DNA of 64,000 nt, from contig NZ_JHEG04000001.1 in the NCBI RefSeq assembly GCF_000760695.4, positions 7,911,123-7,975,122 of the forward strand, written 5' to 3'. Both the position numbers and the translations under genes were made by a program. Positions 1 to 64,000 of this stretch are shown here, one piece after another; the stretch's first letter is position 1; the number at the start of each line of letters is the position of its first letter. The notes below the pieces were generated by a model, which saw only the letters and a program-made list of their open reading frames with translations, was not told where the DNA came from and made no database searches. The DNA is from Tolypothrix bouteillei VB521301 (GTDB taxonomy: Bacteria > Cyanobacteriota > Cyanobacteriia > Cyanobacteriales > Nostocaceae).

Positions 1-152
1 CGGAGGAGAAAAAATTGATCCAGTGCTGCTAATTCTAATAATTGGAGTAATCCAGTTAAGCGGAGTGCGATTGTTAGGGCTGTAACACTGGGAAATGCAA
101 ATAAAATAACCCGCCATTGCCAAATTCGCGGTTTCAGCTTTGTCCACATCAT
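1..152 (-). CDS. CHASE2-domain protein, N-terminal fragment (cut by window edge)
   Basis: Only the first 50 or so codons are inside the window; the gene continues beyond position 1. Translation of the complement from the ATG at 152 (a second ATG follows at 149) begins MMWTKLKPRIWQWRV, then a hydrophobic stretch and LRLTGLLQLLELAALDQFF. This start, with one membrane helix followed by an ALDQFFLLR-type sequence, matches what I recall of the N-terminus of cyanobacterial CHASE2 proteins, which place an extracytoplasmic sensor domain before transmembrane helices and a kinase, cyclase or other output. The output domain cannot be seen. The same-strand DUF928 gene upstream supports the call, since CHASE2 and DUF928 genes commonly sit together in cyanobacteria. 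The ORF is directly seen; the family is recalled from a short stretch. Confidence 0.6.
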   Translation of the reverse strand, partial: MMWTKLKPRIWQWRVILFAFPSVTALTIALRLTGLLQLLELAALDQFFLL

Positions 153-317
153 TATTTTTTATCAAAAATTAGGAAACCGCAGATGCACGCAGATAAACCA
201 ATTAAATGGAGTCATAAATAATACGATTTCCTGGAAAAAGTTAGACCATTTCTCCAAAATCAGACGACAGATTGAAAAAAGATTTGCAGTTGCAATAGGG
301 GTGCTACTGTATCTCAA

Positions 318-1088
318 CTATTTCGGTGATGCATTTTCTGCCGTACAGCAATCGATCAATGGTTCTGAGGCGATCGCATTTAAACCAACTGATTTTAAAA
401 ATTGTCTCCAATTCATCTTTACTTTTAAGTTTTGTGGCTCAGTACGGCGCAGCTGCACGAGAGTTGTTAATCCTTCATGCCAAATCCCTGCTTCTGCATA
501 AATAGCAGGTAACTTCCACAAATCTGCCTTGGCTAAGGCTTCCGACAGGGGTAATTCTGCTTGAGTGCGTTCTACCCAGCCATCGACAAGAGGATTCTCG
601 CTAGCGTCTTCAGCATTGCAAACAATGGTGAAATACCAGTGATAAGTTTTACCCACGGCAAGTGCGGGAGCACTATCGGGAATTTTAAAGCTAATGATTC
701 CGGGTTTATTGGGAAGAGTCAGGGATGTTTCATATAATACTTCTCGATCTTTATCAGCTAGAAGTACAAACTTGGCTGTTTGGGCCGAAGATGAAGGTAC
801 ATACCAAAAAAATGTTGGACGTTCAGCTAATGTCAGCCCCAATTTCTCTGAAGGCGTTAAGGGGGTTAGTTGTTTGTTTCCTTTTAGACAAGAGACACTG
901 CGAGTCCCTCCACCAGCACTTGCAGGAGGTTTTCCCCGCTTTGGTGGCTTAAAAACTTGACTGATTTGCCATGTTTTAGGTGTGTGGTAACTCTGGTTCT
1001 GCGGTGTGAGAGCAGAGACCCGAAGGAAATTCCAACAAACAGGTAAGGAAAGGGCTGCAAGATACAAAGATGCTTGAATCCATTTCAT
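318..1088 (-). CDS. DUF928 domain-containing protein
   Basis: 256-residue predicted secreted protein. An N-terminal hydrophobic segment (about residues 5-25) looks like a signal peptide. The body carries features of DUF928: a PLTPSEKLGLTLAERPTFFWYVP region near residues 77-100, then a beta-rich domain with FVLLADKDREVLYE and YHWYFTIVCN, and a C-terminal helical part. No enzymatic residues are known for the family and the function is unknown. It lies just upstream of the CHASE2 gene on the same strand (166 bp gap) and divergent from the TPR-CHAT gene, a grouping typical of cyanobacteria. A low-complexity PPASAGGGTRSVSC segment (about residues 54-67) looks like repeat-derived DNA read in frame, so it may be a strain-specific insertion. 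Family assignment is from pattern recognition. Confidence 0.75.
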   Translation of the reverse strand: MKWIQASLYLAALSLPVCWNFLRVSALTPQNQSYHTPKTWQISQVFKPPKRGKPPASAGGGTRSVSCLKGNKQLTPLTPSEKLGLTLAERPTFFWYVPSSSAQTAKFVLLADKDREVLYETSLTLPNKPGIISFKIPDSAPALAVGKTYHWYFTIVCNAEDASENPLVDGWVERTQAELPLSEALAKADLWKLPAIYAEAGIWHEGLTTLVQLRRTEPQNLKVKMNWRQFLKSVGLNAIASEPLIDCCTAENASPK

Positions 1089-1215
1089 GTCGATATAAAT
1101 GCATGAGTTTTAGAGATTGACTCTATTATTGTTCCCAAAACTTGGGTCGAATATCGATCGTTCGAGGGCTTTTGGGAATGCTATAGCTAGTAAGCTAGAG
1201 AATAAAGGTGCTGTT

Positions 1216-4074
1216 ATGGCAAAATGGAGGGTATGTGATTTAATCCGATGGCATTCGCTTGTATTGCTAGCAGGTCGCACTAGTATTTTTTTTGCCAGCA
1301 TTTTGTTGTTTGTTGAATCAAGTTCTGTCACTGCCAAAGAATCTTGGGTAGTGAATGTTACACAACGATCGCAGACAAGTTTGCCAAATTCAACTCCTGC
1401 TGATGCTGAAAAATTGTTTCAAGAGGGAAAACAACTCTACGAGCAAGGAACAGCAGAATCTTTGCTACAAGCGATCGCCAAATTTGAAGCTGTACTTCCA
1501 CTGTATCGTAAATTGGGCGATCGCTCATCAGAAGCCTTCACCCTCGGTCATCTTGGTAAAATCTACTCAGATTTAGGACAGCAGAAAAAAGCACTGGATT
1601 ATTTAAATCAAACCCTATCACTGAGGCGACAGATAGGAGATAAAAAAGGACAAACGATTACTCTGAGTAACATTGGCAAAGTCTACTTAGATTCAGGAGA
1701 ACTCCAAAAAGCGTTGGACTATTTTCACCAAGCCCTGTTGCTCAAGCAACAGATGGGAGATAAAGCAGGAGAAGCTATCAGTCTTAACAACATTGGCAAT
1801 GTCTACTTAGATTTAGGCGATCCGCAAAAGGCATTGAATTATTTTCAACAATCTCTTTCCTTGAGGAAACAGGTGGGAGATAAACGAGGGGAAGCTCGTA
1901 CTCTTAATAATATTGGTTATGTCTACTTGGATTTTGGAGCACAGCAAAAAGCACTAGAATATTTCCGTCAATCTTTACCGTTGTATCAAAAAACAGGAGA
2001 TAAGTCAGCAGAAGCACATACTCTCAATAATATCGGTACAGTCTACTTACACTTGAGAGAAACGCAAAAAGCGCTCGATTATTTTCAGCAATCCCTTGTT
2101 CTCAAACGACATACAGGAGACAAACTGGGGGAAGCTGGGAGCCTAAACAATATTGGTACAGTTTACTTAAATTTAGGAGAAAAACAAAAAGCGCTGGATT
2201 ATTTCCAACAATCTTTACCTTTATTTCAATCTGTAGAAAATAAATTAGGGTTAGCAGCCAATCTTAATAATATTGGCAGAGTTCACTTAAGTTTGGGAGA
2301 ACAGCAAAAAGCACTGGATTATTTCCACCAAGCTTTACCTGTATATCAACAGCTAGGAAACAGGGGAGGGGAAGCGCAGAGCTTGTATAACATTGCCTCC
2401 GTTCAACGGAATCAAGGCAATCTTAATGCAGCTCTCACTCAAATCAAAACAGTCATCGACATTGTAGAAGATTTACGCACCAAAATAAACTCCCAAGAAC
2501 TGCGGGCTTCCTATTTTGCTACAGTACAAGATTATTATCAGTTTTATATTGATTTGCTCATGCAGTTGCACAAACAGCAACCATCTCAAGGATACGATGC
2601 TCTAGCACTGCAAACCAGCGAACGCGCCCGCGCCCGCAGTCTTTTGGAGTTGCTGACAGAAGCGAATGCAGATATTCGCCAAGGAGTGGACCCGAAGTTA
2701 CTCTCTCAAGAACGTAACTTACGACAACAACTGGATGTTTTAGAAAAACGTCGGATACAGCTATTAGGTGGCGATCGCACTGAAGCACAGACACAAGCTT
2801 TAGAAAAAGAAAATGAAGCAGTTTTACAACAGTACGAGCAAGTCCAAGCACAGATCCGCGCTACGAGTCCCCGTTATGCAGCACTCACTCAACCTCAACC
2901 TCTTTCAGTTCCGCAAATTCAGCAACAAATTCTTGACGATCGCACACTGCTTTTAGAATATTCTTTGGGGGAAAAGCGCAGTTATCTTTGGGCAGTCACT
3001 AACAAAAAGATAACCAGTTACGAACTGCCCAAGCGTGCGGATATTGAAGCCGCTGTCCAAAAGTTTCGTCAATCCGTAACGACTCCATATCTCAAGCACA
3101 GTCCATCTATAGATACTCTATCTCAGCTAATAGTAGCACCAGTAGCTCAGCAACTGGGACAGAAACGCTTAGTCGTTGTTAGTGATGGAGCTTTGCAGTA
3201 CGTGCCATTTGCCGCCCTGACTCTACCCAACTCACAAAATAATGGTAAATACGAACCGTTACTGCTCAACCACGAAATTATTACTCTACCCTCAGCGTCT
3301 ACACTAGCGATACTCCGACGCGAACATAAAGAACGCAAACCTGCAACGAAAACATTAGCTGTGTTAGCAGATCCTATCTTTAGTGTTGATGATGAGCGTC
3401 TCCAAGGTAAAAGACAGGCGTCTCGCCCATCAAATTCAGAAAACAGTTTAGATAGTCTCAATTTAACCAGATCTGCCAGAGATTCAGACATTAGCTTTCA
3501 GCGCTTGCAGTTTACACGTCAAGAAGCAGAGCAAATTCTTGCTCTTGTTCCAACTAACGAAGGTAAGCCAGCTTTTGACTTTAGTGCAAGTCGTACCACG
3601 GCTACAAGTAGCGATTTGAGTCAATATCGCCTGATTCATTTTGCGACTCATGGCATCCTCAACAGCAAGCATCCAGAACTATCAGGAGTCGTGTTGTCGC
3701 TCTTTAATGACAAAGGAGTGCCGCAAAATGGGTTTTTGCGCTTGCACGATGTTTTTAACCTTAAGCTGCAAGCAGAACTGGTGGTACTTAGCGCCTGTAA
3801 AACTGGCTTGGGAGAGGAAGTTAAGGGAGAAGGATTGGTAGGGTTAACAAGGGGGTTTATGTATGCGGGTAGCCCGCGAGTTGTGGTGAGTCTTTGGAGT
3901 GTGGATGACCAAGCAACAGCAGAACTCATGAAGGCATTTTACAAGAAGATGCTAAAAGAAAAATTAACGCCTGCAGCAGCTTTGCGAGCAGCACAGGTAG
4001 AAATATGGCAGACTCAAAAATATGCTGCACCTTACTACTGGGCTGCTTTCACTTTACAAGGTGAATGGAATTAA
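1216..4074 (+). CDS. TPR-repeat CHAT-domain (caspase-like) protein
   Basis: 952 residues from the ATG at 1216; an upstream in-frame ATG at 1117 exists, but the 1216 start places a signal-peptide-like hydrophobic segment directly after a short basic N-terminus. Residues of about 55-420 hold roughly nine kinesin-light-chain type TPRs with a 40-residue period (NIGxVYLxLGxxQKALDYFxQSL). A coiled-coil-like linker follows, then a C-terminal CHAT domain (about 600-950). The two CHAT protease catalytic residues are present: His812 in HFATHG and Cys861 in LSACKTG, followed by the typical [15 protein letters not shown] and [10 protein letters not shown] motifs. CHAT proteases are caspase relatives activated through partner recognition, here presumably by the TPR array. 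The export signal suggests a periplasmic or surface site. Divergent from DUF928. The substrate is unknown. Confidence 0.88.
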
Positions 4075-4253
4075 TATTAGGGGGATGTAGGGACAAGAAA
4101 GAGGTGTTTGTAACTCTTACACGGACTGCTACATCTTGCATGAATATTATCTCAAATGTACCAAGAGATTGATTGTTTCTGCATCGTCAAGCATGATAGT
4201 TGATATTTACATCACTTGATTGACATTGAGTTATTTCAATTTGGAGCAGCACA

Positions 4254-6242
4254 ATGATTGACACAGCGTTGAATCAATGGCATGAACTGATTGGGGGTGC
4301 GTTTGCATTCAAATTCAATGCCTTTCAACGGATCGCAACGCTTCCCGACGGGCTCTGGTTAGCGTTGCTTGTCGTGCTGCTCTCAGGTCTATCGCTTGCG
4401 GTTGGACAATTCATTGTTCTGTTTATTAGCCGCGTTAAGTTATGGAGATTTGCGTTTAGCTTGTTGCTGAATGCAGTTCTGTTTACGGTTGGCTTTCTCT
4501 TTTTAACGCTGAGTACCTGGGTCATTTGTCTGCTACCTGGATCGACACGCGTACCGTTGCTGACCTTAATCGAAGTGTTTGGATTGGGATATGTTCCCCA
4601 GCTGTTTGGCTTTTTAGGAGCTTTGCCTTACTTGGGTTATCCGATCGCCAACCTGCTTTCCGTCTGGAACTTGTTAGCAATGGTCGTAGGGTTTGCTGCG
4701 GTGGCTCGGGTTGAAGTTGGATCTGCTTTGGTTTATGTGGCGCTCGGTTGGTTGGTAAAGCAGCTTTTAGAAGGTACCATCGGACAGCCCATTGCGCGTC
4801 TCGGTCGCAGTCTTGCCGATCGCGTTGCGGGAGTCGATTTGATCGATACGCGTGAAGAGCTTATAGAGCGGGTGTTGGAGGGGGGCAGACCGGCGGAGCC
4901 GATTATTACCGCATCTCAAACTCGATTCCCCGAAATTCAGGAATTTATTCAAGCTTCCGGTCGTTCTGCTTCAGAGAGAGCCCGTAGCGTCACTCAAAAC
5001 CTGACAGATCGACCGAGCGTCTCAACTCCCCTGAACATCACTCAACGCACCAATACATCCGATCCACTCGTGCAACTCGACCGCAAAACGCAGGGCATTC
5101 CGCAGCCTGTAAAACTAGTACTGAGCTTGCTGGTGATGGCGATCGCCTTTATGATTATCCTAGTGCTGTTGCGTCCGATTCGCAACGGTTTATTCGGCTC
5201 TTACCCCAATCTACAGGGTTTGTGGCAGCTGATTTTCGATTTGGTTTGGATTGGTGTAGTTGCGCTCGTCTTTGCCGGAATTCTCGCACCACTGGAATCC
5301 CTGGGGTGGTGGGCTGGCTGGTATGATGACGAGATCGATACGTCTCCTACATCAGCAGGGATCGAGCGATCGACACACCATCCATCTGTCGATCGCTATG
5401 TCGTTTATCTTGATGGGGTTGGTCAGTCGGGAGCAGAATATACACCGGATATTGAAGATTTTTTGAAGGCGCTCGAACCCTCCTTACCTTCAGGTGTGGA
5501 ATTAGTGCAGGGATTAATGATGTATTCGGTGCTGAACAAGCCCCTCAATGAAGACCGCCCGCTAGCATTTTTATGGCGTCTGGCAGATAAAATGCGGTGG
5601 ACAAATCCGGCGGCTTTGTTAGGACTGCTGGTGAACTTGCGAAACGTAATTATTGTGGCGGTGTCTTCCGACAAACGCTATGGACCTATCTACAATCAAG
5701 GCATCGCTCAAGTCATTTTTGATGGTTTAATCAAGCGCGGTTACCAACCTAGAAGCGGCGTACCTATTACTCTACTTGGCTACAGCGGTGGCGGAGAAAT
5801 GTCTGTTGCTGCTGCTCCCTACTTAAAGCGATCGACCGGAGCTCCGATTGATGTTATCTCCCTAGGTGGCGTGATGAGCGCTAACAACAATTTTTTGGTG
5901 TTGGAACATCTTTATCACATTGTTGGCGACAAAGACACCGTTGAGCGATTGGGTCCCATCGTATTTCCGGGTCGCTGGAAAATCTTCCCTCTATCTTACT
6001 GGAATCGAGGCAAGCGCGAAGGTAAAATTACCATCATTTCTGCTGGACCCGTCGGACATCAGGTTCCGGGGGGATATATGGACCCAAAAGCTACATTGGA
6101 AGATGGGCGGACTCACCTGCAACAGACAATCGAGATCCTTCTCCAAATTTTACGGGGCGAAGCACTTAAGGCGGATCGGTCGATTCCAGGAAAAACCAGC
6201 AACTACGCCCTGTCTCAAGCCGCAGACTTCAACCCTCGGTAG
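4254..6242 (+). CDS. multi-pass membrane protein with C-terminal alpha/beta-hydrolase-like domain
   Basis: 662 residues. The N-terminal part (about 30-175) contains several hydrophobic helices resembling a YIP1-like bundle; a soluble linker (about 180-280, rich in Ser/Thr/Arg) follows, then two more membrane helices (about 283-306 and 320-348). The remainder is a soluble domain beginning RYVVYLDGVGQSGAEYTPD and containing the nucleophile-elbow motif GYSGGG with Ser511, so a serine hydrolase fold is likely. A late His in GPVGHQVPGGYMD fits the catalytic His position. A substrate cannot be proposed. A GGAG upstream supports the ATG. The gene stands alone between CHAT and Uma2 genes. The hydrolase fold is inferred from the elbow motif, not from a recognised named family. 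Confidence 0.6.
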   Translation: MIDTALNQWHELIGGAFAFKFNAFQRIATLPDGLWLALLVVLLSGLSLAVGQFIVLFISRVKLWRFAFSLLLNAVLFTVGFLFLTLSTWVICLLPGSTRVPLLTLIEVFGLGYVPQLFGFLGALPYLGYPIANLLSVWNLLAMVVGFAAVARVEVGSALVYVALGWLVKQLLEGTIGQPIARLGRSLADRVAGVDLIDTREELIERVLEGGRPAEPIITASQTRFPEIQEFIQASGRSASERARSVTQNLTDRPSVSTPLNITQRTNTSDPLVQLDRKTQGIPQPVKLVLSLLVMAIAFMIILVLLRPIRNGLFGSYPNLQGLWQLIFDLVWIGVVALVFAGILAPLESLGWWAGWYDDEIDTSPTSAGIERSTHHPSVDRYVVYLDGVGQSGAEYTPDIEDFLKALEPSLPSGVELVQGLMMYSVLNKPLNEDRPLAFLWRLADKMRWTNPAALLGLLVNLRNVIIVAVSSDKRYGPIYNQGIAQVIFDGLIKRGYQPRSGVPITLLGYSGGGEMSVAAAPYLKRSTGAPIDVISLGGVMSANNNFLVLEHLYHIVGDKDTVERLGPIVFPGRWKIFPLSYWNRGKREGKITIISAGPVGHQVPGGYMDPKATLEDGRTHLQQTIEILLQILRGEALKADRSIPGKTSNYALSQAADFNPR

Positions 6243-6563
6243 AGGAAGTTTGCAGCTTGTCTTAGAGGATATTTGAAAAGTCCTGTCATCAGTAGCAAAA
6301 CATTCAAAATCCCCCTAAATCCCCCGATAAATTGGGGGACTTTAAGAGTATTTTCCCCCCTTTTTAAGGGGGGCTAGGGGGGATCGCTAAGTGCCTAAAA
6401 TCATAGCTATATACTTAGATATTGATTTTGCAGCAAGTAAAGGCCAAGTAACTCCAAATGGCTAAAACGCTCATTATGATGTAATTATATCTGTGTGCAA
6501 TCAACCGGATTTGATATCAGAAGCGCTCGCCAAAAAACTTCAAGAGCAAGAGAAGGAGGACAA
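6243..6563. repeat. intergenic region with a C/G-run palindromic repeat (about 6310-6386)
   Basis: The spacer after the hydrolase gene holds a short dispersed-type element of about 75 bp. It begins ATCCCCCTAAATCCCCC and ends GGGGGCTAGGGGGGAT, with an inner ATTGGGGGAC and a TTTTTAAGGGGGG arm, so it can fold into a G/C-rich hairpin. Elements of this kind are scattered through many cyanobacterial genomes; that statement is from general knowledge. A strong SD (AGGAGG at about 6555-6560) for the next gene sits at the right end. I see no gene in the spacer. Confidence 0.6.
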
Positions 6564-7187
6564 ATGACCCAAGCCTTAACCAAACGAGTAACTTTCGACG
6601 AATTTATTGCTTGGTACCCAGAAAACCCGCAACGACGCTATGAACTACACGATGGAGTAATTGTTGAAATGCCACCACCAACAGGAGACCACGAACAAGT
6701 TGTTGGGTTTTTAGTCGGAGAGATAGTCACAGAATACAAACGTTTGAAACTGCCTTATTTCATTCCCAAAACAGCATTTGTTAAACCGACCCAAAGCGAA
6801 TCGGCTTACTCGCCGGATGTGCTGCTACTAAACAACCCTAACTTAATCAATGAACCTCTGTGGAAAAAGGAGTCAACTGTATCTGATGCAGCATCAGTTC
6901 CTTTAGTCATTGAGGTAGTCAGCACAAACTGGCGTGATGATTATCACAAAAAGCTCGCTGACTATGAGGAAATGGGTATTCCTGAGTACTGGATTGCAGA
7001 TTACGCCGCGTTAGGTGGACGTAAGTTTATCGGTAATCCCAAGCAGCCAACTTTCTCTGTGTACTACCTAGTCGAAGATGAGTATCAGGTCAGCCAGTTC
7101 AGAGGAAGCGAACGCATTATCTCACCGACTTTTCCTGAATTAAATTTGACTGCTGACCAGATTTTTCGGGTAGCCAGCCGCAATTAA
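6564..7187 (+). CDS. Uma2 family PD-(D/E)XK nuclease-fold protein
   Basis: 207 residues from the ATG at 6564, chosen because GGAGGA lies 4 bases upstream and the family starts just before a MTQALTKRVTFDEFIAWYPE-like segment; an upstream in-frame start at 6495 is not needed. The Uma2 (DUF820) core is complete: RYELHDGVIVEM, a HEQVVGFLVGEIV helix, the acidic residue in YSPDVLLL, then VIEVVS and a following Lys in HKKLADYEEMGIPEYWIAD, matching a restriction-endonuclease-like fold. These proteins are greatly expanded in cyanobacteria and are mostly uncharacterised; mobile-element links have been proposed for some. No neighbour indicates a specific role. A second, only distantly similar Uma2 gene lies at 25861. 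Confidence 0.85.
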   Translation: MTQALTKRVTFDEFIAWYPENPQRRYELHDGVIVEMPPPTGDHEQVVGFLVGEIVTEYKRLKLPYFIPKTAFVKPTQSESAYSPDVLLLNNPNLINEPLWKKESTVSDAASVPLVIEVVSTNWRDDYHKKLADYEEMGIPEYWIADYAALGGRKFIGNPKQPTFSVYYLVEDEYQVSQFRGSERIISPTFPELNLTADQIFRVASRN

Positions 7188-7290
7188 CTTTCAAACAAAA
7201 AACCCGGATTGGCACGGTGACCCCATATTTGTCTCAGCAGTGTTATTGAGGTTGACTTGCACGATCGCCTATTGGTAGCCCTCCTACAAC

Positions 7291-7833
7291 TCAAGAACAA
7301 AGTTCTTGCGGTAATTGTTTGACAACACGTTCAAAGGGTGTTAAATCGTCTAACCCATGCGCTACTATCAAAGCTCCTTGAATTGCTATGAGGGCATTTT
7401 GTGCTCGTTCTTTTGCTAAAGATTCTCTAAATCCTGCTTCTATTAAAACATTTGCGATCGCATCAATCCAAGCACGCAAAACTGCTTGCACTTTAGCATG
7501 AAAAACATCTCGTGCTGACCCCATCAATATTATAGCTGTCAAGCAGGGTTGTTCCCCACCGTCATATAATTCCAAAACGCGATCGCACATTCTACACAAC
7601 CGAGTCCGCACATCTCCTTCTGAATGCAGCGCTTTTAAGATGTGTTGCTCAAACCAGCTATTGAGAAAATCCAATACAGCCATCATCATTTCATCTTTAC
7701 CGCCAGGAAAATGATGATAGAGGCTTGCTTTCCCAAGCCCCGTTGCTTGAGATATTTTGGATAGGGTTGCGCCATCGTAGCCATATTGTCGAAATAATTG
7801 CAGCAAACAGGGGATGTAAGTATCTTTTGCCAT
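7291..7833 (-). CDS. TetR/AcrR family transcriptional regulator
   Basis: 180 residues from the ATG at 7833. Upstream in-frame starts at 7866 and 7914 exist, but a TATAAT lies at 7870-7865 on the coding strand, so a transcript starting near 7858 would include only the 7833 start. The N-terminus has a TetR helix-turn-helix: LLQLFRQYGYDGATLSKISQ followed by ATGLGKASLYHHFPGGK. The C-terminal ligand domain (CLTAIILMGSARDVFHAKVQ and ERAQNALIAIQGALIV) resembles the TetR_C group found with redox or xenobiotic genes. It is divergent from a glutathione S-transferase gene, with two operator-like sites between, so autoregulation and control of the GST are likely. The inducer is unknown. Confidence 0.85.
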   Translation of the reverse strand: MAKDTYIPCLLQLFRQYGYDGATLSKISQATGLGKASLYHHFPGGKDEMMMAVLDFLNSWFEQHILKALHSEGDVRTRLCRMCDRVLELYDGGEQPCLTAIILMGSARDVFHAKVQAVLRAWIDAIANVLIEAGFRESLAKERAQNALIAIQGALIVAHGLDDLTPFERVVKQLPQELCS

Positions 7834-7864
7834 GTATTGAGGAATTAAAAATTGACCTCTTGAC

Positions 7865-7909
7865 ATTATACCGAACGATTGGTACATTATCCATACTAAA
7901 CGATTGGTA
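7865..7909. promoter_or_regulatory. tandem operator-like palindromes with TATAAT box for the TetR/GST pair
   Basis: Two 16-bp imperfect palindromes lie 25 bp apart: TACCGAACGATTGGTA at 7869-7884 and TACTAAACGATTGGTA at 7894-7909. Both share AACGATTGGTA and the symmetric core TAC..A.CG.T.GGTA. The left one overlaps a TATAAT (7870-7865, minus strand) placed to serve the tetR gene; the right one ends 13 bp before the GST start codon. The placement suits a TetR dimer repressing both divergent genes. Sites are seen directly; function is inferred. Confidence 0.65.
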
Positions 7910-7922
7910 TACAAAAAAATTC

Positions 7923-8522
7923 ATGATTAAACTTTACGGTTACGAATTATCCGGTAACAGCTACAAACCCAGGCTTTTGCTATCGCTTTTAAATATTGAG
8001 TATGAATGGATTAAAGTTGATTTGATAAAGGGAGAACACAAGTCTCCTGAATTTCTTACCATCAACCCCTTTGGTCAAGTTCCCGTTCTTGTAGATGGCG
8101 ATACCACGCTTGCAGATGCTCAAGCAATACTAGTCTATTTAGCTCGCCAGTATGGTGGCGAACAATGGTTACCTCTTGATGCTGTAGCACTGAGCCGAGT
8201 TGTGCGTTGGCTATCCACAACAGCAGGTGAAATCCGTCAGGGTCCGGAATTGGCACGTCGGTATCATCTGTTTAATGCCACTTATGTCGATATTGACTGG
8301 ACAACCCAAAAAGCAGAATTTATTCTTACACAGCTTAACCAACATTTAAGCGATCGCCAATGGTTGGAGTGCGATCGCCCCACCATTGCAGATATAGCAG
8401 TTTTTCCCTACATTGCTCTTGCACCTGATGGCAAAATTTCACTGGAACCCTATCAACACGTTCTGAGTTGGATAGAACGAATCAAGCAACTACCAGGTTA
8501 CACTCCTATGGTGGGATTGTAA
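7923..8522 (+). CDS. glutathione S-transferase family protein
   Basis: 199 residues from the ATG at 7923, the first start after the operator pair. The N-terminal thioredoxin-like domain begins MIKLYGYELSGNSYKPRLLL, with the Ser/Tyr-rich loop usually holding the catalytic residue, and contains INPFGQVPVLVDGD (cis-Pro, glutathione-backbone binding) and LADAQAILVYLARQY (the [ES]S-type motif replaced by DAQAI). The C-terminal helical domain has RPTIADIAVFPYIALAPDG, the N-capping box region of GSTs. Length is normal. It probably conjugates or reduces an electrophile using glutathione; the substrate is unknown. Regulation by the divergent TetR gene is likely from the intervening operator sites. Confidence 0.88.
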   Translation: MIKLYGYELSGNSYKPRLLLSLLNIEYEWIKVDLIKGEHKSPEFLTINPFGQVPVLVDGDTTLADAQAILVYLARQYGGEQWLPLDAVALSRVVRWLSTTAGEIRQGPELARRYHLFNATYVDIDWTTQKAEFILTQLNQHLSDRQWLECDRPTIADIAVFPYIALAPDGKISLEPYQHVLSWIERIKQLPGYTPMVGL

Positions 8523-8858
8523 ACTACCGACGCCAACCTGCTGTGCAGCGAATATTCGTAATTCTAAGTTTGCGATCGTCTACAAGGTTTCAATTGTGAG
8601 TTATTTGATTAACACCAACCACTTAAGACTCTTTAACAACTAATCCCATTGGGCATAAAAGTTCTTAAGATAGTTTGACAGAGCCCAAGAAGAATTTGTT
8701 AATCGTGTTTTTGAAAATTCTCGATTTTGCTGTAGGGGGAGCGCACTTATAATAAATCTTACGATGACAAATACCGTAATTGATGGAGAAAATGGTGAAT
8801 GACTGGGAACCCGGTCGGCTAAAGTTTGCATCGTTGAGCTACATCGCACTGTACTTTT
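8523..8858. other. intergenic region, no supported gene
   Basis: About 336 bp between the GST gene and the next membrane protein. A 69-codon minus-strand reading frame at 8640-8849 has no recognisable domain, no SD and no conserved-looking composition, so I do not call it. I see no clear hairpin terminator or repeat here. Confidence 0.4.
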
Positions 8859-9344
8859 ATGTTGAATTTAACTCTCATTTTTAATTACATTGTGCCAAAT
8901 TTGTTTGCCAGTACCATATTTGGTATATTTATCTCCGTTGCGATCGGTCTTGTTGTTGGATTAATCATTGGGGCAATTAAACACCGTATTAATAAAACGA
9001 TGATTCCTGCAATCCTTGGTTCCTTCTTTGGGACAATGCTTATCTGCATGATGCCAACCTATTCCGTACCGGGACTGGTGCAATCCTGGGGAAAAGGTGG
9101 TGGTCTTGGCTCGTTACCAGTGTTATTTATGATGGTTAGTCTCGCCCCTATTGGTGGAATTTTGGGTGCAGTAGTAGGAAGTACGTATAAACAGAAATTT
9201 TTTCAAACACTGACATCTCAAAAACTTCTCATTATGCTGATTGCAACTTACACTCTTATGGCTGTTTGTATCTATGCCAGTTTTTCGCTCAGTTGCGCCA
9301 AACCCACTGTATCCCAATGGTACTGTACGGAAGTCGGGTTTTAG
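8859..9344 (+). CDS. small four-helix membrane protein of unknown function
   Basis: 161 residues, nearly all hydrophobic. Four membrane helices are visible: about residues 8-42 (two short helices around FGIFISVAIGLVVGLIIGAI), 50-66, 85-110 and 123-146. Helix 1 has small-residue spacing (G..VG.IIGA) that favours tight packing. The C-terminus has two Cys (about residues 145 and 155) that would lie on one side of the membrane. I do not recognise the family. No SD is evident before the ATG at 8859. Upstream is the GST gene and downstream a membrane glycosyltransferase, but the 257-bp gap to the latter does not argue for an operon. Confidence 0.55.
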   Translation: MLNLTLIFNYIVPNLFASTIFGIFISVAIGLVVGLIIGAIKHRINKTMIPAILGSFFGTMLICMMPTYSVPGLVQSWGKGGGLGSLPVLFMMVSLAPIGGILGAVVGSTYKQKFFQTLTSQKLLIMLIATYTLMAVCIYASFSLSCAKPTVSQWYCTEVGF

Positions 9345-9601
9345 TAATCCTTATACTGGAAGCATTTTATATTATTTTCTCTTGAAAGTAATTAAAGAGG
9401 GCTCTTGGTCTTTCTTAATTAGCGATCTGCCGCTATGCTACAGCAAAGCGATGGCCTAAAAATTTTCCTATTTTCAAATACACTTTTTGACACCTTTATC
9501 AGTTTGGAAGTTCTAAAGCATAAAACTTCAGGGCTTTAGCAATCAAGTTGGGCGAGTCAAGCTCGTGATATGATTTTGTTACGTGTCGGAGTTTATGTGA
9601 A

Positions 9602-11221
9602 GTGGTATTGTCTCAAACAAAGCTAACAAATTATCAATTGCCTCTAAAAAATCTACGTTTATTGGTAATTATTATATTGGTTATAGGTATATTTCTTCGT
9701 GTTGTTAACCTCGATAAAAAACCTTTTGATGGAGATGAATTTATTACTTTAACACGAGCAGGCGGGCATCAAAGAGAAACTGTACTTTCAATTCCTAGGG
9801 ATAAGATTATTACGCCTGAAGAAATGAAAAAGTTTTGGCAAATTGCTCCAGAAACTAACGTGTTCGATACCATAAAAATTACAGCAAATGAAGCTCCCCA
9901 ACACGTACCACTTTATTTTGTATTAGTTAGGATTTGGATGCAATGGTTTGGTACTTCTCTCATAGCAATGAGAAGCTTTACAGTCTTGACTAGCTTTCTG
10001 GTATTTTTTGCTATTTACTGGCTGTGTATGGAACTATTTAAATCACCAGTAGTAGCATCAATCTCTGTAGCTTTAATTGCCGTTTCACCTATTCATATTG
10101 CTCACGCTCAAATTGCTAGACCTAGAATGTTATGGATTTTAATGTTCTTACTATCAAGTGCAGCTTTCCTGCGGGCGGTGGAGTTCAATCGCAAGAAAGA
10201 TTGGTTGATTTATGGAGTGATTTCAGTACTCAATGTTTATTCTTTTTTCTTTTCAAATCTCGTTCTTATTGGACATGGAGTTTATCTCCTTATTAAGGAA
10301 AAATTTTCTCTAACACACAAAATTAAAAAATATTTATCAACTGTTATTTTTGTTCTTGTGATATATTCTCCTTGGATATTAGTTTTACTCACTAATTCAG
10401 AGACCGCTAAAATTAGAACAGACTGGACAAATGAGCCTGCTGCTTTTACGGATTTATTCTGTTCTTGGACAAAGATTATTTGTGATATTTTTATTTATTG
10501 GCATGATTTTTTTGAAAAAAAGTTTTTACTTTCTGAAGAAGCCTTTGTAGCTGTGTTTGGGGGAATTTTTGTTCCTTTAGCTATTTATGCATTTTATTTT
10601 CTTTACAAGCACGCCCCAAAAGATACTTGGCTGTTTATTATGTGCTTCACTGGAGTAACTGCACTTGCCATTGCGATACCAGATTTAACATTAGGGGGAA
10701 GGCGTTCTGCTATAGATAGATATATACTTCCGTGTGTTTTAGGAGTTCAAATAGCGATCGCTTATTTACTAGCGACAAAAATAACTAAACCTTCGATTCC
10801 AGTCCATACAAAATTGTGGCGAATTGCCTTTACTGTAATCATCTCTATTGGAATTTTATCTTGTGCAATAAGTTCTTCAACAGAAACTTGGAATGGAAAA
10901 GAAAACTTTGTCAGTCAGTCATCTAATATAATCAACGAAGCAAGTCGTCCGCTTTTAATATCAGATGCAGAGGTTTTCGCCGTAGCTCCTTTAAACTATG
11001 AACTGGCTTCTCATGTCAAAGTCCTGCTGGTATCTCACCCAACAAAGGTCGTAATTCCCAATGAGTTCAGCAATGTGTTCTTAGTTTATCCCTCTCAAGA
11101 GCTAGTTTCTTATCTCAAGCAACAACAATTCAAAATTGAACCAGCATATCAAGATTTATATTTAAATACCTTTGTCTGGAAAGCTTCATTTCCAACTACG
11201 CTTTGGAAAATAGAGCGCTAA
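9602..11221 (+). CDS. GT-C fold membrane glycosyltransferase (GT39/PMT-like)
   Basis: 539 residues starting with GTG at 9602; GGAG sits 10 bases upstream and no ATG occurs before residue 70, which would already lie beyond the first helix. The architecture is that of polyprenyl-phosphate-sugar dependent GT-C enzymes: a first membrane helix (about 18-35), then the extracytoplasmic-loop motif FDGDEF with Asp45-Glu46 as candidate catalytic acids, about ten further helices, and a soluble C-terminal part (about 440-539). Such enzymes transfer sugars or sugar-like groups outside the membrane onto lipid or protein. It stands apart from the main polysaccharide locus. The acceptor is unknown. The region is A/T-rich compared with flanking genes. 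Confidence 0.75.
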   Translation: MVLSQTKLTNYQLPLKNLRLLVIIILVIGIFLRVVNLDKKPFDGDEFITLTRAGGHQRETVLSIPRDKIITPEEMKKFWQIAPETNVFDTIKITANEAPQHVPLYFVLVRIWMQWFGTSLIAMRSFTVLTSFLVFFAIYWLCMELFKSPVVASISVALIAVSPIHIAHAQIARPRMLWILMFLLSSAAFLRAVEFNRKKDWLIYGVISVLNVYSFFFSNLVLIGHGVYLLIKEKFSLTHKIKKYLSTVIFVLVIYSPWILVLLTNSETAKIRTDWTNEPAAFTDLFCSWTKIICDIFIYWHDFFEKKFLLSEEAFVAVFGGIFVPLAIYAFYFLYKHAPKDTWLFIMCFTGVTALAIAIPDLTLGGRRSAIDRYILPCVLGVQIAIAYLLATKITKPSIPVHTKLWRIAFTVIISIGILSCAISSSTETWNGKENFVSQSSNIINEASRPLLISDAEVFAVAPLNYELASHVKVLLVSHPTKVVIPNEFSNVFLVYPSQELVSYLKQQQFKIEPAYQDLYLNTFVWKASFPTTLWKIER

Positions 11222-11458
11222 ACAAACTTTAAATAAAATTATTAGGGCAAACGGTTGTTCTCCCTTCCATACCCTTCTATGGAATTATTCTTAAAACACC
11301 GTTTTAGTCCGGACTTCACAAGCGATCGCTCCATCAGTAAGTCTTGTCATGCGGATTTCCACACGTAGAATTGCGCGATCGCTTCGCTCCAGCCCAGAGG
11401 GCAGATCGCATGAAGTGCCTACCTCACGCAATTGCACGTCTCCAGAGTGCGGAAAAGC
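11222..11458. other. HIP1-rich spacer
   Basis: The 3' flank of the membrane glycosyltransferase contains several GCGATCGC or near-HIP1 words (around 11321, 11376 and 11404) but no open frame that I can support. It leads into the palindromic repeat at 11459. Confidence 0.4.
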
Positions 11459-11651
11459 TAGTGGTTCACCACATTAATTTCGATGGGTAGTGCGTTCACT
11501 TACCCACTCTCGTTCCCAGGTTCTACCTGGGAATGCATACAGCGAGGCTCTGCCTCGCACTCCACTGGAGGCGGAGCCTCCAAAGACAGCATTCCCAGGC
11601 TGAGCCTGGGAACGAGGTGAGTGACCATCAAAACTTATGTGGTGAACTACT
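11459..11651. repeat. nested palindromic, MITE-like element
   Basis: Outer inverted ends: TAGTGGTTCACCACAT at 11459-11474 and ATGTGGTGAACTACTA at 11636-11651 are inverted copies with one mismatch, and similarity extends inward to the GATGG near 11482 (about 28 bp, several mismatches). Inner inverted ends: CTCGTTCCCAGG (11509-11520) and CCTGGGAACGAG (11605-11616) match exactly. Inside, GGAGGCGGAGCCTCC and GGCTCTGCCTC motifs form further short palindromes. No transposase is encoded; a 63-codon frame across it is repeat-derived. It ends 19 bp before the pnkp stop codon and could fold into a long stem. A non-autonomous mobile element is inferred. Confidence 0.65.
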
Positions 11652-11670
11652 AGGGCGATCCGCAACTAAT

Positions 11671-14301
11671 TTACAATCGAGGATCGACTGGCTCGCTCTC
11701 TAGAGCTAAAATACCAAAAACGCACTCATGGATGCGACGTAGGGGCGCACGAGCCACAAAACGCTCCAATGCTTCAACACCTAAGGCAAACTCTCGCATG
11801 GCAAGAGAACGTTTGAGGGAGAGTCCCCGGTGACGCAAGCGTGCTAAATTTTCAGTTTTTGAGTATTCAGGACCGTAGATAATCCGCAGATATTCCCGTC
11901 CGCGACACTTAATAGCAGGCTGCACGATACCGCGATTTTCTTGAACTATAAATTGCATTGGCTTGACGACCATACCTTCACCTCCTGCATTTGTGAGTTC
12001 TTCCCACCAACGGACTCCATCTGCTTGGCTGTTGGGATCGGTTAAATCGATCGCCTTGTAGTTGGTTGCAAAAAGCAGGTTGGGGTCAGACTGGCAAATT
12101 TTGGCAATTTGTTCCATGTGCCAGAGATGGTCTTTATCGGTATGGGCTGCTCCCTCTGTTGCTAATATGTGGAAGGGGGCAAGTTTGAGGTGAGAAATAT
12201 CACTGACTGGCCAGCAGTAACGGCGGTAGGCATTGACGTACTGATGGGCCATTTTGACTCGTTCTTGGTAAGAACTGAGTTGATTGCTGACATCTACACC
12301 CCGGTGACTGGCTTGTTGTAACAAGGTTACAGCATCGGTTAAGGAAAGGCGCGATGCAATTCCAACAGGTGCATACTGTTGCTGTAATAATGCTTGGGCT
12401 TTGGCAGACCAAGGCATCAATTCGCAATCCAAGCAAACCCATTCTGTATTAAATGTTTCCCAAAAACCACTGTGTGAAAGGGCAGCATTCAATCGGGTCA
12501 AAAATTCTTGCTCTAGCTGTAAATTATCAAAAAATCTTCTTCCCGTGCGGGTATAGCAAATTCCGATTCCCTCATCCACTACACCAAATCGTTTTTTCGC
12601 TGCTATTTCATCTCGACAGACGATCGCGATCGCCCGAGAACCCATGTGCTTTTCTTCGCAAACAACTTTCGTAATTCCACGGCTTTGATAGTAGGCAAAA
12701 GCCGGAATCGGATGTTCTAAATAACCCGGTTCTTCAGATGTTTCTACAGGAGACATGGTAGGTGGTAAGTAAATCAGCCATTTGGGATTAGCAGCAAAAC
12801 GGCTCATCACCTCTAAGGCTGCGATCGCATTTTCTTCGCGAATCGTAATTTTAGCTTTGAGTCGAGTATCAATGATGCGCTTCCCGAGGACATCCTCAAT
12901 ATTAAGCACATCATCATATTCCTGCTGCAAGGAAGCACCCCGCGTTTCCACAATTGGTTTGATAGGTTCGCAATAAGTCTGAAAAGCAGGAATGCTAACC
13001 AGTTCCCTTTCTGGATAACGCAATGCAGTTAATTTCCCACCAAACACACACCCCGTATCAATATCAATAGTATTATTCAACCATTCAGGTTCTGGAACAG
13101 GAGTATGTCCGTAAACAACAACCGCCTCACCGCGATAATCTGCAGACCAATTGTAACGAACGGGCAAACCAAACTCATCAATTTCTCCAGTCGTTTCACC
13201 ATATATAGCAAACTCCCGTACAGCCCCAGAACCCCGCCCGTGCATTTCCTGTTTTAATCCCGCATGAGCAACCACCAGCTGTCCCTTGTCAAAAACATAA
13301 TGACTTATCAGGGAATTGAGGAACTCACACAACTGTTTTGTAAAAGATTCACGCACATCCTCTGGCAAAAGCTCAATTTCAGCCAAAGTTTGCTCCAATC
13401 CATGATTTACCTTAACATTTTTACCTCGTAATTTCCGCAATAGCTTGTTTTCATGATTACCTAGAATGCAGAAACCCGTTCCTGCTGCAACCATGTTCCG
13501 CACAAGTTTTACCGTATCCAAGATCCGAGGTCCCCGGTCTACAAGGTCACCTAAAAAAACTGCTTTGCGTCCTTCAGGGTGGTAGTAGGTGGGGAAGTCC
13601 CAATGAGGAGAGGGGGAGGGGGAGATGGGGAGAGGGGGGGATTGGGTAAACAAGGGAGAAGATTCTACCTTGTCTTCCTTGTCTTTTTGGTAGCCCAACT
13701 TTTGCAATAGAGCTTCAAGTTCATCACAGCAACCGTGAAGATCGCCGATGATATCAAAAGGACCAAGTTCGTGTTTGCGGTTGTTCCAGAGTGGTTGACG
13801 CTCAATTTCTACAGTTTCTATTTCCTCTACGGAATTGAGAGTGTAGACATAGCGGAAACCTTCTTTTTCCAAACCTCGCAGCGATCGCAACAGAAAATGA
13901 GTGTGACGGCGCACTACATGAGGACCAAACTGACGGTCTGGTCGTTGTTGGTTGCGTTGGTGACAAAGTTCTTCTGGAAGATTGAAAGCGATCGCCACAG
14001 ACAAAAAGTGATACTCTCGTGCCAGTGCTAGCAATTTTTTGCGGTCTTCCGGGTAAACATTAGTAGCATCTATAACAGTGAGTTTACCGATCGCCAATCG
14101 CTTAGCTGCAATATAGTACAACACATCAAAAGCAGCAGAACTTGCAGCCTGATTGTTTTCATCATCAGACACCAGTCCCCTACAAAAATCTGAAGATAAT
14201 ATCTCAAAGGGGTGAAAGTTTTTGCGAGCAAATGTTGATTTACCAGAACCAGAAGCTCCGATAAGAACAACTAGAGATAATTCGGGAAGTGTTATTTTCA
14301 T
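11671..14301 (-). CDS. pnkp: polynucleotide kinase-phosphatase/ligase of bacterial RNA repair (Pnkp)
   Basis: 876 residues, close to the usual length for bacterial Pnkp. Three modules are complete. The 5'-kinase (about 1-170) has the P-loop GASGSGKST at 15-23. The metallophosphoesterase 2',3'-phosphatase (about 180-440) has DIIGDLHG (183-190), GDLVDRG (251-257), GNHENK (281-286) and VVYGHTPV (about 396-403). The adenylyltransferase ligase (about 480-876) has EEKHMGSR with the candidate AMP-accepting Lys551 and GEGMVVK (774-780). Pnkp heals and seals RNA cut by ribotoxins, working with Hen1, encoded upstream here. A Ser/Pro-rich stretch at about 204-240 interrupts the phosphatase and looks repeat-derived. 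The start codon directly abuts a heptamer array, leaving no Shine-Dalgarno. Confidence 0.93.
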   Translation of the reverse strand: MKITLPELSLVVLIGASGSGKSTFARKNFHPFEILSSDFCRGLVSDDENNQAASSAAFDVLYYIAAKRLAIGKLTVIDATNVYPEDRKKLLALAREYHFLSVAIAFNLPEELCHQRNQQRPDRQFGPHVVRRHTHFLLRSLRGLEKEGFRYVYTLNSVEEIETVEIERQPLWNNRKHELGPFDIIGDLHGCCDELEALLQKLGYQKDKEDKVESSPLFTQSPPLPISPSPSPHWDFPTYYHPEGRKAVFLGDLVDRGPRILDTVKLVRNMVAAGTGFCILGNHENKLLRKLRGKNVKVNHGLEQTLAEIELLPEDVRESFTKQLCEFLNSLISHYVFDKGQLVVAHAGLKQEMHGRGSGAVREFAIYGETTGEIDEFGLPVRYNWSADYRGEAVVVYGHTPVPEPEWLNNTIDIDTGCVFGGKLTALRYPERELVSIPAFQTYCEPIKPIVETRGASLQQEYDDVLNIEDVLGKRIIDTRLKAKITIREENAIAALEVMSRFAANPKWLIYLPPTMSPVETSEEPGYLEHPIPAFAYYQSRGITKVVCEEKHMGSRAIAIVCRDEIAAKKRFGVVDEGIGICYTRTGRRFFDNLQLEQEFLTRLNAALSHSGFWETFNTEWVCLDCELMPWSAKAQALLQQQYAPVGIASRLSLTDAVTLLQQASHRGVDVSNQLSSYQERVKMAHQYVNAYRRYCWPVSDISHLKLAPFHILATEGAAHTDKDHLWHMEQIAKICQSDPNLLFATNYKAIDLTDPNSQADGVRWWEELTNAGGEGMVVKPMQFIVQENRGIVQPAIKCRGREYLRIIYGPEYSKTENLARLRHRGLSLKRSLAMREFALGVEALERFVARAPLRRIHECVFGILALESEPVDPRL

Positions 14302-14341
14302 GTTAATGGCTAATGGCTAATGGCTAATGGCTAATGGTTAA
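14302..14341. repeat. heptanucleotide array (TAATGGC) between thg1-like and pnkp
   Basis: Roughly five consecutive copies of a TAATGGC/TAATGGT heptamer fill almost the whole spacer between the thg1-like stop codon and the pnkp start codon. It belongs to the same family as the arrays at 15161-15222 and 26701-26790 (complement TTAGCCA). Such short tandem repeats are known in heterocystous cyanobacteria. Confidence 0.8.
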
Positions 14342-14348
14342 TGAATAA

Positions 14349-15113
14349 TTACAATGAACTGTTAATAATTTTTGTAATAAACTGGCTGTATTCATCCTTC
14401 ATAGGTAAATTAAAATCATGGAGAATGCGCCGTCGCGTGGTGGGAACAACTTCACCGTTTACGGGATTGTAACCCAATTTTTCATATTCTTCCCAATACA
14501 AACCTACACCTCGTTTTTGCCAGTTAGGTAACTGATTGAAATTAATACCGTACTGAAACAAAAGTTCGTTTTTATCAGCAACAGACATTTTCTGAAGTCT
14601 TTTGGTAGCTTGGGTTGCATTATTACCATCTCGCCGCAAACTCCAGTAACAGTGGGAGTTAAGAGAATTTCTATGAGCGTCTTCATGTCGCCAACGGAAA
14701 TAATTTACAACTTCTTCCATACTGGGTAGTTGGGATATGCGACAATCAAAAGCACCGATATCACCAAGCAATAAAGAAAACTTAGCACTTGCTTCTCCTG
14801 CTAAAACTGAATTTAGTTTTCTTAACTTACGACCAAAACTATTTTCGTTACGAGAAAACAGCAACGAGATTTCATCACTTTGGGTATAGCCATAAATAAT
14901 ATCTATTCCACAATGCATTAAATATTCAGTTGTTGTCAGCATCATGTCGCGAAATTTTTCATCATAAGGAGCTTCAAATTGATGGGTTTCTTTAGTCAAT
15001 CGAGTAAAGCTACGCCCATCTAATCTTGCTACAATATAAATTCCGGGCAGTACACAATAGTCGTGTGCTGTCTCAAAAACCCGCATTTTACTATCAAGTT
15101 CATCAAATTTCAT
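14349..15113 (-). CDS. tRNA(His) guanylyltransferase-like (Thg1-like) 3'-5' polymerase
   Basis: 254 residues, typical for the family. The polymerase palm is recognisable: MKFDELDSKMRVFE, then the first metal-binding motif ARLDGRSFTRLTK (Asp32), and the second carboxylate pair in GYTQSDEISLLF (Asp80/Glu81). The later motif reads AHRNSLNSHCYWSL, where eukaryotic Thg1 has an HxxNLYNT box, so the NLYNT element is changed, as expected for a Thg1-like repair protein rather than a dedicated tRNA(His) G-1 enzyme. Thg1-like proteins add nucleotides in the 3'-5' direction to 5'-truncated tRNAs. It lies between hen1 and pnkp on the same strand, strongly suggesting 5'-end restoration during RNA repair. 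The physiological RNA is unknown. Confidence 0.92.
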   Translation of the reverse strand: MKFDELDSKMRVFETAHDYCVLPGIYIVARLDGRSFTRLTKETHQFEAPYDEKFRDMMLTTTEYLMHCGIDIIYGYTQSDEISLLFSRNENSFGRKLRKLNSVLAGEASAKFSLLLGDIGAFDCRISQLPSMEEVVNYFRWRHEDAHRNSLNSHCYWSLRRDGNNATQATKRLQKMSVADKNELLFQYGINFNQLPNWQKRGVGLYWEEYEKLGYNPVNGEVVPTTRRRILHDFNLPMKDEYSQFITKIINSSL

Positions 15114-15160
15114 TTGTGAGGGGTTAGTTGTTTATAATTTGTAATTTGTAAGTTTCTATT

Positions 15161-15222
15161 AGCAATTAGCCATTAGCAATTAGCCATTAGCAATTAGCAA
15201 TTAGCCATTAGCCATTAGCAAT
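15161..15222. repeat. heptanucleotide array (TTAGCMA) between hen1 and thg1-like
   Basis: About nine copies of TTAGCAA/TTAGCCA in tandem. The array runs into the 3' end of hen1: the last codons of hen1, Asn-Cys-stop (AATTGCTAA on the coding strand), are made of repeat sequence. It occupies most of the 101-bp spacer before the thg1-like gene. Confidence 0.8.
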
Positions 15223-16606
15223 TAACCCTTCTCAACACCGCCATTTGTGTAGGCGAACCTACCTCTGAATCTTCTGCTCCAATAGGTTGAAATTGCACTG
15301 TGTAACCAAAACGTTTTGCTACAGTATTTGCCCAAGTTTGAAATTCTTGACGGGTCCACTCAAAACGATGGTCTCTATGGCGCAGTTTTCCTGCTGGTAA
15401 GTTCTCAAATTTGATGTTGTATTCAATATTGGGAGTAGTGACTATAACTGTTGTTGGCTGGGCAAACTCGAATAACGATCGCTCAAAGGCTGCAAGGCGG
15501 GGTAAATCGAGATGTTCGATGACTTCTACGACGGTGGCTGCATCGTGTCCGGTAAAACGCTTATCCTGGTAGGTCAGCGCACTTTGAAACAGTTGCATCC
15601 GGTTCCACTGGTTTTTTGGTAAACGCAGGCGGTCTAGTCTTTCTTGTGCTACTTCTAGGGAACGATAGGATACGTCTACACCTGTAATCTGTTCAAAAAA
15701 GCTGTCTTGAAGTAGTACTTTCATTAAGCTACCCTGACCGCAACCTAGATCGATGACTCGCTTTGCACTATTTTCTTTTAAAGCGGCTACAACTGCATTT
15801 AACCTCTGCTGATTTAAGCTGATGGGCTTTTCTACCTCTGCTTCTTCCTCAGCATGGCTTTCTTGGGAGGAATCTGGATCGGGTTGGTCTTCTTCTGCTA
15901 ATTTTGCTAAAGCAGCACGCGTGAGGCGGTGCTGTCGTTTTAGGTAGCGACGGGTAATTTCTTGTTTTGCTGGATGTGCTGTTAACCACCCTTCTCCATG
16001 ATGCAGGAGCTTTTGAACTTCTTGTTCGCTGACCCAGTAGTGTTTCTCATCATCTAAAACGGGGATGAGTACGTAGAGATGACTGAGTAGCTCCCTCAGA
16101 GGCAAAGTATGCTGCAATTCTACTGTGTAATATCGGCTCTGTCCCCAATCGGGAAATTCTTCATCGAGTTGGTGACTTTCGGCATTGACAGTATAGCCTA
16201 ATGGTTCAAATAACTGGCGCAAGAAAACTTCACCACCCCGACACGGTAAAACACTTAATCTGGCAAAGAGGGGTATGGGTGTTTGTACCATTTCGGGTCG
16301 TTCTTTACACCGCCCTGCAAGGGCTGTACTGAAAACTTGGGCGATCGCAACACTAAAAAATGATGAAGCCACATAAGGGCGATCGCTCACGTACTCTGCC
16401 AAAGTTGCACCGCGTCCCCGCACTAACTTTATCTGGTCGATATCCAATAACAGCGCCGCCGTGCATCTGTCTTCGCTAAGCTCTGGGTAAAAGACGTGTG
16501 CTTGTCCAAAGGAGAGCGAAAAGGATTGACAGCGCTCTGGATGTTTGTGCAGGAGATAACCCAAGTCAGTTGTTGGGTTGTGTGTGGTGGTTATGGTCAG
16601 AAGCAT
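15215..16606 (-). CDS. hen1: 3'-terminal RNA ribose 2'-O-methyltransferase Hen1
   Basis: 463 residues, matching bacterial Hen1. The N-terminal half (1-240), beginning MLLTITTTHNPTTDLGYLLHKHPER with LSVLPCRGG near residue 118, is the domain known to activate the Pnkp ligase. The C-terminal methyltransferase has the SAM motif RVIDLGCGQGSL (about 284-295). Its metal-binding cluster is seen as EVIEHLDL followed by the HRDHRFEW segment, supplying the Glu and His ligands of Hen1 enzymes. Hen1 methylates the 2'-OH at the 3' end of cleaved RNA before sealing, protecting the repaired site against a second cut. First gene of the hen1 - thg1-like - pnkp operon. An acidic linker (about 240-265) separates the halves. 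The stop codon lies inside a heptamer array. Confidence 0.93.
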   Translation of the reverse strand: MLLTITTTHNPTTDLGYLLHKHPERCQSFSLSFGQAHVFYPELSEDRCTAALLLDIDQIKLVRGRGATLAEYVSDRPYVASSFFSVAIAQVFSTALAGRCKERPEMVQTPIPLFARLSVLPCRGGEVFLRQLFEPLGYTVNAESHQLDEEFPDWGQSRYYTVELQHTLPLRELLSHLYVLIPVLDDEKHYWVSEQEVQKLLHHGEGWLTAHPAKQEITRRYLKRQHRLTRAALAKLAEEDQPDPDSSQESHAEEEAEVEKPISLNQQRLNAVVAALKENSAKRVIDLGCGQGSLMKVLLQDSFFEQITGVDVSYRSLEVAQERLDRLRLPKNQWNRMQLFQSALTYQDKRFTGHDAATVVEVIEHLDLPRLAAFERSLFEFAQPTTVIVTTPNIEYNIKFENLPAGKLRHRDHRFEWTRQEFQTWANTVAKRFGYTVQFQPIGAEDSEVGSPTQMAVLRRVNC

Positions 16607-17598
16607 TCTTTTTCGATTAATATATATTACATTAATACTACATGAGTAGTCTTAAGGGTATTTAGGAGTCAAATAACTTTACAGTTATAGCTGACTCATG
16701 CAAACAGTGTCAGTGGAGAAAATGGGAACCGTGCAAACGAAGTTCTGTTAGACACTTTTATTTGGTCTGTAGGAGCCGTTTAGCGTGTGTATTGGGAGTA
16801 TGCCAATTTGAAAAAAACAAGTTTGCGATTGAAATCGCGGCTATACAAACGAAACCTGCCTACGCAGGTTATTTTTAACAAAGTCCACGTAGGTGGTGAG
16901 TCCAGCCCTGTAGGCGGTGAGACCAGTGCTGTAGGCGGTGAGACCAGTGCTGTAGGCGGTGAGACCAGTGCTGTAGGCGGGTTTCCCGCGCCCTGGCAAC
17001 TGGCGAACAAGGGAGGGGTTTCCCGCGCCCTGGCAACTGGTGAACAAGGGAGGGGGGTTTCCCCCCAACCCCACTTCGTGGGGACCCCAAAGCCCCCCGT
17101 TGAGGCGACTGCTCTGGGTTCCCCCCGTTGTTCGCGTAGCGTCTCCGCTCCTGAGATAGCGCCTGTCGTCTCGAATTCTATTCTGAGGACATTTTGCCAA
17201 AACGGGATACTTCCTGTGTATTGCCACTACATACTACTAATGATTCTTTCCACTGATTTACTTATTGCAACCAAAATTTTTTCTTGATTATCTGTTCTTT
17301 AGCTAATTTATCTATTTTTTAGCTCTTTGAACTATTAAAAAAAAATCTATTTTAACCAAAAAATATTCATGTAATAATAGCAGCTAATTCCAACAATTCA
17401 TACTACTAGATTGATAATTCATAAAAGATTTAAATTTTATCTTTTTAACTTTATGAATACTTGATTTAGACATGATTTCTATCCAATGGAGGAAGACGCA
17501 AAGAAAAACTGGCGCTGTTCGCCAAAGTGTGGCGTCAGCTATAGCACGACTACACACTTACAATTACCAACCACTAACGACTATCAGGGAAAAAAGCA
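16607..17598. repeat. repeat-rich intergenic region
   Basis: Nearly 1 kb without a supported gene. It holds a dispersed repeat starting at about 16832 (ATCGCGGCTATACAAACG then CCTGCCTACGCAGG, AAAGTCCACGTAGGTGG). A 21-bp tandem repeat with four units follows (16895-16978), then a 37-bp tandem duplication (16981-17017 and 17018-17054) and a G/C-rich tail with short palindromes to about 17150. Open frames of 70-170 codons across it on both strands are low-complexity repeat translations. From 17230 to 17460 the DNA is A/T-rich and may contain the promoter of the chemoreceptor gene, but I see no clear -35/-10 pair. Confidence 0.7.
16895..16978. repeat. 21-bp tandem repeat, 4 units
   Basis: Unit GGTGAGACCAGTGCTGTAGGC; units 2-4 (from 16916, 16937 and 16958) are identical, and unit 1 (16895) differs at three positions. 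The period is a multiple of 3, so all frames through it stay open. Confidence 0.9.
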
Positions 17599-20283
17599 AT
17601 GAATGGCACCTACAACCAAAATTTAGTGGCATTATCTATAGCGATCGCAGTCTTTGCTTCCTACACGGGGTTAAACCTAGCAGGACACATGAGTGCAGTC
17701 AGTAAAAAAGTCAGAATCGCTTGGTTAATTGGAGGTGCGATCGCTATAGGAATTGGTATCTGGTCAATGCACTTTGTTGCCATGTTAGCCTTATACCTAC
17801 CAACACCTATTTCTTACGATTTAGGCAAAGTTTTATTCTCAATATTACCTGCAATTCTTGCTTCAGGAGCCGCACTTTTTTTAGTCAGTTGCCCGATTTT
17901 AGGTTTTGGGAGATTGTTAATTGGAGGCGTATTGATGGGTTTGGGCATTGCCTGCATGCACTATACGGGTATGGGAGCAATGCAGATGGCAGTCAATACG
18001 CAATATGACCCTTTATGGTTTGCAGGTTCTTTAATCATTGCTGTTGCTGCTTCAATTACAGCTTTATGGCTGGGCTTTTACACCCGGAAAACCAAGGCTG
18101 GAAGTTTTATTAAGATTTCAAGTGCTATTGCTATGGGAATTGCTATTTCCGGGATGCACTACACAGGGATGGCTGGAGCTTCTTTTACACCCAATAAGTT
18201 AGCGCAAACAGTTTCTTTTGTACAAGACGTTCAAACAGATGATACTTTGTTAGGTATTTGTCTGGGGCTAGCAACTTTTATCATTCTGGGTTTTACGCTA
18301 CTCACTTCCCTTGTCGATAGACATTTATATACTCAAACCAAGATTCTCAAACAGCAACAAGCAGACGCTTTGCGATCGCAACAATTTACAGACATGACTC
18401 TCCGAATCAGACGCTGGTTGAGTTTGGATGATGTGCTCAACACTGCTGTCAATGAAATTCGTCAAGCTCTAGATATAGATCGTGTTATCATTTATCGCTT
18501 CAAGCCTGATTGGAGTGGCACGATTGTTGCCGAATCAGTGACACGCACCTGGATGCGAACAATAGGCAAAACATTGAACGATCCAATGAACGAACACTGT
18601 AGGGAGTTGTACAAAAATGGAAGAGTTAGAGCAACTAATAATATTTACGAAGCAGGCTTTACAGATTGCCACCGCGAGATATTAGAAAATCTTCAAGTGA
18701 AGGCAAATGTGGTTGCACCAATTGTCATTAACGATGCGCTTGTTGGGTTGTTGTGCGCTCATCAATGTTCTGGATTTCGGAAATGGCAGCAATCGGAAGT
18801 GGATTTGTTCGGACAGTTGGCAATTCAAGTCAGTATCGCCATAGAACATGCAAATCTGTTACACGAATTGCGACAGGCGCAGGAAGTGTTGTGGTTGCGC
18901 GATCGCGCGATCGCAGCAGCAAGTAATGCCATCATCATTACCGACGCTAGGCAATCGGATAATCCCATTATCTTTTGCAACACTGCTTTTGAGAACATCA
19001 CTGGCTATTCGTCACAAGAAGTTATGGGACGCAATTGTCGCTTCTTGCAAGGAAGAGACACAGATCCGGCGACTGTGGGAGAAATACGCAATGCCTTGCA
19101 ACAAAGACGTGATTGCCAAGTCATTATCAAGAACTATCGTAAAGATGGCACTCCTTTCTGGAATCAATTGACAGTTTCACCAGTCAAAGATGCTTCAGGA
19201 CAAGTGAGTCATTTTATTGGAGTGCAAGCAGATATTACAGAAAGAATGCAAGCACAGCAAGAATTAGAATCCAGTAAAGAAACTTTGCAAAGACAGGTTG
19301 TAGAACTGCTCAACGATGTTCAAGAAGCTGCTAAAGGCGATTTAACCGTGCGTGCAGAAATTACACCAGGAGAAATTGGGGTGATTGCTGACTTTTTCAA
19401 TCTTATTATTGAAAGTCTGCAACAAATTGTTATATCTGTAAAAAATACAGCCCGACAGGTAAACGTATCTGTTGGAGACAATTCAGAAGCAATGCACGAG
19501 TTAGCAGATGAAGCACTTCAACAAGCCGAAGAGATTAACTATATTTTGGAATCATTGGATTCCATGGCGCTGTCAATTCAAGATGTGGCGGACAACGCTC
19601 ATAAAGCAACAGAGATGGCTCGCAGTGCATCGACAACTGCCAAGGCAGGAAGAAATGCAATGGAACATACTGTTAATAATATTATGAACTTGCGGTTGAC
19701 AATTTCAGAGACTGCCAAAAAAGTCAAGAGATTGGGTGAAGCATCTCAAGAAATTACCAAAGTTGTGTCCATGATTAACCAAATTGCCCTGCAAACTAAC
19801 GTACTCTCTATTAACACGAGTATTGAAGCAGCAAAAGTAGGCGTGGAAGGTCAAGCCTTTACGGTGGTTGCAGAAGAAATTGGTGGATTAGCTCTTCGCG
19901 CTTCCCAAGCAACGAAAGATATTGAACAAATTGTGGACAATATTCAGTTAGAAGCAAGAGCCGCAATCAAAGCTGTGGAACAGGGATTGACACAAGTGGT
20001 AGATGGAACTGAGTGTGTCCAAGATGCAAAGCTCCAGCTTGGTGAAATTTTAGATGTTTCTTGCCAAATTGATAATTTACTCCATTCTATTTCCAATACC
20101 ACCGTTTCTCAAGCAGCAACTTCTCAAGCAGTGGTATGCTTGATGAAGCAAATTGCTGACAGTTCTTTGCGGACAAGCGATTTATCTCGTCAAGTTTCTA
20201 CTTCTTTACTGCAAACTGTGGAGATGGCGCAGGAGTTTCAGGCTTCAGTTGGTGTTTTCAAAACAGAAAGAGTGCGGCGTTGA
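17599..20283 (+). CDS. MHYT-GAF(bilin-type)-LOV-HAMP chemoreceptor, copy 1
   Basis: 894 residues; AGGGA lies about 10 bases before the ATG. Residues 1-240 form an MHYT sensor (SMHFVAM at 56-62, CMHYTGM and GMHYTGM later). The GAF domain (about 265-430) resembles cyanobacteriochrome domains: Asp328 in NDPMNE, Cys357-His358 in FTDCHREIL, and AHQCSGFRKW, so covalent bilin binding is plausible. The PAS domain (about 440-550) carries the LOV signature GRNCRFLQG with Cys480, followed by NYRKDG, FWNQLTVSPV and FIGVQ. A HAMP (about 570-625) and an MCP signalling domain complete it. The hairpin tip is divergent (NTSIEAAKVGVEGQAF). It probably feeds CheW/CheA and pili for phototaxis or redox taxis; no che genes are nearby. 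Domain order is seen; chromophores are inferred. Confidence 0.88.
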   Translation: MNGTYNQNLVALSIAIAVFASYTGLNLAGHMSAVSKKVRIAWLIGGAIAIGIGIWSMHFVAMLALYLPTPISYDLGKVLFSILPAILASGAALFLVSCPILGFGRLLIGGVLMGLGIACMHYTGMGAMQMAVNTQYDPLWFAGSLIIAVAASITALWLGFYTRKTKAGSFIKISSAIAMGIAISGMHYTGMAGASFTPNKLAQTVSFVQDVQTDDTLLGICLGLATFIILGFTLLTSLVDRHLYTQTKILKQQQADALRSQQFTDMTLRIRRWLSLDDVLNTAVNEIRQALDIDRVIIYRFKPDWSGTIVAESVTRTWMRTIGKTLNDPMNEHCRELYKNGRVRATNNIYEAGFTDCHREILENLQVKANVVAPIVINDALVGLLCAHQCSGFRKWQQSEVDLFGQLAIQVSIAIEHANLLHELRQAQEVLWLRDRAIAAASNAIIITDARQSDNPIIFCNTAFENITGYSSQEVMGRNCRFLQGRDTDPATVGEIRNALQQRRDCQVIIKNYRKDGTPFWNQLTVSPVKDASGQVSHFIGVQADITERMQAQQELESSKETLQRQVVELLNDVQEAAKGDLTVRAEITPGEIGVIADFFNLIIESLQQIVISVKNTARQVNVSVGDNSEAMHELADEALQQAEEINYILESLDSMALSIQDVADNAHKATEMARSASTTAKAGRNAMEHTVNNIMNLRLTISETAKKVKRLGEASQEITKVVSMINQIALQTNVLSINTSIEAAKVGVEGQAFTVVAEEIGGLALRASQATKDIEQIVDNIQLEARAAIKAVEQGLTQVVDGTECVQDAKLQLGEILDVSCQIDNLLHSISNTTVSQAATSQAVVCLMKQIADSSLRTSDLSRQVSTSLLQTVEMAQEFQASVGVFKTERVRR

Positions 20284-20862
20284 TAGGTAAACAGCAAATA
20301 GCGACTGCTCAGTCAATACTTTTGCCAAAACGCCCTCACTCTGGAAGAGTAGGGCTGTACAAATAAAGCCCACGCAGGTGGGCTTTGGGTTTTAGCCCAC
20401 GCAGGTGGGCTTTGTTTATGTAGCCACAGACTTCCAGTCTGTAGGGTTTTTAAGAAATTGGCAAAGGTATTGATTTCATAACACAATTCTGTTTCTTCTT
20501 GCCAACTATAGGATGACAGTCAATGAGAAAATAACATTTATTAATAAGAAAATAATCAATTTTTGATTGATATTAAATATAGTAAAATGTGTTTATCTTT
20601 GCGTCTTTTCCTACTTTTCAGTCTTTATTTTTTTAAAAAAATACAGTAACTAACCTACTTTTCCTACTGTACAAAATTAGGGTTTTTATGGTTTAAAATA
20701 TAAGATATAGAGAGTTCAAATGGGGATAATAGCGGTTCAGCCGTGAGCGCGAGAATATCTTGCTTGCGGCTTTTATTTTTTTTAGTTTTTATTTTTTAAA
20801 AAAATTTATGTGGAAGAGCTTTTACGAAAAATTCTTTTGTGCAAGAATGTCTCTTGTAAGCA
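20284..20862. other. intergenic region between chemoreceptor 1 and the tnpB element
   Basis: Contains the stem-loop cluster at 20352-20451 and then about 400 bp of A/T-rich sequence. An oddly symmetric AAAAAATA/TATTTTTT tract and the hairpin AGCGGTTCAGCCGT around 20730 are the only structures I noticed. No gene is supported; short frames here have no recognisable content. Confidence 0.45.
20352..20451 (+). terminator. three consecutive stem-loops downstream of chemoreceptor 1
   Basis: AAAGCCCACGCAGGTGGGCTTT (20365-20386) is a near-perfect hairpin, followed by a second copy of the same stem (20393-20413) and by ACAGACT-TCC-AGTCTGT (20426-20442), which is followed by GGGTTTTT. The last has terminator form. 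The first two belong to the CTATACAAAC-type dispersed repeat family (GGGCTGTACAAATAAAGCC), so the terminator may have been supplied by a repeat. Confidence 0.55.
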
Positions 20863-20995
20863 ACCCCGCTCTAAAGAGACGGGGCTTTAGCCCAGTTCAC
20901 GCCTATTTGTCGGAAACAGCCCTTCGCTGCCCTTCCAACAAACAACTCATCCCCGGACTTTCGGGCACGATTGCGGAGTACCCCAAAACTGCAAT
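20830..20995 (-). ncRNA. candidate omega RNA overlapping the 3' end of tnpB
   Basis: In IS200/IS605 elements the guide (omega) RNA is transcribed through the 3' end of tnpB into the right end of the element, with the guide lying just past the element boundary. The equivalent stretch here includes the last 30 codons of tnpB and the stem CCCCGCTCT/AGAGACGGGG (20864-20884). The guide would correspond to the sequence just below about 20860 on the minus strand. This is positional inference only; no structure was computed. Confidence 0.35.
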
Positions 20996-22140
20996 ATTGG
21001 CAGACGCATTCAAATCGGCATCACATTCAAAACCACAATGTCCACATTTAAACGACTTACCAGAACGATACGATTTACCGTTAACCGGATGTACGTGGTG
21101 ACACCGCGAACAAGTCTGACTCGTGTAAGCAGGTGGAACCAAAACTACTGGCACTCCCGCAATACTTGCCTTGTATTGGGTAAACAACCGCAACTGATAA
21201 AATGCCCAATTGTTGGTTCTACGTCGTTCCGTTTTAGAACGTGGCTTTTCGTTGAGCGATTCTCGAATGTTTGTCAAATCTTCAAAAGCAAGTGCGGCAT
21301 TACTTTGTTTTGCTTCAAAGACAATTTCTTTAGAAATGTTGTGATTCAGCCACTTTTGAAAGCGTTGTTCTCTGCCAGAGAGCCGTCTCAGGAGTCTTCT
21401 AGAACTCCGAGTGCGTTTGCGTTGAACATTAGCTCTGACCTTACTGTAGCGGTCACGGATAAATTGAATCTGTTTGCCACTCCAAGATTTTCCAGTACTT
21501 GTCGTGGCGATATCTCGCCTGCCGAGGTCAATGCCAATTACTCTGGGCGTTTTGCCCGGTGGTTGGCTTGGAACATCAACAGCGATGTTGATATAGTAGT
21601 CGCCCCGTTTGGTTTTGTTGAGAGTGGCAGCAGTTGGAGATTGACCTTTGAGCAACCCCAGTTGATAGTTACCGATGCTCAACTTAAACTTCCTGCGTCC
21701 ACTTATCAATGTCACGCCAACGGCTTGGGACTCTTCGATGTATTGAAAAGTCCGAGCATCCAAATTAATGGACGTTGGTCTGAATGCGTGGATTTGTTTA
21801 ACAGCCTTAGCGTTGCCAATCACGCGACGAATCGCTTGGCAAACGTGATTTGCTTTCAACCCCGTGGCTTCACGAACGCTCTTGTAAACCAAGTGATGCA
21901 ACTTGGTTGTATTCCAGCATTTTTCGCGTTTTGCAACGGACAATATCTGGTTGCAAGCATCTGCAAACCCCTCTAAAGTTGCGTCAATCTCTTGCTGCAA
22001 CTTTACAGGAACTTCAATCTTGCATTTTACAGATATTGTCTGCATTTAAATAACTTGAAAACTCATCCAATTATAATAAAGGACGGTTTGAGTATGCAAC
22101 GAGTTCTCAAGACAATTTCACTGCCATTAAAATGGCACGA
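20860..22140 (-). mobile_element. solo tnpB transposon (IS200/IS605 superfamily, IS1341-like), approximate ends
   Basis: The element consists of the tnpB gene plus flanks. The right (3') end carries the stem CCCCGCTCT/AGAGACGGGG at 20864-20884, typical of IS605-type ends. Beyond the 5' end of tnpB a 7-bp stem TGCCATT-AA-AATGGCA (22122-22137) may belong to the left end. No tnpA (Y1 transposase) is present, so movement would need a tnpA supplied in trans. It sits exactly between two paralogous chemoreceptor genes. The exact boundaries cannot be fixed without an empty-site comparison. A 35-codon frame at 22094-22201 in the left flank is unrecognised. Confidence 0.65.
20903..22045 (-). CDS. tnpB: TnpB RNA-guided nuclease (OrfB of IS200/IS605)
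   Basis: 380 residues, full length. The N-terminal wedge and helical part begins MQTISVKCKIEVPVK. The split RuvC nuclease is intact: RuvC-I VIGIDLGRRD with Asp173, RuvC-II ALAFEDLTNIRE with Glu255, and RuvC-III in CDADLNASANIAV with Asp344. The zinc ribbon has its four cysteines: CSRC (312-315) and CGHC (334-337). TnpB is an RNA-guided, TAM-dependent DNA nuclease that promotes retention of its transposon. All key residues are present, so the protein is probably active. It is convergent with chemoreceptor 1 and divergent from chemoreceptor 2. The ATG at 22045 gives the expected family N-terminus. Confidence 0.93.
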   Translation of the reverse strand: MQTISVKCKIEVPVKLQQEIDATLEGFADACNQILSVAKREKCWNTTKLHHLVYKSVREATGLKANHVCQAIRRVIGNAKAVKQIHAFRPTSINLDARTFQYIEESQAVGVTLISGRRKFKLSIGNYQLGLLKGQSPTAATLNKTKRGDYYINIAVDVPSQPPGKTPRVIGIDLGRRDIATTSTGKSWSGKQIQFIRDRYSKVRANVQRKRTRSSRRLLRRLSGREQRFQKWLNHNISKEIVFEAKQSNAALAFEDLTNIRESLNEKPRSKTERRRTNNWAFYQLRLFTQYKASIAGVPVVLVPPAYTSQTCSRCHHVHPVNGKSYRSGKSFKCGHCGFECDADLNASANIAVLGYSAIVPESPGMSCLLEGQRRAVSDK

Positions 22141-22343
22141 GTCGCAGTTCCTCCTTGGTCTAAAGACACAAGGTTTCCCTGCTCCCGGAGGTTCCAGATG
22201 AAAAATGAGGCTCATCCACTAAAAGGTCTACCCAATTTATATGTTTTTTTGTTTTTCTAGGTTACTGGTAATAAAAGATACGAAAATTAAGTTTTAATAA
22301 ACTATTCAAAAAGATTGTTTTGGGACACCAGGGGAATTTACCA

Positions 22344-25145
22344 ATGATGAGTAGCACCTACCACCAGGGCTTAGTAGCGCTATCTATAGCGATCGCAGTA
22401 CTGTCATCTTACACAGCTCTAGATTTAGCAGGGCGCGTGACGGCGGCTGAGAAAAAGATCAGGCTGATTTGGTTGATTGGCGGTAGCATCACGATGGGAA
22501 TTGGTATCTGGTCGATGCACTTTATCGCCATGCTTGCTTTTAGTTTGCCAGTCCCTATTGCCTATGATGTGAAGACGGTGATTTTCTCAATCATGCCTGC
22601 TGTCGTTGCTTCTGGAGGAGCGCTCTTTCTTGCCAGTCGCCAATTTTTGAGCTGGCAGCGCTTGCTGTTTGGGGGGGTGTTAATGGGTCTGGGGATTGCT
22701 GCCATGCATTATATTGGGATGGCAGCTATGAGGATGGAGGCTCACACTCATTACGATCCCGTGTTATTTGTACTGTCAGTGCTTGTTGCGATCGCAGCAT
22801 CTATTGCGGCTTTGTGGATTGCTTTTCACTTCCGGATGCAAACGAGCCACAAGGGAAGGTCATCGCGGATATTAAGTTCGCTGCTGATGGGGTGCGCGAT
22901 CGCTGGTATGCATTACACGGGAATGGCAGCAGCTTCTTTTATGCCAACTCAAGCTGTGGGTAGGGTGTTGGCAAATCAGGCAAATTCTTCTTTAACCTTG
23001 CTAGCAACTGGGATTGGGGTGTGTACCCTGATTATTTTGGCGTTTACTCTGCTGACATCTTTTATCGATCGCCGGATGTCAGCGCAAGCTATACTCTTGA
23101 GACAGCAGGAAGCGGAAGTTTTGCGGGCGCAGAAATTTACAGAATTGACTCTCCGCATTCGCCGTTCTCTCAAGTTGGATGATGTTCTCAATACGGCGGT
23201 CCGTGAAGTGCAGCAAGCTTTGGGTACAGACCGGGTGATTATCTACCGCTTTAATCCTGACTGGAGTGGAACAATCATTGCGGAGGAGGTAGGGTTAAAT
23301 TGGAATCCCCTCCTAGGGCATACAGTGAATGATTCTTTTTGGGAACGTTATATTGAAACTTACAACGGTGGTCGGGTTTGGGTAACGAACAATATTTACG
23401 ATGTGGGTTTTGCTCAAGCTCATTTGGAGATTTTAGAACATTTCCAGATTAAGGCTTATATGGCTGCGCCGATTTTGAATAACAATCAACTCCAGGGCTT
23501 GCTGTTTTGCCATCAGTGCTGCGGTTTTCGACTTTGGCAAAAGACGGAGGTTGAGTTATTCCGACAATTGGCAATTCAAATAGGGATTGCTTTGGAACAG
23601 GCAAATCTGTTGCATGAATTGCAGCAAGCACAGGAAATTTTACGGGTGCGCGATCGCGCTATTGCTGCGGCTAGCAATGGTATTCTCATTACAGACCCGC
23701 GTCAGGCAGATAACCCCATTATCTTTTGCAACGCTGCATTTCAAACAATCACCGGCTACTCGCAAAAAGAAGCACTGGGGCAAAACTGTCGTTTCTTGCA
23801 GGGACCGGATACAGATCCAACGACGGTGAAAGAGATACACGACGCTGTCAGAGAAGAACGCGATTGCCAAGTTGTGATTAAGAATTATCGTAAAGATGGA
23901 ACTCCTTTTTGGAATCAGCTGACCGTTTCACCAGTTCGGGATGCGTTGGGACAGGTGATTCATTTTATTGGAGTACAGGCAGATATTACAGAACGAACAC
24001 AGACACAAGAAATGTTGCGAGACAGTAAGGAAACGTTGCAACGGCAAGTGGTTGCGCTGCTCGATGATGTTCGGGAAGTGTCTAAGGGTAACTTGACGGT
24101 ACGTGCGGAAATTTCCGTAGGGGAAATTGGGGTTGTGGCTGAGTTTTTCAATGCCATTATTCAAAATTTGCGGCATATTGTGACTCAGGTGAAACACACC
24201 GCCGCACAGGTCAATATTTACGTTGGGGAAAACTCAGAAGCAATGCGTTTGTTGGCTGATGATGCTCTCAAACAAGCTGAAGAAATTACCAACACTTTAC
24301 AGTCTCTCGATGCAATGGCGCTTTCCATCCAAGCTGTGGCAGATAGCGCACACCAAGCAGCAACTATGGCTCGCACGGCGTCCACTGCTGCTGAAAGCGG
24401 AAACAGTTCTATGGATTTGACGGTTAATAGCATCATGAATCTGCGTTTAACCATGTCAGAAGCGGCTAAGAAGGTGAAGCGGTTGGGTGAATCTTCTCAA
24501 GAGATTTACAAAGTGGTGGCTTTGATTAAACAAATTGCTTTGCAAACAAATATTATTGCGATTAATACCAGCATTGAAGCAGCAAAAGCGGGTGAAGAAG
24601 GTCGGGCTTTTAGTGTGGTTGCAGAAGAAGTGAGTCAATTAGCGGCTCAATCGACACAAGCGACTCAAGAAATCGAGCAAATTGTGGATAACATTCAGTT
24701 TGAAACCACGGAAGTGGTAAAAGCTGTGGAAGAGGGAATGAATCAGGTGGTGGAAGGGACGGATTTGGTGAGAGATACTAAGATGCAATTAGGGGAGATT
24801 TTAGATGTATCCCGCCAGATTGATGAGTTGGTGCAGTTAATTTCTGATGCAACGGTGTCCCAAGCGCAAACTTCACAACTGGTGGCGTCGTTGATGAAGC
24901 AGATTGCTCATGATTCTTTCCATACGAGTGAATTTTCTCGCTTGGTTTCGAGCTCTTTGGATCAGACTGTGAGTGTAGCAAAGCAATTGCAGGATTCCGT
25001 TGCGGTGTTTACCACTGAGGAGAAGCAGGAAAGTGCCATTGTTGAGCCGCCTATGGCGCTGGAGACGATAGATACTCGCGAGTATACTGTTCTGGATTCT
25101 GTGGTAGTTCACAATGGCAATGGCAAACACTCTGTGAAGCGGTAG
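22344..25145 (+). CDS. MHYT-GAF-LOV-HAMP chemoreceptor, copy 2
   Basis: 933 residues from the ATG at 22344 (a second ATG follows at once); AGGGGAA lies 7 bases upstream, whereas a longer reading would need a TTG at 22320. It has the same architecture as the gene at 17599 and clear similarity throughout. The MHYT domain has SMHFIAM, AMHYIGM and GMHYTGM. The GAF domain lacks the bilin-binding cysteine: the equivalent segment reads FAQAHLEIL, with Ala359 in place of Cys and the following His kept. The LOV-type PAS is intact: GQNCRFLQG with Cys482, NYRKDG, FWNQLTVSPV and FIGVQ. HAMP and MCP domains follow; the hairpin tip is closer to canonical (NTSIEAAKAGEEGRAF). A 60-residue tail after the MCP domain is absent from copy 1. 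Probable blue-light or redox taxis receptor. Confidence 0.88.
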   Translation: MMSSTYHQGLVALSIAIAVLSSYTALDLAGRVTAAEKKIRLIWLIGGSITMGIGIWSMHFIAMLAFSLPVPIAYDVKTVIFSIMPAVVASGGALFLASRQFLSWQRLLFGGVLMGLGIAAMHYIGMAAMRMEAHTHYDPVLFVLSVLVAIAASIAALWIAFHFRMQTSHKGRSSRILSSLLMGCAIAGMHYTGMAAASFMPTQAVGRVLANQANSSLTLLATGIGVCTLIILAFTLLTSFIDRRMSAQAILLRQQEAEVLRAQKFTELTLRIRRSLKLDDVLNTAVREVQQALGTDRVIIYRFNPDWSGTIIAEEVGLNWNPLLGHTVNDSFWERYIETYNGGRVWVTNNIYDVGFAQAHLEILEHFQIKAYMAAPILNNNQLQGLLFCHQCCGFRLWQKTEVELFRQLAIQIGIALEQANLLHELQQAQEILRVRDRAIAAASNGILITDPRQADNPIIFCNAAFQTITGYSQKEALGQNCRFLQGPDTDPTTVKEIHDAVREERDCQVVIKNYRKDGTPFWNQLTVSPVRDALGQVIHFIGVQADITERTQTQEMLRDSKETLQRQVVALLDDVREVSKGNLTVRAEISVGEIGVVAEFFNAIIQNLRHIVTQVKHTAAQVNIYVGENSEAMRLLADDALKQAEEITNTLQSLDAMALSIQAVADSAHQAATMARTASTAAESGNSSMDLTVNSIMNLRLTMSEAAKKVKRLGESSQEIYKVVALIKQIALQTNIIAINTSIEAAKAGEEGRAFSVVAEEVSQLAAQSTQATQEIEQIVDNIQFETTEVVKAVEEGMNQVVEGTDLVRDTKMQLGEILDVSRQIDELVQLISDATVSQAQTSQLVASLMKQIAHDSFHTSEFSRLVSSSLDQTVSVAKQLQDSVAVFTTEEKQESAIVEPPMALETIDTREYTVLDSVVVHNGNGKHSVKR

Positions 25146-25223
25146 GTTTTGCCCTCACCCCCAACCCCCTTTTCCACGGGCGAGGGGGCTTAGGAGTCCC
25201 TCACCCTGACCCTTCCCGGCTTC

Positions 25224-25559
25224 TCACCCTACTGCGAAATCTGTAAATTCTCGCATTTTCGGAGTGTGAAATCCAATGACAATATCATGCTTGGGTACTC
25301 CCATTTCTATTAGTTCCAAGGCAATGTCAACTTCAGTCGTATTTTGTTGAATCCAAATTTTCTCATTTATAATATCAAGATGCATTATAGGACCGTAAAT
25401 ACGCTTTTGGTTGTTCCAGCCTACTCTTAGAATTTGGTAATGATTGCGTTCTGTATCAAATATTGGTTCAACTTCTACTTCACCGTAACTTGGTTTATAC
25501 TTGGTATATTTATTAAGAAGTTGTTGAATTTTATTTCGATAATCGTCTATTTTAGCCAT
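25224..25559 (-). CDS. xisI: XisI family protein (fdxN-element excision controlling factor)
   Basis: 111 residues, typical length. MAKIDDYRNKIQQLLNKY at the N-terminus, then DTERNHYQILRVGWNNQKRIYG, DIINEKIWIQQNTTE and ALELIEMGVPKHDIVIGFH are the conserved XisI blocks. XisI and XisH were named for helping excision of the fdxN element in Anabaena heterocysts, but xisHI pairs are widespread in cyanobacteria and most are not tied to an excision element; some are thought to act as toxin-antitoxin-like or regulatory pairs. The start codon overlaps the end of an xisH remnant by 13 bases, the normal arrangement of the pair. Here the XisH partner is destroyed, so this copy may be orphaned. Confidence 0.88.
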   Translation of the reverse strand: MAKIDDYRNKIQQLLNKYTKYKPSYGEVEVEPIFDTERNHYQILRVGWNNQKRIYGPIMHLDIINEKIWIQQNTTEVDIALELIEMGVPKHDIVIGFHTPKMREFTDFAVG

Positions 25560-25655
25560 TGGACAATTTCCTCATTTTCAATGTTGTAAACAATAATTTT
25601 AAGTTGGTTTTCAGATATAGCAATCCTAAATCATTCCTGAAGAACTTAAGAGCGC
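25547..25655 (-). pseudogene. xisH: xisH 3' remnant, truncated by a dispersed repeat
   Basis: On the minus strand, the frame ending with TAG at 25547 reads RIAISENQLKIIVYN, then IENEEIVQWLK, which matches the XisH C-terminus as I recall it. Going upstream, this frame meets TGA at 25631-25633, while the neighbouring frame reads SALKFFRNDLG, consistent with a single-base frameshift near 25625. Beyond about 25655 the sequence is a dispersed repeat and no XisH N-terminus is found. The overlap with the xisI start is that of intact xisHI pairs. The assignment rests on C-terminal similarity and synteny. Confidence 0.65.
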
Positions 25656-25806
25656 TAGAGGCGAATATAATTCGCAACTATACAAACAAAGTCCCTTCGG
25701 GTTCGCCAGTCGCCTACGGCGGGAAACCCGCCTGCAGCGCTGGACTCACCACCTATGTGGACTTTATTAAACAAACCTACATCCGGCAGGTTTCGTCTGT
25801 ATTGTG
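25656..25806. repeat. dispersed repeat of the CTATACAAAC type, compound copy
   Basis: Starts with CGCAACTATACAAACAAAGTC and ends with an inverted ...CATCCGGCAGGTTTCGTC. The right half is an inverted, diverged copy of 16845-16915 (AAACCTGCC, AAAGTCCAC, AGGTGGTGAGTCCAGC). Inside is the palindrome CGGCGGGAAACCCGCC. The element replaces the 5' part of xisH. Confidence 0.7.
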
Positions 25807-25860
25807 ATTTTTAAGCGCTAAGCATGAATTAAATTCAATATCATCTAAAGACAGCTTATC

Positions 25861-26523
25861 ATGGGAGTCAGTCGCTCCATCAAAACTATGTACGCCGTCA
25901 TTTCGAGCGAAAATATTCAGCTACCCTCCGGAACGTTGGTGAGAATGCCTGGTTCCTGGCAACTCTATCGTACCCTTTGCGATAGTCGAGGCGATTCCTC
26001 CATTCCACGTATTAAGTATCGCTCTGGGGAAATTTTACTCATGTCACCACTGCCGAAACACGGACGTGAAGCGAATATTTTGGCAGATGTTGTGAAAGTT
26101 TTACTTGATGCCCAAAACCGCAATTATGAAGCATTTACACCCATTACAATGGAACTGCCTTCTGAAAGCGGTATTGAACCAGATTATTGCTTTTATATTG
26201 ATAATTGGCAAGCAGTGGTGGGACGAGACAGGTTGGAGTGGGATACCGATCCATCACCCGATTTAGCAATTGAAATTGATGTCACTTCATACACTGATGT
26301 TAACGACTATATCCCGTACCGTATTCCAGAAGTTTGGATCTTCAAACGCGATCGCTTAGCAATTTATGGTTTGCAGGAAAATCAATACCAGCTGCAACCA
26401 ACCAGCCGCTACTTCCCTAATGTGGATTTAGGAGTTGTTATCGCTCAGTGTTTAAAAACAGCAGGCGATCGCGGTACGGGTGTAGCTATTCGCGAATTAC
26501 GCCGTTCTTTGGCCTCTGATTAG
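25861..26523 (+). CDS. Uma2 family PD-(D/E)XK nuclease-fold protein
   Basis: 220 residues. The core shows the Uma2 fold: IKYRSGEILLMSPLPKHGREANILADVVKVL, the acidic residue in GIEPDYCFYI, and PDLAIEIDVTS as the second acidic motif. The following strand-helix is shortened (TDVNDYIPYRIPEVWIF), and the usual Lys-rich KxxxYxxxGVPEYW segment is replaced, so the catalytic Lys is uncertain. The C-terminus has an Arg-rich tail (IRELRRSL). A later in-frame Met at 25888 is an alternative start. No SD is evident. It is only distantly similar to the Uma2 gene at 6564. Function unknown. Confidence 0.8.
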   Translation: MGVSRSIKTMYAVISSENIQLPSGTLVRMPGSWQLYRTLCDSRGDSSIPRIKYRSGEILLMSPLPKHGREANILADVVKVLLDAQNRNYEAFTPITMELPSESGIEPDYCFYIDNWQAVVGRDRLEWDTDPSPDLAIEIDVTSYTDVNDYIPYRIPEVWIFKRDRLAIYGLQENQYQLQPTSRYFPNVDLGVVIAQCLKTAGDRGTGVAIRELRRSLASD

Positions 26524-26790
26524 GATTGACACTCGCCCTGCTGAAGCAAAGGCTAAGAGTAATTCTATGTGAAGTTGCACATTATTGCCCTCACATTGGA
26601 AATGTGGAGCTATACAAACAAAGCCTGCCTTCGCAGGCTAATTGTATGCATCTTCATAGAAAACTGGTATAGCAGTCCCAAATGAAATATAAAAATAAGA
26701 GTGAAGACTGCTAATAGCTAATAGCTAATCGTCAAAAAGCAATTAGCCATTAGCCATTAGCTATTAGCCATTAGCTTTAGCCATTAGCCA
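26524..26790. repeat. dispersed hairpin repeat plus heptanucleotide array
   Basis: 26595-26645 is another CTATACAAACAAAGCC copy with the stem AGCCTGCCTTCGCAGGCT. From 26701 to 26790 runs a degenerate heptamer array (TTAGCCA, TTAGCTA, TAATAGC units), which extends across the stop codon of the DoxX gene: its last codons, Gly-stop, are GGCTAA from the repeat. No gene is visible between. Confidence 0.75.
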
Positions 26791-27317
26791 ACTGATACTT
26801 TATCAGCACTTGCTGCTTGATAAGACTTCTCCAGACGCATGATTTGCTTGGCTTGGATGGATAGGGAATTAGCATCCAGCCGGTTGGCAATTAGGGCATC
26901 GGTGGAAAATAGACCTGCACCATTGATGGTGAAGAAGAGAAAGCACGCTGCATAAATTAAAGACAGTTCTAGGTAGGAAATGTTGAAGCCTGCAACCAGG
27001 ATGTGATGGTAGACAGCCACACACATGGTTGAGAACAAACCGAGCGATGCCACGCGGGTAAACAAACCAATGGCGAGTAGTGGTGCGCCTAGGAGTTCGG
27101 TGAAGGCTGCTACATAGCTGAAAAACAGGGGAAAGGGTAAACCGATGACTTCGACATAGGCTTGAGAGAAGCTTTCGATGTTACCTAGTTTGTCTAACCC
27201 GTTGTGGATCATGATGATGCCAACGATGACTCTCAGGAGCGCCCAAGCTGTTTGGGAGGAGACACTGGGATTTACGTTGGGTTTGAAGATACTGGTCAGA
27301 AGGGTTGTGGTGGTCAT
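26784..27317 (-). CDS. DoxX family membrane protein
   Basis: 177 residues from the ATG at 27317; a longer frame starts at 27371 but its extra 18 residues (MFLLSFLICPHNITHTAN) look unrelated to the family. Four membrane helices are present. The first contains LLRVIVGIIMIHNGLDKLGN, the DoxX hallmark R.....G....G..K. It continues with FAELLG-type residues (AAFTELLGAPLLAIGLFTR) and MCVAVYHHILVAGFN. DoxX proteins are quinone-related or redox membrane proteins of poorly known function. The stop codon lies inside a heptamer array. Transcription is divergent from the Wzc-like gene 728 bp away. Confidence 0.85.
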   Translation of the reverse strand: MTTTTLLTSIFKPNVNPSVSSQTAWALLRVIVGIIMIHNGLDKLGNIESFSQAYVEVIGLPFPLFFSYVAAFTELLGAPLLAIGLFTRVASLGLFSTMCVAVYHHILVAGFNISYLELSLIYAACFLFFTINGAGLFSTDALIANRLDANSLSIQAKQIMRLEKSYQAASADKVSVG

Positions 27318-28045
27318 GTTTGCAGTATGAGTGATATTATGAGGACATATTAAAAAACTTAACAAAAACATAAAGAAATGTAAATAAGTAGTTGTAACTG
27401 AAGTGGCGATCGCTCACAACTAACCACGATGAAATGCTGTATTGAATGCGATCGCGTCTCGATATCAATTTGTCTGAGCTTTGCTTAAGTAAATCAACGC
27501 AAATCATTAATTTAGGTTTTTATTTATACTAGTTCGTTCGTCATTAGGCTTGCCAAAGGCTACATAGGACTACTGGGTGTGAAATCTATGATTTTACATT
27601 TCGTTGCATTCTTTGGTTCTCCATACACTGGCTTAGGGATAAATGTGTTGTTAATAACCGCTAAGATTCTGTGTTAGTCTAGATAAATTTAAAGCTATTT
27701 AAATGTAGTTATCTTTAGCGATCGGTGAATGTCGGTAGTTGAAAAATATCTCTTCACAGACTCTCACTATCATTTGTCAACGGTAATTACTCGGAGAGAG
27801 CTTTAAAATCTCAGAGGGATCGCTAATTATTTTCCGTAAATCTGCCATTAGCATTTACAGTGAGGGCTCCTATACTTTAGAGAGTTTTATTAAACATAAC
27901 TAATTTAAAGTTATCAGACACGACACAAGCCTGGAGATAAATTTAACAGGTCTTTCTAAGAGTTTGGCTTTTGTCTACTGAGGGTGTATTTTGCTATCTA
28001 AAAAATTACATTAAGTAAAACCTGCTTCCCCCTACAACAACAACC
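27318..28045. other. long intergenic region upstream of the polysaccharide locus
   Basis: 728 bp between the divergent DoxX and Wzc-like genes. It contains a few HIP1 words near 27406 and 27450 and mostly A/T-rich sequence. No gene, tRNA or strong hairpin is evident. A long 5' regulatory region for the Wzc-like gene is plausible, but I can point to no motif. Confidence 0.4.
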
Positions 28046-30145
28046 ATGGAAGATTACGTACAAATTTGGTTTATTTTGAGACGGCGATGGTTACCAGCTT
28101 CTATCGTCTTTTTGGCTGTATTCCTGTTAAGTGTTGTGAAAACGATGCAGGATACACCTATTTATCAAGCAAGCGGTCAACTTTTATTTAAAAAGAATAC
28201 GACCTCTTCTTTGACAGGGGTTGGTAGCCAACTAGGACAGTTAGAAACTTCAGTACGTGGTAATCCTTTAGATAATGAAGCGGCTATTTTGCGTTCTCTG
28301 CCTCTTGCAGAAAGAGCTATAGCTGCTTTAAGGCTATCTCAAAGTCCTCAAGTTTTGTTAAAAGAACTACAAGTTTCTAACATCAAGGGTACTGATATCC
28401 TGGAACTATCTTACGTAGGTACAGAACCAAAAAAGGCTGCCTCTATTGTCAATACCCTAATGAGAATTTACATAGAAAATGACATAAATGCAAATCGTGC
28501 CCAAACTAGGTCTGCTAGAGATTTTATAGCGCAACAATTACCGATAAGGAAAGCAGCATTACAAGCGGCGGAAGAGACATTACAAAGATTTAAGCAGCGA
28601 AATAGAGTTTTAGACCTCAAAGCAGAAGCAGCATCTAGTGTAAATATTCTCAGCGAGCTAGATAGGCAAGTAGCTGCAGCCAGATCTGATTTTGCAGCTC
28701 AAACGGCGCGTAAGGAATCAATCCAGAGTATGTTTGGTGTGAGCTCGCAAGAAGCAGTTATTGCAGGTTTTGTTGGTGAATCTCCTACAACTATTTCTGT
28801 TCTCGGACAGTTACAAGAGGCTCAACAAAAGCTTGAAGTTTCAAGACTCCGCTTAACAAATGCTCACCCAACTGTGATTAACTTGAAAGAGCAAGTCAAC
28901 ATTCTCAATAAAGAACTCAAGCGACGAATAGAACAAAGTTTTATCGGTAAAGCAGGACGCTTTAACCAAATTAAAGACCCAGAAAAAATTGTTCAACTTA
29001 GAACTTTAGGTTTGCAACAAGGAATCCTTCAGAGTTTTGCTGGTGCTGAAGCAGAACGTCTGAGTTTGCAAGTAAGGCTTAAAGCTTTAGATAGAGTTAT
29101 TGATTCCTACAGACAAAGGGCTAATACTTTACCCCAACTAGAGCTTCAACAGCGTCAAATCGAACGTGAAATAGCTGCTACTGAAGCTAGTTATAAAAAC
29201 CTTTTAGATAGATATCAAGAGCTTCAGGTAGCAGAGAATCAGGAAGTAGGTAATGCTCGAATTATCACACCTGCTTTAGTCCCAGGACAGCCGATAAAGA
29301 GCCGTCAGTACGTGAACTTGCTGCAAGGCTTAGTTGGTGGAATTGTTTTGGCTAGCGCTGCTGCTTGGCTGTTAGAGAAAGTTGACGGTACTGTTAAAAC
29401 TTCTAAATCGGCTCGAGACTTGTTAGCCTCTTATCCTGTACTTGCGATCGTTCCTCCTTTTCCCCATCGCAATCTTATTCACGCTGTTCCAGAAGTCATT
29501 GTCAGAAATAATCCCGATTCTCCTGTCAGCGAAGCATTCCAAATGCTTCAAACCAATCTGAGATTTTTTAACTCAGATAGACCTATCAAAGTCATAGTCG
29601 TTGCAAGTTCCGTACCTAAAGAAGGCAAATCTACTGTTGCTGTTAATTTAGCTGTTGCCATGTCTCAGTTAGGACGCCGAGTGTTGCTCATAGATGGAGA
29701 TTTGCGTCATCCCAGCCAGCATAAAATCTGGGAAATTCCAAACGAGCGTGGTTTAAGCAGCGTCCTCACAAGTGAGTCTTCTTTGGAAGAGTCTATAGTT
29801 GAAGTCCAGCCGAATTTGCAAGTACTTACTGCAGGTGTTGCAACTCGCAATCCAGTTGCCTTGCTCGATTCCAGCCAAATGGCTGTATTGGTGGCGCAAG
29901 TTGCACAAACTTATGACTTTGTCATTATCGATACTCCTCCATTGACCGTAGCAGCTGATGCTACTATTCTAGGTAAGATTTCTAATGGCGTCTTATTTGT
30001 TGTTAGACCAGGAGTGGCAGATTCCAGCAATATTGAGCTATCTAAAGATCTGCTGGAAAAAGCCGGTCAGCATGTTTTGGGTGTGGCGATTAATGCGGCA
30101 CAGACTAAGACTGCGACTTATAGTGTGAGTGCAGCGAGAGTGTAG
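28046..30145 (+). CDS. Wzc/GumC-like polysaccharide co-polymerase with BY-kinase domain
   Basis: 699 residues. N-terminal Wzz domain: a first membrane helix at about 15-32, a long periplasmic coiled-coil part (about 150-410, with repeated Gln/Glu/Arg heptads), and a second helix at about 425-442. The cytosolic BY-kinase domain (about 490-690) has Walker A VPKEGKST with Lys528, Walker A' VLLIDGDLRHP near 547, and Walker B FVIIDTPP near 627. The C-terminus is very short after the kinase core (TATYSVSAARV) and has a single Tyr instead of the usual Tyr cluster. It controls chain length and export of surface polysaccharide in Wzy-type systems. It opens the polysaccharide locus. Confidence 0.9.
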   Translation: MEDYVQIWFILRRRWLPASIVFLAVFLLSVVKTMQDTPIYQASGQLLFKKNTTSSLTGVGSQLGQLETSVRGNPLDNEAAILRSLPLAERAIAALRLSQSPQVLLKELQVSNIKGTDILELSYVGTEPKKAASIVNTLMRIYIENDINANRAQTRSARDFIAQQLPIRKAALQAAEETLQRFKQRNRVLDLKAEAASSVNILSELDRQVAAARSDFAAQTARKESIQSMFGVSSQEAVIAGFVGESPTTISVLGQLQEAQQKLEVSRLRLTNAHPTVINLKEQVNILNKELKRRIEQSFIGKAGRFNQIKDPEKIVQLRTLGLQQGILQSFAGAEAERLSLQVRLKALDRVIDSYRQRANTLPQLELQQRQIEREIAATEASYKNLLDRYQELQVAENQEVGNARIITPALVPGQPIKSRQYVNLLQGLVGGIVLASAAAWLLEKVDGTVKTSKSARDLLASYPVLAIVPPFPHRNLIHAVPEVIVRNNPDSPVSEAFQMLQTNLRFFNSDRPIKVIVVASSVPKEGKSTVAVNLAVAMSQLGRRVLLIDGDLRHPSQHKIWEIPNERGLSSVLTSESSLEESIVEVQPNLQVLTAGVATRNPVALLDSSQMAVLVAQVAQTYDFVIIDTPPLTVAADATILGKISNGVLFVVRPGVADSSNIELSKDLLEKAGQHVLGVAINAAQTKTATYSVSAARV

Positions 30146-30890
30146 GGGCGGGGGGACGCTCTCCCCCATAACTTGGGTTCATACGCTGATGCTTGAAAAT
30201 CAAGTGTTATTAGTAGGACTGACGCAACCTCAACGCCATTTTGGGTATTTTACATATTGTCGCTCCCCCCTATGCGTAAGTCCTAATTAGTTTGATTATC
30301 CATACTTATAAAATAGATTATTTATAGAAATTAAGCGATCGCTCATTTGTATAAATAATTCAATTTGCTTACAAACGTCCCAATACTTTTAGAGTTTCAG
30401 GCTCTGAAATTTAACGAATTCAACTAAATTTACTCAAGCTACGCTACTATTGTTACAACATTAGCCATTTTTTAGAAGACAATAAGGCTTTAAATATCTT
30501 AATTAAGTTAATTGGGAGAATTATCTTTATTTTGGAAGATTGACAAGGTCGAGCAATAGAATTCAAAATGTGCTTTTCTACAACTAAAGTAATATTCTTT
30601 TAGAAAGATAAATTGTATTTTTATATATCTTTATTATTTTGTTAACGTTCTATAGAAAGAATAAATCGGGAACAAAGATTAATAAATAAAAACTTTGTAT
30701 TGTGTGGGGTAGATAAGAATTTCCCTACCTGGGATAGACAGAGAATCTTGAAGAAACCCTATACAGTTTGTATATGATTCTTACTAAATTTTTTCTTTTT
30801 ACCAAGCTCTCATGCAGACAGGGTAGCTTCAAATGATGCATTAGTAAGAAGGTCTGCACTTTGATAAATTAACTTTTTAGGAGGTTATTT
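30146..30890. other. intergenic region, no supported gene
   Basis: 745 bp. Directly after the Wzc-like stop codon is the stem GGGGGA-CGCTC-TCCCCC (about 30151-30167), without a U-tract. The remainder is A/T-rich. A direct match to a promoter cannot be claimed. AGGAGG at 30879-30884 is the ribosome binding site of the next gene. Confidence 0.4.
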
Positions 30891-31979
30891 GTGCGGATTG
30901 CTCAGGTTGCTCCATTATGGGAGAGAGTACCGCCCCCAGCTTATGGTGGCGTAGAGTTAGTAGTGGGGTTACTGACTGATGAATTAGTCCGTCGCGGACA
31001 CGAAGTAACCCTTTTTGCATCGGGAGATTCTATCAGTCTGGCAAACCTTGTCTCGGTTCACCCCCAAGCCCTTAGACTTGATAAGAAAGTAAAGGAGTAT
31101 AACGTTTACGAAACGTTGCAACTCAGCCGGGTGTATGAAATGGCGGAAGAATTTGACGTTATTCACTCTCATATGGGTTATGGAGTGATCCCCTATGCCA
31201 ATCTGGTAAAAACCCCCACCGTTCATACATTGCACGGTATTTTTACCCCTGATAATGAAAAGATGTATAGGTATGGGAAAAAGCAACCATACGTTAGTAT
31301 TTCCGATGCACAGAGGGAACCAAGGCTGGGGTTGAACTATGCGGCAACGGTTTACAACGGTATTGATGTCAGCAGTTATAAATTCTATCCCCAACCAGAT
31401 GAAGAGCCGTATTTAGCCTTCCTAGGTCGTATATCTCCTGAAAAAGGACCGCATCATGCAATAGAGATAGCCAAGAGAACGGGTTGGCGTTTGAAGATGG
31501 CCGGTAAAGTAGATGTCGTTGATGTAGAGTATTACGAAAGGGAAATTAAACCTCTTATCGATGGCAAACAGATTCAGTATTTGGGTGAAGCTAACCACGA
31601 GCAAAAGAATGTATTGATGGGCGGTGCGGTTGCAACTTTGTTCCCCATTACCTGGCGAGAACCATTTGGGTTAGTGATGATTGAATCAATGGCATCTGGT
31701 ACTCCAGTGATTGCTATGAAACTGGGATCTACAAAAGAGGTGATTGCCCACGGAAAGACAGGGTTCCTTTGCAACACTGTAGAGGAGTGTGTAGCTGCTG
31801 TTGACAAGGTTGCTGAATTAGACCGGGCTGGTTGTCGGGAATATGTTTTTAAGCGTTTTAGCTATCAAGCAATGACTGATGGTTATGAAGCGGTTTACAG
31901 ACAAATCCTAGCAGATCGCTTTGCTCAAAGTGTAGGGCAATTCCGTAAGTCTGTTATTGCCAGTAACGGTCGCGTTTAA
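30891..31979 (+). CDS. GT4 family glycosyltransferase
   Basis: 362 residues starting with GTG at 30891, fixed by AGGAGG 6 bases upstream and by MRIAQVAPLWERVPPPAYGG, the standard start of this group. The N-terminal domain has GGVELVVGLLTDELVRRGHEVTLFASG. The C-terminal domain has YLAFLGRISPEKGPHHAIE and the EX7E motif REPFGLVMIESMASGTPVIA. It is a retaining GT-B enzyme using a nucleotide sugar. The only glycosyltransferase of the locus on the plus strand; it follows the Wzc-like gene after 745 bp and converges on the minus-strand gene block. The sugar specificity is unknown. Confidence 0.9.
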   Translation: MRIAQVAPLWERVPPPAYGGVELVVGLLTDELVRRGHEVTLFASGDSISLANLVSVHPQALRLDKKVKEYNVYETLQLSRVYEMAEEFDVIHSHMGYGVIPYANLVKTPTVHTLHGIFTPDNEKMYRYGKKQPYVSISDAQREPRLGLNYAATVYNGIDVSSYKFYPQPDEEPYLAFLGRISPEKGPHHAIEIAKRTGWRLKMAGKVDVVDVEYYEREIKPLIDGKQIQYLGEANHEQKNVLMGGAVATLFPITWREPFGLVMIESMASGTPVIAMKLGSTKEVIAHGKTGFLCNTVEECVAAVDKVAELDRAGCREYVFKRFSYQAMTDGYEAVYRQILADRFAQSVGQFRKSVIASNGRV

Positions 31980-32089
31980 AACAATTAGGTTAAATCTACC
32001 TTTAAGTGACTTTTGCTAAACTGAAATTGAGTGATATTAGAAGTCACTACGCGGTGAGTATAAGTACTACACCGCTTTTACTTATTTAA

Positions 32090-32650
32090 TTAGCACACTA
32101 CTTCTTGTTCTTTGATTATTCTTTTTTTAAGCGGTTGAGCTGGATTACCTGCGTAAATAGTCATTGGTTCTAATGAATGCCCTGTCACTCCGCCTAATGT
32201 CAGCACTGCTCCTGCTCCTATAGTAACGCCAGGACCAACAACTGCTTTTGCTGCAATCCAACTACTTTCTTCTATGTAAATTGGTGCAGCAATTAACTGA
32301 AAATCAGGATGCTTCCAGTCATGATTTCCCGTACATAGGTATACGCCTTGTGACAAACAAACATGGCTCTGTATGGCAATCGGGGCAATGTTATCTAACC
32401 AAGAATCTTCACCAATCCAAACGTGATCGCCAACTGTCAACCGCCAAGGAAACTTGACCCGCACCCCAGGTTTGATACGGACTGCTTGACCAATCGTTGC
32501 ACCAAATAAGCGCAGCATCCAAACCTTGAAAGAAGACACGGGTAGCCAATAACTTTGTACTAAAGGCGATCCCAGGAAATACCACAACAGTTGTTTCCAA
32601 AAGGGAGCACCTGGAGTATATGCTCCTAAAGTATAATTATCTAAACGCAT
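32090..32650 (-). CDS. WcaF-like left-handed beta-helix acetyltransferase
   Basis: 186 residues from the ATG at 32650, chosen because homologues start MRLDNYTLGAYTPG; an ATG at 32668 would add six residues. Overlaps the end of the YdcF-like gene by 14 bases. Hexapeptide-repeat turns run through VRIKPGVRVKFPWRLTVGDHVWIGEDSWLDNIAPIAIQSHV. The catalytic His is in TGNHDWKHPDF, and GAGAVLTLGGVT followed by IYAGNPAQPLKKR ends the helix, as in colanic acid acetyltransferase WcaF. It probably O-acetylates a sugar of the exported polysaccharide. The last gene of the minus-strand block. Confidence 0.88.
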   Translation of the reverse strand: MRLDNYTLGAYTPGAPFWKQLLWYFLGSPLVQSYWLPVSSFKVWMLRLFGATIGQAVRIKPGVRVKFPWRLTVGDHVWIGEDSWLDNIAPIAIQSHVCLSQGVYLCTGNHDWKHPDFQLIAAPIYIEESSWIAAKAVVGPGVTIGAGAVLTLGGVTGHSLEPMTIYAGNPAQPLKKRIIKEQEVVC

Positions 32651-33266
32651 ATGACGAATAAATAACATAAGAATTGAGGCTTGCTCCTGTGCGACCTGTC
32701 AAAATCCAAAGGAGTGAGCGACAACAATCGCGGAGAATATTCATGAGAGGTTCTTTAGGTCGATTGGAGGGAACGGAAAGAGGGGTAAAAGTAATGCCTT
32801 GACTGCCCAGAACTAAGGTAGCTATTACTTTTGCTCGTGGCATATGAAAGTCAGAGGTAATTAAGTACAGGTGTTGTATCTGGCGTTGTTTAAAATCAGA
32901 TACAAGACTAGTGAAGTTGGTAACCGTGTCAACGGCGCGGTAGTCTAAATGAAGGCGTTGATTTGAAATACCAAACGCTTGGAAAACAGATTTAGCTTGG
33001 TCTTTATTTGTGCCACTAGAAACCCAAATTTCTAGATTAGGAAAGTATTGTGCAAATTGAGCTGTGAATTTTTCTCTATCTATACCCCCACCAAGAGTAA
33101 ATATGGCTTGTGGAAATGGATTTTGATAGGAGGTGATCGCTAAACGTATGGGAATAATACTTAGGAGAACAATGAACAGACCTACTACAGTAAAAAACCA
33201 ATATTTTTTGAGATAGCTCTGTAATTGCTTCACCGATAACTTCCACCAATTTTCTGTATTCTTCAA
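32637..33266 (-). CDS. YdcF/DUF218 family membrane-anchored protein
   Basis: 209 residues. One membrane helix at about 24-45 anchors it, followed by a DUF218 (ElyC/SanA/YdcF) domain: AIFTLGGGIDREKF, LDYRAVDTVTNFTSLVSDF and LITSDFHMPRAKVIA, where the ThFxxxR-like segment and the DFHMPRA motif are hallmarks. Members bind nucleotides or sugar-lipids and affect envelope polysaccharide, with functions not settled. It is in the middle of a tight minus-strand run: 15 bp downstream of a GT2 gene and overlapping the wcaF-like gene. Confidence 0.85.
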   Translation of the reverse strand: MKNTENWWKLSVKQLQSYLKKYWFFTVVGLFIVLLSIIPIRLAITSYQNPFPQAIFTLGGGIDREKFTAQFAQYFPNLEIWVSSGTNKDQAKSVFQAFGISNQRLHLDYRAVDTVTNFTSLVSDFKQRQIQHLYLITSDFHMPRAKVIATLVLGSQGITFTPLSVPSNRPKEPLMNILRDCCRSLLWILTGRTGASLNSYVIYSSYAFR

Positions 33267-33281
33267 TTAAGATGCTTAATT

Positions 33282-34082
33282 TTAACTCAGCGTTTTTAAC
33301 ACAAAGGTCTCCATATTCTGCTTTTGCATTTTTTCATATTCAATTAAGTGAATAGAAAGTAAAACTTCTGCCAAAACTCTTTGAAAGGCATAGTACCATC
33401 CATGCCATCCATCGAAAATACCTCTTTTTAAGATGAGGCAGTAGAACAAGATAATCAAAGGAGCTAGAATTTTTTGTTTGCGAATGCGATCTCCCAAACT
33501 AAGTTGATTATTAGGAGTTTCTGTTAACTTTTGTGCCTCAATCACCATGTAGCGATCTTGAGCCCATAGCCAACGGCTTAGAGACTTGCGATCGTCATGG
33601 TAAATATAACCAGAAAGATAACTAGACTGACCTTCTACGCGTAACAGCTGAGTATGTCCATCATCAATATATTTTGCTTTATTTTTTTTGAAAAGAACTT
33701 GGCGGGGTGGTAATAAAGCGCTATGTAATGGTTTGCCAAATACACAGTATTTAAATCGAACAAAGTAACCATCTATGAAGGTATTTAAAGGTATCGATTG
33801 AATTTCTTGAAAAAGCTCATCGGTCACTATGTAGTCTGCATCCAAAGAGAGTACCCATTCAGTTGTAACTTTTTCTAAACCATAATTCCATTGCGATGCA
33901 TGGGTATCAAATTTTCGCTTAAAAACCTGAACCTGTGGATAGGAGGCTAAAATTTCCAGAGTTCCATCGGTACTGTAGCTGTCAATAACAATAATATTGT
34001 TTGCCCAAGAAAGGTTCTTGAGCACGCGAGCGATATTGGGCGCTTCATTATATGTAAGCAAAAGAGGTGTAACTTGTTCCAT
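33282..34082 (-). CDS. GT2 family glycosyltransferase (WaaE/KdtX-like)
   Basis: 266 residues. GT-A fold: TPLLLTYNEAPNIARVLKNL, the nucleotide-binding VIDSYSTDGT, and the metal motif LSLDADYIV (DAD). The segments FKYCVFGKPLHSALLPPRQVLFKK and YIDDGHTQLL, followed by a hydrophobic amphipathic C-terminal part (KILAPLIILFYCLILKRGIFDGW), match the WaaE-like GT2 group found in polysaccharide and LPS core loci. Inverting, cytosolic, membrane-associated. Lies between a GT4 gene (35 bp upstream) and the YdcF-like gene (15 bp downstream), so probably co-transcribed. Confidence 0.87.
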   Translation of the reverse strand: MEQVTPLLLTYNEAPNIARVLKNLSWANNIIVIDSYSTDGTLEILASYPQVQVFKRKFDTHASQWNYGLEKVTTEWVLSLDADYIVTDELFQEIQSIPLNTFIDGYFVRFKYCVFGKPLHSALLPPRQVLFKKNKAKYIDDGHTQLLRVEGQSSYLSGYIYHDDRKSLSRWLWAQDRYMVIEAQKLTETPNNQLSLGDRIRKQKILAPLIILFYCLILKRGIFDGWHGWYYAFQRVLAEVLLSIHLIEYEKMQKQNMETFVLKTLS

Positions 34083-34117
34083 TATTTTGATATGTATCGC
34101 TAATAAGAAAATTTTCT

Positions 34118-35311
34118 CTATTGCATTAAAAACAACTCATAATGTTTGATAATCTTGTTGTAAATCTCTATAAGATGATTAGATATATTCCTCCAAGTAT
34201 ATTTCTCTAAAACTAGTTTCCTGGCATATTCACCCATACTCTTTGCTTCTTGAGGATGTTCTAAAGCTCGTTTTAAAAGAGATGAGATCGCAGTTATATC
34301 CAGTTCTGGAACATAACCCAAACGCTCCTCTTTCACCAAACCAGCTAAAGCAACACCAGGAGTCACCAGCACGGGAAGACCAACAGCAAGGGCTTCTAAA
34401 ACTGCGACTCCAAAATTTTCTGAGTGGGACGTGAGAGCAAACAGGTCTGCTCCCTGCATTAATATATTCTTTCTTTCTCCTTCAACAAATCCGGTAATAT
34501 GCGTATGAGTGCGAATGCCATGAGAAAAAAGCAGTGATTCTACGTATTTTTCATACTCTGGCAAGCCATTACCCGCCATAACAAAGGTAAAGCGACGATC
34601 GGCTAGTTTCCCTAGTGCTGGAATTAGATAATCCAAACCTTTTTTAGGATGGAAACGTGACAAAAACAAGATGATGGGTTCATCTGCCAGAACATTTAGC
34701 TCCTGGCGCAAGCGCTGACGAGCATCAGGGATTGCGGGCGGGATGGACAAACCATGAGGCAAGATAAAACTGGGGGTATTTAAACTTAATAGAGAAACTT
34801 CTTGCTCTTCTTGTTTGGAGGTCAGGTGAAGGGCTTGGCTACCCTTAAGATTAGCTATTTCTATAAGCTTGAGATAAATCTGCTTTTTGCGAGCGCTTTG
34901 CTGGAGAGACCAATGGCACAATTGACCTAAAGGACGAACTATATAAGGAACTTGTTTTTGACGGGCAATCGCCATCGTTACTGTAGAAGGATAAGAAAAG
35001 ATAGCATGGATGTGTAACAGGTCATATTGATGAATTTTTTGCCATAACCAAGCAGTTAATTGATGGGAAAAAGCAAACTCACGTACAGCATGGGAGTTAG
35101 GGGAAAATCGAGAAAAGAACCAAATTGGCACTCCATGGTACTCAGTGCATTCTCCAAGAGATACATCTAGTAAATCTCGTCCGTTATCATTTGTGGTGGC
35201 TATTTCAGCATCAATACCCATATCGCGCAGTGCTGTGACCATTTCTATGACTGCAAGACTCGGACCGCCCCGGACTGGAGCAACAGAGGGAATCACGTGA
35301 AGGACTTTCAT
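34118..35311 (-). CDS. GT4 family glycosyltransferase
   Basis: 397 residues from the ATG at 35311, which overlaps the stop codon of the upstream amidotransferase gene as ATGA; a start at 35332 would only add seven odd residues. Start MKVLHVIPSVAPVRGGPSLAVIEM and ILFLSRFHPKKGLDYLI are typical. The EX7E region is SENFGVAVLEALAVGLPVLV. It belongs to the group of GT4 enzymes commonly paired with AsnB-like proteins in exopolysaccharide loci. The overlapping start implies translational coupling with the amidotransferase. Confidence 0.9.
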   Translation of the reverse strand: MKVLHVIPSVAPVRGGPSLAVIEMVTALRDMGIDAEIATTNDNGRDLLDVSLGECTEYHGVPIWFFSRFSPNSHAVREFAFSHQLTAWLWQKIHQYDLLHIHAIFSYPSTVTMAIARQKQVPYIVRPLGQLCHWSLQQSARKKQIYLKLIEIANLKGSQALHLTSKQEEQEVSLLSLNTPSFILPHGLSIPPAIPDARQRLRQELNVLADEPIILFLSRFHPKKGLDYLIPALGKLADRRFTFVMAGNGLPEYEKYVESLLFSHGIRTHTHITGFVEGERKNILMQGADLFALTSHSENFGVAVLEALAVGLPVLVTPGVALAGLVKEERLGYVPELDITAISSLLKRALEHPQEAKSMGEYARKLVLEKYTWRNISNHLIEIYNKIIKHYELFLMQ

Positions 35312-37107
35312 TTTGTTACCTGCTCCCACCAATACTTAAGAACTGCCAAACTCCATCGGCGATACCAGGGTTTGAGGGGTATATCATTTGAGGCAGTGAT
35401 ATTGCTAAAGTAATCTCGCCATTCACCTGCCATCCACTGCTCGTAGGGAAAGAAAAAGCCTCGTTTGGGACGATTCACAACCCAATCAGGTAAATTAGGG
35501 ACGGCTGCAATCAATAATTTTTTTCCAAAGGCTAAACGAAGATTACTAGGGATGGGCGCAACTGCTTCTAACAAGCTGCTATCAACCAGAGGAACCCGCA
35601 ATTCTAGTCCCCAAGCCATACTCATAACATCGCTGTCACGGAGTAATTGATTCCGCATATAACAACTCAGTTCTAAAAAACTAACTTCATCTTCTAGGGT
35701 GAAAGTTAGTTGCTGATTATTTAGATAGTTTTCCCAATGAAAGGAAGTTGGAGGAGATTCAACGTATTGATGGGCAAGTGTACAAGCTTCTGTATGAGAG
35801 AAAATTCCTCGAAAGCTTCGATACGCTGTAGATGAACTGGGAGAACCCCGAAGAAAATCGCCCAATCGCTTTATTTTTGGTGGCACACCCCAATGAGCCA
35901 AAGCCGTCCCTGCGCTGGTAGCAAGCATGGGAATTGCTTTCAACTGTTTGCTTTTTGCTACCATTTGTGGAATTTTTACAAAAGATTGGTATCCTGCAAA
36001 TAATTCATCTCCTCCCAGCCCTGATAGTACAACTTTAGTACCACTTTCACGAGCTACTTTTGATACGCAGAAAGTATTAAAACCATCGATACTTGGTTGA
36101 TCGATCGCGTCTAAAAATTTAGGTAGTAACTCTTTAGCCGCTGATGCTGTGACTTTATATTCCGTGTGCTTTGCACCAAACTCTTTAGCAATTTGTTTGG
36201 CAATCTCCCCTTCATTCCACTGCGTTTCTTCAAAAGCGATAGAGTAAGTACTTAATTGTTCTTTTTGTGTCTGGCTTGCTAGGGCAAGAACAGTTGTTGA
36301 GTCAATACCACCACTTAAAAAAATTCCTACAGGTACATCACTGATAAAGTGATGTTCAATCGAGTCAACCAGAGCAGCATGAGTTTTTTCTTGGGCTTCT
36401 TGTGGTGAAATTTGTTCGGGGGTGAAGTTAATTTGCCAATACTGCTCTTTCTTTACTCCAGTAGACTGCCAATACAACCAATGACCGGCTGGCAAACAGT
36501 AAATATCTTCTATAAGAGTGTGTGGTTCTGGCACCGAACCAGTTACCAAGTAACCATATAATCCCGACTTACTCATGTTAACAGTCGGTAAACTAGAGGC
36601 AAGAACAGCTCTGAGTTCTGAAGCAAAAATCAGAGTTGAACCAGATTGCCAATAATATAACGGTTTGATTCCCAGAGGGTCACGAGCTAAAAAACAGGTT
36701 TTCTCCAGGTTATCCCAGATAGCAAAAGCAAACATCCCCCGTAAATACTTGACACAGTTATGCCCCATTCTCTGGTACAGCCTAAGAATAACTTCTGTGT
36801 CTGTTTGTGAATAAAACTGCTCTCCTTGGGAGATGAGATTTTGCCGAAGTTGTCGAAAATTATAAATCTCACCATTAAAGGTAATCCAGTACCGTCCATC
36901 AGATGCGGACATGGGCTGGTGCCCTGCTGGACTGAGGTCAAGAATTGACAAACGAGTATGAGCAAGAGCAGCTTGTCTATTAGTTGAAATATAAAGACCA
37001 GCATCATCAGGTCCGCGATGTTGGATCGCTATCTGCATCCGCCGAATAACTGTTTCCAAGGCATCCTGATACCGATCGGCAGTAAGAATTCCTGAGATGC
37101 CACACAT
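35308..37107 (-). CDS. asparagine synthase-like glutamine amidotransferase
   Basis: 599 residues, class II amidotransferase type. Cys2 after Met1 (MCGISGIL) is the glutaminase nucleophile. RLSILDLSPAGHQPM, FNGEIYNF and TDTEVIL complete the glutaminase domain (1-210). The synthetase domain has the PPi-loop FLSGGIDSTTV (near 265-275) and VVLSGLGGDELFAGYQSF. Both active sites look intact. In surface polysaccharide loci such proteins are thought to amidate sugar acids rather than make free asparagine; that is inference from location. It is 5 bp downstream of a GT4 gene and overlaps the next GT4 gene by 4 bp. Confidence 0.92.
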   Translation of the reverse strand: MCGISGILTADRYQDALETVIRRMQIAIQHRGPDDAGLYISTNRQAALAHTRLSILDLSPAGHQPMSASDGRYWITFNGEIYNFRQLRQNLISQGEQFYSQTDTEVILRLYQRMGHNCVKYLRGMFAFAIWDNLEKTCFLARDPLGIKPLYYWQSGSTLIFASELRAVLASSLPTVNMSKSGLYGYLVTGSVPEPHTLIEDIYCLPAGHWLYWQSTGVKKEQYWQINFTPEQISPQEAQEKTHAALVDSIEHHFISDVPVGIFLSGGIDSTTVLALASQTQKEQLSTYSIAFEETQWNEGEIAKQIAKEFGAKHTEYKVTASAAKELLPKFLDAIDQPSIDGFNTFCVSKVARESGTKVVLSGLGGDELFAGYQSFVKIPQMVAKSKQLKAIPMLATSAGTALAHWGVPPKIKRLGDFLRGSPSSSTAYRSFRGIFSHTEACTLAHQYVESPPTSFHWENYLNNQQLTFTLEDEVSFLELSCYMRNQLLRDSDVMSMAWGLELRVPLVDSSLLEAVAPIPSNLRLAFGKKLLIAAVPNLPDWVVNRPKRGFFFPYEQWMAGEWRDYFSNITASNDIPLKPWYRRWSLAVLKYWWEQVTK

Positions 37108-37112
37108 AAAAA

Positions 37113-38270
37113 TTATCTCCTTGTCATTAACTTGAAATGCTCACCCATAAGATTTGCAAGATTCTGTTGAAAACGCTCAAACCCAAAGGTAGTAATTACT
37201 TTCTGGCGTAAAGCTTCAGGCTGATAAATTAAAGGATTGGGATAAACATAGCGTAAAATTTTGAGCAACGCTTGCGTAATTTCTCCGATATCTTCTGGAT
37301 TAACAAGTGCTCCCAGTTCGCCATGGCAAAGTGCATCAATCGCCCCATCTTGGTTACCTGCTAGGACGGGTTTGCCGCAAGCTAATGCTTCTAGATAGAC
37401 AATGCCAAACCCTTCTCCTTTGCTGGGCATGGCATAAACATCGCAAAGGTTGTAGTAATCGCACAAATGCTCATCAGGTACAAAACCAGCTAGAGTCACA
37501 CAACCTTGCAGTTCAAGTTGAGCAATGATTTGCTCAATTCTAGATCTGTCATCTCCCTTACCAATAATGATGTAGTGAATATCGGGAATGACTTTGCGAA
37601 TAAGTGGAAGAGCTTGCAGAACTTTGTCGTATCCTTTGTACTGTTCTCCTTTTGCTAGTCTTGCAACAGTCAGTATGACTGGCTGTTGCGGGGTAAGTTT
37701 ATATTGCGCTAGTAAATAAGCAGGTTTAGATGCAGGTTTGAAGCGACTTGCATCAAACGTATTTGGTAGGAGAGCAACTTTGTGGGGATCGAGATTTTGT
37801 TCTTTGAGAAGGCGATCGCGTGTGTAGTTGCTCACTGCTAAGATAAGGTCTGCATGATGTAGAGCAGTTTTTATAGAAGAGCTTTTTATATCCCAAGCTT
37901 CGATCCCGTGAGCAATAGTGCAGTACGGAATGTTAGTAACTTGTTTTAATTGATAAGCAGCAACACTAAAGTTGAGATGAGTAGAAAAAATAAGGTTTGG
38001 CCTTTGCCAAAGACCAAACCCAAGCAATTGAGCAGCAAAAGCAGGGGTACGTAGAGACAAAGGCAAATGCCCAGACCCATGAAAGCGTAAATAAGGAGAA
38101 ACAAGAGGTAAGTGAATATCGTGCTTGATAAAAATATCGTAATTAAAGTCAGGATATACGCTTTGAAAAGCCCGAACACAAAAAGAAGAATAACGTTGGA
38201 TGCCCCCTGTAGAGTCAAATAAGTCAGGTAACCACAGATGACAGTGAAATTGATTTTGAGTTGAATACAT
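37113..38270 (-). CDS. GT4 family glycosyltransferase
   Basis: 385 residues. It begins MYSTQNQFHCHLWLPDLFDSTGGIQRYS, where the GGIQRY loop replaces the usual GG. It shows IFSTHLNFSVAAY, TIAHGIEAWDIKS, VILTVARLAKGEQYKGYD and the EX7E motif KGEGFGIVYLEALACGKPVLAGN. This is a retaining GT-B enzyme. It is 5 bp upstream of the AsnB-like gene and 44 bp downstream of the Wzy-like polymerase gene in the same direction, probably one transcript. Donor sugar unknown. Confidence 0.9.
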   Translation of the reverse strand: MYSTQNQFHCHLWLPDLFDSTGGIQRYSSFCVRAFQSVYPDFNYDIFIKHDIHLPLVSPYLRFHGSGHLPLSLRTPAFAAQLLGFGLWQRPNLIFSTHLNFSVAAYQLKQVTNIPYCTIAHGIEAWDIKSSSIKTALHHADLILAVSNYTRDRLLKEQNLDPHKVALLPNTFDASRFKPASKPAYLLAQYKLTPQQPVILTVARLAKGEQYKGYDKVLQALPLIRKVIPDIHYIIIGKGDDRSRIEQIIAQLELQGCVTLAGFVPDEHLCDYYNLCDVYAMPSKGEGFGIVYLEALACGKPVLAGNQDGAIDALCHGELGALVNPEDIGEITQALLKILRYVYPNPLIYQPEALRQKVITTFGFERFQQNLANLMGEHFKLMTRR

Positions 38271-38314
38271 GGTTCTGAGTTACCGTCCTTTCATCAATAG
38301 TAATAGGGATGTGA

Positions 38315-39679
38315 TTAAAGAGACAGTGCTTGTCCTCGCTTGGTTTTTGACTGATAAAATTTATTGAGAAAATATACTAAGACAATGGAAGCTGATGTGC
38401 TGGCTACAACTTCTACTAAAGAGCCACCAGGTTGAATTAAACCCAATCCAGGTAAAAACCATGAAGCAAATCCCGACCAATTGCCATTGACTAATTTTTG
38501 TCCGGCTGCAATATCGACAATTCGCAGTAGAGTACCATAGATAAGGAAACCCAACAACACACCTGTAGAACCAAAGTTGATATAAAATTCCATAACCTGC
38601 CCAACTCCTACACTCGTGCCATCTGCAAACTGCAGACCAGTGTAACGACTAACAATTTCAGGGCTACCAGCACGCACTGGTTTATCTGGCCAAACAAGAC
38701 GAGGAATTGCTGCAATCGCTGCTTGTTCTAGGGTTCCCCCATCAGCATAATCAACAAATCCTGCTGTAATATGGTTAACAGCTTGACCTACCAAAGTATT
38801 TTGGTTAAGGCGAGCGTCAATCGCTTCTAAATGTTCTTGTTTAAATGGATCGAAAAATTCAAAGGTAGTAACTGTTTGCCACAACCGCTCAATTCTTGTT
38901 TGTCCGCTCTGACTACCCCAAACTGTTGCACGAATCTCAACGCGATCTCGCATATAGTTGACGAAGACGGATAGTCCAAATACAAGCAGAAGTAACGCAG
39001 TAACAACAACTTTCCATCGTGGGCGATAGAAGTTAAAGACAAAAATGAGTACAACTAATGACGCAACGGCTCCGTACCCAATAAACCCTAAAGTTAACAC
39101 AGTTACAAGTGGCATACTACAAGCAATTATCAGCCATGTCAGAAAGGCTTTACTATCACCCATATACCAAGATTTCCAACAAGCAAGACATAAGCCCACA
39201 ACGAAGAGAGATACACCTGATGTTGTTATGGCAGACAAACCAGGAACACCAAGCAAAATAGGAGCTATAGCCACACAGATAAACAGACCTATCGAAATGT
39301 AAGTCTTGGGGAGTTTCAAGTCAGGCTTGTAAGAAACTTCAGACAGCCAAACAGGTCTCATCTCTCTGAGTACCCAAGGTGCTACAAGAGTGCTACCAAT
39401 TCCAAACCCAATGACACCGTAAACACTTTGATGAAAACCAGCTAAGACATGAGCAATAGAAACATCTTGACTCATTAAATATTCTGAGGTGGGAGTATAC
39501 CAAGGAAACGCATAAATTAAAGCCCCAAACCAATGAATCATGGACAGGGTTAGCAAATAAATCAGTGGTAATCCCGCACTTGCTCGTTTTTGATTCCACT
39601 GGTTGCGAACGACTAAATGAACAACCATCAGCCAAATAAACAACCAAAATATTAACCATAAATGATCTTCTTTCAGCAT
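38315..39679 (-). CDS. Wzy-like oligosaccharide repeat-unit polymerase
   Basis: 454 residues with about eleven membrane helices spread over the length and one larger extracytoplasmic loop (about 230-340) between them. The loop includes AIAAIPRLVWPDKPVRAGSPE, a PRxxWPDKP motif that I associate with O-antigen/oligosaccharide repeat-unit polymerases. FADGTSVGVGQVMEFYINFGSTGVLLG follows. It would join lipid-linked repeat units on the outer face of the membrane. Its presence implies a Wzy-dependent product, yet an ABC exporter is also encoded in the locus. It lies 44 bp upstream of the GT4 gene at 37113 and is followed upstream by a 340-bp gap. Confidence 0.78.
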   Translation of the reverse strand: MLKEDHLWLIFWLFIWLMVVHLVVRNQWNQKRASAGLPLIYLLTLSMIHWFGALIYAFPWYTPTSEYLMSQDVSIAHVLAGFHQSVYGVIGFGIGSTLVAPWVLREMRPVWLSEVSYKPDLKLPKTYISIGLFICVAIAPILLGVPGLSAITTSGVSLFVVGLCLACWKSWYMGDSKAFLTWLIIACSMPLVTVLTLGFIGYGAVASLVVLIFVFNFYRPRWKVVVTALLLLVFGLSVFVNYMRDRVEIRATVWGSQSGQTRIERLWQTVTTFEFFDPFKQEHLEAIDARLNQNTLVGQAVNHITAGFVDYADGGTLEQAAIAAIPRLVWPDKPVRAGSPEIVSRYTGLQFADGTSVGVGQVMEFYINFGSTGVLLGFLIYGTLLRIVDIAAGQKLVNGNWSGFASWFLPGLGLIQPGGSLVEVVASTSASIVLVYFLNKFYQSKTKRGQALSL

Positions 39680-40019
39680 TATTACTTATCTCTTATTCTT
39701 CAAAAACATATAAATAGCAGCAGAGGTTGCTGTTACTTTTACCCAATGCTTTGAGATGAAGTTATCATAAACTCTCCGTCACATTTATGCCACATCTTTT
39801 TCAATTTTGGTAATACCTTTTTAACAATTTTGTGAAACTTTTAGGCTAAATACTTAAGTAAGTTAGTGAGAAAAAAGCAACCCATGTAACGAAAAGTAAA
39901 CTTTCTGTATTTGGCTCGTAGTTGCGCTGTCTATGCCTGCGGCAGACCTAGCAGCGAACATATGCATCGCAACTACAAACAGTGATAATTATTTGATTCA
40001 CTTACGTAGAAATACTTAC
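39680..40019. repeat. intergenic region with a short palindromic element (39918-39976)
   Basis: The gap breaks the minus-strand gene run. GTAGTTGCG at 39918-39926 and CGCAACTAC at 39968-39976 are exact inverted copies enclosing about 40 bp with an inner CTGCGGCAG palindrome; the whole can form a stem-loop. Elements of this GTAGTTGCG type are scattered in cyanobacterial genomes. The A/T-rich part at 39700-39880 could hold the promoter of the polymerase gene, though I see no clear box. No gene is supported. Confidence 0.6.
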
Positions 40020-40994
40020 TCAATGCGATGATTTTGAGTGTGATATAGAAGTACTTATCGATAATTTAGAGCCGTTCTGATAACATCTCGCTGAAAACGC
40101 AGTTAAGCAACTATTTTTAATTAACAGGACAAAGACTTGTAAAGATGATAGTAATCTTTTAATCTTAAATGTAATTAAAGATTTTAAAGCTCTCTTTAAT
40201 ACGTAATTTACTCTTAATAGATAAATATAAATTAATTCATTTCGATTTAAGAAAATTGCATAATTAGGTACAATTTTCAAAAATTCTTTGATGTCTTGAT
40301 TAGTCTGGAAAGATTGAGAAGAAACACTTGTTTGATGTTGTCTGTATAAGATAAGTGTCCTAGGTATATATTCTACATACCATTCATTACTCAGACAACG
40401 CAATAGCCATTCCCAATCACCCAATTGAGGAAGTTTTGGATTAAAACCTTCTAGTGATTCAAAAGCCTTTATTCGTATTGCACAACCTGAGATATGCCAC
40501 CAACATCCTCTCAGTAACGTACTTTTAACGGATTTATCATTACCTTCAATCACTTCAATTTGCCTATTAGGATTGTCTTCTCCTACTTCAACAGATCCAT
40601 CAGGCATTAAATTGTCCCAACTTGAGCAAATGGTAGCTACTTTCTCTGAACAAGTTTCTATTCGCAATGCGATTGTCTCTAACCAATTGTGCTTTGCAAT
40701 GTCATCTGAGTGTAATATTAAAACCCATTCAGTAGAATTTTTAATAACTTCAAGAGCACGATTAACGTTTCCTCTCTCACCAAGGTTTTTTTCTCCTTTT
40801 AATACTAATAATGGAATTTGTGACTTCCAAGTTTTTATAGCTACTTCAATTGTTTCGTCTGTTGAGCAGTCATCAGCAAGATAAATAGCATAAATTTTGT
40901 TTAATTGGCTGTCTTGAATCTGAATTGACTCCAAAGTTTCACCAATAGTATTTTCGCTATTATAAGATGGTATCAGAATAGAAAATTGTGTCAT
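40020..40994 (-). CDS. GT2 family glycosyltransferase
   Basis: 324 residues. GT-A fold: FSILIPSYNSENTIGETLES, YLADDCSTDETIEVA, the metal motif LHSDDIAKHNWLE and later CAIRIKAFESLEGFNPKLPQLGDWEWLLR with the ED/GDW-type catalytic region, then a C-terminal basic helix tail. Probably an inverting transferase using a nucleotide sugar. Lies 16 bp downstream of a methyltransferase gene. Confidence 0.88.
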   Translation of the reverse strand: MTQFSILIPSYNSENTIGETLESIQIQDSQLNKIYAIYLADDCSTDETIEVAIKTWKSQIPLLVLKGEKNLGERGNVNRALEVIKNSTEWVLILHSDDIAKHNWLETIALRIETCSEKVATICSSWDNLMPDGSVEVGEDNPNRQIEVIEGNDKSVKSTLLRGCWWHISGCAIRIKAFESLEGFNPKLPQLGDWEWLLRCLSNEWYVEYIPRTLILYRQHQTSVSSQSFQTNQDIKEFLKIVPNYAIFLNRNELIYIYLLRVNYVLKRALKSLITFKIKRLLSSLQVFVLLIKNSCLTAFSARCYQNGSKLSISTSISHSKSSH

Positions 40995-41010
40995 TTTTTT
41001 GTAAATCTAA

Positions 41011-41868
41011 CTAGTTTTTACTAAGACGCAATCCAAAAACCGAGTTATTACGGTAGAAAATTTCGCTTTCATAATAATCATTTCTTTTATGTAAATAATT
41101 AATAAGTTCTTCTATCATGACTGGGTATATAGCATCACAGTCTGGTGTAAAATCAGGTAATTCTAAACAGCGTGGTTTTATGAAGATAGGAAAGGATATA
41201 GCTCCTCCTTGTATTTGCTTTCTACGCTTTAAACGTACTTGTGGCAATCGAATACGACTATCATAAAAAGTTAATATTGCGTCAAGTAGTTTGCCTTGTG
41301 TTAGTTTAATTTTTCCAGAACCATAACTAAAACCCATATGTTCTGAAGGCATAGCATTTACATCAAAATTTGGTGCTATGGTAATTAAACTTCCACCTGG
41401 TTTTAAAACTCGCCATGCTTCATCCAAAAAAACATTTGGAAACACAAGATGCTCAATTACAAACATAGAAAAAACAACATCAAATGAAGCTGATGGAAAT
41501 GGCAGTTGTTCTGCCCGAGCAGCAATAAAATTAAAATCTTTTCTCTCTTGCCACATATCCGAGCTTAAATCAACGCCTGTATATTTAATACCTTTGATAC
41601 GAATAGCAAGTTCTTGAGCCGCACTACCATCTCCACAACCAACTTCCAACACATTGGCGTTTTCTGGGATTAACTCACACATAGTGATTTGAGCACCATG
41701 TGTTTCTTTTTGCCAGGAGGCATTGATACCCTTAATCCAATTGCTATGATAAGGAGATTTTAAATAGTAATTGGACATTTGATGTTGAAACTGTACTAAA
41801 GTATCTTTGTTGGATGATTCAATAGATGATAAGTATGCACTATTCGATCTTTTGCTTAAGAAAGTCAT
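41011..41868 (-). CDS. class I SAM-dependent methyltransferase
   Basis: 285 residues. SAM-binding motif I is ANVLEVGCGDGSAAQE (near 71-86), motif II region VDLSSDMWQERKDF, then ARAEQLPFPSASFDVVFSMFVIEHLVFPN and EAWRVLKPGGSLITIAP, all typical of the Methyltransf_11 group. The N-terminal 60 residues and the C-terminal part are not recognised. By location it may methylate a sugar of the polysaccharide or cap a chain end. Situated between GT4 and GT2 genes with gaps of 70 and 16 bp. Confidence 0.88.
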   Translation of the reverse strand: MTFLSKRSNSAYLSSIESSNKDTLVQFQHQMSNYYLKSPYHSNWIKGINASWQKETHGAQITMCELIPENANVLEVGCGDGSAAQELAIRIKGIKYTGVDLSSDMWQERKDFNFIAARAEQLPFPSASFDVVFSMFVIEHLVFPNVFLDEAWRVLKPGGSLITIAPNFDVNAMPSEHMGFSYGSGKIKLTQGKLLDAILTFYDSRIRLPQVRLKRRKQIQGGAISFPIFIKPRCLELPDFTPDCDAIYPVMIEELINYLHKRNDYYESEIFYRNNSVFGLRLSKN

Positions 41869-41938
41869 AGTCTTTTATAAACCTCCATAAAGTTTTTCTA
41901 GTAACCAATTGAGAGCGTTAAAATACCTGCAAGCATTT

Positions 41939-43126
41939 TTACTTTCTGCTGTGTCCTAACAAATTAGTGTGGATAGAAGCAAAGTCTGCTGCTACCTCTG
42001 TCCAGTCTCTTGGTTTGAAGCCATCATAAATGCTCCTTACCATTTGTGCCAGTTCTTGTCGATGTTCATGACACCATTTTAGTCTTTCGATAAATCTTTC
42101 AGGACTTCGGATTGGAAGCACCCAGCCTGTTTGACCTTCTACAATTATGTCTAAACTAGAACAATTTGTAGTAGTTAAAATTGGTAACCCAGAAGCTTGA
42201 GCTTGAGCGAGAACCATAGCATAACCATCTTGAATAGTAGGAAATATAAAAACGTCTGCATCTGCATAAAACATAGGTAAATCAAACTGAGCCTGTTTAG
42301 AAATAAATTGAATAGAATTACTAATATTTTTTTTAAAATTTATTGCTTCATTAGTAATAAAACCTATAAATTTTAATGAAATAAAATAATTTGTGTTGCA
42401 AGCTATATTAACAAGATCGTAAATACCCTTTTGAAAAGAAAAATTACTAACCATCAAAACATTAAGACATTTTCCGGAAAGAATTCTTTGATATCGAGCT
42501 TCTATAACTTGCTCACTAGGACGAAATTTTTCTAATTGAGCACCTAAAGGTAAAACTTTAAGTTTATCTGCTTCTACATTCTGCTCAAGAAAAGATTGTT
42601 TAGCAAAAGTCGAAAGACATATAATTATATCAGCTAGTTGATACTCTCTTTCTTCCCTATCAATCATCCAATTACTAGGTTTATTAATCTTTGTACCTAC
42701 TCGTTTTTCTTCCTCAGATAAAAGATTGAATTGAGTACGTATATGAGCAGAACCTCTCACAAGAGTTTTTAAGACACGTTTATGAGACAAAGCTTGAAAA
42801 ATTTCCTCTGCAACTCCACTAAAGACATGGACTACATCGTAGTCACGTTGCACAATCTTGTGAGCAGCCCATCTAGAGAAGTTGGAATGGATACAAGCTT
42901 CAAAATCAGGAGTACCTATAGCATTATGGACTTTATAAATAACACGGCTTAGAAGACCATGTAATAAAAAGCTCATAACACATTTTTGAGATATGCCGAA
43001 TTTTTCTACAATCCTTTTAGGATAGTTAGTATACAAAGTAACATCATGACCTTGGTTGATTAGTTCTCGTGCTAAGTCAAAAGCATGGAAGCGTCCATGA
43101 ACAACAATCGCAATTTTAAGTTTCAT
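41939..43126 (-). CDS. GT4 family glycosyltransferase
   Basis: 395 residues. MKLKIAIVVHGRFHAFDLARELINQGHDVTLYTNYPKR is the N-terminal Rossmann motif of GT4 enzymes. CLNVLMVSNFSFQKGIYDLV begins the C-terminal domain. The motif corresponding to EX7E reads QDGYAMVLAQAQASGLPIL, with Asp and Gln in place of the usual two Glu; similar variants occur, but reduced or altered activity is possible. Lies 20 bp downstream of the CgeB-like gene. Confidence 0.85.
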   Translation of the reverse strand: MKLKIAIVVHGRFHAFDLARELINQGHDVTLYTNYPKRIVEKFGISQKCVMSFLLHGLLSRVIYKVHNAIGTPDFEACIHSNFSRWAAHKIVQRDYDVVHVFSGVAEEIFQALSHKRVLKTLVRGSAHIRTQFNLLSEEEKRVGTKINKPSNWMIDREEREYQLADIIICLSTFAKQSFLEQNVEADKLKVLPLGAQLEKFRPSEQVIEARYQRILSGKCLNVLMVSNFSFQKGIYDLVNIACNTNYFISLKFIGFITNEAINFKKNISNSIQFISKQAQFDLPMFYADADVFIFPTIQDGYAMVLAQAQASGLPILTTTNCSSLDIIVEGQTGWVLPIRSPERFIERLKWCHEHRQELAQMVRSIYDGFKPRDWTEVAADFASIHTNLLGHSRK

Positions 43127-43146
43127 AATTGAAGTTGCAGATGATA

Positions 43147-44154
43147 TTATTCTAAAGACAACATAGTTTTTAATCGCTCTTTGTATGTGTGTTTACCTTG
43201 AGTGATTAGTAAATGAGCCTTTCGAGCAAGGCAATTGCGTTCGGTATCGTGATTTAACAACCACTGAACTTTTTCTAGCATTTCTGGAATAGTTTTAAAA
43301 TAAACAACTGCTTCGCCATCGTCTCCAAAAATATCTCGATGTTCTTGAGTATCTTCGCTCAACATACAACTACCAATGGCTGGAATTTCAAAGCTTCTCA
43401 TGACATGACCATCACGATTCGATTTTCTTACCAAACATAGTGCTACTTTAGCCGTGCGAGTAGCTAACCTAAGTGTCCGTGGATTTGCATATCCTCGCAA
43501 ACTTGATTTGGTTTCTGGGTAACGTTCCCAATATGCACCGTAGAGATGAACTTTCACACCAGTGCGAATGAGTGCATTTATCCAGGGTCTGCGATCGCTG
43601 TCGGCACCCCCGACAAAAATAACATCACAATCATACTGACATTTTTCTTCTGGAGTGATTGAAGTGTCAGAATAAAATAACTCTTCATCAAAGCCAAAGG
43701 GTAAATATTGGACGTGAGGACATCCAACTTGTCGAAGATTGTTGATATTAGCACGACGGGGAGAAAAAACTATATCGTAATAGGGCAGAGCTTTTAGAAA
43801 CCAAGGAGAGTACAGCACTCGATTCCAAGGATCGTCGGTAAGAAAGTTAATTTTCTTAATTCCGCGATCGCTAAGTTCAGATAACGCTTGGTGAGATATT
43901 GGCGCAATCCCCGTTGTAATGAGAATCTCAGCTTCTTGCTCCAGACAACTTTGAACAATTTTCTTACTAAAATCTTGCAGTCGAGATGGATATCTTCCCC
44001 GTAAATGCCAATTTACAGACTTAATAAATTTTGAAGCCTCAAATGCTGATTGCATATTGACAAACACGGGCTTCAGATTAGAATTAAGTGCAGCTTTGAA
44101 CAAAGCATCACCAACATTTGTACCACCTGTTCCACCAGTTATGATAATTTTCAT
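43147..44154 (-). CDS. CgeB-like glycosyltransferase (Glyco_trans_1_2 type)
   Basis: 335 residues. It starts MKIIITGGTGGTNVGDALF, with an N-terminal domain containing FLTDDPWNR and YDIVFSPRRANINNLRQ. The C-terminal domain has GHVMRSFEIPAIGSCMLSEDTQEHRDIFGD and HDTERNCLARKAHLLITQGKHTYKERL, the CgeB/spore-maturation type glycosyltransferase signature, as in the gene at 51983. Donor and acceptor unknown. Tightly spaced between the methyltransferase (9 bp) and GT4 (20 bp) genes. Confidence 0.82.
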   Translation of the reverse strand: MKIIITGGTGGTNVGDALFKAALNSNLKPVFVNMQSAFEASKFIKSVNWHLRGRYPSRLQDFSKKIVQSCLEQEAEILITTGIAPISHQALSELSDRGIKKINFLTDDPWNRVLYSPWFLKALPYYDIVFSPRRANINNLRQVGCPHVQYLPFGFDEELFYSDTSITPEEKCQYDCDVIFVGGADSDRRPWINALIRTGVKVHLYGAYWERYPETKSSLRGYANPRTLRLATRTAKVALCLVRKSNRDGHVMRSFEIPAIGSCMLSEDTQEHRDIFGDDGEAVVYFKTIPEMLEKVQWLLNHDTERNCLARKAHLLITQGKHTYKERLKTMLSLE

Positions 44155-44163
44155 AGCATATTA

Positions 44164-44859
44164 TTATAAAGCCCTAACTTTTTTGCTTTCTATATAAATA
44201 GATGGAACTCCTTCTTTTGTAAACTCCACTTGACTAATTTCTGATATGTACTTGCTTTCTCCATAAGTAGATTCACATATATCAACAAAGCCATTAGCAC
44301 TCATAAAATGTTTAATAGATAGAGCATCATACATATATTTATGCTGGTGTGGATAGCTTTGTAAAAAATTCAAGATTTTAACAAAAATATTCCGATTTTT
44401 AGAGTATGTTCCTTCTTTATGTAAATTGATAAATTCTAAGAATTCTTGACTTGCTATTTCATCACCCTGTTCATAGCGAGATACATAATTTTTAGCTAGT
44501 TGATAAAGGTCAGGAACAACTATTCTTAAAATACCATTAGGACGTAGTACCCTAAAAGCTTCATTCATAAATAACTGTGATGTTTTTAACGTTAAATGTT
44601 CAAAAACATGAGATGCGTACACAACATCAACGCTACAATCCTTAAATTTCCATGCATAGCGTAAATCCATAAATATAACATTAGACGTACTATATTTAAT
44701 AGATTTATGTATCTTTATCATCAGGTGTTGAATGATGGGATACTTTTGAAATAAGCTATTGAGAGAGGAATCAGTATTGATCCATCCTAGAGGACGAGTT
44801 TGACCGCATCCTAAATTTAGGAGAATTCGCTCCTCTAATTTCCGATTAGTTATTATCAT
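44164..44859 (-). CDS. class I SAM-dependent methyltransferase
   Basis: 231 residues. It begins with the SAM motif LLNLGCGQTRPLGWINTDSSL, an N-terminal arrangement typical of sugar-locus methyltransferases, then ASHVFEHLTLKTSQLFMNEAFRVLRPNGILRIVVPDLYQLAKNY. The ATG overlaps the stop of the upstream GT2 gene (ATGA), indicating translational coupling. Possibly methylates a glycan or a sugar nucleotide. The C-terminal half (about 120-231) is family specific. Confidence 0.85.
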   Translation of the reverse strand: MIITNRKLEERILLNLGCGQTRPLGWINTDSSLNSLFQKYPIIQHLMIKIHKSIKYSTSNVIFMDLRYAWKFKDCSVDVVYASHVFEHLTLKTSQLFMNEAFRVLRPNGILRIVVPDLYQLAKNYVSRYEQGDEIASQEFLEFINLHKEGTYSKNRNIFVKILNFLQSYPHQHKYMYDALSIKHFMSANGFVDICESTYGESKYISEISQVEFTKEGVPSIYIESKKVRAL

Positions 44860-45956
44860 GAGCTATACCTTGTATTGACTTTAAAGAATAATGATTTGGA
44901 GATTGAGTAAATGAAAGGTTTAACCTTATCAAAAAATCCTACAGGCAAACTTAATCCAAAAAAACAGATAGTAAAATAAAGAAGATAAACTCTGATTTTT
45001 CTGAAAATTCCAAAATCAACTTCGGAAAATACATTTTTTGGTTTTATACCAAGACAAATGCCCATTGCATAGTTCCAAGATTGAACGCGACGATATTCTA
45101 CAATCCAAAATGGGTAAGTAAACAAGTAAAGTTGAAGAAATATTTTTTCTACAATCTCGGACTTATTTGTAGGAGTTAGATAAGGAGCGATCGCATCAGA
45201 TATTAAGGGACCAATATGTATAAAAGGGAGTTTTCTTTCAATAATGGGACATGGGTTAAGCTTGGGCTTTACAGCATAGCTATCTACGCTTTCGTTCTGG
45301 ATTTGAATATCCTTTCGTACTGCTGAGATATCTAGCTCGAGTAAAGAGCTACCACTGGCAAGGATTCTTGCCATAATAAACATTTGATACATTTCTGAAC
45401 CATCCCACTTATCTGTGCTATGGCTCTGTGCTTGAACTCGATCTAGAATAACTCCGGTAACAAAAGCAACGTTACGAAAATGAGTAGCGGCAATTTCGGG
45501 TCCAGAACCAATGAGGTCAGATTTCCGAATACGCTTTGTTACTTGCCCTGTTGACCAATCTTCAAAGTTTGGAATGACCACTCCAACAGAATCATATTTT
45601 TTGATTTCTTCGTATAGCAGAGCGAGTGTTGTGGTAGAAGCCAAGCAGTCATCATTTCCGTGAAGAAGGCAGTAGTGACCTCGTGCTAAAGCAATACTGG
45701 CACGAATATTGCCATCGTATCTTAAGTTTTTTTCCTGTCGTTGGTATATAAAAGAAAGACCCGAATCCTGCAAATAGTCAATTAACTCTTGCTCTCTGCC
45801 ATCATTTGAGCGATCGTCAGAAATGCAAACCTCAAAGTTTTTAAAGGTTTGTGATGCTAACACCTTACAGGCTTCGATTAGAAATGAAGTTCTGTTATAT
45901 TGAGGAATGCAAATTGAGAAAAAAGGATTCTCTACAAGAATGCGACTAACTTCCAT
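44856..45956 (-). CDS. GT2 family glycosyltransferase
   Basis: 366 residues. FSICIPQYNRTSFLIEACKVL, ISDDRSNDGREQELIDYL and LLHGNDDCLAS (a NDD in place of DxD) mark a GT-A glycosyltransferase. A hydrophobic C-terminal segment (about 325-350: VYLLYFTICFFGLSLPVGF) suggests membrane attachment. First gene of a tightly packed group running down to 40020. A 178-bp gap with a hairpin lies upstream. Confidence 0.87.
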   Translation of the reverse strand: MEVSRILVENPFFSICIPQYNRTSFLIEACKVLASQTFKNFEVCISDDRSNDGREQELIDYLQDSGLSFIYQRQEKNLRYDGNIRASIALARGHYCLLHGNDDCLASTTTLALLYEEIKKYDSVGVVIPNFEDWSTGQVTKRIRKSDLIGSGPEIAATHFRNVAFVTGVILDRVQAQSHSTDKWDGSEMYQMFIMARILASGSSLLELDISAVRKDIQIQNESVDSYAVKPKLNPCPIIERKLPFIHIGPLISDAIAPYLTPTNKSEIVEKIFLQLYLFTYPFWIVEYRRVQSWNYAMGICLGIKPKNVFSEVDFGIFRKIRVYLLYFTICFFGLSLPVGFFDKVKPFIYSISKSLFFKVNTRYSS

Positions 45957-46103
45957 GTGAATTTACCATATGATTTACCCTTGTCAGCAAGCTTTAAACT
46001 CAAGTATTCCCAAAAGGAAAATGATACTAACAGGTTCAAAGCGTGAATTTGAGGTAACTAATAATGTATTGTAATCAAGCAGTCGGAAAAGAACTTTCTA
46101 TAA

Positions 46104-46125
46104 AGACGCGATAGTTCGCGTTTCT
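46104..46125 (-). terminator. possible stem-loop terminator after the GT4 gene at 46135
   Basis: On the minus strand AGAAACGCG-AACTAT-CGCGTCT forms a stem of about eight pairs just 10 bp past the stop codon of the upstream gene, followed by TTTATAG. The weak U-tract makes termination uncertain; the same stem occurs as a dispersed repeat in cyanobacteria. Confidence 0.35.
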
Positions 46126-46134
46126 ACAAAGCCA

Positions 46135-47283
46135 TTATTTGGTTTGCGATAGACTCATCATTTGATAAACTCCCATAAACTGTTGCTCGTAATTCCAACG
46201 AGCCAAAATTTGACTTCTGCCATTTTCTCCCATTTGTCGCATTTGATTGGGATTTTGTAGGAACCAATTGATGGCAGTTGCAATACTTTCGGGATTATCA
46301 GGGTTACAGCTTAATCCATAACCAGGCTCAACATACATTTGCATCCAATCAGGTAAGTCTGATACTAACAAAGCTAAACCACAGGCAAGATAGTCAAAAG
46401 CTTTATTGGAGGCACCAGTACAATTTTGTAAGTTAAGGTTTGTACTGACTTTTGGCATAAAAGCTATGCCAACATCAGATATGCGGCAGTACTCAAGAAG
46501 TTTTTTTCTTGGCATTGCTCCTAGAAATTCAACTCTCTCGCTAATTCTAAGGTCTACAGATGTTTGTAGTAATTGTTGTACGTAACCTTGATTGCCTATT
46601 GTTTCGTACCCAATAACCCGTAGTTTTACTACTTTAGGTAACATTGCCAAAGCACTGAGCACTGTAATCGGTAACAAAGATGGTCCAATATTGCCATGAT
46701 AGTGAATCCAGAGATGATTGCAATCATCTGTTAAACGTGCAGAAGAAACTTCTGCTTGTGCAGGACAATTCCACACACAGAAAACATTCCCAACAGGTTC
46801 ATTGTCCTTGATGAATTGCTCAATTCTCTGTTGATTGGGTAAGATACACATTTTTGCTTGATGAGCTAACCACCGCCGTGTTTTTAGACATAGCTTTATA
46901 AGAGCGTTTTCAGGTGCTGTAGTCAGTGAGTCATGCTCGTGATATACAACCTTACTTCTCAGTACTACACTTAACAGCAAAGTAATTGGACACGAGAGGA
47001 GATCGGAAGCATAAACCCATTGTGGTTTCCAGCGTATAGCCCAATCAAGTATCCAAAAGCAAAACCAGAGATAATGTAGCTTTTGCCTCCAACCCCCAGG
47101 ACAAAAAGGTAGTTGTTTTACTGTAATTCTATTATGAGGCGGAAAGCACAGAGAATTTGAACCCAGAGAACCAGTCCCAAGAAAAAGTACATCCCAGCCA
47201 TCATTGGCTAGTATACGCGAACTGTGTTCAAGAGGTGGATAACCGGCAGGATTTGTGTACTGTATATACAATATGCGAGGCAT
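46135..47283 (-). CDS. GT4-like glycosyltransferase
   Basis: 382 residues from the ATG at 47283 (MPRILYIQYTNPAGYPPLEHS); in-frame starts at 47307 and 47316 would add 8-11 residues of no recognisable type. The fold is GT-B: WKPQWVYASDLLSCPITLLL, VVYHEHDSLTTAPENALIK and WIHYHGNIGPSLLPITVL. The C-terminal motif is SNKAFDYLACGLALLVSDLPDW, a KxFDYLA variant of the usual EX7E, found in a subgroup of GT4-like enzymes. The substrate is unknown. The gene is flanked by gaps of 150 and 178 bp. Confidence 0.82.
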   Translation of the reverse strand: MPRILYIQYTNPAGYPPLEHSSRILANDGWDVLFLGTGSLGSNSLCFPPHNRITVKQLPFCPGGWRQKLHYLWFCFWILDWAIRWKPQWVYASDLLSCPITLLLSVVLRSKVVYHEHDSLTTAPENALIKLCLKTRRWLAHQAKMCILPNQQRIEQFIKDNEPVGNVFCVWNCPAQAEVSSARLTDDCNHLWIHYHGNIGPSLLPITVLSALAMLPKVVKLRVIGYETIGNQGYVQQLLQTSVDLRISERVEFLGAMPRKKLLEYCRISDVGIAFMPKVSTNLNLQNCTGASNKAFDYLACGLALLVSDLPDWMQMYVEPGYGLSCNPDNPESIATAINWFLQNPNQMRQMGENGRSQILARWNYEQQFMGVYQMMSLSQTK

Positions 47284-47304
47284 AATGCTTGTTTCTTTGT
47301 TATT

Positions 47305-47427
47305 CATTCCAATCACAATCGGTACGCAATTCCCCTAAAGGCTGAAGTTTATCTTCAAGACCGGATAGATGGTAAAAAGCGCCCAGTTGGGCTGGACGAA
47401 TTTCAAGTAATTGTGAATAGAATTTAA
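47305..47427 (+). pseudogene. plus-strand coding-like fragment of unknown origin
   Basis: In the 150-bp gap between two minus-strand glycosyltransferase genes, the plus strand reads RYAIPLKAEVYLQDRIDG then KKRPVGLDEFQVIVNRI and a stop at 47425-47427. It has no own start or SD, and the composition looks like the C-terminal end of a protein. I do not recognise the family; it may be a transposase or mobile-gene relic. Weak evidence. Confidence 0.25.
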
Positions 47428-47466
47428 TCTTGTTAGCGGTTATTGAACAATCTTTTGTCATGCTGT

Positions 47467-48825
47467 TCATTTTCTATAAAGTGCCTTATCACTTTTTTGC
47501 AGTATGGAATGATACAGAGATAACATTTCTTTCGCAACTGTTTCCATGTGTCGCGGTGGACGAACACCATGACGCAAACGAATCAGTAAATCTCTTTCTT
47601 GATTTAGTCTTTGAAGCGATCGACTCCAGGCTTCAACAGAAGCAGCTTCCACAAGCAGACCATTGATTTCGTGCTGAACTAATTCCGCAATTCCTCCCAA
47701 ATTGGAACCAATGACGGGAATACCAGCGGCAAATGCTTCAAGAACTACTAATGGTCCTGTTTCTAACCATTGCGATGGTACTGCAAGTAAATCATAATCC
47801 GTTAATAAGTTTACAATTTGTTTTGCAGACACAGGAGATTTGAAAGAAATTCTTGTGTCGTGTTTTACCAAGTTCAATAGTTGTGTTTGATAAGCATCAC
47901 TTGCTGAATTTTGTGAGATACCAAAAATATCTAAGGTAGCAGCCAGTTGTGGAGTTCTTTGAAAAGCTTTCAGCAAAATATCTATTCCCTTGATGGGTTC
48001 AAGCCGTCCTAAAAAAGCAATTTTGAGAATTGAACTATTCCCAGTGTAATTCTTTCCTAATTGACTGATTTTTGCCGATTGTATTTCCTGACACAACCCC
48101 TGACGACTGACAGTAATTTTCTCGTGAGATACGTGATTGCGAATGAGAAGATCTTTCACCCAATCACAGACTGCAACAATATGGTCAACCTCAGATAACA
48201 AATTTTGCAAGGCAGAATAGCGGTAACTTGCCAATTCGGTCATGCGGATAGCAGTCCAAACACCTCCATGAAGATGGAGCCCTCCCAAACAGCGCCCAAC
48301 CATAGGTGGTATATTACCGATCGCACTTGCGCTTATCCAGTTTAATCCCAGTCCCTGTAAAGTGCATTGAGAACAAGTACGTAAATTCACTTTTCCATCA
48401 CAAACTTGTGTACCCCAACGCATTAAAGTTCCTCGTTGGCAGCTTACAGTAGGGGTATGATAAGTAAAAATAACTGGAATTTTTCTTTGCTTGGCAACGC
48501 GCACAAGTCGTAAAGAAACACCTCTTGTAAATGCGTGTAAGTGAACAAGATCGGGTTGTTCCTCATCCAAAATTTTGCCAAATTCATTTGCGCTTTGTCG
48601 ATCCCCTTCCCCATAAACCTCTTGAAGCCTTGTAACTTGATTAGATACAGCAAAACGATATACCGACAAGCGATTGTGAGAGTAGGACTCGTTGACATTT
48701 CCTGGTGCAGCAATTAAAATTTGCAATCCTTGCTGTTGTAGATGCCGTGATAATGCTTCTACATAGACTTCAGTACCACCTATAGCATTGGGATAAAAAC
48801 AGAAGGGAACGTGAATAACTTTCAT
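47467..48825 (-). CDS. GT4 family glycosyltransferase with cysteine-rich insert
   Basis: 452 residues. MKVIHVPFCFYPNAIGGTEVYVEAL is the GT4 N-terminus. A middle insert (about 155-200) holds four cysteines, with VCDGKVNLRTCSQCTLQG, a feature seen in a subgroup of these enzymes and possibly metal-binding. KIAFLGRLEPIKGIDILLKAF and the EX7E motif LETGPLVVLEAFAAGIPVIGSN are intact. Longer than the neighbouring GT4 proteins because of the insert. 23 bp downstream of a GT2 gene. Confidence 0.88.
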   Translation of the reverse strand: MKVIHVPFCFYPNAIGGTEVYVEALSRHLQQQGLQILIAAPGNVNESYSHNRLSVYRFAVSNQVTRLQEVYGEGDRQSANEFGKILDEEQPDLVHLHAFTRGVSLRLVRVAKQRKIPVIFTYHTPTVSCQRGTLMRWGTQVCDGKVNLRTCSQCTLQGLGLNWISASAIGNIPPMVGRCLGGLHLHGGVWTAIRMTELASYRYSALQNLLSEVDHIVAVCDWVKDLLIRNHVSHEKITVSRQGLCQEIQSAKISQLGKNYTGNSSILKIAFLGRLEPIKGIDILLKAFQRTPQLAATLDIFGISQNSASDAYQTQLLNLVKHDTRISFKSPVSAKQIVNLLTDYDLLAVPSQWLETGPLVVLEAFAAGIPVIGSNLGGIAELVQHEINGLLVEAASVEAWSRSLQRLNQERDLLIRLRHGVRPPRHMETVAKEMLSLYHSILQKSDKALYRK

Positions 48826-48848
48826 GCCACTATTAGTAGAACACAGTT

Positions 48849-49838
48849 CTAAAAAGAAAATTTTTGTACTAATCGGTGTATTTGTTTTTTCGTGCGACGA
48901 TAGGTTAGTGAAATTGCCTCAGCTTGCTCATACCCCACCCACTGAGATAACTGGTGCAAAGCTTTTGGACTTGAAGGAATATAGTTTGGATTCAAGCGGT
49001 TAATTTTAGCAAGCACTTCAGAAAACTTCAAACGGTTACGTTCAAAGTAGAATCGGGCTAAATGACCATAGACTTTCTCCAACGCAATTCGTCGTTCTGA
49101 AGTTATGCCCCCATGAACTGTCCAAAATTCTTCTACGTGACAGGCATTTATAAAGCAATCATTCATGAAGCCAGCAGAGTCACGCCTTGATAAACTAGTA
49201 CTACTTGCCAGTACTCGATAATCTGCTTGTACGCCAGGTACGTGGATAAATTTACCCCCCATCAAAGCAGCATCCAGGAAGAAGCGAGCATCCTGGATAA
49301 AAAGTAGAGACTTATTCCAGGTACTAATCTTGTCTACAATACGATGGTTGTAAAGTAAAGCCGCAGGTGGTGCCCAAAAATTAGTAAATAATGCAATTTG
49401 TGGATCGGGATGAACCTCTTCAATACGCCTAGCTACAATAGCTCCCAGATGAAATTTGCCATCTTCACCTTCCTCTAGCCGTTGCCAATCAGAGTATGCT
49501 ACATCAGCATCATGAGCTATCAACACATTGACTCGTTTTTCCAAAGCATCAGGTCGTAAAAGATCGTCTGCATCTAAATATTGAATAAACTGACCTTGTG
49601 CTAACGCAGTACCGAGGTTACGCGCTGCACTAGCACCTTGATTGGCAGTGAATTCTGCTCTTAGTTTTGAGCCAAAAGAGCGAATCAAAGTTGCTGTCTC
49701 ATCAGTTGAACCATCATCAATGACAATAACTTCAAAATTTTTAAATGTTTGTGCAAAAACACTTTCTAGGGTTGCTTCTAAAAAGCGTGCTGCATTATAG
49801 CAAGGAATAATAACTGATATTAAGGGAAATTGGAGCAT
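48849..49838 (-). CDS. GT2 family glycosyltransferase
   Basis: 329 residues. A textbook GT-A start: ISVIIPCYNAARFLEATLESV, then FEVIVIDDGSTDETATL, ANQGASAARNLG and the metal motif QYLDADDLLRPDALEKR. The C-terminal part contains VQADYRVLASSTSLSRRDS and ends with an amphipathic basic helix. A probable inverting transferase. 57 bp downstream of another GT2 gene. Confidence 0.9.
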   Translation of the reverse strand: MLQFPLISVIIPCYNAARFLEATLESVFAQTFKNFEVIVIDDGSTDETATLIRSFGSKLRAEFTANQGASAARNLGTALAQGQFIQYLDADDLLRPDALEKRVNVLIAHDADVAYSDWQRLEEGEDGKFHLGAIVARRIEEVHPDPQIALFTNFWAPPAALLYNHRIVDKISTWNKSLLFIQDARFFLDAALMGGKFIHVPGVQADYRVLASSTSLSRRDSAGFMNDCFINACHVEEFWTVHGGITSERRIALEKVYGHLARFYFERNRLKFSEVLAKINRLNPNYIPSSPKALHQLSQWVGYEQAEAISLTYRRTKKQIHRLVQKFSF

Positions 49839-49895
49839 TGTAACCGATCATCCAAAATCATTTTTTTAATAAAAAGATTATGCTTTAGTATATGT

Positions 49896-50915
49896 TTATA
49901 TAAATAAAATTTTAATAATCAATTTCCAGTAATTAGCAAAGCCAATAATACTGGGGCAAAATAGTGCTGATTTACACCACCATTTTATTGATTCGATCTT
50001 ATTGCCAATTGAATATTCAAATAATCCATGTTTAAGCATGGCAGAAGCATAAAATAATCTCAAGCTTAACTTATTTCTAAATCTGCTAAATAGTTTGAGA
50101 TGACGATCGTACTTTTCAATAACTTCTTTGACTTCTGCCATTGCAATAAGATTGCTTTTCCAAGTTTTTGCATCAGTATGATGTCTCAACTTGGAAAAGC
50201 ACTTAGGTAGGTAGTGCAATGGATATAACTTTCTTATGCGTAACCAGTAGTCTAAATCCATTGCGTATGATAATGAAACATCTAAACCATTTAGCTGATG
50301 AAATATATGTTGACTAAAAAATACAGAAGGTTGGGGCAAATATTTATCATGATGATACTCGAATAAATCTTGAAGTGAGTAATTTTGCGCTTTTACGTAA
50401 TATTCTATTTTTTCTGAGCAATTCTCTATACTAAAAAAATATCCGTCCCCAGTCAGAAAATGACAATTGGTATTATTGCTCCAAAAAAGCCCAATCTCTA
50501 GTAATGTATTTTGACAAAAAACATCATCAGAATTTAGCCAAGCATAAATTTCTCCTGTGGCTTTCTGAAAACCTTTATTTATTGCATCAGATTGTCCCTT
50601 ATCTTTTTCACTTACATAGTAGGCAAGCCATTGAGCATACTTTTCAATAACTTCTAGCGACCCATCAGTTGAGCCGCCATCAGTAATGATGTATTCCAAA
50701 TTTGGATATCCTTGCAGCAAAACTGACCGGATGGTTTCTTCAAGAAAGTGACCGTAGTTATAATTTGGTGTCACAATACTAATGCGGGACCATTCATAAA
50801 CGTTTGGCATCCGATCGGGGAGTGGTTCGCTTTGCTCAGTCCAAGGCCAGCCAGTTTTTCCTAGTGGAGGTGGAGGTAAATCTTCTAAGGTCAGTGCTTT
50901 AGTAATTATAGGCAT
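49896..50915 (-). CDS. GT2 family glycosyltransferase
   Basis: 339 residues. The first 40 residues (ITKALTLEDLPPPPLGKTGWPWTEQSEPLP) form the conserved pre-domain seen in a cyanobacterial and proteobacterial GT2 subgroup. The GT-A core then reads ISIVTPNYNYGHFLEETIRSV, YIITDGGSTDGSLEVIEKY, SEKDKGQSDAINKGF and IYAWLNSDDVFCQ. A C-terminal segment (about 300-339) is hydrophobic. The sugar specificity is unknown. Confidence 0.9.
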   Translation of the reverse strand: MPIITKALTLEDLPPPPLGKTGWPWTEQSEPLPDRMPNVYEWSRISIVTPNYNYGHFLEETIRSVLLQGYPNLEYIITDGGSTDGSLEVIEKYAQWLAYYVSEKDKGQSDAINKGFQKATGEIYAWLNSDDVFCQNTLLEIGLFWSNNTNCHFLTGDGYFFSIENCSEKIEYYVKAQNYSLQDLFEYHHDKYLPQPSVFFSQHIFHQLNGLDVSLSYAMDLDYWLRIRKLYPLHYLPKCFSKLRHHTDAKTWKSNLIAMAEVKEVIEKYDRHLKLFSRFRNKLSLRLFYASAMLKHGLFEYSIGNKIESIKWWCKSALFCPSIIGFANYWKLIIKILFI

Positions 50916-51127
50916 GAGTAAACGAGATTTTGACTTAAAGTAACTAAATTATTTAATGAGAGTTAAGGCTCTGCATTTATACACATCTTAAACTTTATCG
51001 ATTTTGAAACATGGGATTTTTTCATAGATTAAACTAGCTAGTTATAGCTTGAATTGTAGATTTTCTATTATTTTAATAAAATACGTTTTTCAAGATATAA
51101 CTCGGTTTAATAAAGCTAGCTTACAAT

Positions 51128-51931
51128 TTAAGAAACTGACGAGCTAAGTGATTCGTATAAATTGCCATCTTCTACATGCAGGTATAAAGATTCTTCATGC
51201 ACCCAATTAATGAAAGAAGTAATATCCTTTTGTGTAAAGTATAATTGTGCTCTTTGTAAATACATATCAGGCCACTTCCACCACTGAATTCTCAGTAATT
51301 CTTGAATTATTTCATTAGAAAATCGAAAACGAATAATTTTTGCTGGAACTCCTCCAACGATCGCATAATCAGGAACATCTTTAACAACTACAGAGCCAGC
51401 ACCAATTATGGCTCCATTCCCTATTCTCACTCCATCTCTAATAAAAACTCTTGCTCCAATCCAGACATCATGACCAATAGTAATTTTTTTTACTTCTTGA
51501 AAGAAGTTTTCATTTGAAAAAGAAACACCACATTGTTTAAGAGTTGAAAAGAAAACTGGACTAGTACTTAAAAAATCAGTTGGATGTTCACCAAATCCAC
51601 AAATTAAATGTGGTCCTAAGGAACAAAAACTACCTATTTGACTTAGGTTTAATATAGAATCTTGAGATATGTAACTAAATTTTCCAAGTGAGACATTGCG
51701 TAAATTGCAACGGGGATAAATCTGAATATTTTTTTCAAGTTTAGAATCAGAGATATAGCAAAATTCATGGACTGATACTTCATCATTTAAGGTACAATTA
51801 TATATTGTACAACCTTTATTAATTTTTGTGTTTTTACCTAGAGTTGTAACTGGTATAATACATGAGCCAAATGCAATATCTGATTGAGAATAATGCTTTT
51901 TATAATATAAAAATTTAAGAAGCTTTTTCAT
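51128..51931 (-). CDS. left-handed beta-helix acyltransferase (CatB/XAT-like)
   Basis: 267 residues. The central region is an irregular hexapeptide-repeat helix (KNTKINKGCTIYNCTLNDEVSV...), the loop FGEHPTDFLSTSPVFF holds a His at the expected catalytic place, and ITIGHDVWIGARVFIRDGVRIGNGAIIGAGSVVVKDVP and YAIVGGVPAKIIRFRF end the helix, typical of xenobiotic/sugar acyltransferases with a C-terminal helix. Probably O- or N-acetylates a sugar. A 212-bp gap follows upstream of the GT2 gene. The region is markedly A/T-rich. Confidence 0.88.
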   Translation of the reverse strand: MKKLLKFLYYKKHYSQSDIAFGSCIIPVTTLGKNTKINKGCTIYNCTLNDEVSVHEFCYISDSKLEKNIQIYPRCNLRNVSLGKFSYISQDSILNLSQIGSFCSLGPHLICGFGEHPTDFLSTSPVFFSTLKQCGVSFSNENFFQEVKKITIGHDVWIGARVFIRDGVRIGNGAIIGAGSVVVKDVPDYAIVGGVPAKIIRFRFSNEIIQELLRIQWWKWPDMYLQRAQLYFTQKDITSFINWVHEESLYLHVEDGNLYESLSSSVS

Positions 51932-51982
51932 TCTTTTAGACCAATCGATAGTATATTTTCTATGTTTATTTATTGGAATAGA

Positions 51983-53221
51983 CTATATAGATAAACTATT
52001 ACGAATAATTTTATCTAATTGAAAAGCACGAATTTCAAATGTATGTTCTTTTAAAGTTCGGCGTTGTCCTGCTACAGCAATTTTTTGACGTTCATCATCA
52101 TGTTCTAGTAAATAACTTACTTTTTCCATAGCTTCTTCTGCACTACGATATGCGATCACTTCCTCATCTGGTTCAAATAATTCTTGTAAATTTTCTTTCC
52201 AATCAGTTATCAAACAAGTTCCTACCCCTGTTGCTTCATAAAGTCTCATGTTTGAAGCAAAGTTAGCAGATATATCAATATGATTATTAAAAGTTAATTT
52301 AGACTCAGTAATTTTTTTGATACATTTGAATTCCAAAACAGGTGGTTGTGAACGTTTAGCAATACTTGTATCAACATAATGCGATAAATTTGGACGATAT
52401 TTCATATTTATAAAATTGTTCATTTTGGGAATTTTTCTAAGTATAGTTTTTAAACAGTAAAATTGATTTGTATATTGTCCTAAATCATATAATGATTGCT
52501 TCAAAGAAAGAAGTTTTAACTCAGTAGAGGAAGGTTGATTAATATCTGCCCAAATTTGCAAATTAGTTTTTTGAACTAATTTCTTCAGTAAATTTTCTCT
52601 TTGGTTATGGAAATGTTGATTTTTCACAATAGATCCAATAAAGGATAAATCTATTGTTTTCTCTAAATGTTGATTAATTTTATCTAAAATTTGAGGAGCA
52701 AAAGCATGGCACATATATTTGGATTTGTAACCATTATTATTAAATTTTTCCACTAACGTAGGTATATTTGAAAGTACTAGGTCAAATGCTTTAAAGACAT
52801 CAATATTGGTAAATGCTGGAGCCCCGCACCATCCTATAATGAGCTTTATTGAAGAACATTCACTCCGAAGATATTTGAGAAAGTCACATGAAAAACTATT
52901 GTAATCAAATACGAAAACAATATCAGGTTGAAAATGCTTTACTTGAGCCAATGTGATATCAGTTAACCAAGAATTTTCATCGTAATATACTCCATTTTCC
53001 CTTGCCCATACCTTCTGCATAAATTCTGCATTAGCAACTGGTTCCCAAACCTCATATGCCAATTTTTTTAAAGCATGAGTCCAAAAGTCTGCCCACATAT
53101 AGCAATCGGACATCAGTGTCTGATATTGTGTAATATAACTCTCATTTTGTAGTGTAGAATGAGTATTATAAAATTGTTTTATATATGTAGAATAGTTAGT
53201 AGTAAGACGAATTAGACGCAT
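51983..53221 (-). CDS. CgeB-like glycosyltransferase
   Basis: 412 residues. The N-terminal domain includes FQPDIVFVFDYNSFSCDFLKYL and IIGWCGAPAFTNIDVFKAFDLVLSNIP. The C-terminal domain has FNNHIDISANFASNMRLYEATGVGTCLITDWKENLQELFEPDEEVIAY and HDDERQKIAVAGQRRTLKEHTFEIRA, the CgeB-type glycosyltransferase motif with its Glu (RLYEATG). Five bp downstream of the FkbM gene, so probably in one operon with it. Confidence 0.85.
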   Translation of the reverse strand: MRLIRLTTNYSTYIKQFYNTHSTLQNESYITQYQTLMSDCYMWADFWTHALKKLAYEVWEPVANAEFMQKVWARENGVYYDENSWLTDITLAQVKHFQPDIVFVFDYNSFSCDFLKYLRSECSSIKLIIGWCGAPAFTNIDVFKAFDLVLSNIPTLVEKFNNNGYKSKYMCHAFAPQILDKINQHLEKTIDLSFIGSIVKNQHFHNQRENLLKKLVQKTNLQIWADINQPSSTELKLLSLKQSLYDLGQYTNQFYCLKTILRKIPKMNNFINMKYRPNLSHYVDTSIAKRSQPPVLEFKCIKKITESKLTFNNHIDISANFASNMRLYEATGVGTCLITDWKENLQELFEPDEEVIAYRSAEEAMEKVSYLLEHDDERQKIAVAGQRRTLKEHTFEIRAFQLDKIIRNSLSI

Positions 53222-53226
53222 AAGTT

Positions 53227-53901
53227 TTAAAATTTTAGATTTTTATACAAAACGTCATGATGAGATAGCTCTGCTACTGGCTCATAAAGCTGTTTTAAAA
53301 ATGAATCTATCTCATCTCTGTAACGCGCTTCTACCAGCATCCACGCTGGTCTATACTTGTCAAAATCAATACCTTGAAGAACACTCAGTTCAAAACCTTC
53401 AACGTCCAAAGAGAGAAAATCTATTTTTTCAATGATATGTTGCTCAAGAATTGAATTGAGTGTTCTAGCAGGTACTTGAACTTCATAGCTTTCAATGTCC
53501 TGAAGTTCACAACCTCTTCTAATATGTTCTATCTCTTTTTCTTCTGACTTCATAGCTCCTTTAACAAGAGACATAAGATTAGAATATCGCATTTCAATAT
53601 AATTACTTTCATAATCAAAATGCACAAGAGCACAATTTTCTATGATACATTTTGGTCGATTAATCTTACATCTGTATGCTAGTTCAGCAATTGGCTCAAT
53701 TAAAAGCCCTTTCCAATTTTGATTTTTTTCAAAATACAAAGTATTACTCTGATTAATTCCATCATTAGCACCTGCTTCAATAAAGAAGCCGTGCTTATAA
53801 TTTAAATACTTTTTAAGTTTCAAATCTAATTGATTTAGAGAAAAGGATTTGGCACTAGTTATCGAGTTATATCTGTTCTTAACTTTTTTCAAAATATTCA
53901 T
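53227..53901 (-). CDS. FkbM family methyltransferase
   Basis: 224 residues. HGFFIEAGANDGINQSNTLYFE is the SAM-binding motif, GLLIEPIAELAYRCKINRPKCIIENCALV and FLSLDVEGFELSVLQGIDFDKYRPAWMLVEAR are the FkbM domain hallmarks. These enzymes O-methylate sugars or polyketide-derived hydroxyls; here a sugar methyl ether in the surface glycan is the reasonable inference. Thirteen bp downstream of an acyltransferase gene and 5 bp upstream of a CgeB-like gene. Confidence 0.9.
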   Translation of the reverse strand: MNILKKVKNRYNSITSAKSFSLNQLDLKLKKYLNYKHGFFIEAGANDGINQSNTLYFEKNQNWKGLLIEPIAELAYRCKINRPKCIIENCALVHFDYESNYIEMRYSNLMSLVKGAMKSEEKEIEHIRRGCELQDIESYEVQVPARTLNSILEQHIIEKIDFLSLDVEGFELSVLQGIDFDKYRPAWMLVEARYRDEIDSFLKQLYEPVAELSHHDVLYKNLKF

Positions 53902-53914
53902 TTTGTTACCTATT

Positions 53915-54730
53915 CTAATTTATAGAATGTGACTGATTTTTCCACTTAGCAGGATTACCATAGGCAATTGATTCTTCTGGAATAGAGGAAGTTACAATAG
54001 CTCCTAATCCAACGATTGTTTTGTCACCAAGAGTAACTCCTTTAAGAATCGCTGCTCTCTTGCCAATCCAGCAATCATTACCTATCACTATAGGTTTAGA
54101 TATGGGAGAAGGCTCACCTAATATAGTATGTAAAGGGCTTTGTGTAATTGCGTGACGCCTTTCCCTCCAATCTGTACAATGTGTGTTGGTGTCAAAAATA
54201 TCTACTTCATAGGAAATTAATGTGTAGTCTCCAATTAGCACCGAGCGATCGCATCGAATCTGAGTACCTTGGTTAATAAATGTCTTTTGACCAATTGTGA
54301 CTTTTCCTCCATTTTGGGCTAGTATAGAACACCGGATTCGCGAAGCTTGACCTATCTCAATACTGGCATTTATAAGATGTATATTTTGCGGAAACGGATT
54401 AATCTGTTCTATTAAAACTTGTTTATGAACTTGAAATATAGAGGTTTTTTCTAAATAAATAGTTACTCCTTTTAAAATTGAATTATCACCAATAGCTAGC
54501 TCTGAATTATCACTCATATAAATCGAGCAATTTGATAAGGTAACATTGCTTCCTATTGTAAATTTTGTGGATTTTGAAATCTCTATAATTACCTCACCTT
54601 GCAAATTTAAATTCTTATTCTTAATATCTATATTATGAGATTTTAAATATAATTTTAAATGATAATATTTAATCGTTTTTTTCCATTGGCTAAATTTCAT
54701 TTTAATAAAAAAGAACATTTTGTGAAGCAT
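53915..54730 (-). CDS. left-handed beta-helix acyltransferase (sugar O-acetyltransferase type)
   Basis: 271 residues from the ATG at 54730, selected because AAAGGAAC lies just upstream and because longer in-frame starts (up to 54895) would run into the end of the ABC ATPase gene. Helix turns run from FTIGSNVTLSNCSIYM through VTIGQKTFINQGTQIRCDRSVLIGDYTL. ISYEVDIFDTNTHCTDW carries the catalytic His of the maltose/galactoside acetyltransferase type, and IVIGNDCWIGKRAAILKGVTLGDKTIVGLGAIVTSSIP and SIAYGNPAKW end it. Probably decorates the polysaccharide. 31 bp downstream of the ATPase gene. Confidence 0.85.
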   Translation of the reverse strand: MLHKMFFFIKMKFSQWKKTIKYYHLKLYLKSHNIDIKNKNLNLQGEVIIEISKSTKFTIGSNVTLSNCSIYMSDNSELAIGDNSILKGVTIYLEKTSIFQVHKQVLIEQINPFPQNIHLINASIEIGQASRIRCSILAQNGGKVTIGQKTFINQGTQIRCDRSVLIGDYTLISYEVDIFDTNTHCTDWRERRHAITQSPLHTILGEPSPISKPIVIGNDCWIGKRAAILKGVTLGDKTIVGLGAIVTSSIPEESIAYGNPAKWKNQSHSIN

Positions 54731-54761
54731 AGTTCCTTTAAAAATTTTGAAGAGAGCATTT

Positions 54762-56033
54762 TTATAACAAGAGTATTTTATAATTGGCCAGACAAATACC
54801 TTGAGATGAATTTGGTAATTTACCTGTGCCATAATAGTCGCCTTGTTCCACATTAATAGTACCAGCATCCTGAATCCAATCAGAGATAGTTCCACTAACT
54901 GTACAGTAAATTGTCACTGTATAACGTCCTTGTACTATTGGTAATTTATAAATATCAATAGCCATTTTTCCTAAACCAGGAGGAATATTTGGAAATGTAT
55001 AATTGGTGAGTTCATTACTAAAAAAAATTATTCGATTACCAAAGTTATCGTTTAACCCAATTGCGAAGTAGACATTTGATAGTTCAAAGTTTTGAAAATT
55101 TTCATATTCAAATACAATTCTTACAGTTTGACCGCTATAAAAAGAGTTTATACTATTTCCAAATTCATCATATAAAAATATAGACGTAAAACGAATATCC
55201 CCAGTACCGTGTCGATCCTTTCGTTCTGATAAAGGTGTTTGCATGAGATTTGAAGTTTCAGCTAAGTATTTAGTCACAACTACGTCTGTCTTATCATTAA
55301 AAATCACTTCTCCACGTTTTAGTAAAATGGCACGTTGGCATAGATTTTGTAAAGCTGCCATCTGATGACTTACAAACAAGATAGTTCTACCATCTTTGCT
55401 TACAGATTCCATCTTGCCCAAACACTTTTTTTGAAAAGCTGCGTCTCCAACAGCCAAAACTTCGTCTACAATTAAAATTTCTGGTTCAAGATATGCAGCT
55501 ACAGAAAAAGCAAGACGGACATACATTCCTGAAGAATAACGTTTAACTGGAGTATCTAAAAATTTTTCGACTTCTGAAAATGCTACAATTTCATCAAATT
55601 TTCTTTGAATCTCATTTTTAGACATTCCTAGAATTGCACCATTAAGAAAAATATTTTCTCTTCCTGTTAATTCTGGATGAAATCCCGTCCCAACTTCTAA
55701 TAAACTTGCTACCCGTCCTTTAATAGAAATTTTTCCTGTACTCTGCTCTACAATTCGGCTTAAGATTTTTAATAGTGTTGATTTGCCTGCGCCATTTCTT
55801 CCAATTATTCCTACTCTATCACCTTGCTTAATCTCAAAAGAGACATTTTTCAAGGCCCAGAACTCTTCTTTAGTAGAATTTTGGATTTGCTCTTTGTTTT
55901 TTTGAAATGGGTTAAATAAAGTCTTAGTACGATGAATTATGACATCACGTAGGGCTGTATAGCGCTCTTGCTGTTGATGATTAATTATGTATTTTTTACC
56001 AAGATTTTCAACTTTAATAACTATATCTGACAC
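54762..56033 (-). CDS. polysaccharide ABC exporter ATP-binding protein (Wzt-like)
   Basis: 423 residues. The ATPase half has Walker A GRNGAGKST (78-86), signature YSSGM (166-170), Walker B ILIVDE (186-191) and the H-loop FVSHQM. The first 60 residues include the typical YTALRDV insert. After about residue 250 comes a beta-sandwich C-terminal domain (GTGDIRFTSIFLYDEFGN, VRIVFEYENF and DAGTINVEQGDYYGTG), the Wzt-C carbohydrate-binding fold that recognises a modified chain end. Its partner permease lies 311 bp upstream. A terminal modification, possibly by one of the methyltransferases, is expected for export. Confidence 0.92.
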   Translation of the reverse strand: MSDIVIKVENLGKKYIINHQQQERYTALRDVIIHRTKTLFNPFQKNKEQIQNSTKEEFWALKNVSFEIKQGDRVGIIGRNGAGKSTLLKILSRIVEQSTGKISIKGRVASLLEVGTGFHPELTGRENIFLNGAILGMSKNEIQRKFDEIVAFSEVEKFLDTPVKRYSSGMYVRLAFSVAAYLEPEILIVDEVLAVGDAAFQKKCLGKMESVSKDGRTILFVSHQMAALQNLCQRAILLKRGEVIFNDKTDVVVTKYLAETSNLMQTPLSERKDRHGTGDIRFTSIFLYDEFGNSINSFYSGQTVRIVFEYENFQNFELSNVYFAIGLNDNFGNRIIFFSNELTNYTFPNIPPGLGKMAIDIYKLPIVQGRYTVTIYCTVSGTISDWIQDAGTINVEQGDYYGTGKLPNSSQGICLANYKILLL

Positions 56034-56344
56034 CTCTTACACTCCCGCCTGAATTACTGTGCTTTGCATACATTTTATTGATTGCAGTTCCCAGAAATCA
56101 ATTGTTTTCTAATTAATAGAATCAGATCCCCCTCTTACCGATAATTTCTGTAGATACCCCAACTGTAATGGAATAATCTGGAAAAATTTTGTAACCAATC
56201 AAACATATTCACCGATATCAATGCCAACATAGGTAAGTGTTTGATTTCTAATTGGTATTGTAGAATTAATGTTACATAAATTTCATTTATATTTTATGCA
56301 TTTTTTAAGCTAAGAAAATTATCTGATATCTATTATTATCCCGT
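56034..56344. other. intergenic region between Wzm and Wzt genes
   Basis: 311 bp separate the permease and ATPase genes, unusually wide for a Wzm/Wzt pair. The sequence is A/T-rich, with no gene, hairpin or repeat that I can support. A separate promoter for the wzt-like gene is possible. Confidence 0.4.
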
Positions 56345-57187
56345 TTAAATCACATCTGCAAAAGTTCTTTCCATCTTACGAAAATACCAAATACCACTTA
56401 AGAGAAGTAAAGCAACTAGTCCCAAAGATAATATAAAGCCTGGAAGAAACAAATGTCTCTCTCCCCCTAAAACCGCCCAACGAAATCCATCAATTACCCC
56501 TACCATTGGATTTAATGAATAGAGTAATCGCCAATTCTCAGGAACAATGCTACTGCTAAATCCTACTGGAGAAATATACAAACCAAATTGCACAATAAAG
56601 GGAACAACAAAGCGAAAATCTCGATACTGAACATTTAAAGATGCTAACCACAATCCTGCTCCCATAGAAGCAGCAACAGCAATCCCAATAAACAATGGTA
56701 GTGTCAGAATACGCCAACTAGGGACGAAATTGTACCAAACCATTAACCCTAGCAAAATCATTCCCGAAACTAAAAAATCCACGAAGCTGACAACTACAGT
56801 GCTTATCGGTACAATCAACCGTGGAAAATAAACTTTTGAAATTAAGTTGGAGTTAGAGATGAGGCTATTACTACATTCAGAGAGAGAATTAGCAAAAAAC
56901 TGCCAAGGCAACATTGCAGCAAAGACTAGAATTGGGTAGGGAGCACCCTGAGAAGGTAACTTTGCCAACTGCCCGAATACCACAGAAAAAACCACCATTG
57001 TCAGAAACGGACGGATCAATGCCCAAGCAATACCGATCGCAGTCTGCTTGTACCGTACAAGAATGTCTCGCCACGCCAGAAAATAGAACAATTCTCGGTA
57101 ACGCCACAAGTCCTTCCAATACTGCCGTTCAATGCGTCCGGCTTCAAGAACTAACTCATGCTTTGTAGCTTCTTGACCATTCATCAT
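56345..57187 (-). CDS. polysaccharide ABC exporter permease (Wzm-like)
   Basis: 280 residues from the ATG at 57187 (MMNGQEATKHELVLEAG); an earlier in-frame start at 57232 would overlap the upstream zinc-ribbon gene. Six membrane helices with RELFYFLAWRDILVRYKQTAIGIAWALIRPF, MLPWQFFANSLSECSNSL, YFPRLIVPISTVVVSFVDF and LYSLNPMVGVIDGFRWAVLG, the ABC-2/TagG-Wzm signature. It exports a lipid-linked polysaccharide with the ATPase at 54762. The start lies 4 bp after the stop of the zinc-ribbon protein gene. Confidence 0.92.
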   Translation of the reverse strand: MMNGQEATKHELVLEAGRIERQYWKDLWRYRELFYFLAWRDILVRYKQTAIGIAWALIRPFLTMVVFSVVFGQLAKLPSQGAPYPILVFAAMLPWQFFANSLSECSNSLISNSNLISKVYFPRLIVPISTVVVSFVDFLVSGMILLGLMVWYNFVPSWRILTLPLFIGIAVAASMGAGLWLASLNVQYRDFRFVVPFIVQFGLYISPVGFSSSIVPENWRLLYSLNPMVGVIDGFRWAVLGGERHLFLPGFILSLGLVALLLLSGIWYFRKMERTFADVI

Positions 57188-57191
57188 TGGC

Positions 57192-57617
57192 TCATCCAAC
57201 AAATTTAAAATCCTCCATGCACCTATTACCAACTTTTCTTGAGTGCCGCAAACTAAACTCTCCTACAGATGGATTCCCTTGTAGAGGAATCACTCCCATT
57301 GCCTGCTGCCAAAGTTCTAGAGGTGCAACAGACAACTCATAAATGTTATCCCCTTTCCGCACGTGATACCATTTTGTCTCCTGACAGTGTTGGCACCAAA
57401 AAGCCTCCAACCATTCACCAGTTAAAAGTACCGTGGTTTTGCGCCCTATTAACAATAGAGAACTCTTTCGCCCCATCCCTCGTTGCTGAAGTTGTCCAGC
57501 CTTATCTGCAAATAACGTGTATTTTTGGCTGACGCTATCAAGATTGCAACCATGTATTGGGCAATAAATAGCCCGCCGTTTTGAACGCTTGCGATTTCGG
57601 TCACACCTTCTCTGCAT
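57192..57617 (-). CDS. uncharacterised small zinc-ribbon protein coupled to Wzm
   Basis: 141 residues from the ATG at 57617, fixed by AAAGGAGG 6 bases upstream; a longer frame from 57695 lacks an SD. A very basic N-terminus (RRCDRNRKRSKRR) precedes the knuckle CPIHGC (Cys19, Cys24); a second knuckle CQHC (Cys75, Cys78) completes a probable zinc ribbon around a central hydrophobic segment (SSLLLIGRKTTVLLTG). No other domain is recognised. Its stop codon is 4 bp from the start of the Wzm-like permease, so it is likely translated from the same message. Role unknown; an accessory or regulatory part of the exporter is the inference. Confidence 0.7.
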   Translation of the reverse strand: MQRRCDRNRKRSKRRAIYCPIHGCNLDSVSQKYTLFADKAGQLQQRGMGRKSSLLLIGRKTTVLLTGEWLEAFWCQHCQETKWYHVRKGDNIYELSVAPLELWQQAMGVIPLQGNPSVGEFSLRHSRKVGNRCMEDFKFVG

Positions 57618-58396
57618 TTCAACCTCCTTTATCAACAGATAATACACAGACAAATTGAAGGTTTTGTGGGGGAGGGACTGAGATCCAAAGACCATCGAAG
57701 CCCGCTCCTATAATTTAAGTTGAGATATTTAATTTCAAAAAGGTTTGTCTAGCGCTACAGCAATGTCTTCTACGAGATTTTACAGAACTTTGTCCTCCTC
57801 CCGAAACTTGTTTTGATTTGCCAAGCCTAGATTTCCCAAAAAATACTCATTGCTAATATTTTAGCAACAAAACTTAACAAGTATTTTTTTTGAAGAGAGT
57901 TCTATTGCAACTATTTCGCTATGCAGTTAAGCCCTCGATTCGTCTAAACTTAAGCCATCTTAAGTATCGCATCTACCAAATAAGTTGCCCTAAAATGAAT
58001 TGCTTAACAAATAATCAAACTTTAGATTTTGGTAAGTTAGTTAGTATAGCGTTATGCTTCATTAAGCCATCTGTTAGCTAGGCATACTACTCTCCGTGTT
58101 TTTAAATTGACATTTATATAATATTGCTTAGTTAAAATTTTGCTATTCGTAAAACTACTGAATCATAGTTTTATATGCAGTTAATATAAGTAAAATCACT
58201 AAAGCGGGAAAACTTAATATGTTACATCTCTTTATAAAGAGAGGGGTCGGAGTCCAATCGCTGCACATCAGAGATAAGTACTATACTCTCCACATCTTCT
58301 CAGGTTAGGACTTCTATATTTCGTACACCTATAAATAGATGCTACTTTCCTAAGTCTCTAATCCTCTTATCTCCTCTCCCCCTTGTCCCAATAACT
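57618..58396. other. intergenic region with no supported gene
   Basis: About 780 bp between the zinc-ribbon gene and a GT4 gene. A/T-rich, with a plus-strand frame of 63 codons (57890-58081) that starts MKRVLLQLFRYAVKPS but has no SD and no recognisable domain. A likely location for the promoter of the exporter operon, though no motif stands out. Confidence 0.4.
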
Positions 58397-59707
58397 CTAC
58401 AAAATAGCTTCCTGCAATACCCTGAGATACTGCTTCGATATCACCTGAGGAGTGAAATGGCACTCAACATAATCGCGTGCGGCTTGACCCATCTTTTGTG
58501 CAAACTTCTTATCTCGACTCAACTCAAGAATAAATTCAGCTAAACCAAGACTATCCGTGTTCTCAAACGTCTTTCCACAATTTCCATGTGCAATCAGTTG
58601 TTTTAAGTATGATTGCTCTGGACAAATAACAGCGACAGGTCGTCCTGTTGCAAGAGCAGGGTAAAGTTTGCTTGGTGCAACTAAACTTTCCATACCGGGG
58701 TCTACACTAACCAGAGATAGATCGCAAGCCGTCAGGGAATAAGGTAACACGTTTTTTTCCTGATATGGAAGAAATAGAAAATTATTCAGATTTAATCGCT
58801 CTGCCTCTTTAATAAGTTCCTCACGTTTAGCTCCACCACCAATACACACAAATTGGATAGGCTCATCCTGCAAGTATTTAGCAGCTTCTAACATTGTGTG
58901 TACATCATGGCATCGACCTAAGTTACCTGAGTATAAAACTGTAAATTTATTTACTAGTTTATATTGATGAGCAAACCAGTTATCTTCTTTGTTAATAGGC
59001 ACAATAAAGTCTGGATTTGCCCAACTGTGAATCACAGAAATTTTATGAGCAATTTCCGGATAATTGGACGCCACTTGTCGTTTCATTGCAGGACTAAGAA
59101 CAACGATCCCCTTAGCCTTTTTTAAAATCTGCGTATTGACAGCCTTCCAAAATTTAGCAATCCAGTGGCGTTTTGGTATCACATCCAAAGCGATCGCAAT
59201 ATCTGGATAGAGGTCATAGAGTATACAAACATAAGACAACCCAAAAAAAATATGTGCAAGATACCCCAAGACTGGTAAGAATGGAGGAGCCGTTGTTAGT
59301 AAGGCAACATTACGACGCCGAGCAGCATTGAACAAATAGAAGGCAGCACGTAGGGTAAATAAAATACCGTTGATCGCTTTGCCACGAATTCGTTGAGGGC
59401 AGAGTTGAGTAGTACGAGAACGTCGAATTTTTAACCCACCTGACTGTTCGACTTGAGGAGCACTATCAGACTTAAACGCATAACCTGGTTGACCAGTGAA
59501 GACTTCAATATCTACCCCTTGTTTTTCCAATTGCCGAACCAATTCATCAATTAACTGTCCAGTAGCAGCAAAGTCTGGGGGAAAAAACTGAGTAATAACG
59601 GACAACTTAATAAATTGCTCTATCCCTAAAAAATCACTTACATTGATATGCTGGGAGAGATCATAGTCTGGTTGAACGAACTGTTGTAGTCTTTCACTCT
59701 GTGTCAT
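58397..59707 (-). CDS. WbuB-like GT4 family glycosyltransferase
   Basis: 436 residues. FIKLSVITQFFPPDFAATGQLIDELV, FTGQPGYAF, ALLTTAPPFLPVLGYLAHI and CILYDLYPDIAIALDVIPK are characteristic of the WbuB-like group. The C-terminal motif is MESLVAPSKLYPALATGRPVAVI, with the Ser-Lys-Leu-Tyr element of these enzymes. About 32 residues precede the usual start of the domain (MTQSERLQQFVQPDYDLSQHINVSDF), with no better start codon; this extension is unusual. In other loci this enzyme adds an early sugar to lipid-linked intermediates. First gene of the minus-strand block. Confidence 0.88.
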   Translation of the reverse strand: MTQSERLQQFVQPDYDLSQHINVSDFLGIEQFIKLSVITQFFPPDFAATGQLIDELVRQLEKQGVDIEVFTGQPGYAFKSDSAPQVEQSGGLKIRRSRTTQLCPQRIRGKAINGILFTLRAAFYLFNAARRRNVALLTTAPPFLPVLGYLAHIFFGLSYVCILYDLYPDIAIALDVIPKRHWIAKFWKAVNTQILKKAKGIVVLSPAMKRQVASNYPEIAHKISVIHSWANPDFIVPINKEDNWFAHQYKLVNKFTVLYSGNLGRCHDVHTMLEAAKYLQDEPIQFVCIGGGAKREELIKEAERLNLNNFLFLPYQEKNVLPYSLTACDLSLVSVDPGMESLVAPSKLYPALATGRPVAVICPEQSYLKQLIAHGNCGKTFENTDSLGLAEFILELSRDKKFAQKMGQAARDYVECHFTPQVISKQYLRVLQEAIL

Positions 59708-60907
59708 AGATGGTATGCTCTTGCAGATGGAAACTGTAATACGTTTTGAAAAAACACTTTTTAGGCTAATGCTTTTGCTGCAAGTACTTCACTAGGAAAT
59801 AAAATTCCTATTACAAGTCCAGATTTATTAAAATATGAACTTTTAAGTTTATACCTTTTCTATATGAAGATGCATAGAAAGAACCCTACCGCCTATGGCA
59901 CCTGTCCTTAGTAAGGGGAGGTTAGGAGGGGGAAAATCGTGTGCAGCTTCATAATAAATTGGTATTATTTAGGACATTTTATATAGTTCGCAGTACTTAT
60001 ATTACGTAGTTGCGATACCCAAAAAAAATGAGGGTATTACATCTATAGCAACCCCCGCTTTAGAAGATCTACAAACTTTGTACAATATAGTACTTAATAA
60101 GCTTTAGCCAATTCAAACATTTAACTAGAAAACTAGTGCTCTAGTTAATAGGATTTTCCCAGTCTTCAGTAGACAAAACTGTAAATTAATTAAACCAAAT
60201 ATTTGATTGCTTGTTGATATGGTATATGTATTATTCCTTGTGCTTTCACATTCACATGGACATATACATGATACTCTTTTTACACAGTATAGATATTGGT
60301 AAAAATACTGAATTTTAGATATTACTCGAAGTAAGGAAAGCTGAGAAAAAGAATTTAGCACTTAATTTAAGCTCATTATAGATGTTGACTAAAAGCTGAA
60401 TAAATTCTTTTTTAGTTATTTTCTCTAATTTATACTTGATTTTCTACTTATTAGGTTTGGTGGTTTTAGCAACTTTACCCTAGAATCAAACATTACTAAT
60501 TAAACTAGTATATTAGTAAATAAATATACAAGTATCTTGAACATATTACGCAATAGAATAACGCCAACTCGATTGCAATAGAGTAGAATTAACAACAGAT
60601 AAAAGCATAAGGTGATGGAGGGCAAACAGTTTTACTCTTTCTACATATAAGCAAAAACTTCATTTATAGTGACTCTTAGAGAAATTGAAAAGTTCCTAAC
60701 ACAGTTTTGAGCACTTCTTTTCTATGGAACAAAGAGGTTTTATGATGTTACCCGAGCGTTTACACGTTGATGAAAACGTTTGTTGAGTTCAATTGGCGTC
60801 ACTGCCTAAATAGAAATTATGTTGCCATGATTCCTTTGATAATCAAGCAACTTGCATGATGTAATTTGCCTATTTCAATCCTTAACGTCCTTTTGGAGCA
60901 GGATTTG
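59708..60907. other. long A/T-rich intergenic region
   Basis: About 1.2 kb without a supported gene. 59880-59950 is a dispersed-type sequence (CCTGTCCTTAGTAAGGGGAGG). A 78-codon minus-strand frame at 60125-60361 has no SD or recognisable content. The promoter of the GT4 gene at 58397 must lie in the left part. No tRNA or CRISPR-like repeats are seen. Confidence 0.4.
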
Positions 60908-60939
60908 GAAAAAGAAAAACCTCAACCCAAAGGTTAAGG
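60908..60939 (-). terminator. Rho-independent terminator of the RTX gene
   Basis: On the minus strand CCTTAACC-TTTG-GGTTGAGG (60939-60920) forms an eight-pair stem with one G-T pair, followed at once by TTTTTCTTTTT (60919-60909). It lies about 105 bp past the RTX stop codon and is a classic intrinsic terminator. Confidence 0.85.
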
Positions 60940-61042
60940 CTTGTAAAATTAATGTAGGAACACTACATATGGGTTTCCAGTTACTCTCCTGCTTTAAAAT
61001 AGTGCAACTACAGACTAGTAACTCAAGAGATTTTATCTTTCA

Positions 61043-64000
61043 CTAAGAAACGATCTCGAAATCGTTTCCAGTGAGAGATGGGTTGTTGGCAATGGTGGCA
61101 AACTGAGCACCTGTACCAAAACCAGAGGTTACCCCATCTTGGTTGTAGAACAATTTACCGTTACCAGAATTGTATACAATCTTAGCTGTACTGATTGATG
61201 CTGCAAAATCATCTGTCACTATTGCAAATTCATTCGTTACATTGAAACCAATACCTACTCCACTGTTAAGAGCAGTGAAGGTGGTCTTATCAAGTATTAT
61301 CTTGTCAGAATTAGAGGTAAAGTCACTAATCCTGTCAATTCCAACAGCACTGGCAACAAAAGCAGCATTTGAATTAAAGAGGAAGCGATCGCTATCAAGA
61401 CCACCAGTAAGGATATCATTACCAGATCCACCATCTAGAGTATCATTGCCACTATCACCAAATAGAGAATCATTACCATCTCCGCCAGATAAGTTGTTAG
61501 CAAGGCTGTTAGCTCCAATGTTGTTATCAGAAGCGTTACCTGTACCGTTAACTGCATTGCTACCTATGAGATAAAGATTTTCTACATAAGTAGGTAACAC
61601 ATAGCTTGTAAATGCGCGAACGATATCTATACCACCAGTACTAGTTTCTCCCTTGATGATATCGCTAGCACTATCAACATAGTAAATGTCATCGCCGTTA
61701 CCTCCAATCATAGTGTCACTACCAGCGCCACCGACTAGAGAGTCATTGCCATTCCCGCCATCAAGAGTGTCATCACCACCATTACCCTCAAGAGTGTCAT
61801 TGCCATCTTCACCAAATAAGAAATTGACACCACTATGACCAGTAATATAGTTATTACTGGCGTTACCTGTACCATTGACAGCATTGCCAGAAAGGTAGAG
61901 GTTTTCCACATTATCACTTAAGGTAAAGCTTAGAGAGGCAAAAACAGTATCAGTACCGCTTGTACCAATTTCATTAACTATGTCGTTAGCATCAACATAG
62001 TAGATATCATTCCCATTACCACCAATAAGGGTATCGTTACCAGCTGCACCGTTGAGAATATCATTTCCATCACCACCAGTCAGAATATTGGCACTGCTGT
62101 TACCCAGCATATAATTATTATTGCTGTTACCTGTGCCGTTAATTGCATTACTACCTAAAAGGGTAATGTTATCTACATTAGTACCTAGAGTGTAGTTTAC
62201 AGATGCATAAACAATATCAATACCACCCGTATCAGTTTCCTGAATAGAATCATTGATATCGTCAACATAGTAGATGTCGTTGCCATCACCACCAATGAGG
62301 ATGTCGATACCAGACCCACCATTGAGTGTATCATTACCAGCCCCACCGTCAAGCTTGTCATTACCAGCCCCGCCATCAAGAGTATCATTGCCCTCGTTAC
62401 CAGAAAGCATGTTGATAGCACTATTACCTAAAATGTAATTGTTAGCAGCATTTCCTGTACCGTCAATGGCGTTATTACCTATAAGGTAGAGGTTTTCTAA
62501 GTTAGTTCCTAAGAAAGAATAGCTGATAGATGCGGAAACAGTATCTATACCACCAGTACTGCTTTCTTGTATGGAATCACCTACAGCATCAACGTAATAA
62601 CTGTCATTACCATCGCCACCAATGAGAGTGTCGTTTCCTGCTGAACCCTGAAGTTGGTCATTTCCTGCTCCCCCATAAATAAAGTCATTCCCAGCGCCAC
62701 CGTCTAGTTGATCATTGCCAGCATCACCATTGAGAGTATCATTGCCAGAGCCACCATAGAAATTATCATTGCCCAACCCTCCATTAAGAGTGTCATTACC
62801 TGCCCCACTCACAAAAGTATCATTGCCACTCGTGCCAGTAAAAGTTACATTACCGACAAAATGTTCTAGTTTGAAAATTTCAAAGTTTGATACAGTCGTA
62901 CTACCAATACCTTGAAGTTGATTGGAAGAAGTTGCTAAGTTAATGGTTATTGTGTTTGAACTAGTGCCACCAGAGAGAATAAAGGTATCTGTTCCAGCAC
63001 CACCGCTGAAGGTATCATTTTGTTGAAGATTGGCAAAGGTAGTGACAATAGTATCATTTCCGCCTGAAGCATCAATAAAATCACTTCCACTTGTTGCTGT
63101 ATAATTCTCATTAGAATTTGTACCGACAATACCTCCATCTGGAGGCGCAACATTAATGACAAAAGTAGTTTCAGCAGTTTCTGCATCCGAATCAGTGGCT
63201 TTAACTTTAACGCTTACAGTACCTACGTTGCCATTTCCTGGAGTACCACTAAAGGTTTGGGTCGCTGCATTAAAAGACAACCACTTAGGCAACCCAGCAC
63301 CAGTAGTAAGAGTTAGTACGTCTCCGTTAGTAGCGATATCAGGATCGGTAAAGACATTTGATGGAAGTTTAAAATTAAAAGGTATGTTAGCTTTTGCAGC
63401 CTGATTGGGTATTGTACCAGCAATAGGTACATCATTAACAGAGTTAATTTTAATTGTCAAAGACCCAATTTCTTGAGAAATTAATGTTGAGCCGCCATTA
63501 TTAGTTGTATTTATATTGACACGATTTCCTCCAATAGTGTAACCAAGAGCGTAAGTATTATCTATTGCTCGCAGTTGTAGTGGTGATGGCGTACCATTGA
63601 AATTAGAACCGGGAAGAAAGCGTACTTTAGTATCTTGAGAGAGTGCTAGAGCGTTGGTACCATCATTTACGCTACCAATATCGAACCAAGTGCTACCATC
63701 AGTAGAGTACTGCCATTTTCCTTGCGTAGTGGTAGCAGTATTACTAACTACAGCGATACCGCCCAAAGGCTCATCTGTATCATTATCACTAACTAGATCG
63801 CCAAATAGTTCAAGAACAGTGCGCCCAAGAGGATTGATAGTATCTTCATTTACTGAACTCAAGGTAGCATTAGCTGTAAGGGTGGGTGCAGTATTCAAAG
63901 TATGACTATATTCTTGAATTACAGAAATCTGAAATGCGAAGTCAACATTTGCAGCCCCAATCCTGACTCCTAACTCCCAATCTCCTCCCAACGCATTACT
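61043..64000 (-). CDS. RTX calcium-binding surface protein, C-terminal portion (5' end beyond window)
   Basis: 985 codons remain, open to the right edge; the only start-like codon near the edge is a TTG at 63991, and the first visible repeat domain is preceded by coding sequence, so the true N-terminus lies outside. Order: a bacterial adhesin domain (NTAPTLTANATLSSVNED, QGKWQYSTDGSTWFDIG), a putative Ig/cadherin-like domain (IPNQAAKANIPF to FSGTPGNGNVG), then repeated GGxGNDxLxGGxGND calcium-binding nonapeptides. Four larger units of VENLYLIG, NGTGNxxNNY and YYVDxxxDxIxE follow, and an RTX C-terminus (DRFLF...ISDFTSNSDKIILD). Type I secretion and calcium-dependent surface attachment are expected. 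A terminator follows at 60908. Confidence 0.9.
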   Translation of the reverse strand, partial: SNALGGDWELGVRIGAANVDFAFQISVIQEYSHTLNTAPTLTANATLSSVNEDTINPLGRTVLELFGDLVSDNDTDEPLGGIAVVSNTATTTQGKWQYSTDGSTWFDIGSVNDGTNALALSQDTKVRFLPGSNFNGTPSPLQLRAIDNTYALGYTIGGNRVNINTTNNGGSTLISQEIGSLTIKINSVNDVPIAGTIPNQAAKANIPFNFKLPSNVFTDPDIATNGDVLTLTTGAGLPKWLSFNAATQTFSGTPGNGNVGTVSVKVKATDSDAETAETTFVINVAPPDGGIVGTNSNENYTATSGSDFIDASGGNDTIVTTFANLQQNDTFSGGAGTDTFILSGGTSSNTITINLATSSNQLQGIGSTTVSNFEIFKLEHFVGNVTFTGTSGNDTFVSGAGNDTLNGGLGNDNFYGGSGNDTLNGDAGNDQLDGGAGNDFIYGGAGNDQLQGSAGNDTLIGGDGNDSYYVDAVGDSIQESSTGGIDTVSASISYSFLGTNLENLYLIGNNAIDGTGNAANNYILGNSAINMLSGNEGNDTLDGGAGNDKLDGGAGNDTLNGGSGIDILIGGDGNDIYYVDDINDSIQETDTGGIDIVYASVNYTLGTNVDNITLLGSNAINGTGNSNNNYMLGNSSANILTGGDGNDILNGAAGNDTLIGGNGNDIYYVDANDIVNEIGTSGTDTVFASLSFTLSDNVENLYLSGNAVNGTGNASNNYITGHSGVNFLFGEDGNDTLEGNGGDDTLDGGNGNDSLVGGAGSDTMIGGNGDDIYYVDSASDIIKGETSTGGIDIVRAFTSYVLPTYVENLYLIGSNAVNGTGNASDNNIGANSLANNLSGGDGNDSLFGDSGNDTLDGGSGNDILTGGLDSDRFLFNSNAAFVASAVGIDRISDFTSNSDKIILDKTTFTALNSGVGIGFNVTNEFAIVTDDFAASISTAKIVYNSGNGKLFYNQDGVTSGFGTGAQFATIANNPSLTGNDFEIVS

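Follow-up and report, generated by a model that had tools for sequence, protein, structure and literature searches.

The stretch of DNA analysed here, hereafter the window, comprises 64,000 nt of the forward strand of Tolypothrix bouteillei VB521301 (GCF_000760695.4, NZ_JHEG04000001.1, positions 7,911,123-7,975,122) and encodes two large receptor proteins, both on the + strand. The first (copy 1; 17599..20283) has 894 aa and, from its open reading frame and Pfam matches, the order MHYT, GAF with a Cys at the bilin position, LOV with the adduct Cys, HAMP-like region and MCP. The second (copy 2; 22320..25145) follows the same order, with 933 aa from the ATG at 22344, its likely start, or 941 aa from the TTG at 22320, the first start of the ORF. 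Both frames are open throughout. An earlier note on this DNA had described two such proteins, and Pfam confirms their MHYT (E 3.4e-43 and 3.8e-50), GAF, PAS_9 and MCPsignal domains above cut-off in both copies, the last of these with 104.1 and 122.9 bits against a curated cut-off of 34.6. In copy 1, the MHYT membrane domain covers 17599..18318 (residues 1-240) and the Pfam MCP signalling domain 19609..20157 (residues 671-853), with the hairpin tip placed by alignment at 19789..19893 (residues 731-765); the MCP signalling domain of copy 2 lies at 24363..24911 (Pfam). The HAMP domain, also claimed earlier, fares less well: its match in copy 2 stays at 13.9 bits (E 0.07), below the Pfam cut-off of 25, and copy 1 has no listed match. 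What stands is a HAMP-like region (copy 1, 19243..19443, residues ~549-615, by alignment and model), which appears as helix, turn and helix in a full-length model of modest confidence (pLDDT 70.9, pTM 0.38). This model also shows seven long MHYT helices, the last extending into the linker, and an MCP stalk of low confidence.

Several other features surround the pair. Between the two copies lies a TnpB-type mobile-element gene (20903..22045, - strand, by profile matches), to which we assign no part in receptor function, and the 14.5 kb covered at the syntenic locus of the one same-genus genome contain no ORF resembling it. Upstream of copy 1 there are short tandem repeats (16889-17052), made of 21-nt units plus a pair of 37-nt units, and further upstream a row of RNA repair genes on the - strand (11671-16606), with a PNKP_ligase protein, Thg1 and Hen1 side by side. 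Directly downstream of copy 2 is an XisI protein gene (25224-25559, - strand).

In their LOV domains, both copies carry the GxNCRFLQ motif with the adduct Cys, together with both Asn and the Gln of the flavin site, as the earlier note had read them. In copy 1 the domain occupies 18928..19242 (residues 444-548), and its predicted flavin-adduct Cys480 is encoded at 19036..19038. In copy 2 it spans 23676..23993, with the adduct Cys codon at 23787-23789, that is, residue 482 counted from the ATG or 490 from the TTG. The copy 1 domain matches the solved LOV domain 9vf7 at E 8e-40 by sequence, and its model superposes on the CagFbFP LOV domain 6ywr with a TM-score of 0.96 and 0.7 A at 55% identity. 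The NCBIfam model of YtvA, a blue-light family, matches the LOV part of the two proteins at 169 and 164 bits, which is below the whole-protein cut-off of 250. On these sequence and model data, both LOV domains are very probably photoactive.

The GAF domains tell the two copies apart. That of copy 1 (18424..18843, residues 276-415) is of the cyanobacteriochrome (CBCR) type, and carries the Cys357-His358 pair (18667..18672) and the upstream Asp328 (18580..18582) previously pointed out. The pair aligns with the Cys-His of CBCR structures, which makes Cys357 the predicted bilin attachment site. Asp328 is followed by Pro-Met-Asn, so the second Cys of a DXCF motif is absent at this place. The closest solved structures by sequence are CBCR GAFs, in agreement with the earlier assignment: 6oap (7.1e-37), TePixJ 3vv4 (3.1e-36) and AnPixJ 5zoh (3.2e-34). 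A Cph1-type phytochrome GAF follows (8w26, 6.7e-16), and bacteriophytochromes come at ~1e-9 or weaker. Scores of this order against solved structures, from 7e-37 to 3e-36 for this GAF as well as that of the copy 1 LOV, place the motifs beyond chance. In an AlphaFold model of residues 238-572 (mean pLDDT 84.8, pTM 0.53) compared with the PDB, the GAF superposes on that of TePixJ (4glq) with a TM-score of 0.90 and 1.3 A at 44% identity. The GAF of copy 2 (23175..23594) is also CBCR-like by sequence (best match 6bhn, E 2.3e-36), but the alignment places an Ala codon (23418..23420), followed by His, where CBCRs have Cys-His. Thus, the earlier view of two dual photoreceptors does not hold for copy 2, and the difference at this single position makes copy 1 a candidate bilin and flavin receptor and copy 2 a candidate blue-light-only receptor.

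As for the membrane part, the Pfam MHYT repeats of both copies retain the conserved Met-His. The three motif His residues (His58, His121 and His187 in copy 1) are all kept in 38 of the 42 aligned members of the receptor family described below. The passages on CoxC in PMC11347149 report that its MHYT domain requires Cu2+ for the response to CO, with O2 competing. By analogy, the MHYT domains of the window receptors may sense gas in a copper-dependent way.

How unusual is such a combination? The earlier note had proposed to count the domain order in cyanobacterial proteomes. Of 217 genomes from the host's family, 30 carry the full architecture, with matches at E 1e-115 or better among the best four candidates per genome. 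These genomes hold 43 matching places, 42 of full or near-full length plus one fragment. In samples of 386 genomes of the phylum and 388 of the order, which overlap and were scored for the best two candidates per genome, whole-length matches came from the host's family only. Among 72,556 plasmid records, none contains as much as 80% of copy 1 at a single location. A contig scan named Brasilonema sp. CT11, Nostoc sp. FACHB-973 and Nostoc calcicola FACHB-3891 among the carriers.

Two broader searches addressed the GAF and LOV pair by itself. A GAF-LOV profile, with the best five candidates per genome scored, matched 42 of the 386 phylum genomes at 1e-60. Outside the receptor family, seven places span the GAF and most of the PAS, leaving out two that end at profile positions 275-276 (G080, G014). 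All seven have Cys-His GAFs and histidine kinase motifs (Pfam checked for two), and the LOV motif, sought as a text pattern, is absent from them. The NCRFLQ codon pattern, in turn, occurs at 80 places in 43 of 88 phylum genomes. Our census covered 59 of these places (52, plus three others of the window genome and four family copies), the remaining 21 all belonging to one group of genomes of 1.7-2.3 Mb (f31). The 59 places contain 32 ORFs with the pattern, 28 of them non-family. Among these 28, the LOV profile matches 27, the MCP profile none and the GAF profile seven, two strongly (155 and 161 bits) and five weakly (52-71 bits). The two strong cases (L286:3282-5885 and L273:4094-6523) are histidine kinases whose GAF reads Cys-Leu or Cys-His at the canonical position and whose LOV bears the Cys, so that a CBCR-like GAF joined to a LOV domain is rare but not unique. 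The combination of GAF and LOV with MCP and MHYT was seen only in this receptor family within the samples; the earlier note had suspected that both chromophore types in one MCP are unusual.

Within this small family, loss of the two light sensors has been piecemeal and differs from branch to branch. The GAF Cys is present in 23 of the 42 aligned members and the LOV Cys in 20; eight have both, 15 only the former, 12 only the latter, and seven neither, while Gln543 is kept in 18. A quick tree, built with the GAF-Cys and LOV-Cys columns excluded, gives three groups, on which the fewest changes are eight for the GAF Cys and three for the LOV Cys. Group K (n=6) includes both window copies and a third copy of the host genome (C1:2799506-2802181), and has the GAF Cys in one member and the LOV Cys in five. 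Group R (n=12), with the fourth host copy (C2:273578-276250), has them in five and 12, respectively, which makes six and 17 of the 18 members of K and R together. Group W (n=24) shows the reverse, with the GAF Cys in 17, the LOV Cys in three and a Tyr at the LOV Cys position in 21. Copies of one genome can differ: three genomes pair a LOV-only copy with a GAF-only copy (G404, G407, G409), three a LOV-only copy with one that has neither Cys (G403, G405, G408), and two a copy that has both with another that has neither (G453, G454). Purifying selection acts on every domain of the pooled sister pairs (omega 0.18-0.45; simple counting, with intervals from codon resampling). We do not claim that the GAF relaxes after Cys loss, as its omega of 0.28 [0.21-0.38] in such pairs and of 0.20 [0.15-0.28] in Cys-bearing pairs have overlapping intervals. 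The same-genus genome has two family copies. At its syntenic locus, where four genes, Thg1 and Hen1 among them, are 90-92% identical and Thg1 and Hen1 adjoin the receptor as well, the ortholog of copy 2 stands alone within 14.5 kb.

Taking sequences and models together, we somewhat favour the window pair as membrane gas and light receptors, in which copy 1 would be dual for bilin and flavin and copy 2 would respond to blue light only. The copy 1 GAF probably binds a bilin, most likely at Cys357, and the host genome has one gene of the bilin reductase family, which counts for its supply; the LOV would hold FMN, with the adduct at Cys480. That both chromophores are bound in one protein appears slightly better than an even bet. 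Some observations count against it: Met330 and Asn331 are changes peculiar to the copy 1 GAF, and when the model of residues 238-572 was searched against the PDB, the top eight matches by E-value were phytochromes (seven chains from bacteriophytochromes, one from Cph1) whose alignments span both domains at ~16-19 A rmsd, with the low-rmsd CBCR and LOV matches ranking after them. The first alternative to consider is that copy 1, like copy 2, senses blue light only, with Cys357 kept by chance in a decaying GAF and bilin binding lost in the cell. Five of the six members of its group have lost the GAF Cys, whereas four of the six keep the LOV Cys, Asn512 and Gln543. Against the family copy G544a, its GAF has diverged faster than its LOV (dN 0.30 vs 0.14, synonymous sites being saturated). 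Moreover, copy 1 is a long branch on the tree, and the single genome of the same genus lacks an ortholog of it. However, Cys, His and Asp are retained together, the closest solved structures are CBCR GAFs, and the GAF of Cys-bearing pairs is constrained, as the omega given above shows. We regard this alternative as possible but unlikely, and keep the dual reading for copy 1.

The output of these receptors raises a separate question. For a constrained MCP stalk, the default expectation is signalling through CheA/CheW in trans. The host genome has 17 MCP domains over cut-off and 24 CheW-domain places, so the Che machinery is present. On the contig, the nearest CheW domain is ~2.4 Mb from each copy of the window pair, and 70 kb and 443 kb from the other two family copies. 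Of the 13 non-family MCPs of the genome, by contrast, 12 have a CheW domain within 4.1 kb and one at 162 kb. The MCP tip is altered family-wide: of 22 strong positions, chosen for conservation on the same 35 non-family MCPs (from 36 loci, 35 of which gave an alignment match) that keep 19-22 of them, copy 1 keeps 15 and copy 2 17, with 15-18 in group K, 11-20 in R and 12-17 in W. These tip changes, together with the distance to CheW genes, leave the CheA/CheW output in doubt, and we see a role of the receptors in taxis as evenly balanced.

In a second alternative, CheA/CheW signalling was lost and the MCP stalk was rewired to another output, which in one branch would be a Ser/Thr kinase. The tip Arg has become Trp in 23 of the 24 members of group W, and the MCP omega reaches 0.45 [0.39-0.54] in nine Trp-tip pairs vs 0.19 [0.14-0.24] in five Arg/Lys-tip pairs. 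In 23 of the 24 W loci, a divergent Ser/Thr kinase gene (PF00069, ~485 aa) begins 370-1066 bases upstream of the receptor gene; in the other (G482), it lies ~12 kb away on the same contig. Of 211 genomes from the host's family, 27 contain this kinase near full length with at least 62% identity and at least 632 bits. The next match has 576 bits and 57%, and some matches to the kinase domain only reach 62% near 440 bits. The 27 comprise the 24 W genomes, one with the receptor in pieces at two contig ends (G406), one with a remnant matching residues 2-97 (G446) and one in which the receptor is absent from the 14 kb covered (G452). The association of kinase and receptor has a Fisher p of 1.9e-30, a descriptive value that ignores kinship and counts G446 as lacking the receptor. 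On the other hand, no receptor-kinase interaction is known, the Arg/Lys-tip MCP domains are strongly constrained, and the group of the window has neither the Trp nor an adjoining kinase: the locus DNA searched for the K loci, window included, gave no match to the W kinase or to the ion channel discussed below. We regard a rewired stalk as rather doubtful, and for the window pair we would retain CheA/CheW acting in trans on motility.

Other neighbours were also considered. An ion channel gene of the Kv type lies upstream on the same strand in the 12 Arg-tip loci of group R (for example, L152:3687-5266, and 11 further loci), with an OmpA-family gene between in eight of them. As a receptor partner, this potassium channel was rejected: of 211 genomes from the host's family, 196 have the channel and most of these lack the receptor, and its adjacency is read as an inherited position and not used as functional evidence. 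At one receptor locus (L332, G449), the nearby DNA gives additional GAF matches as well as two matches to related Ser/Thr kinases.

The two remaining alternatives are weaker. A LOV domain could act mainly as a redox or energy sensor rather than for light. The passages concerned in PMC9668731 attribute redox sensing to the flavin PAS of the taxis receptor Aer, and those in PMC4682037 report that LOV proteins lacking the Cys still signal through flavin photoreduction; yet the adduct Cys, both Asn and the Gln are all present in both window copies, and we deem this quite improbable. That the pair is decaying and devoid of present function, as the TnpB-type element between the copies, the long branch of copy 1 and the altered tips might suggest, is very improbable given two fully open frames and an omega of 0.11-0.27 by domain between copy 2 and its same-genus ortholog.

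The best reading thus remains a membrane gas and light receptor, a dual photosensor being split among paralogues. In this preferred scheme, the N-terminal MHYT domain would sense gas in the membrane, and the cytosolic GAF and LOV would sit on long helices ahead of the HAMP-like region and the MCP stalk. A change in light or gas would travel along these helices from MHYT to GAF, LOV and stalk. With bilin and FMN together, copy 1 could weigh two light colours and a gas signal. The inputs left to copy 2 would be blue light through the LOV and the MHYT signal, its GAF serving as a relay or dimer module. On the origin of the family we are more tentative: the ancestor may have been a dual photoreceptor that also sensed gas and signalled through an MCP stalk, later split by complementary loss. 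One branch would have retained the bilin sensor, given up flavin chemistry and passed its output from CheA to the divergently encoded Ser/Thr kinase, and the others would have retained blue light with a Che-type stalk. The three genomes with one GAF-only and one LOV-only copy suggest this rather speculative course, as does the place of copy 1 among the eight members with both Cys. If the scheme is true, two light colours and a gas signal would be integrated by one protein, and comparing the natural variants that miss one sensor could show how a single MCP stalk receives several inputs. In the kinase-linked branch, one could examine how such a stalk changes its partner. The piecewise loss of two sensors and this kinase-linked branch are, in our opinion, a more telling result than the window pair alone.

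Among known systems, no MCP combining CBCR and LOV domains is described in the open literature covered, including the relevant parts of PMC5812497, PMC8846402, PMC6798134 and PMC11347149, a scope that excludes subscription papers and supplements. The closest in output are PixJ1/TaxD1 of Synechocystis and PtxD of Nostoc punctiforme, in which CBCR GAFs are likewise fused to an MCP and tied to phototaxis. They differ in having two or seven GAFs and che-type clusters, and the passages on them mention neither LOV nor MHYT (PMC5812497), unlike the window receptors, which lie far from Che genes and have no Che gene cluster beside them, as judged by CheW domains on the contig. UirS (Slr1212) of Synechocystis, needed for negative phototaxis to UV-A according to the same source, joins a membrane ethylene-binding part and a CBCR in one protein, but with an ethylene domain instead of MHYT and a histidine kinase output instead of an MCP. 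The L286 and L273 kinases share with copy 1 the CBCR-like GAF with the canonical Cys and the Cys-bearing LOV, whereas their outputs are histidine kinases and their Pfam tables contain no MHYT or MCP domain. CoxC, which senses CO with copper, MucR and NbdA have the same N-terminal MHYT membrane domain, although with LytTR or GGDEF-EAL outputs and with no photosensor mentioned in the passages on them (PMC11347149). Lastly, the dualchrome DUC1, a cryptochrome-phytochrome fusion, comes from a green alga, has a cryptochrome instead of a LOV domain and is not an MCP, but it unites two kinds of photosensor in one protein (PMC11879098, in the part dealing with it), as the candidate copy 1 would do.
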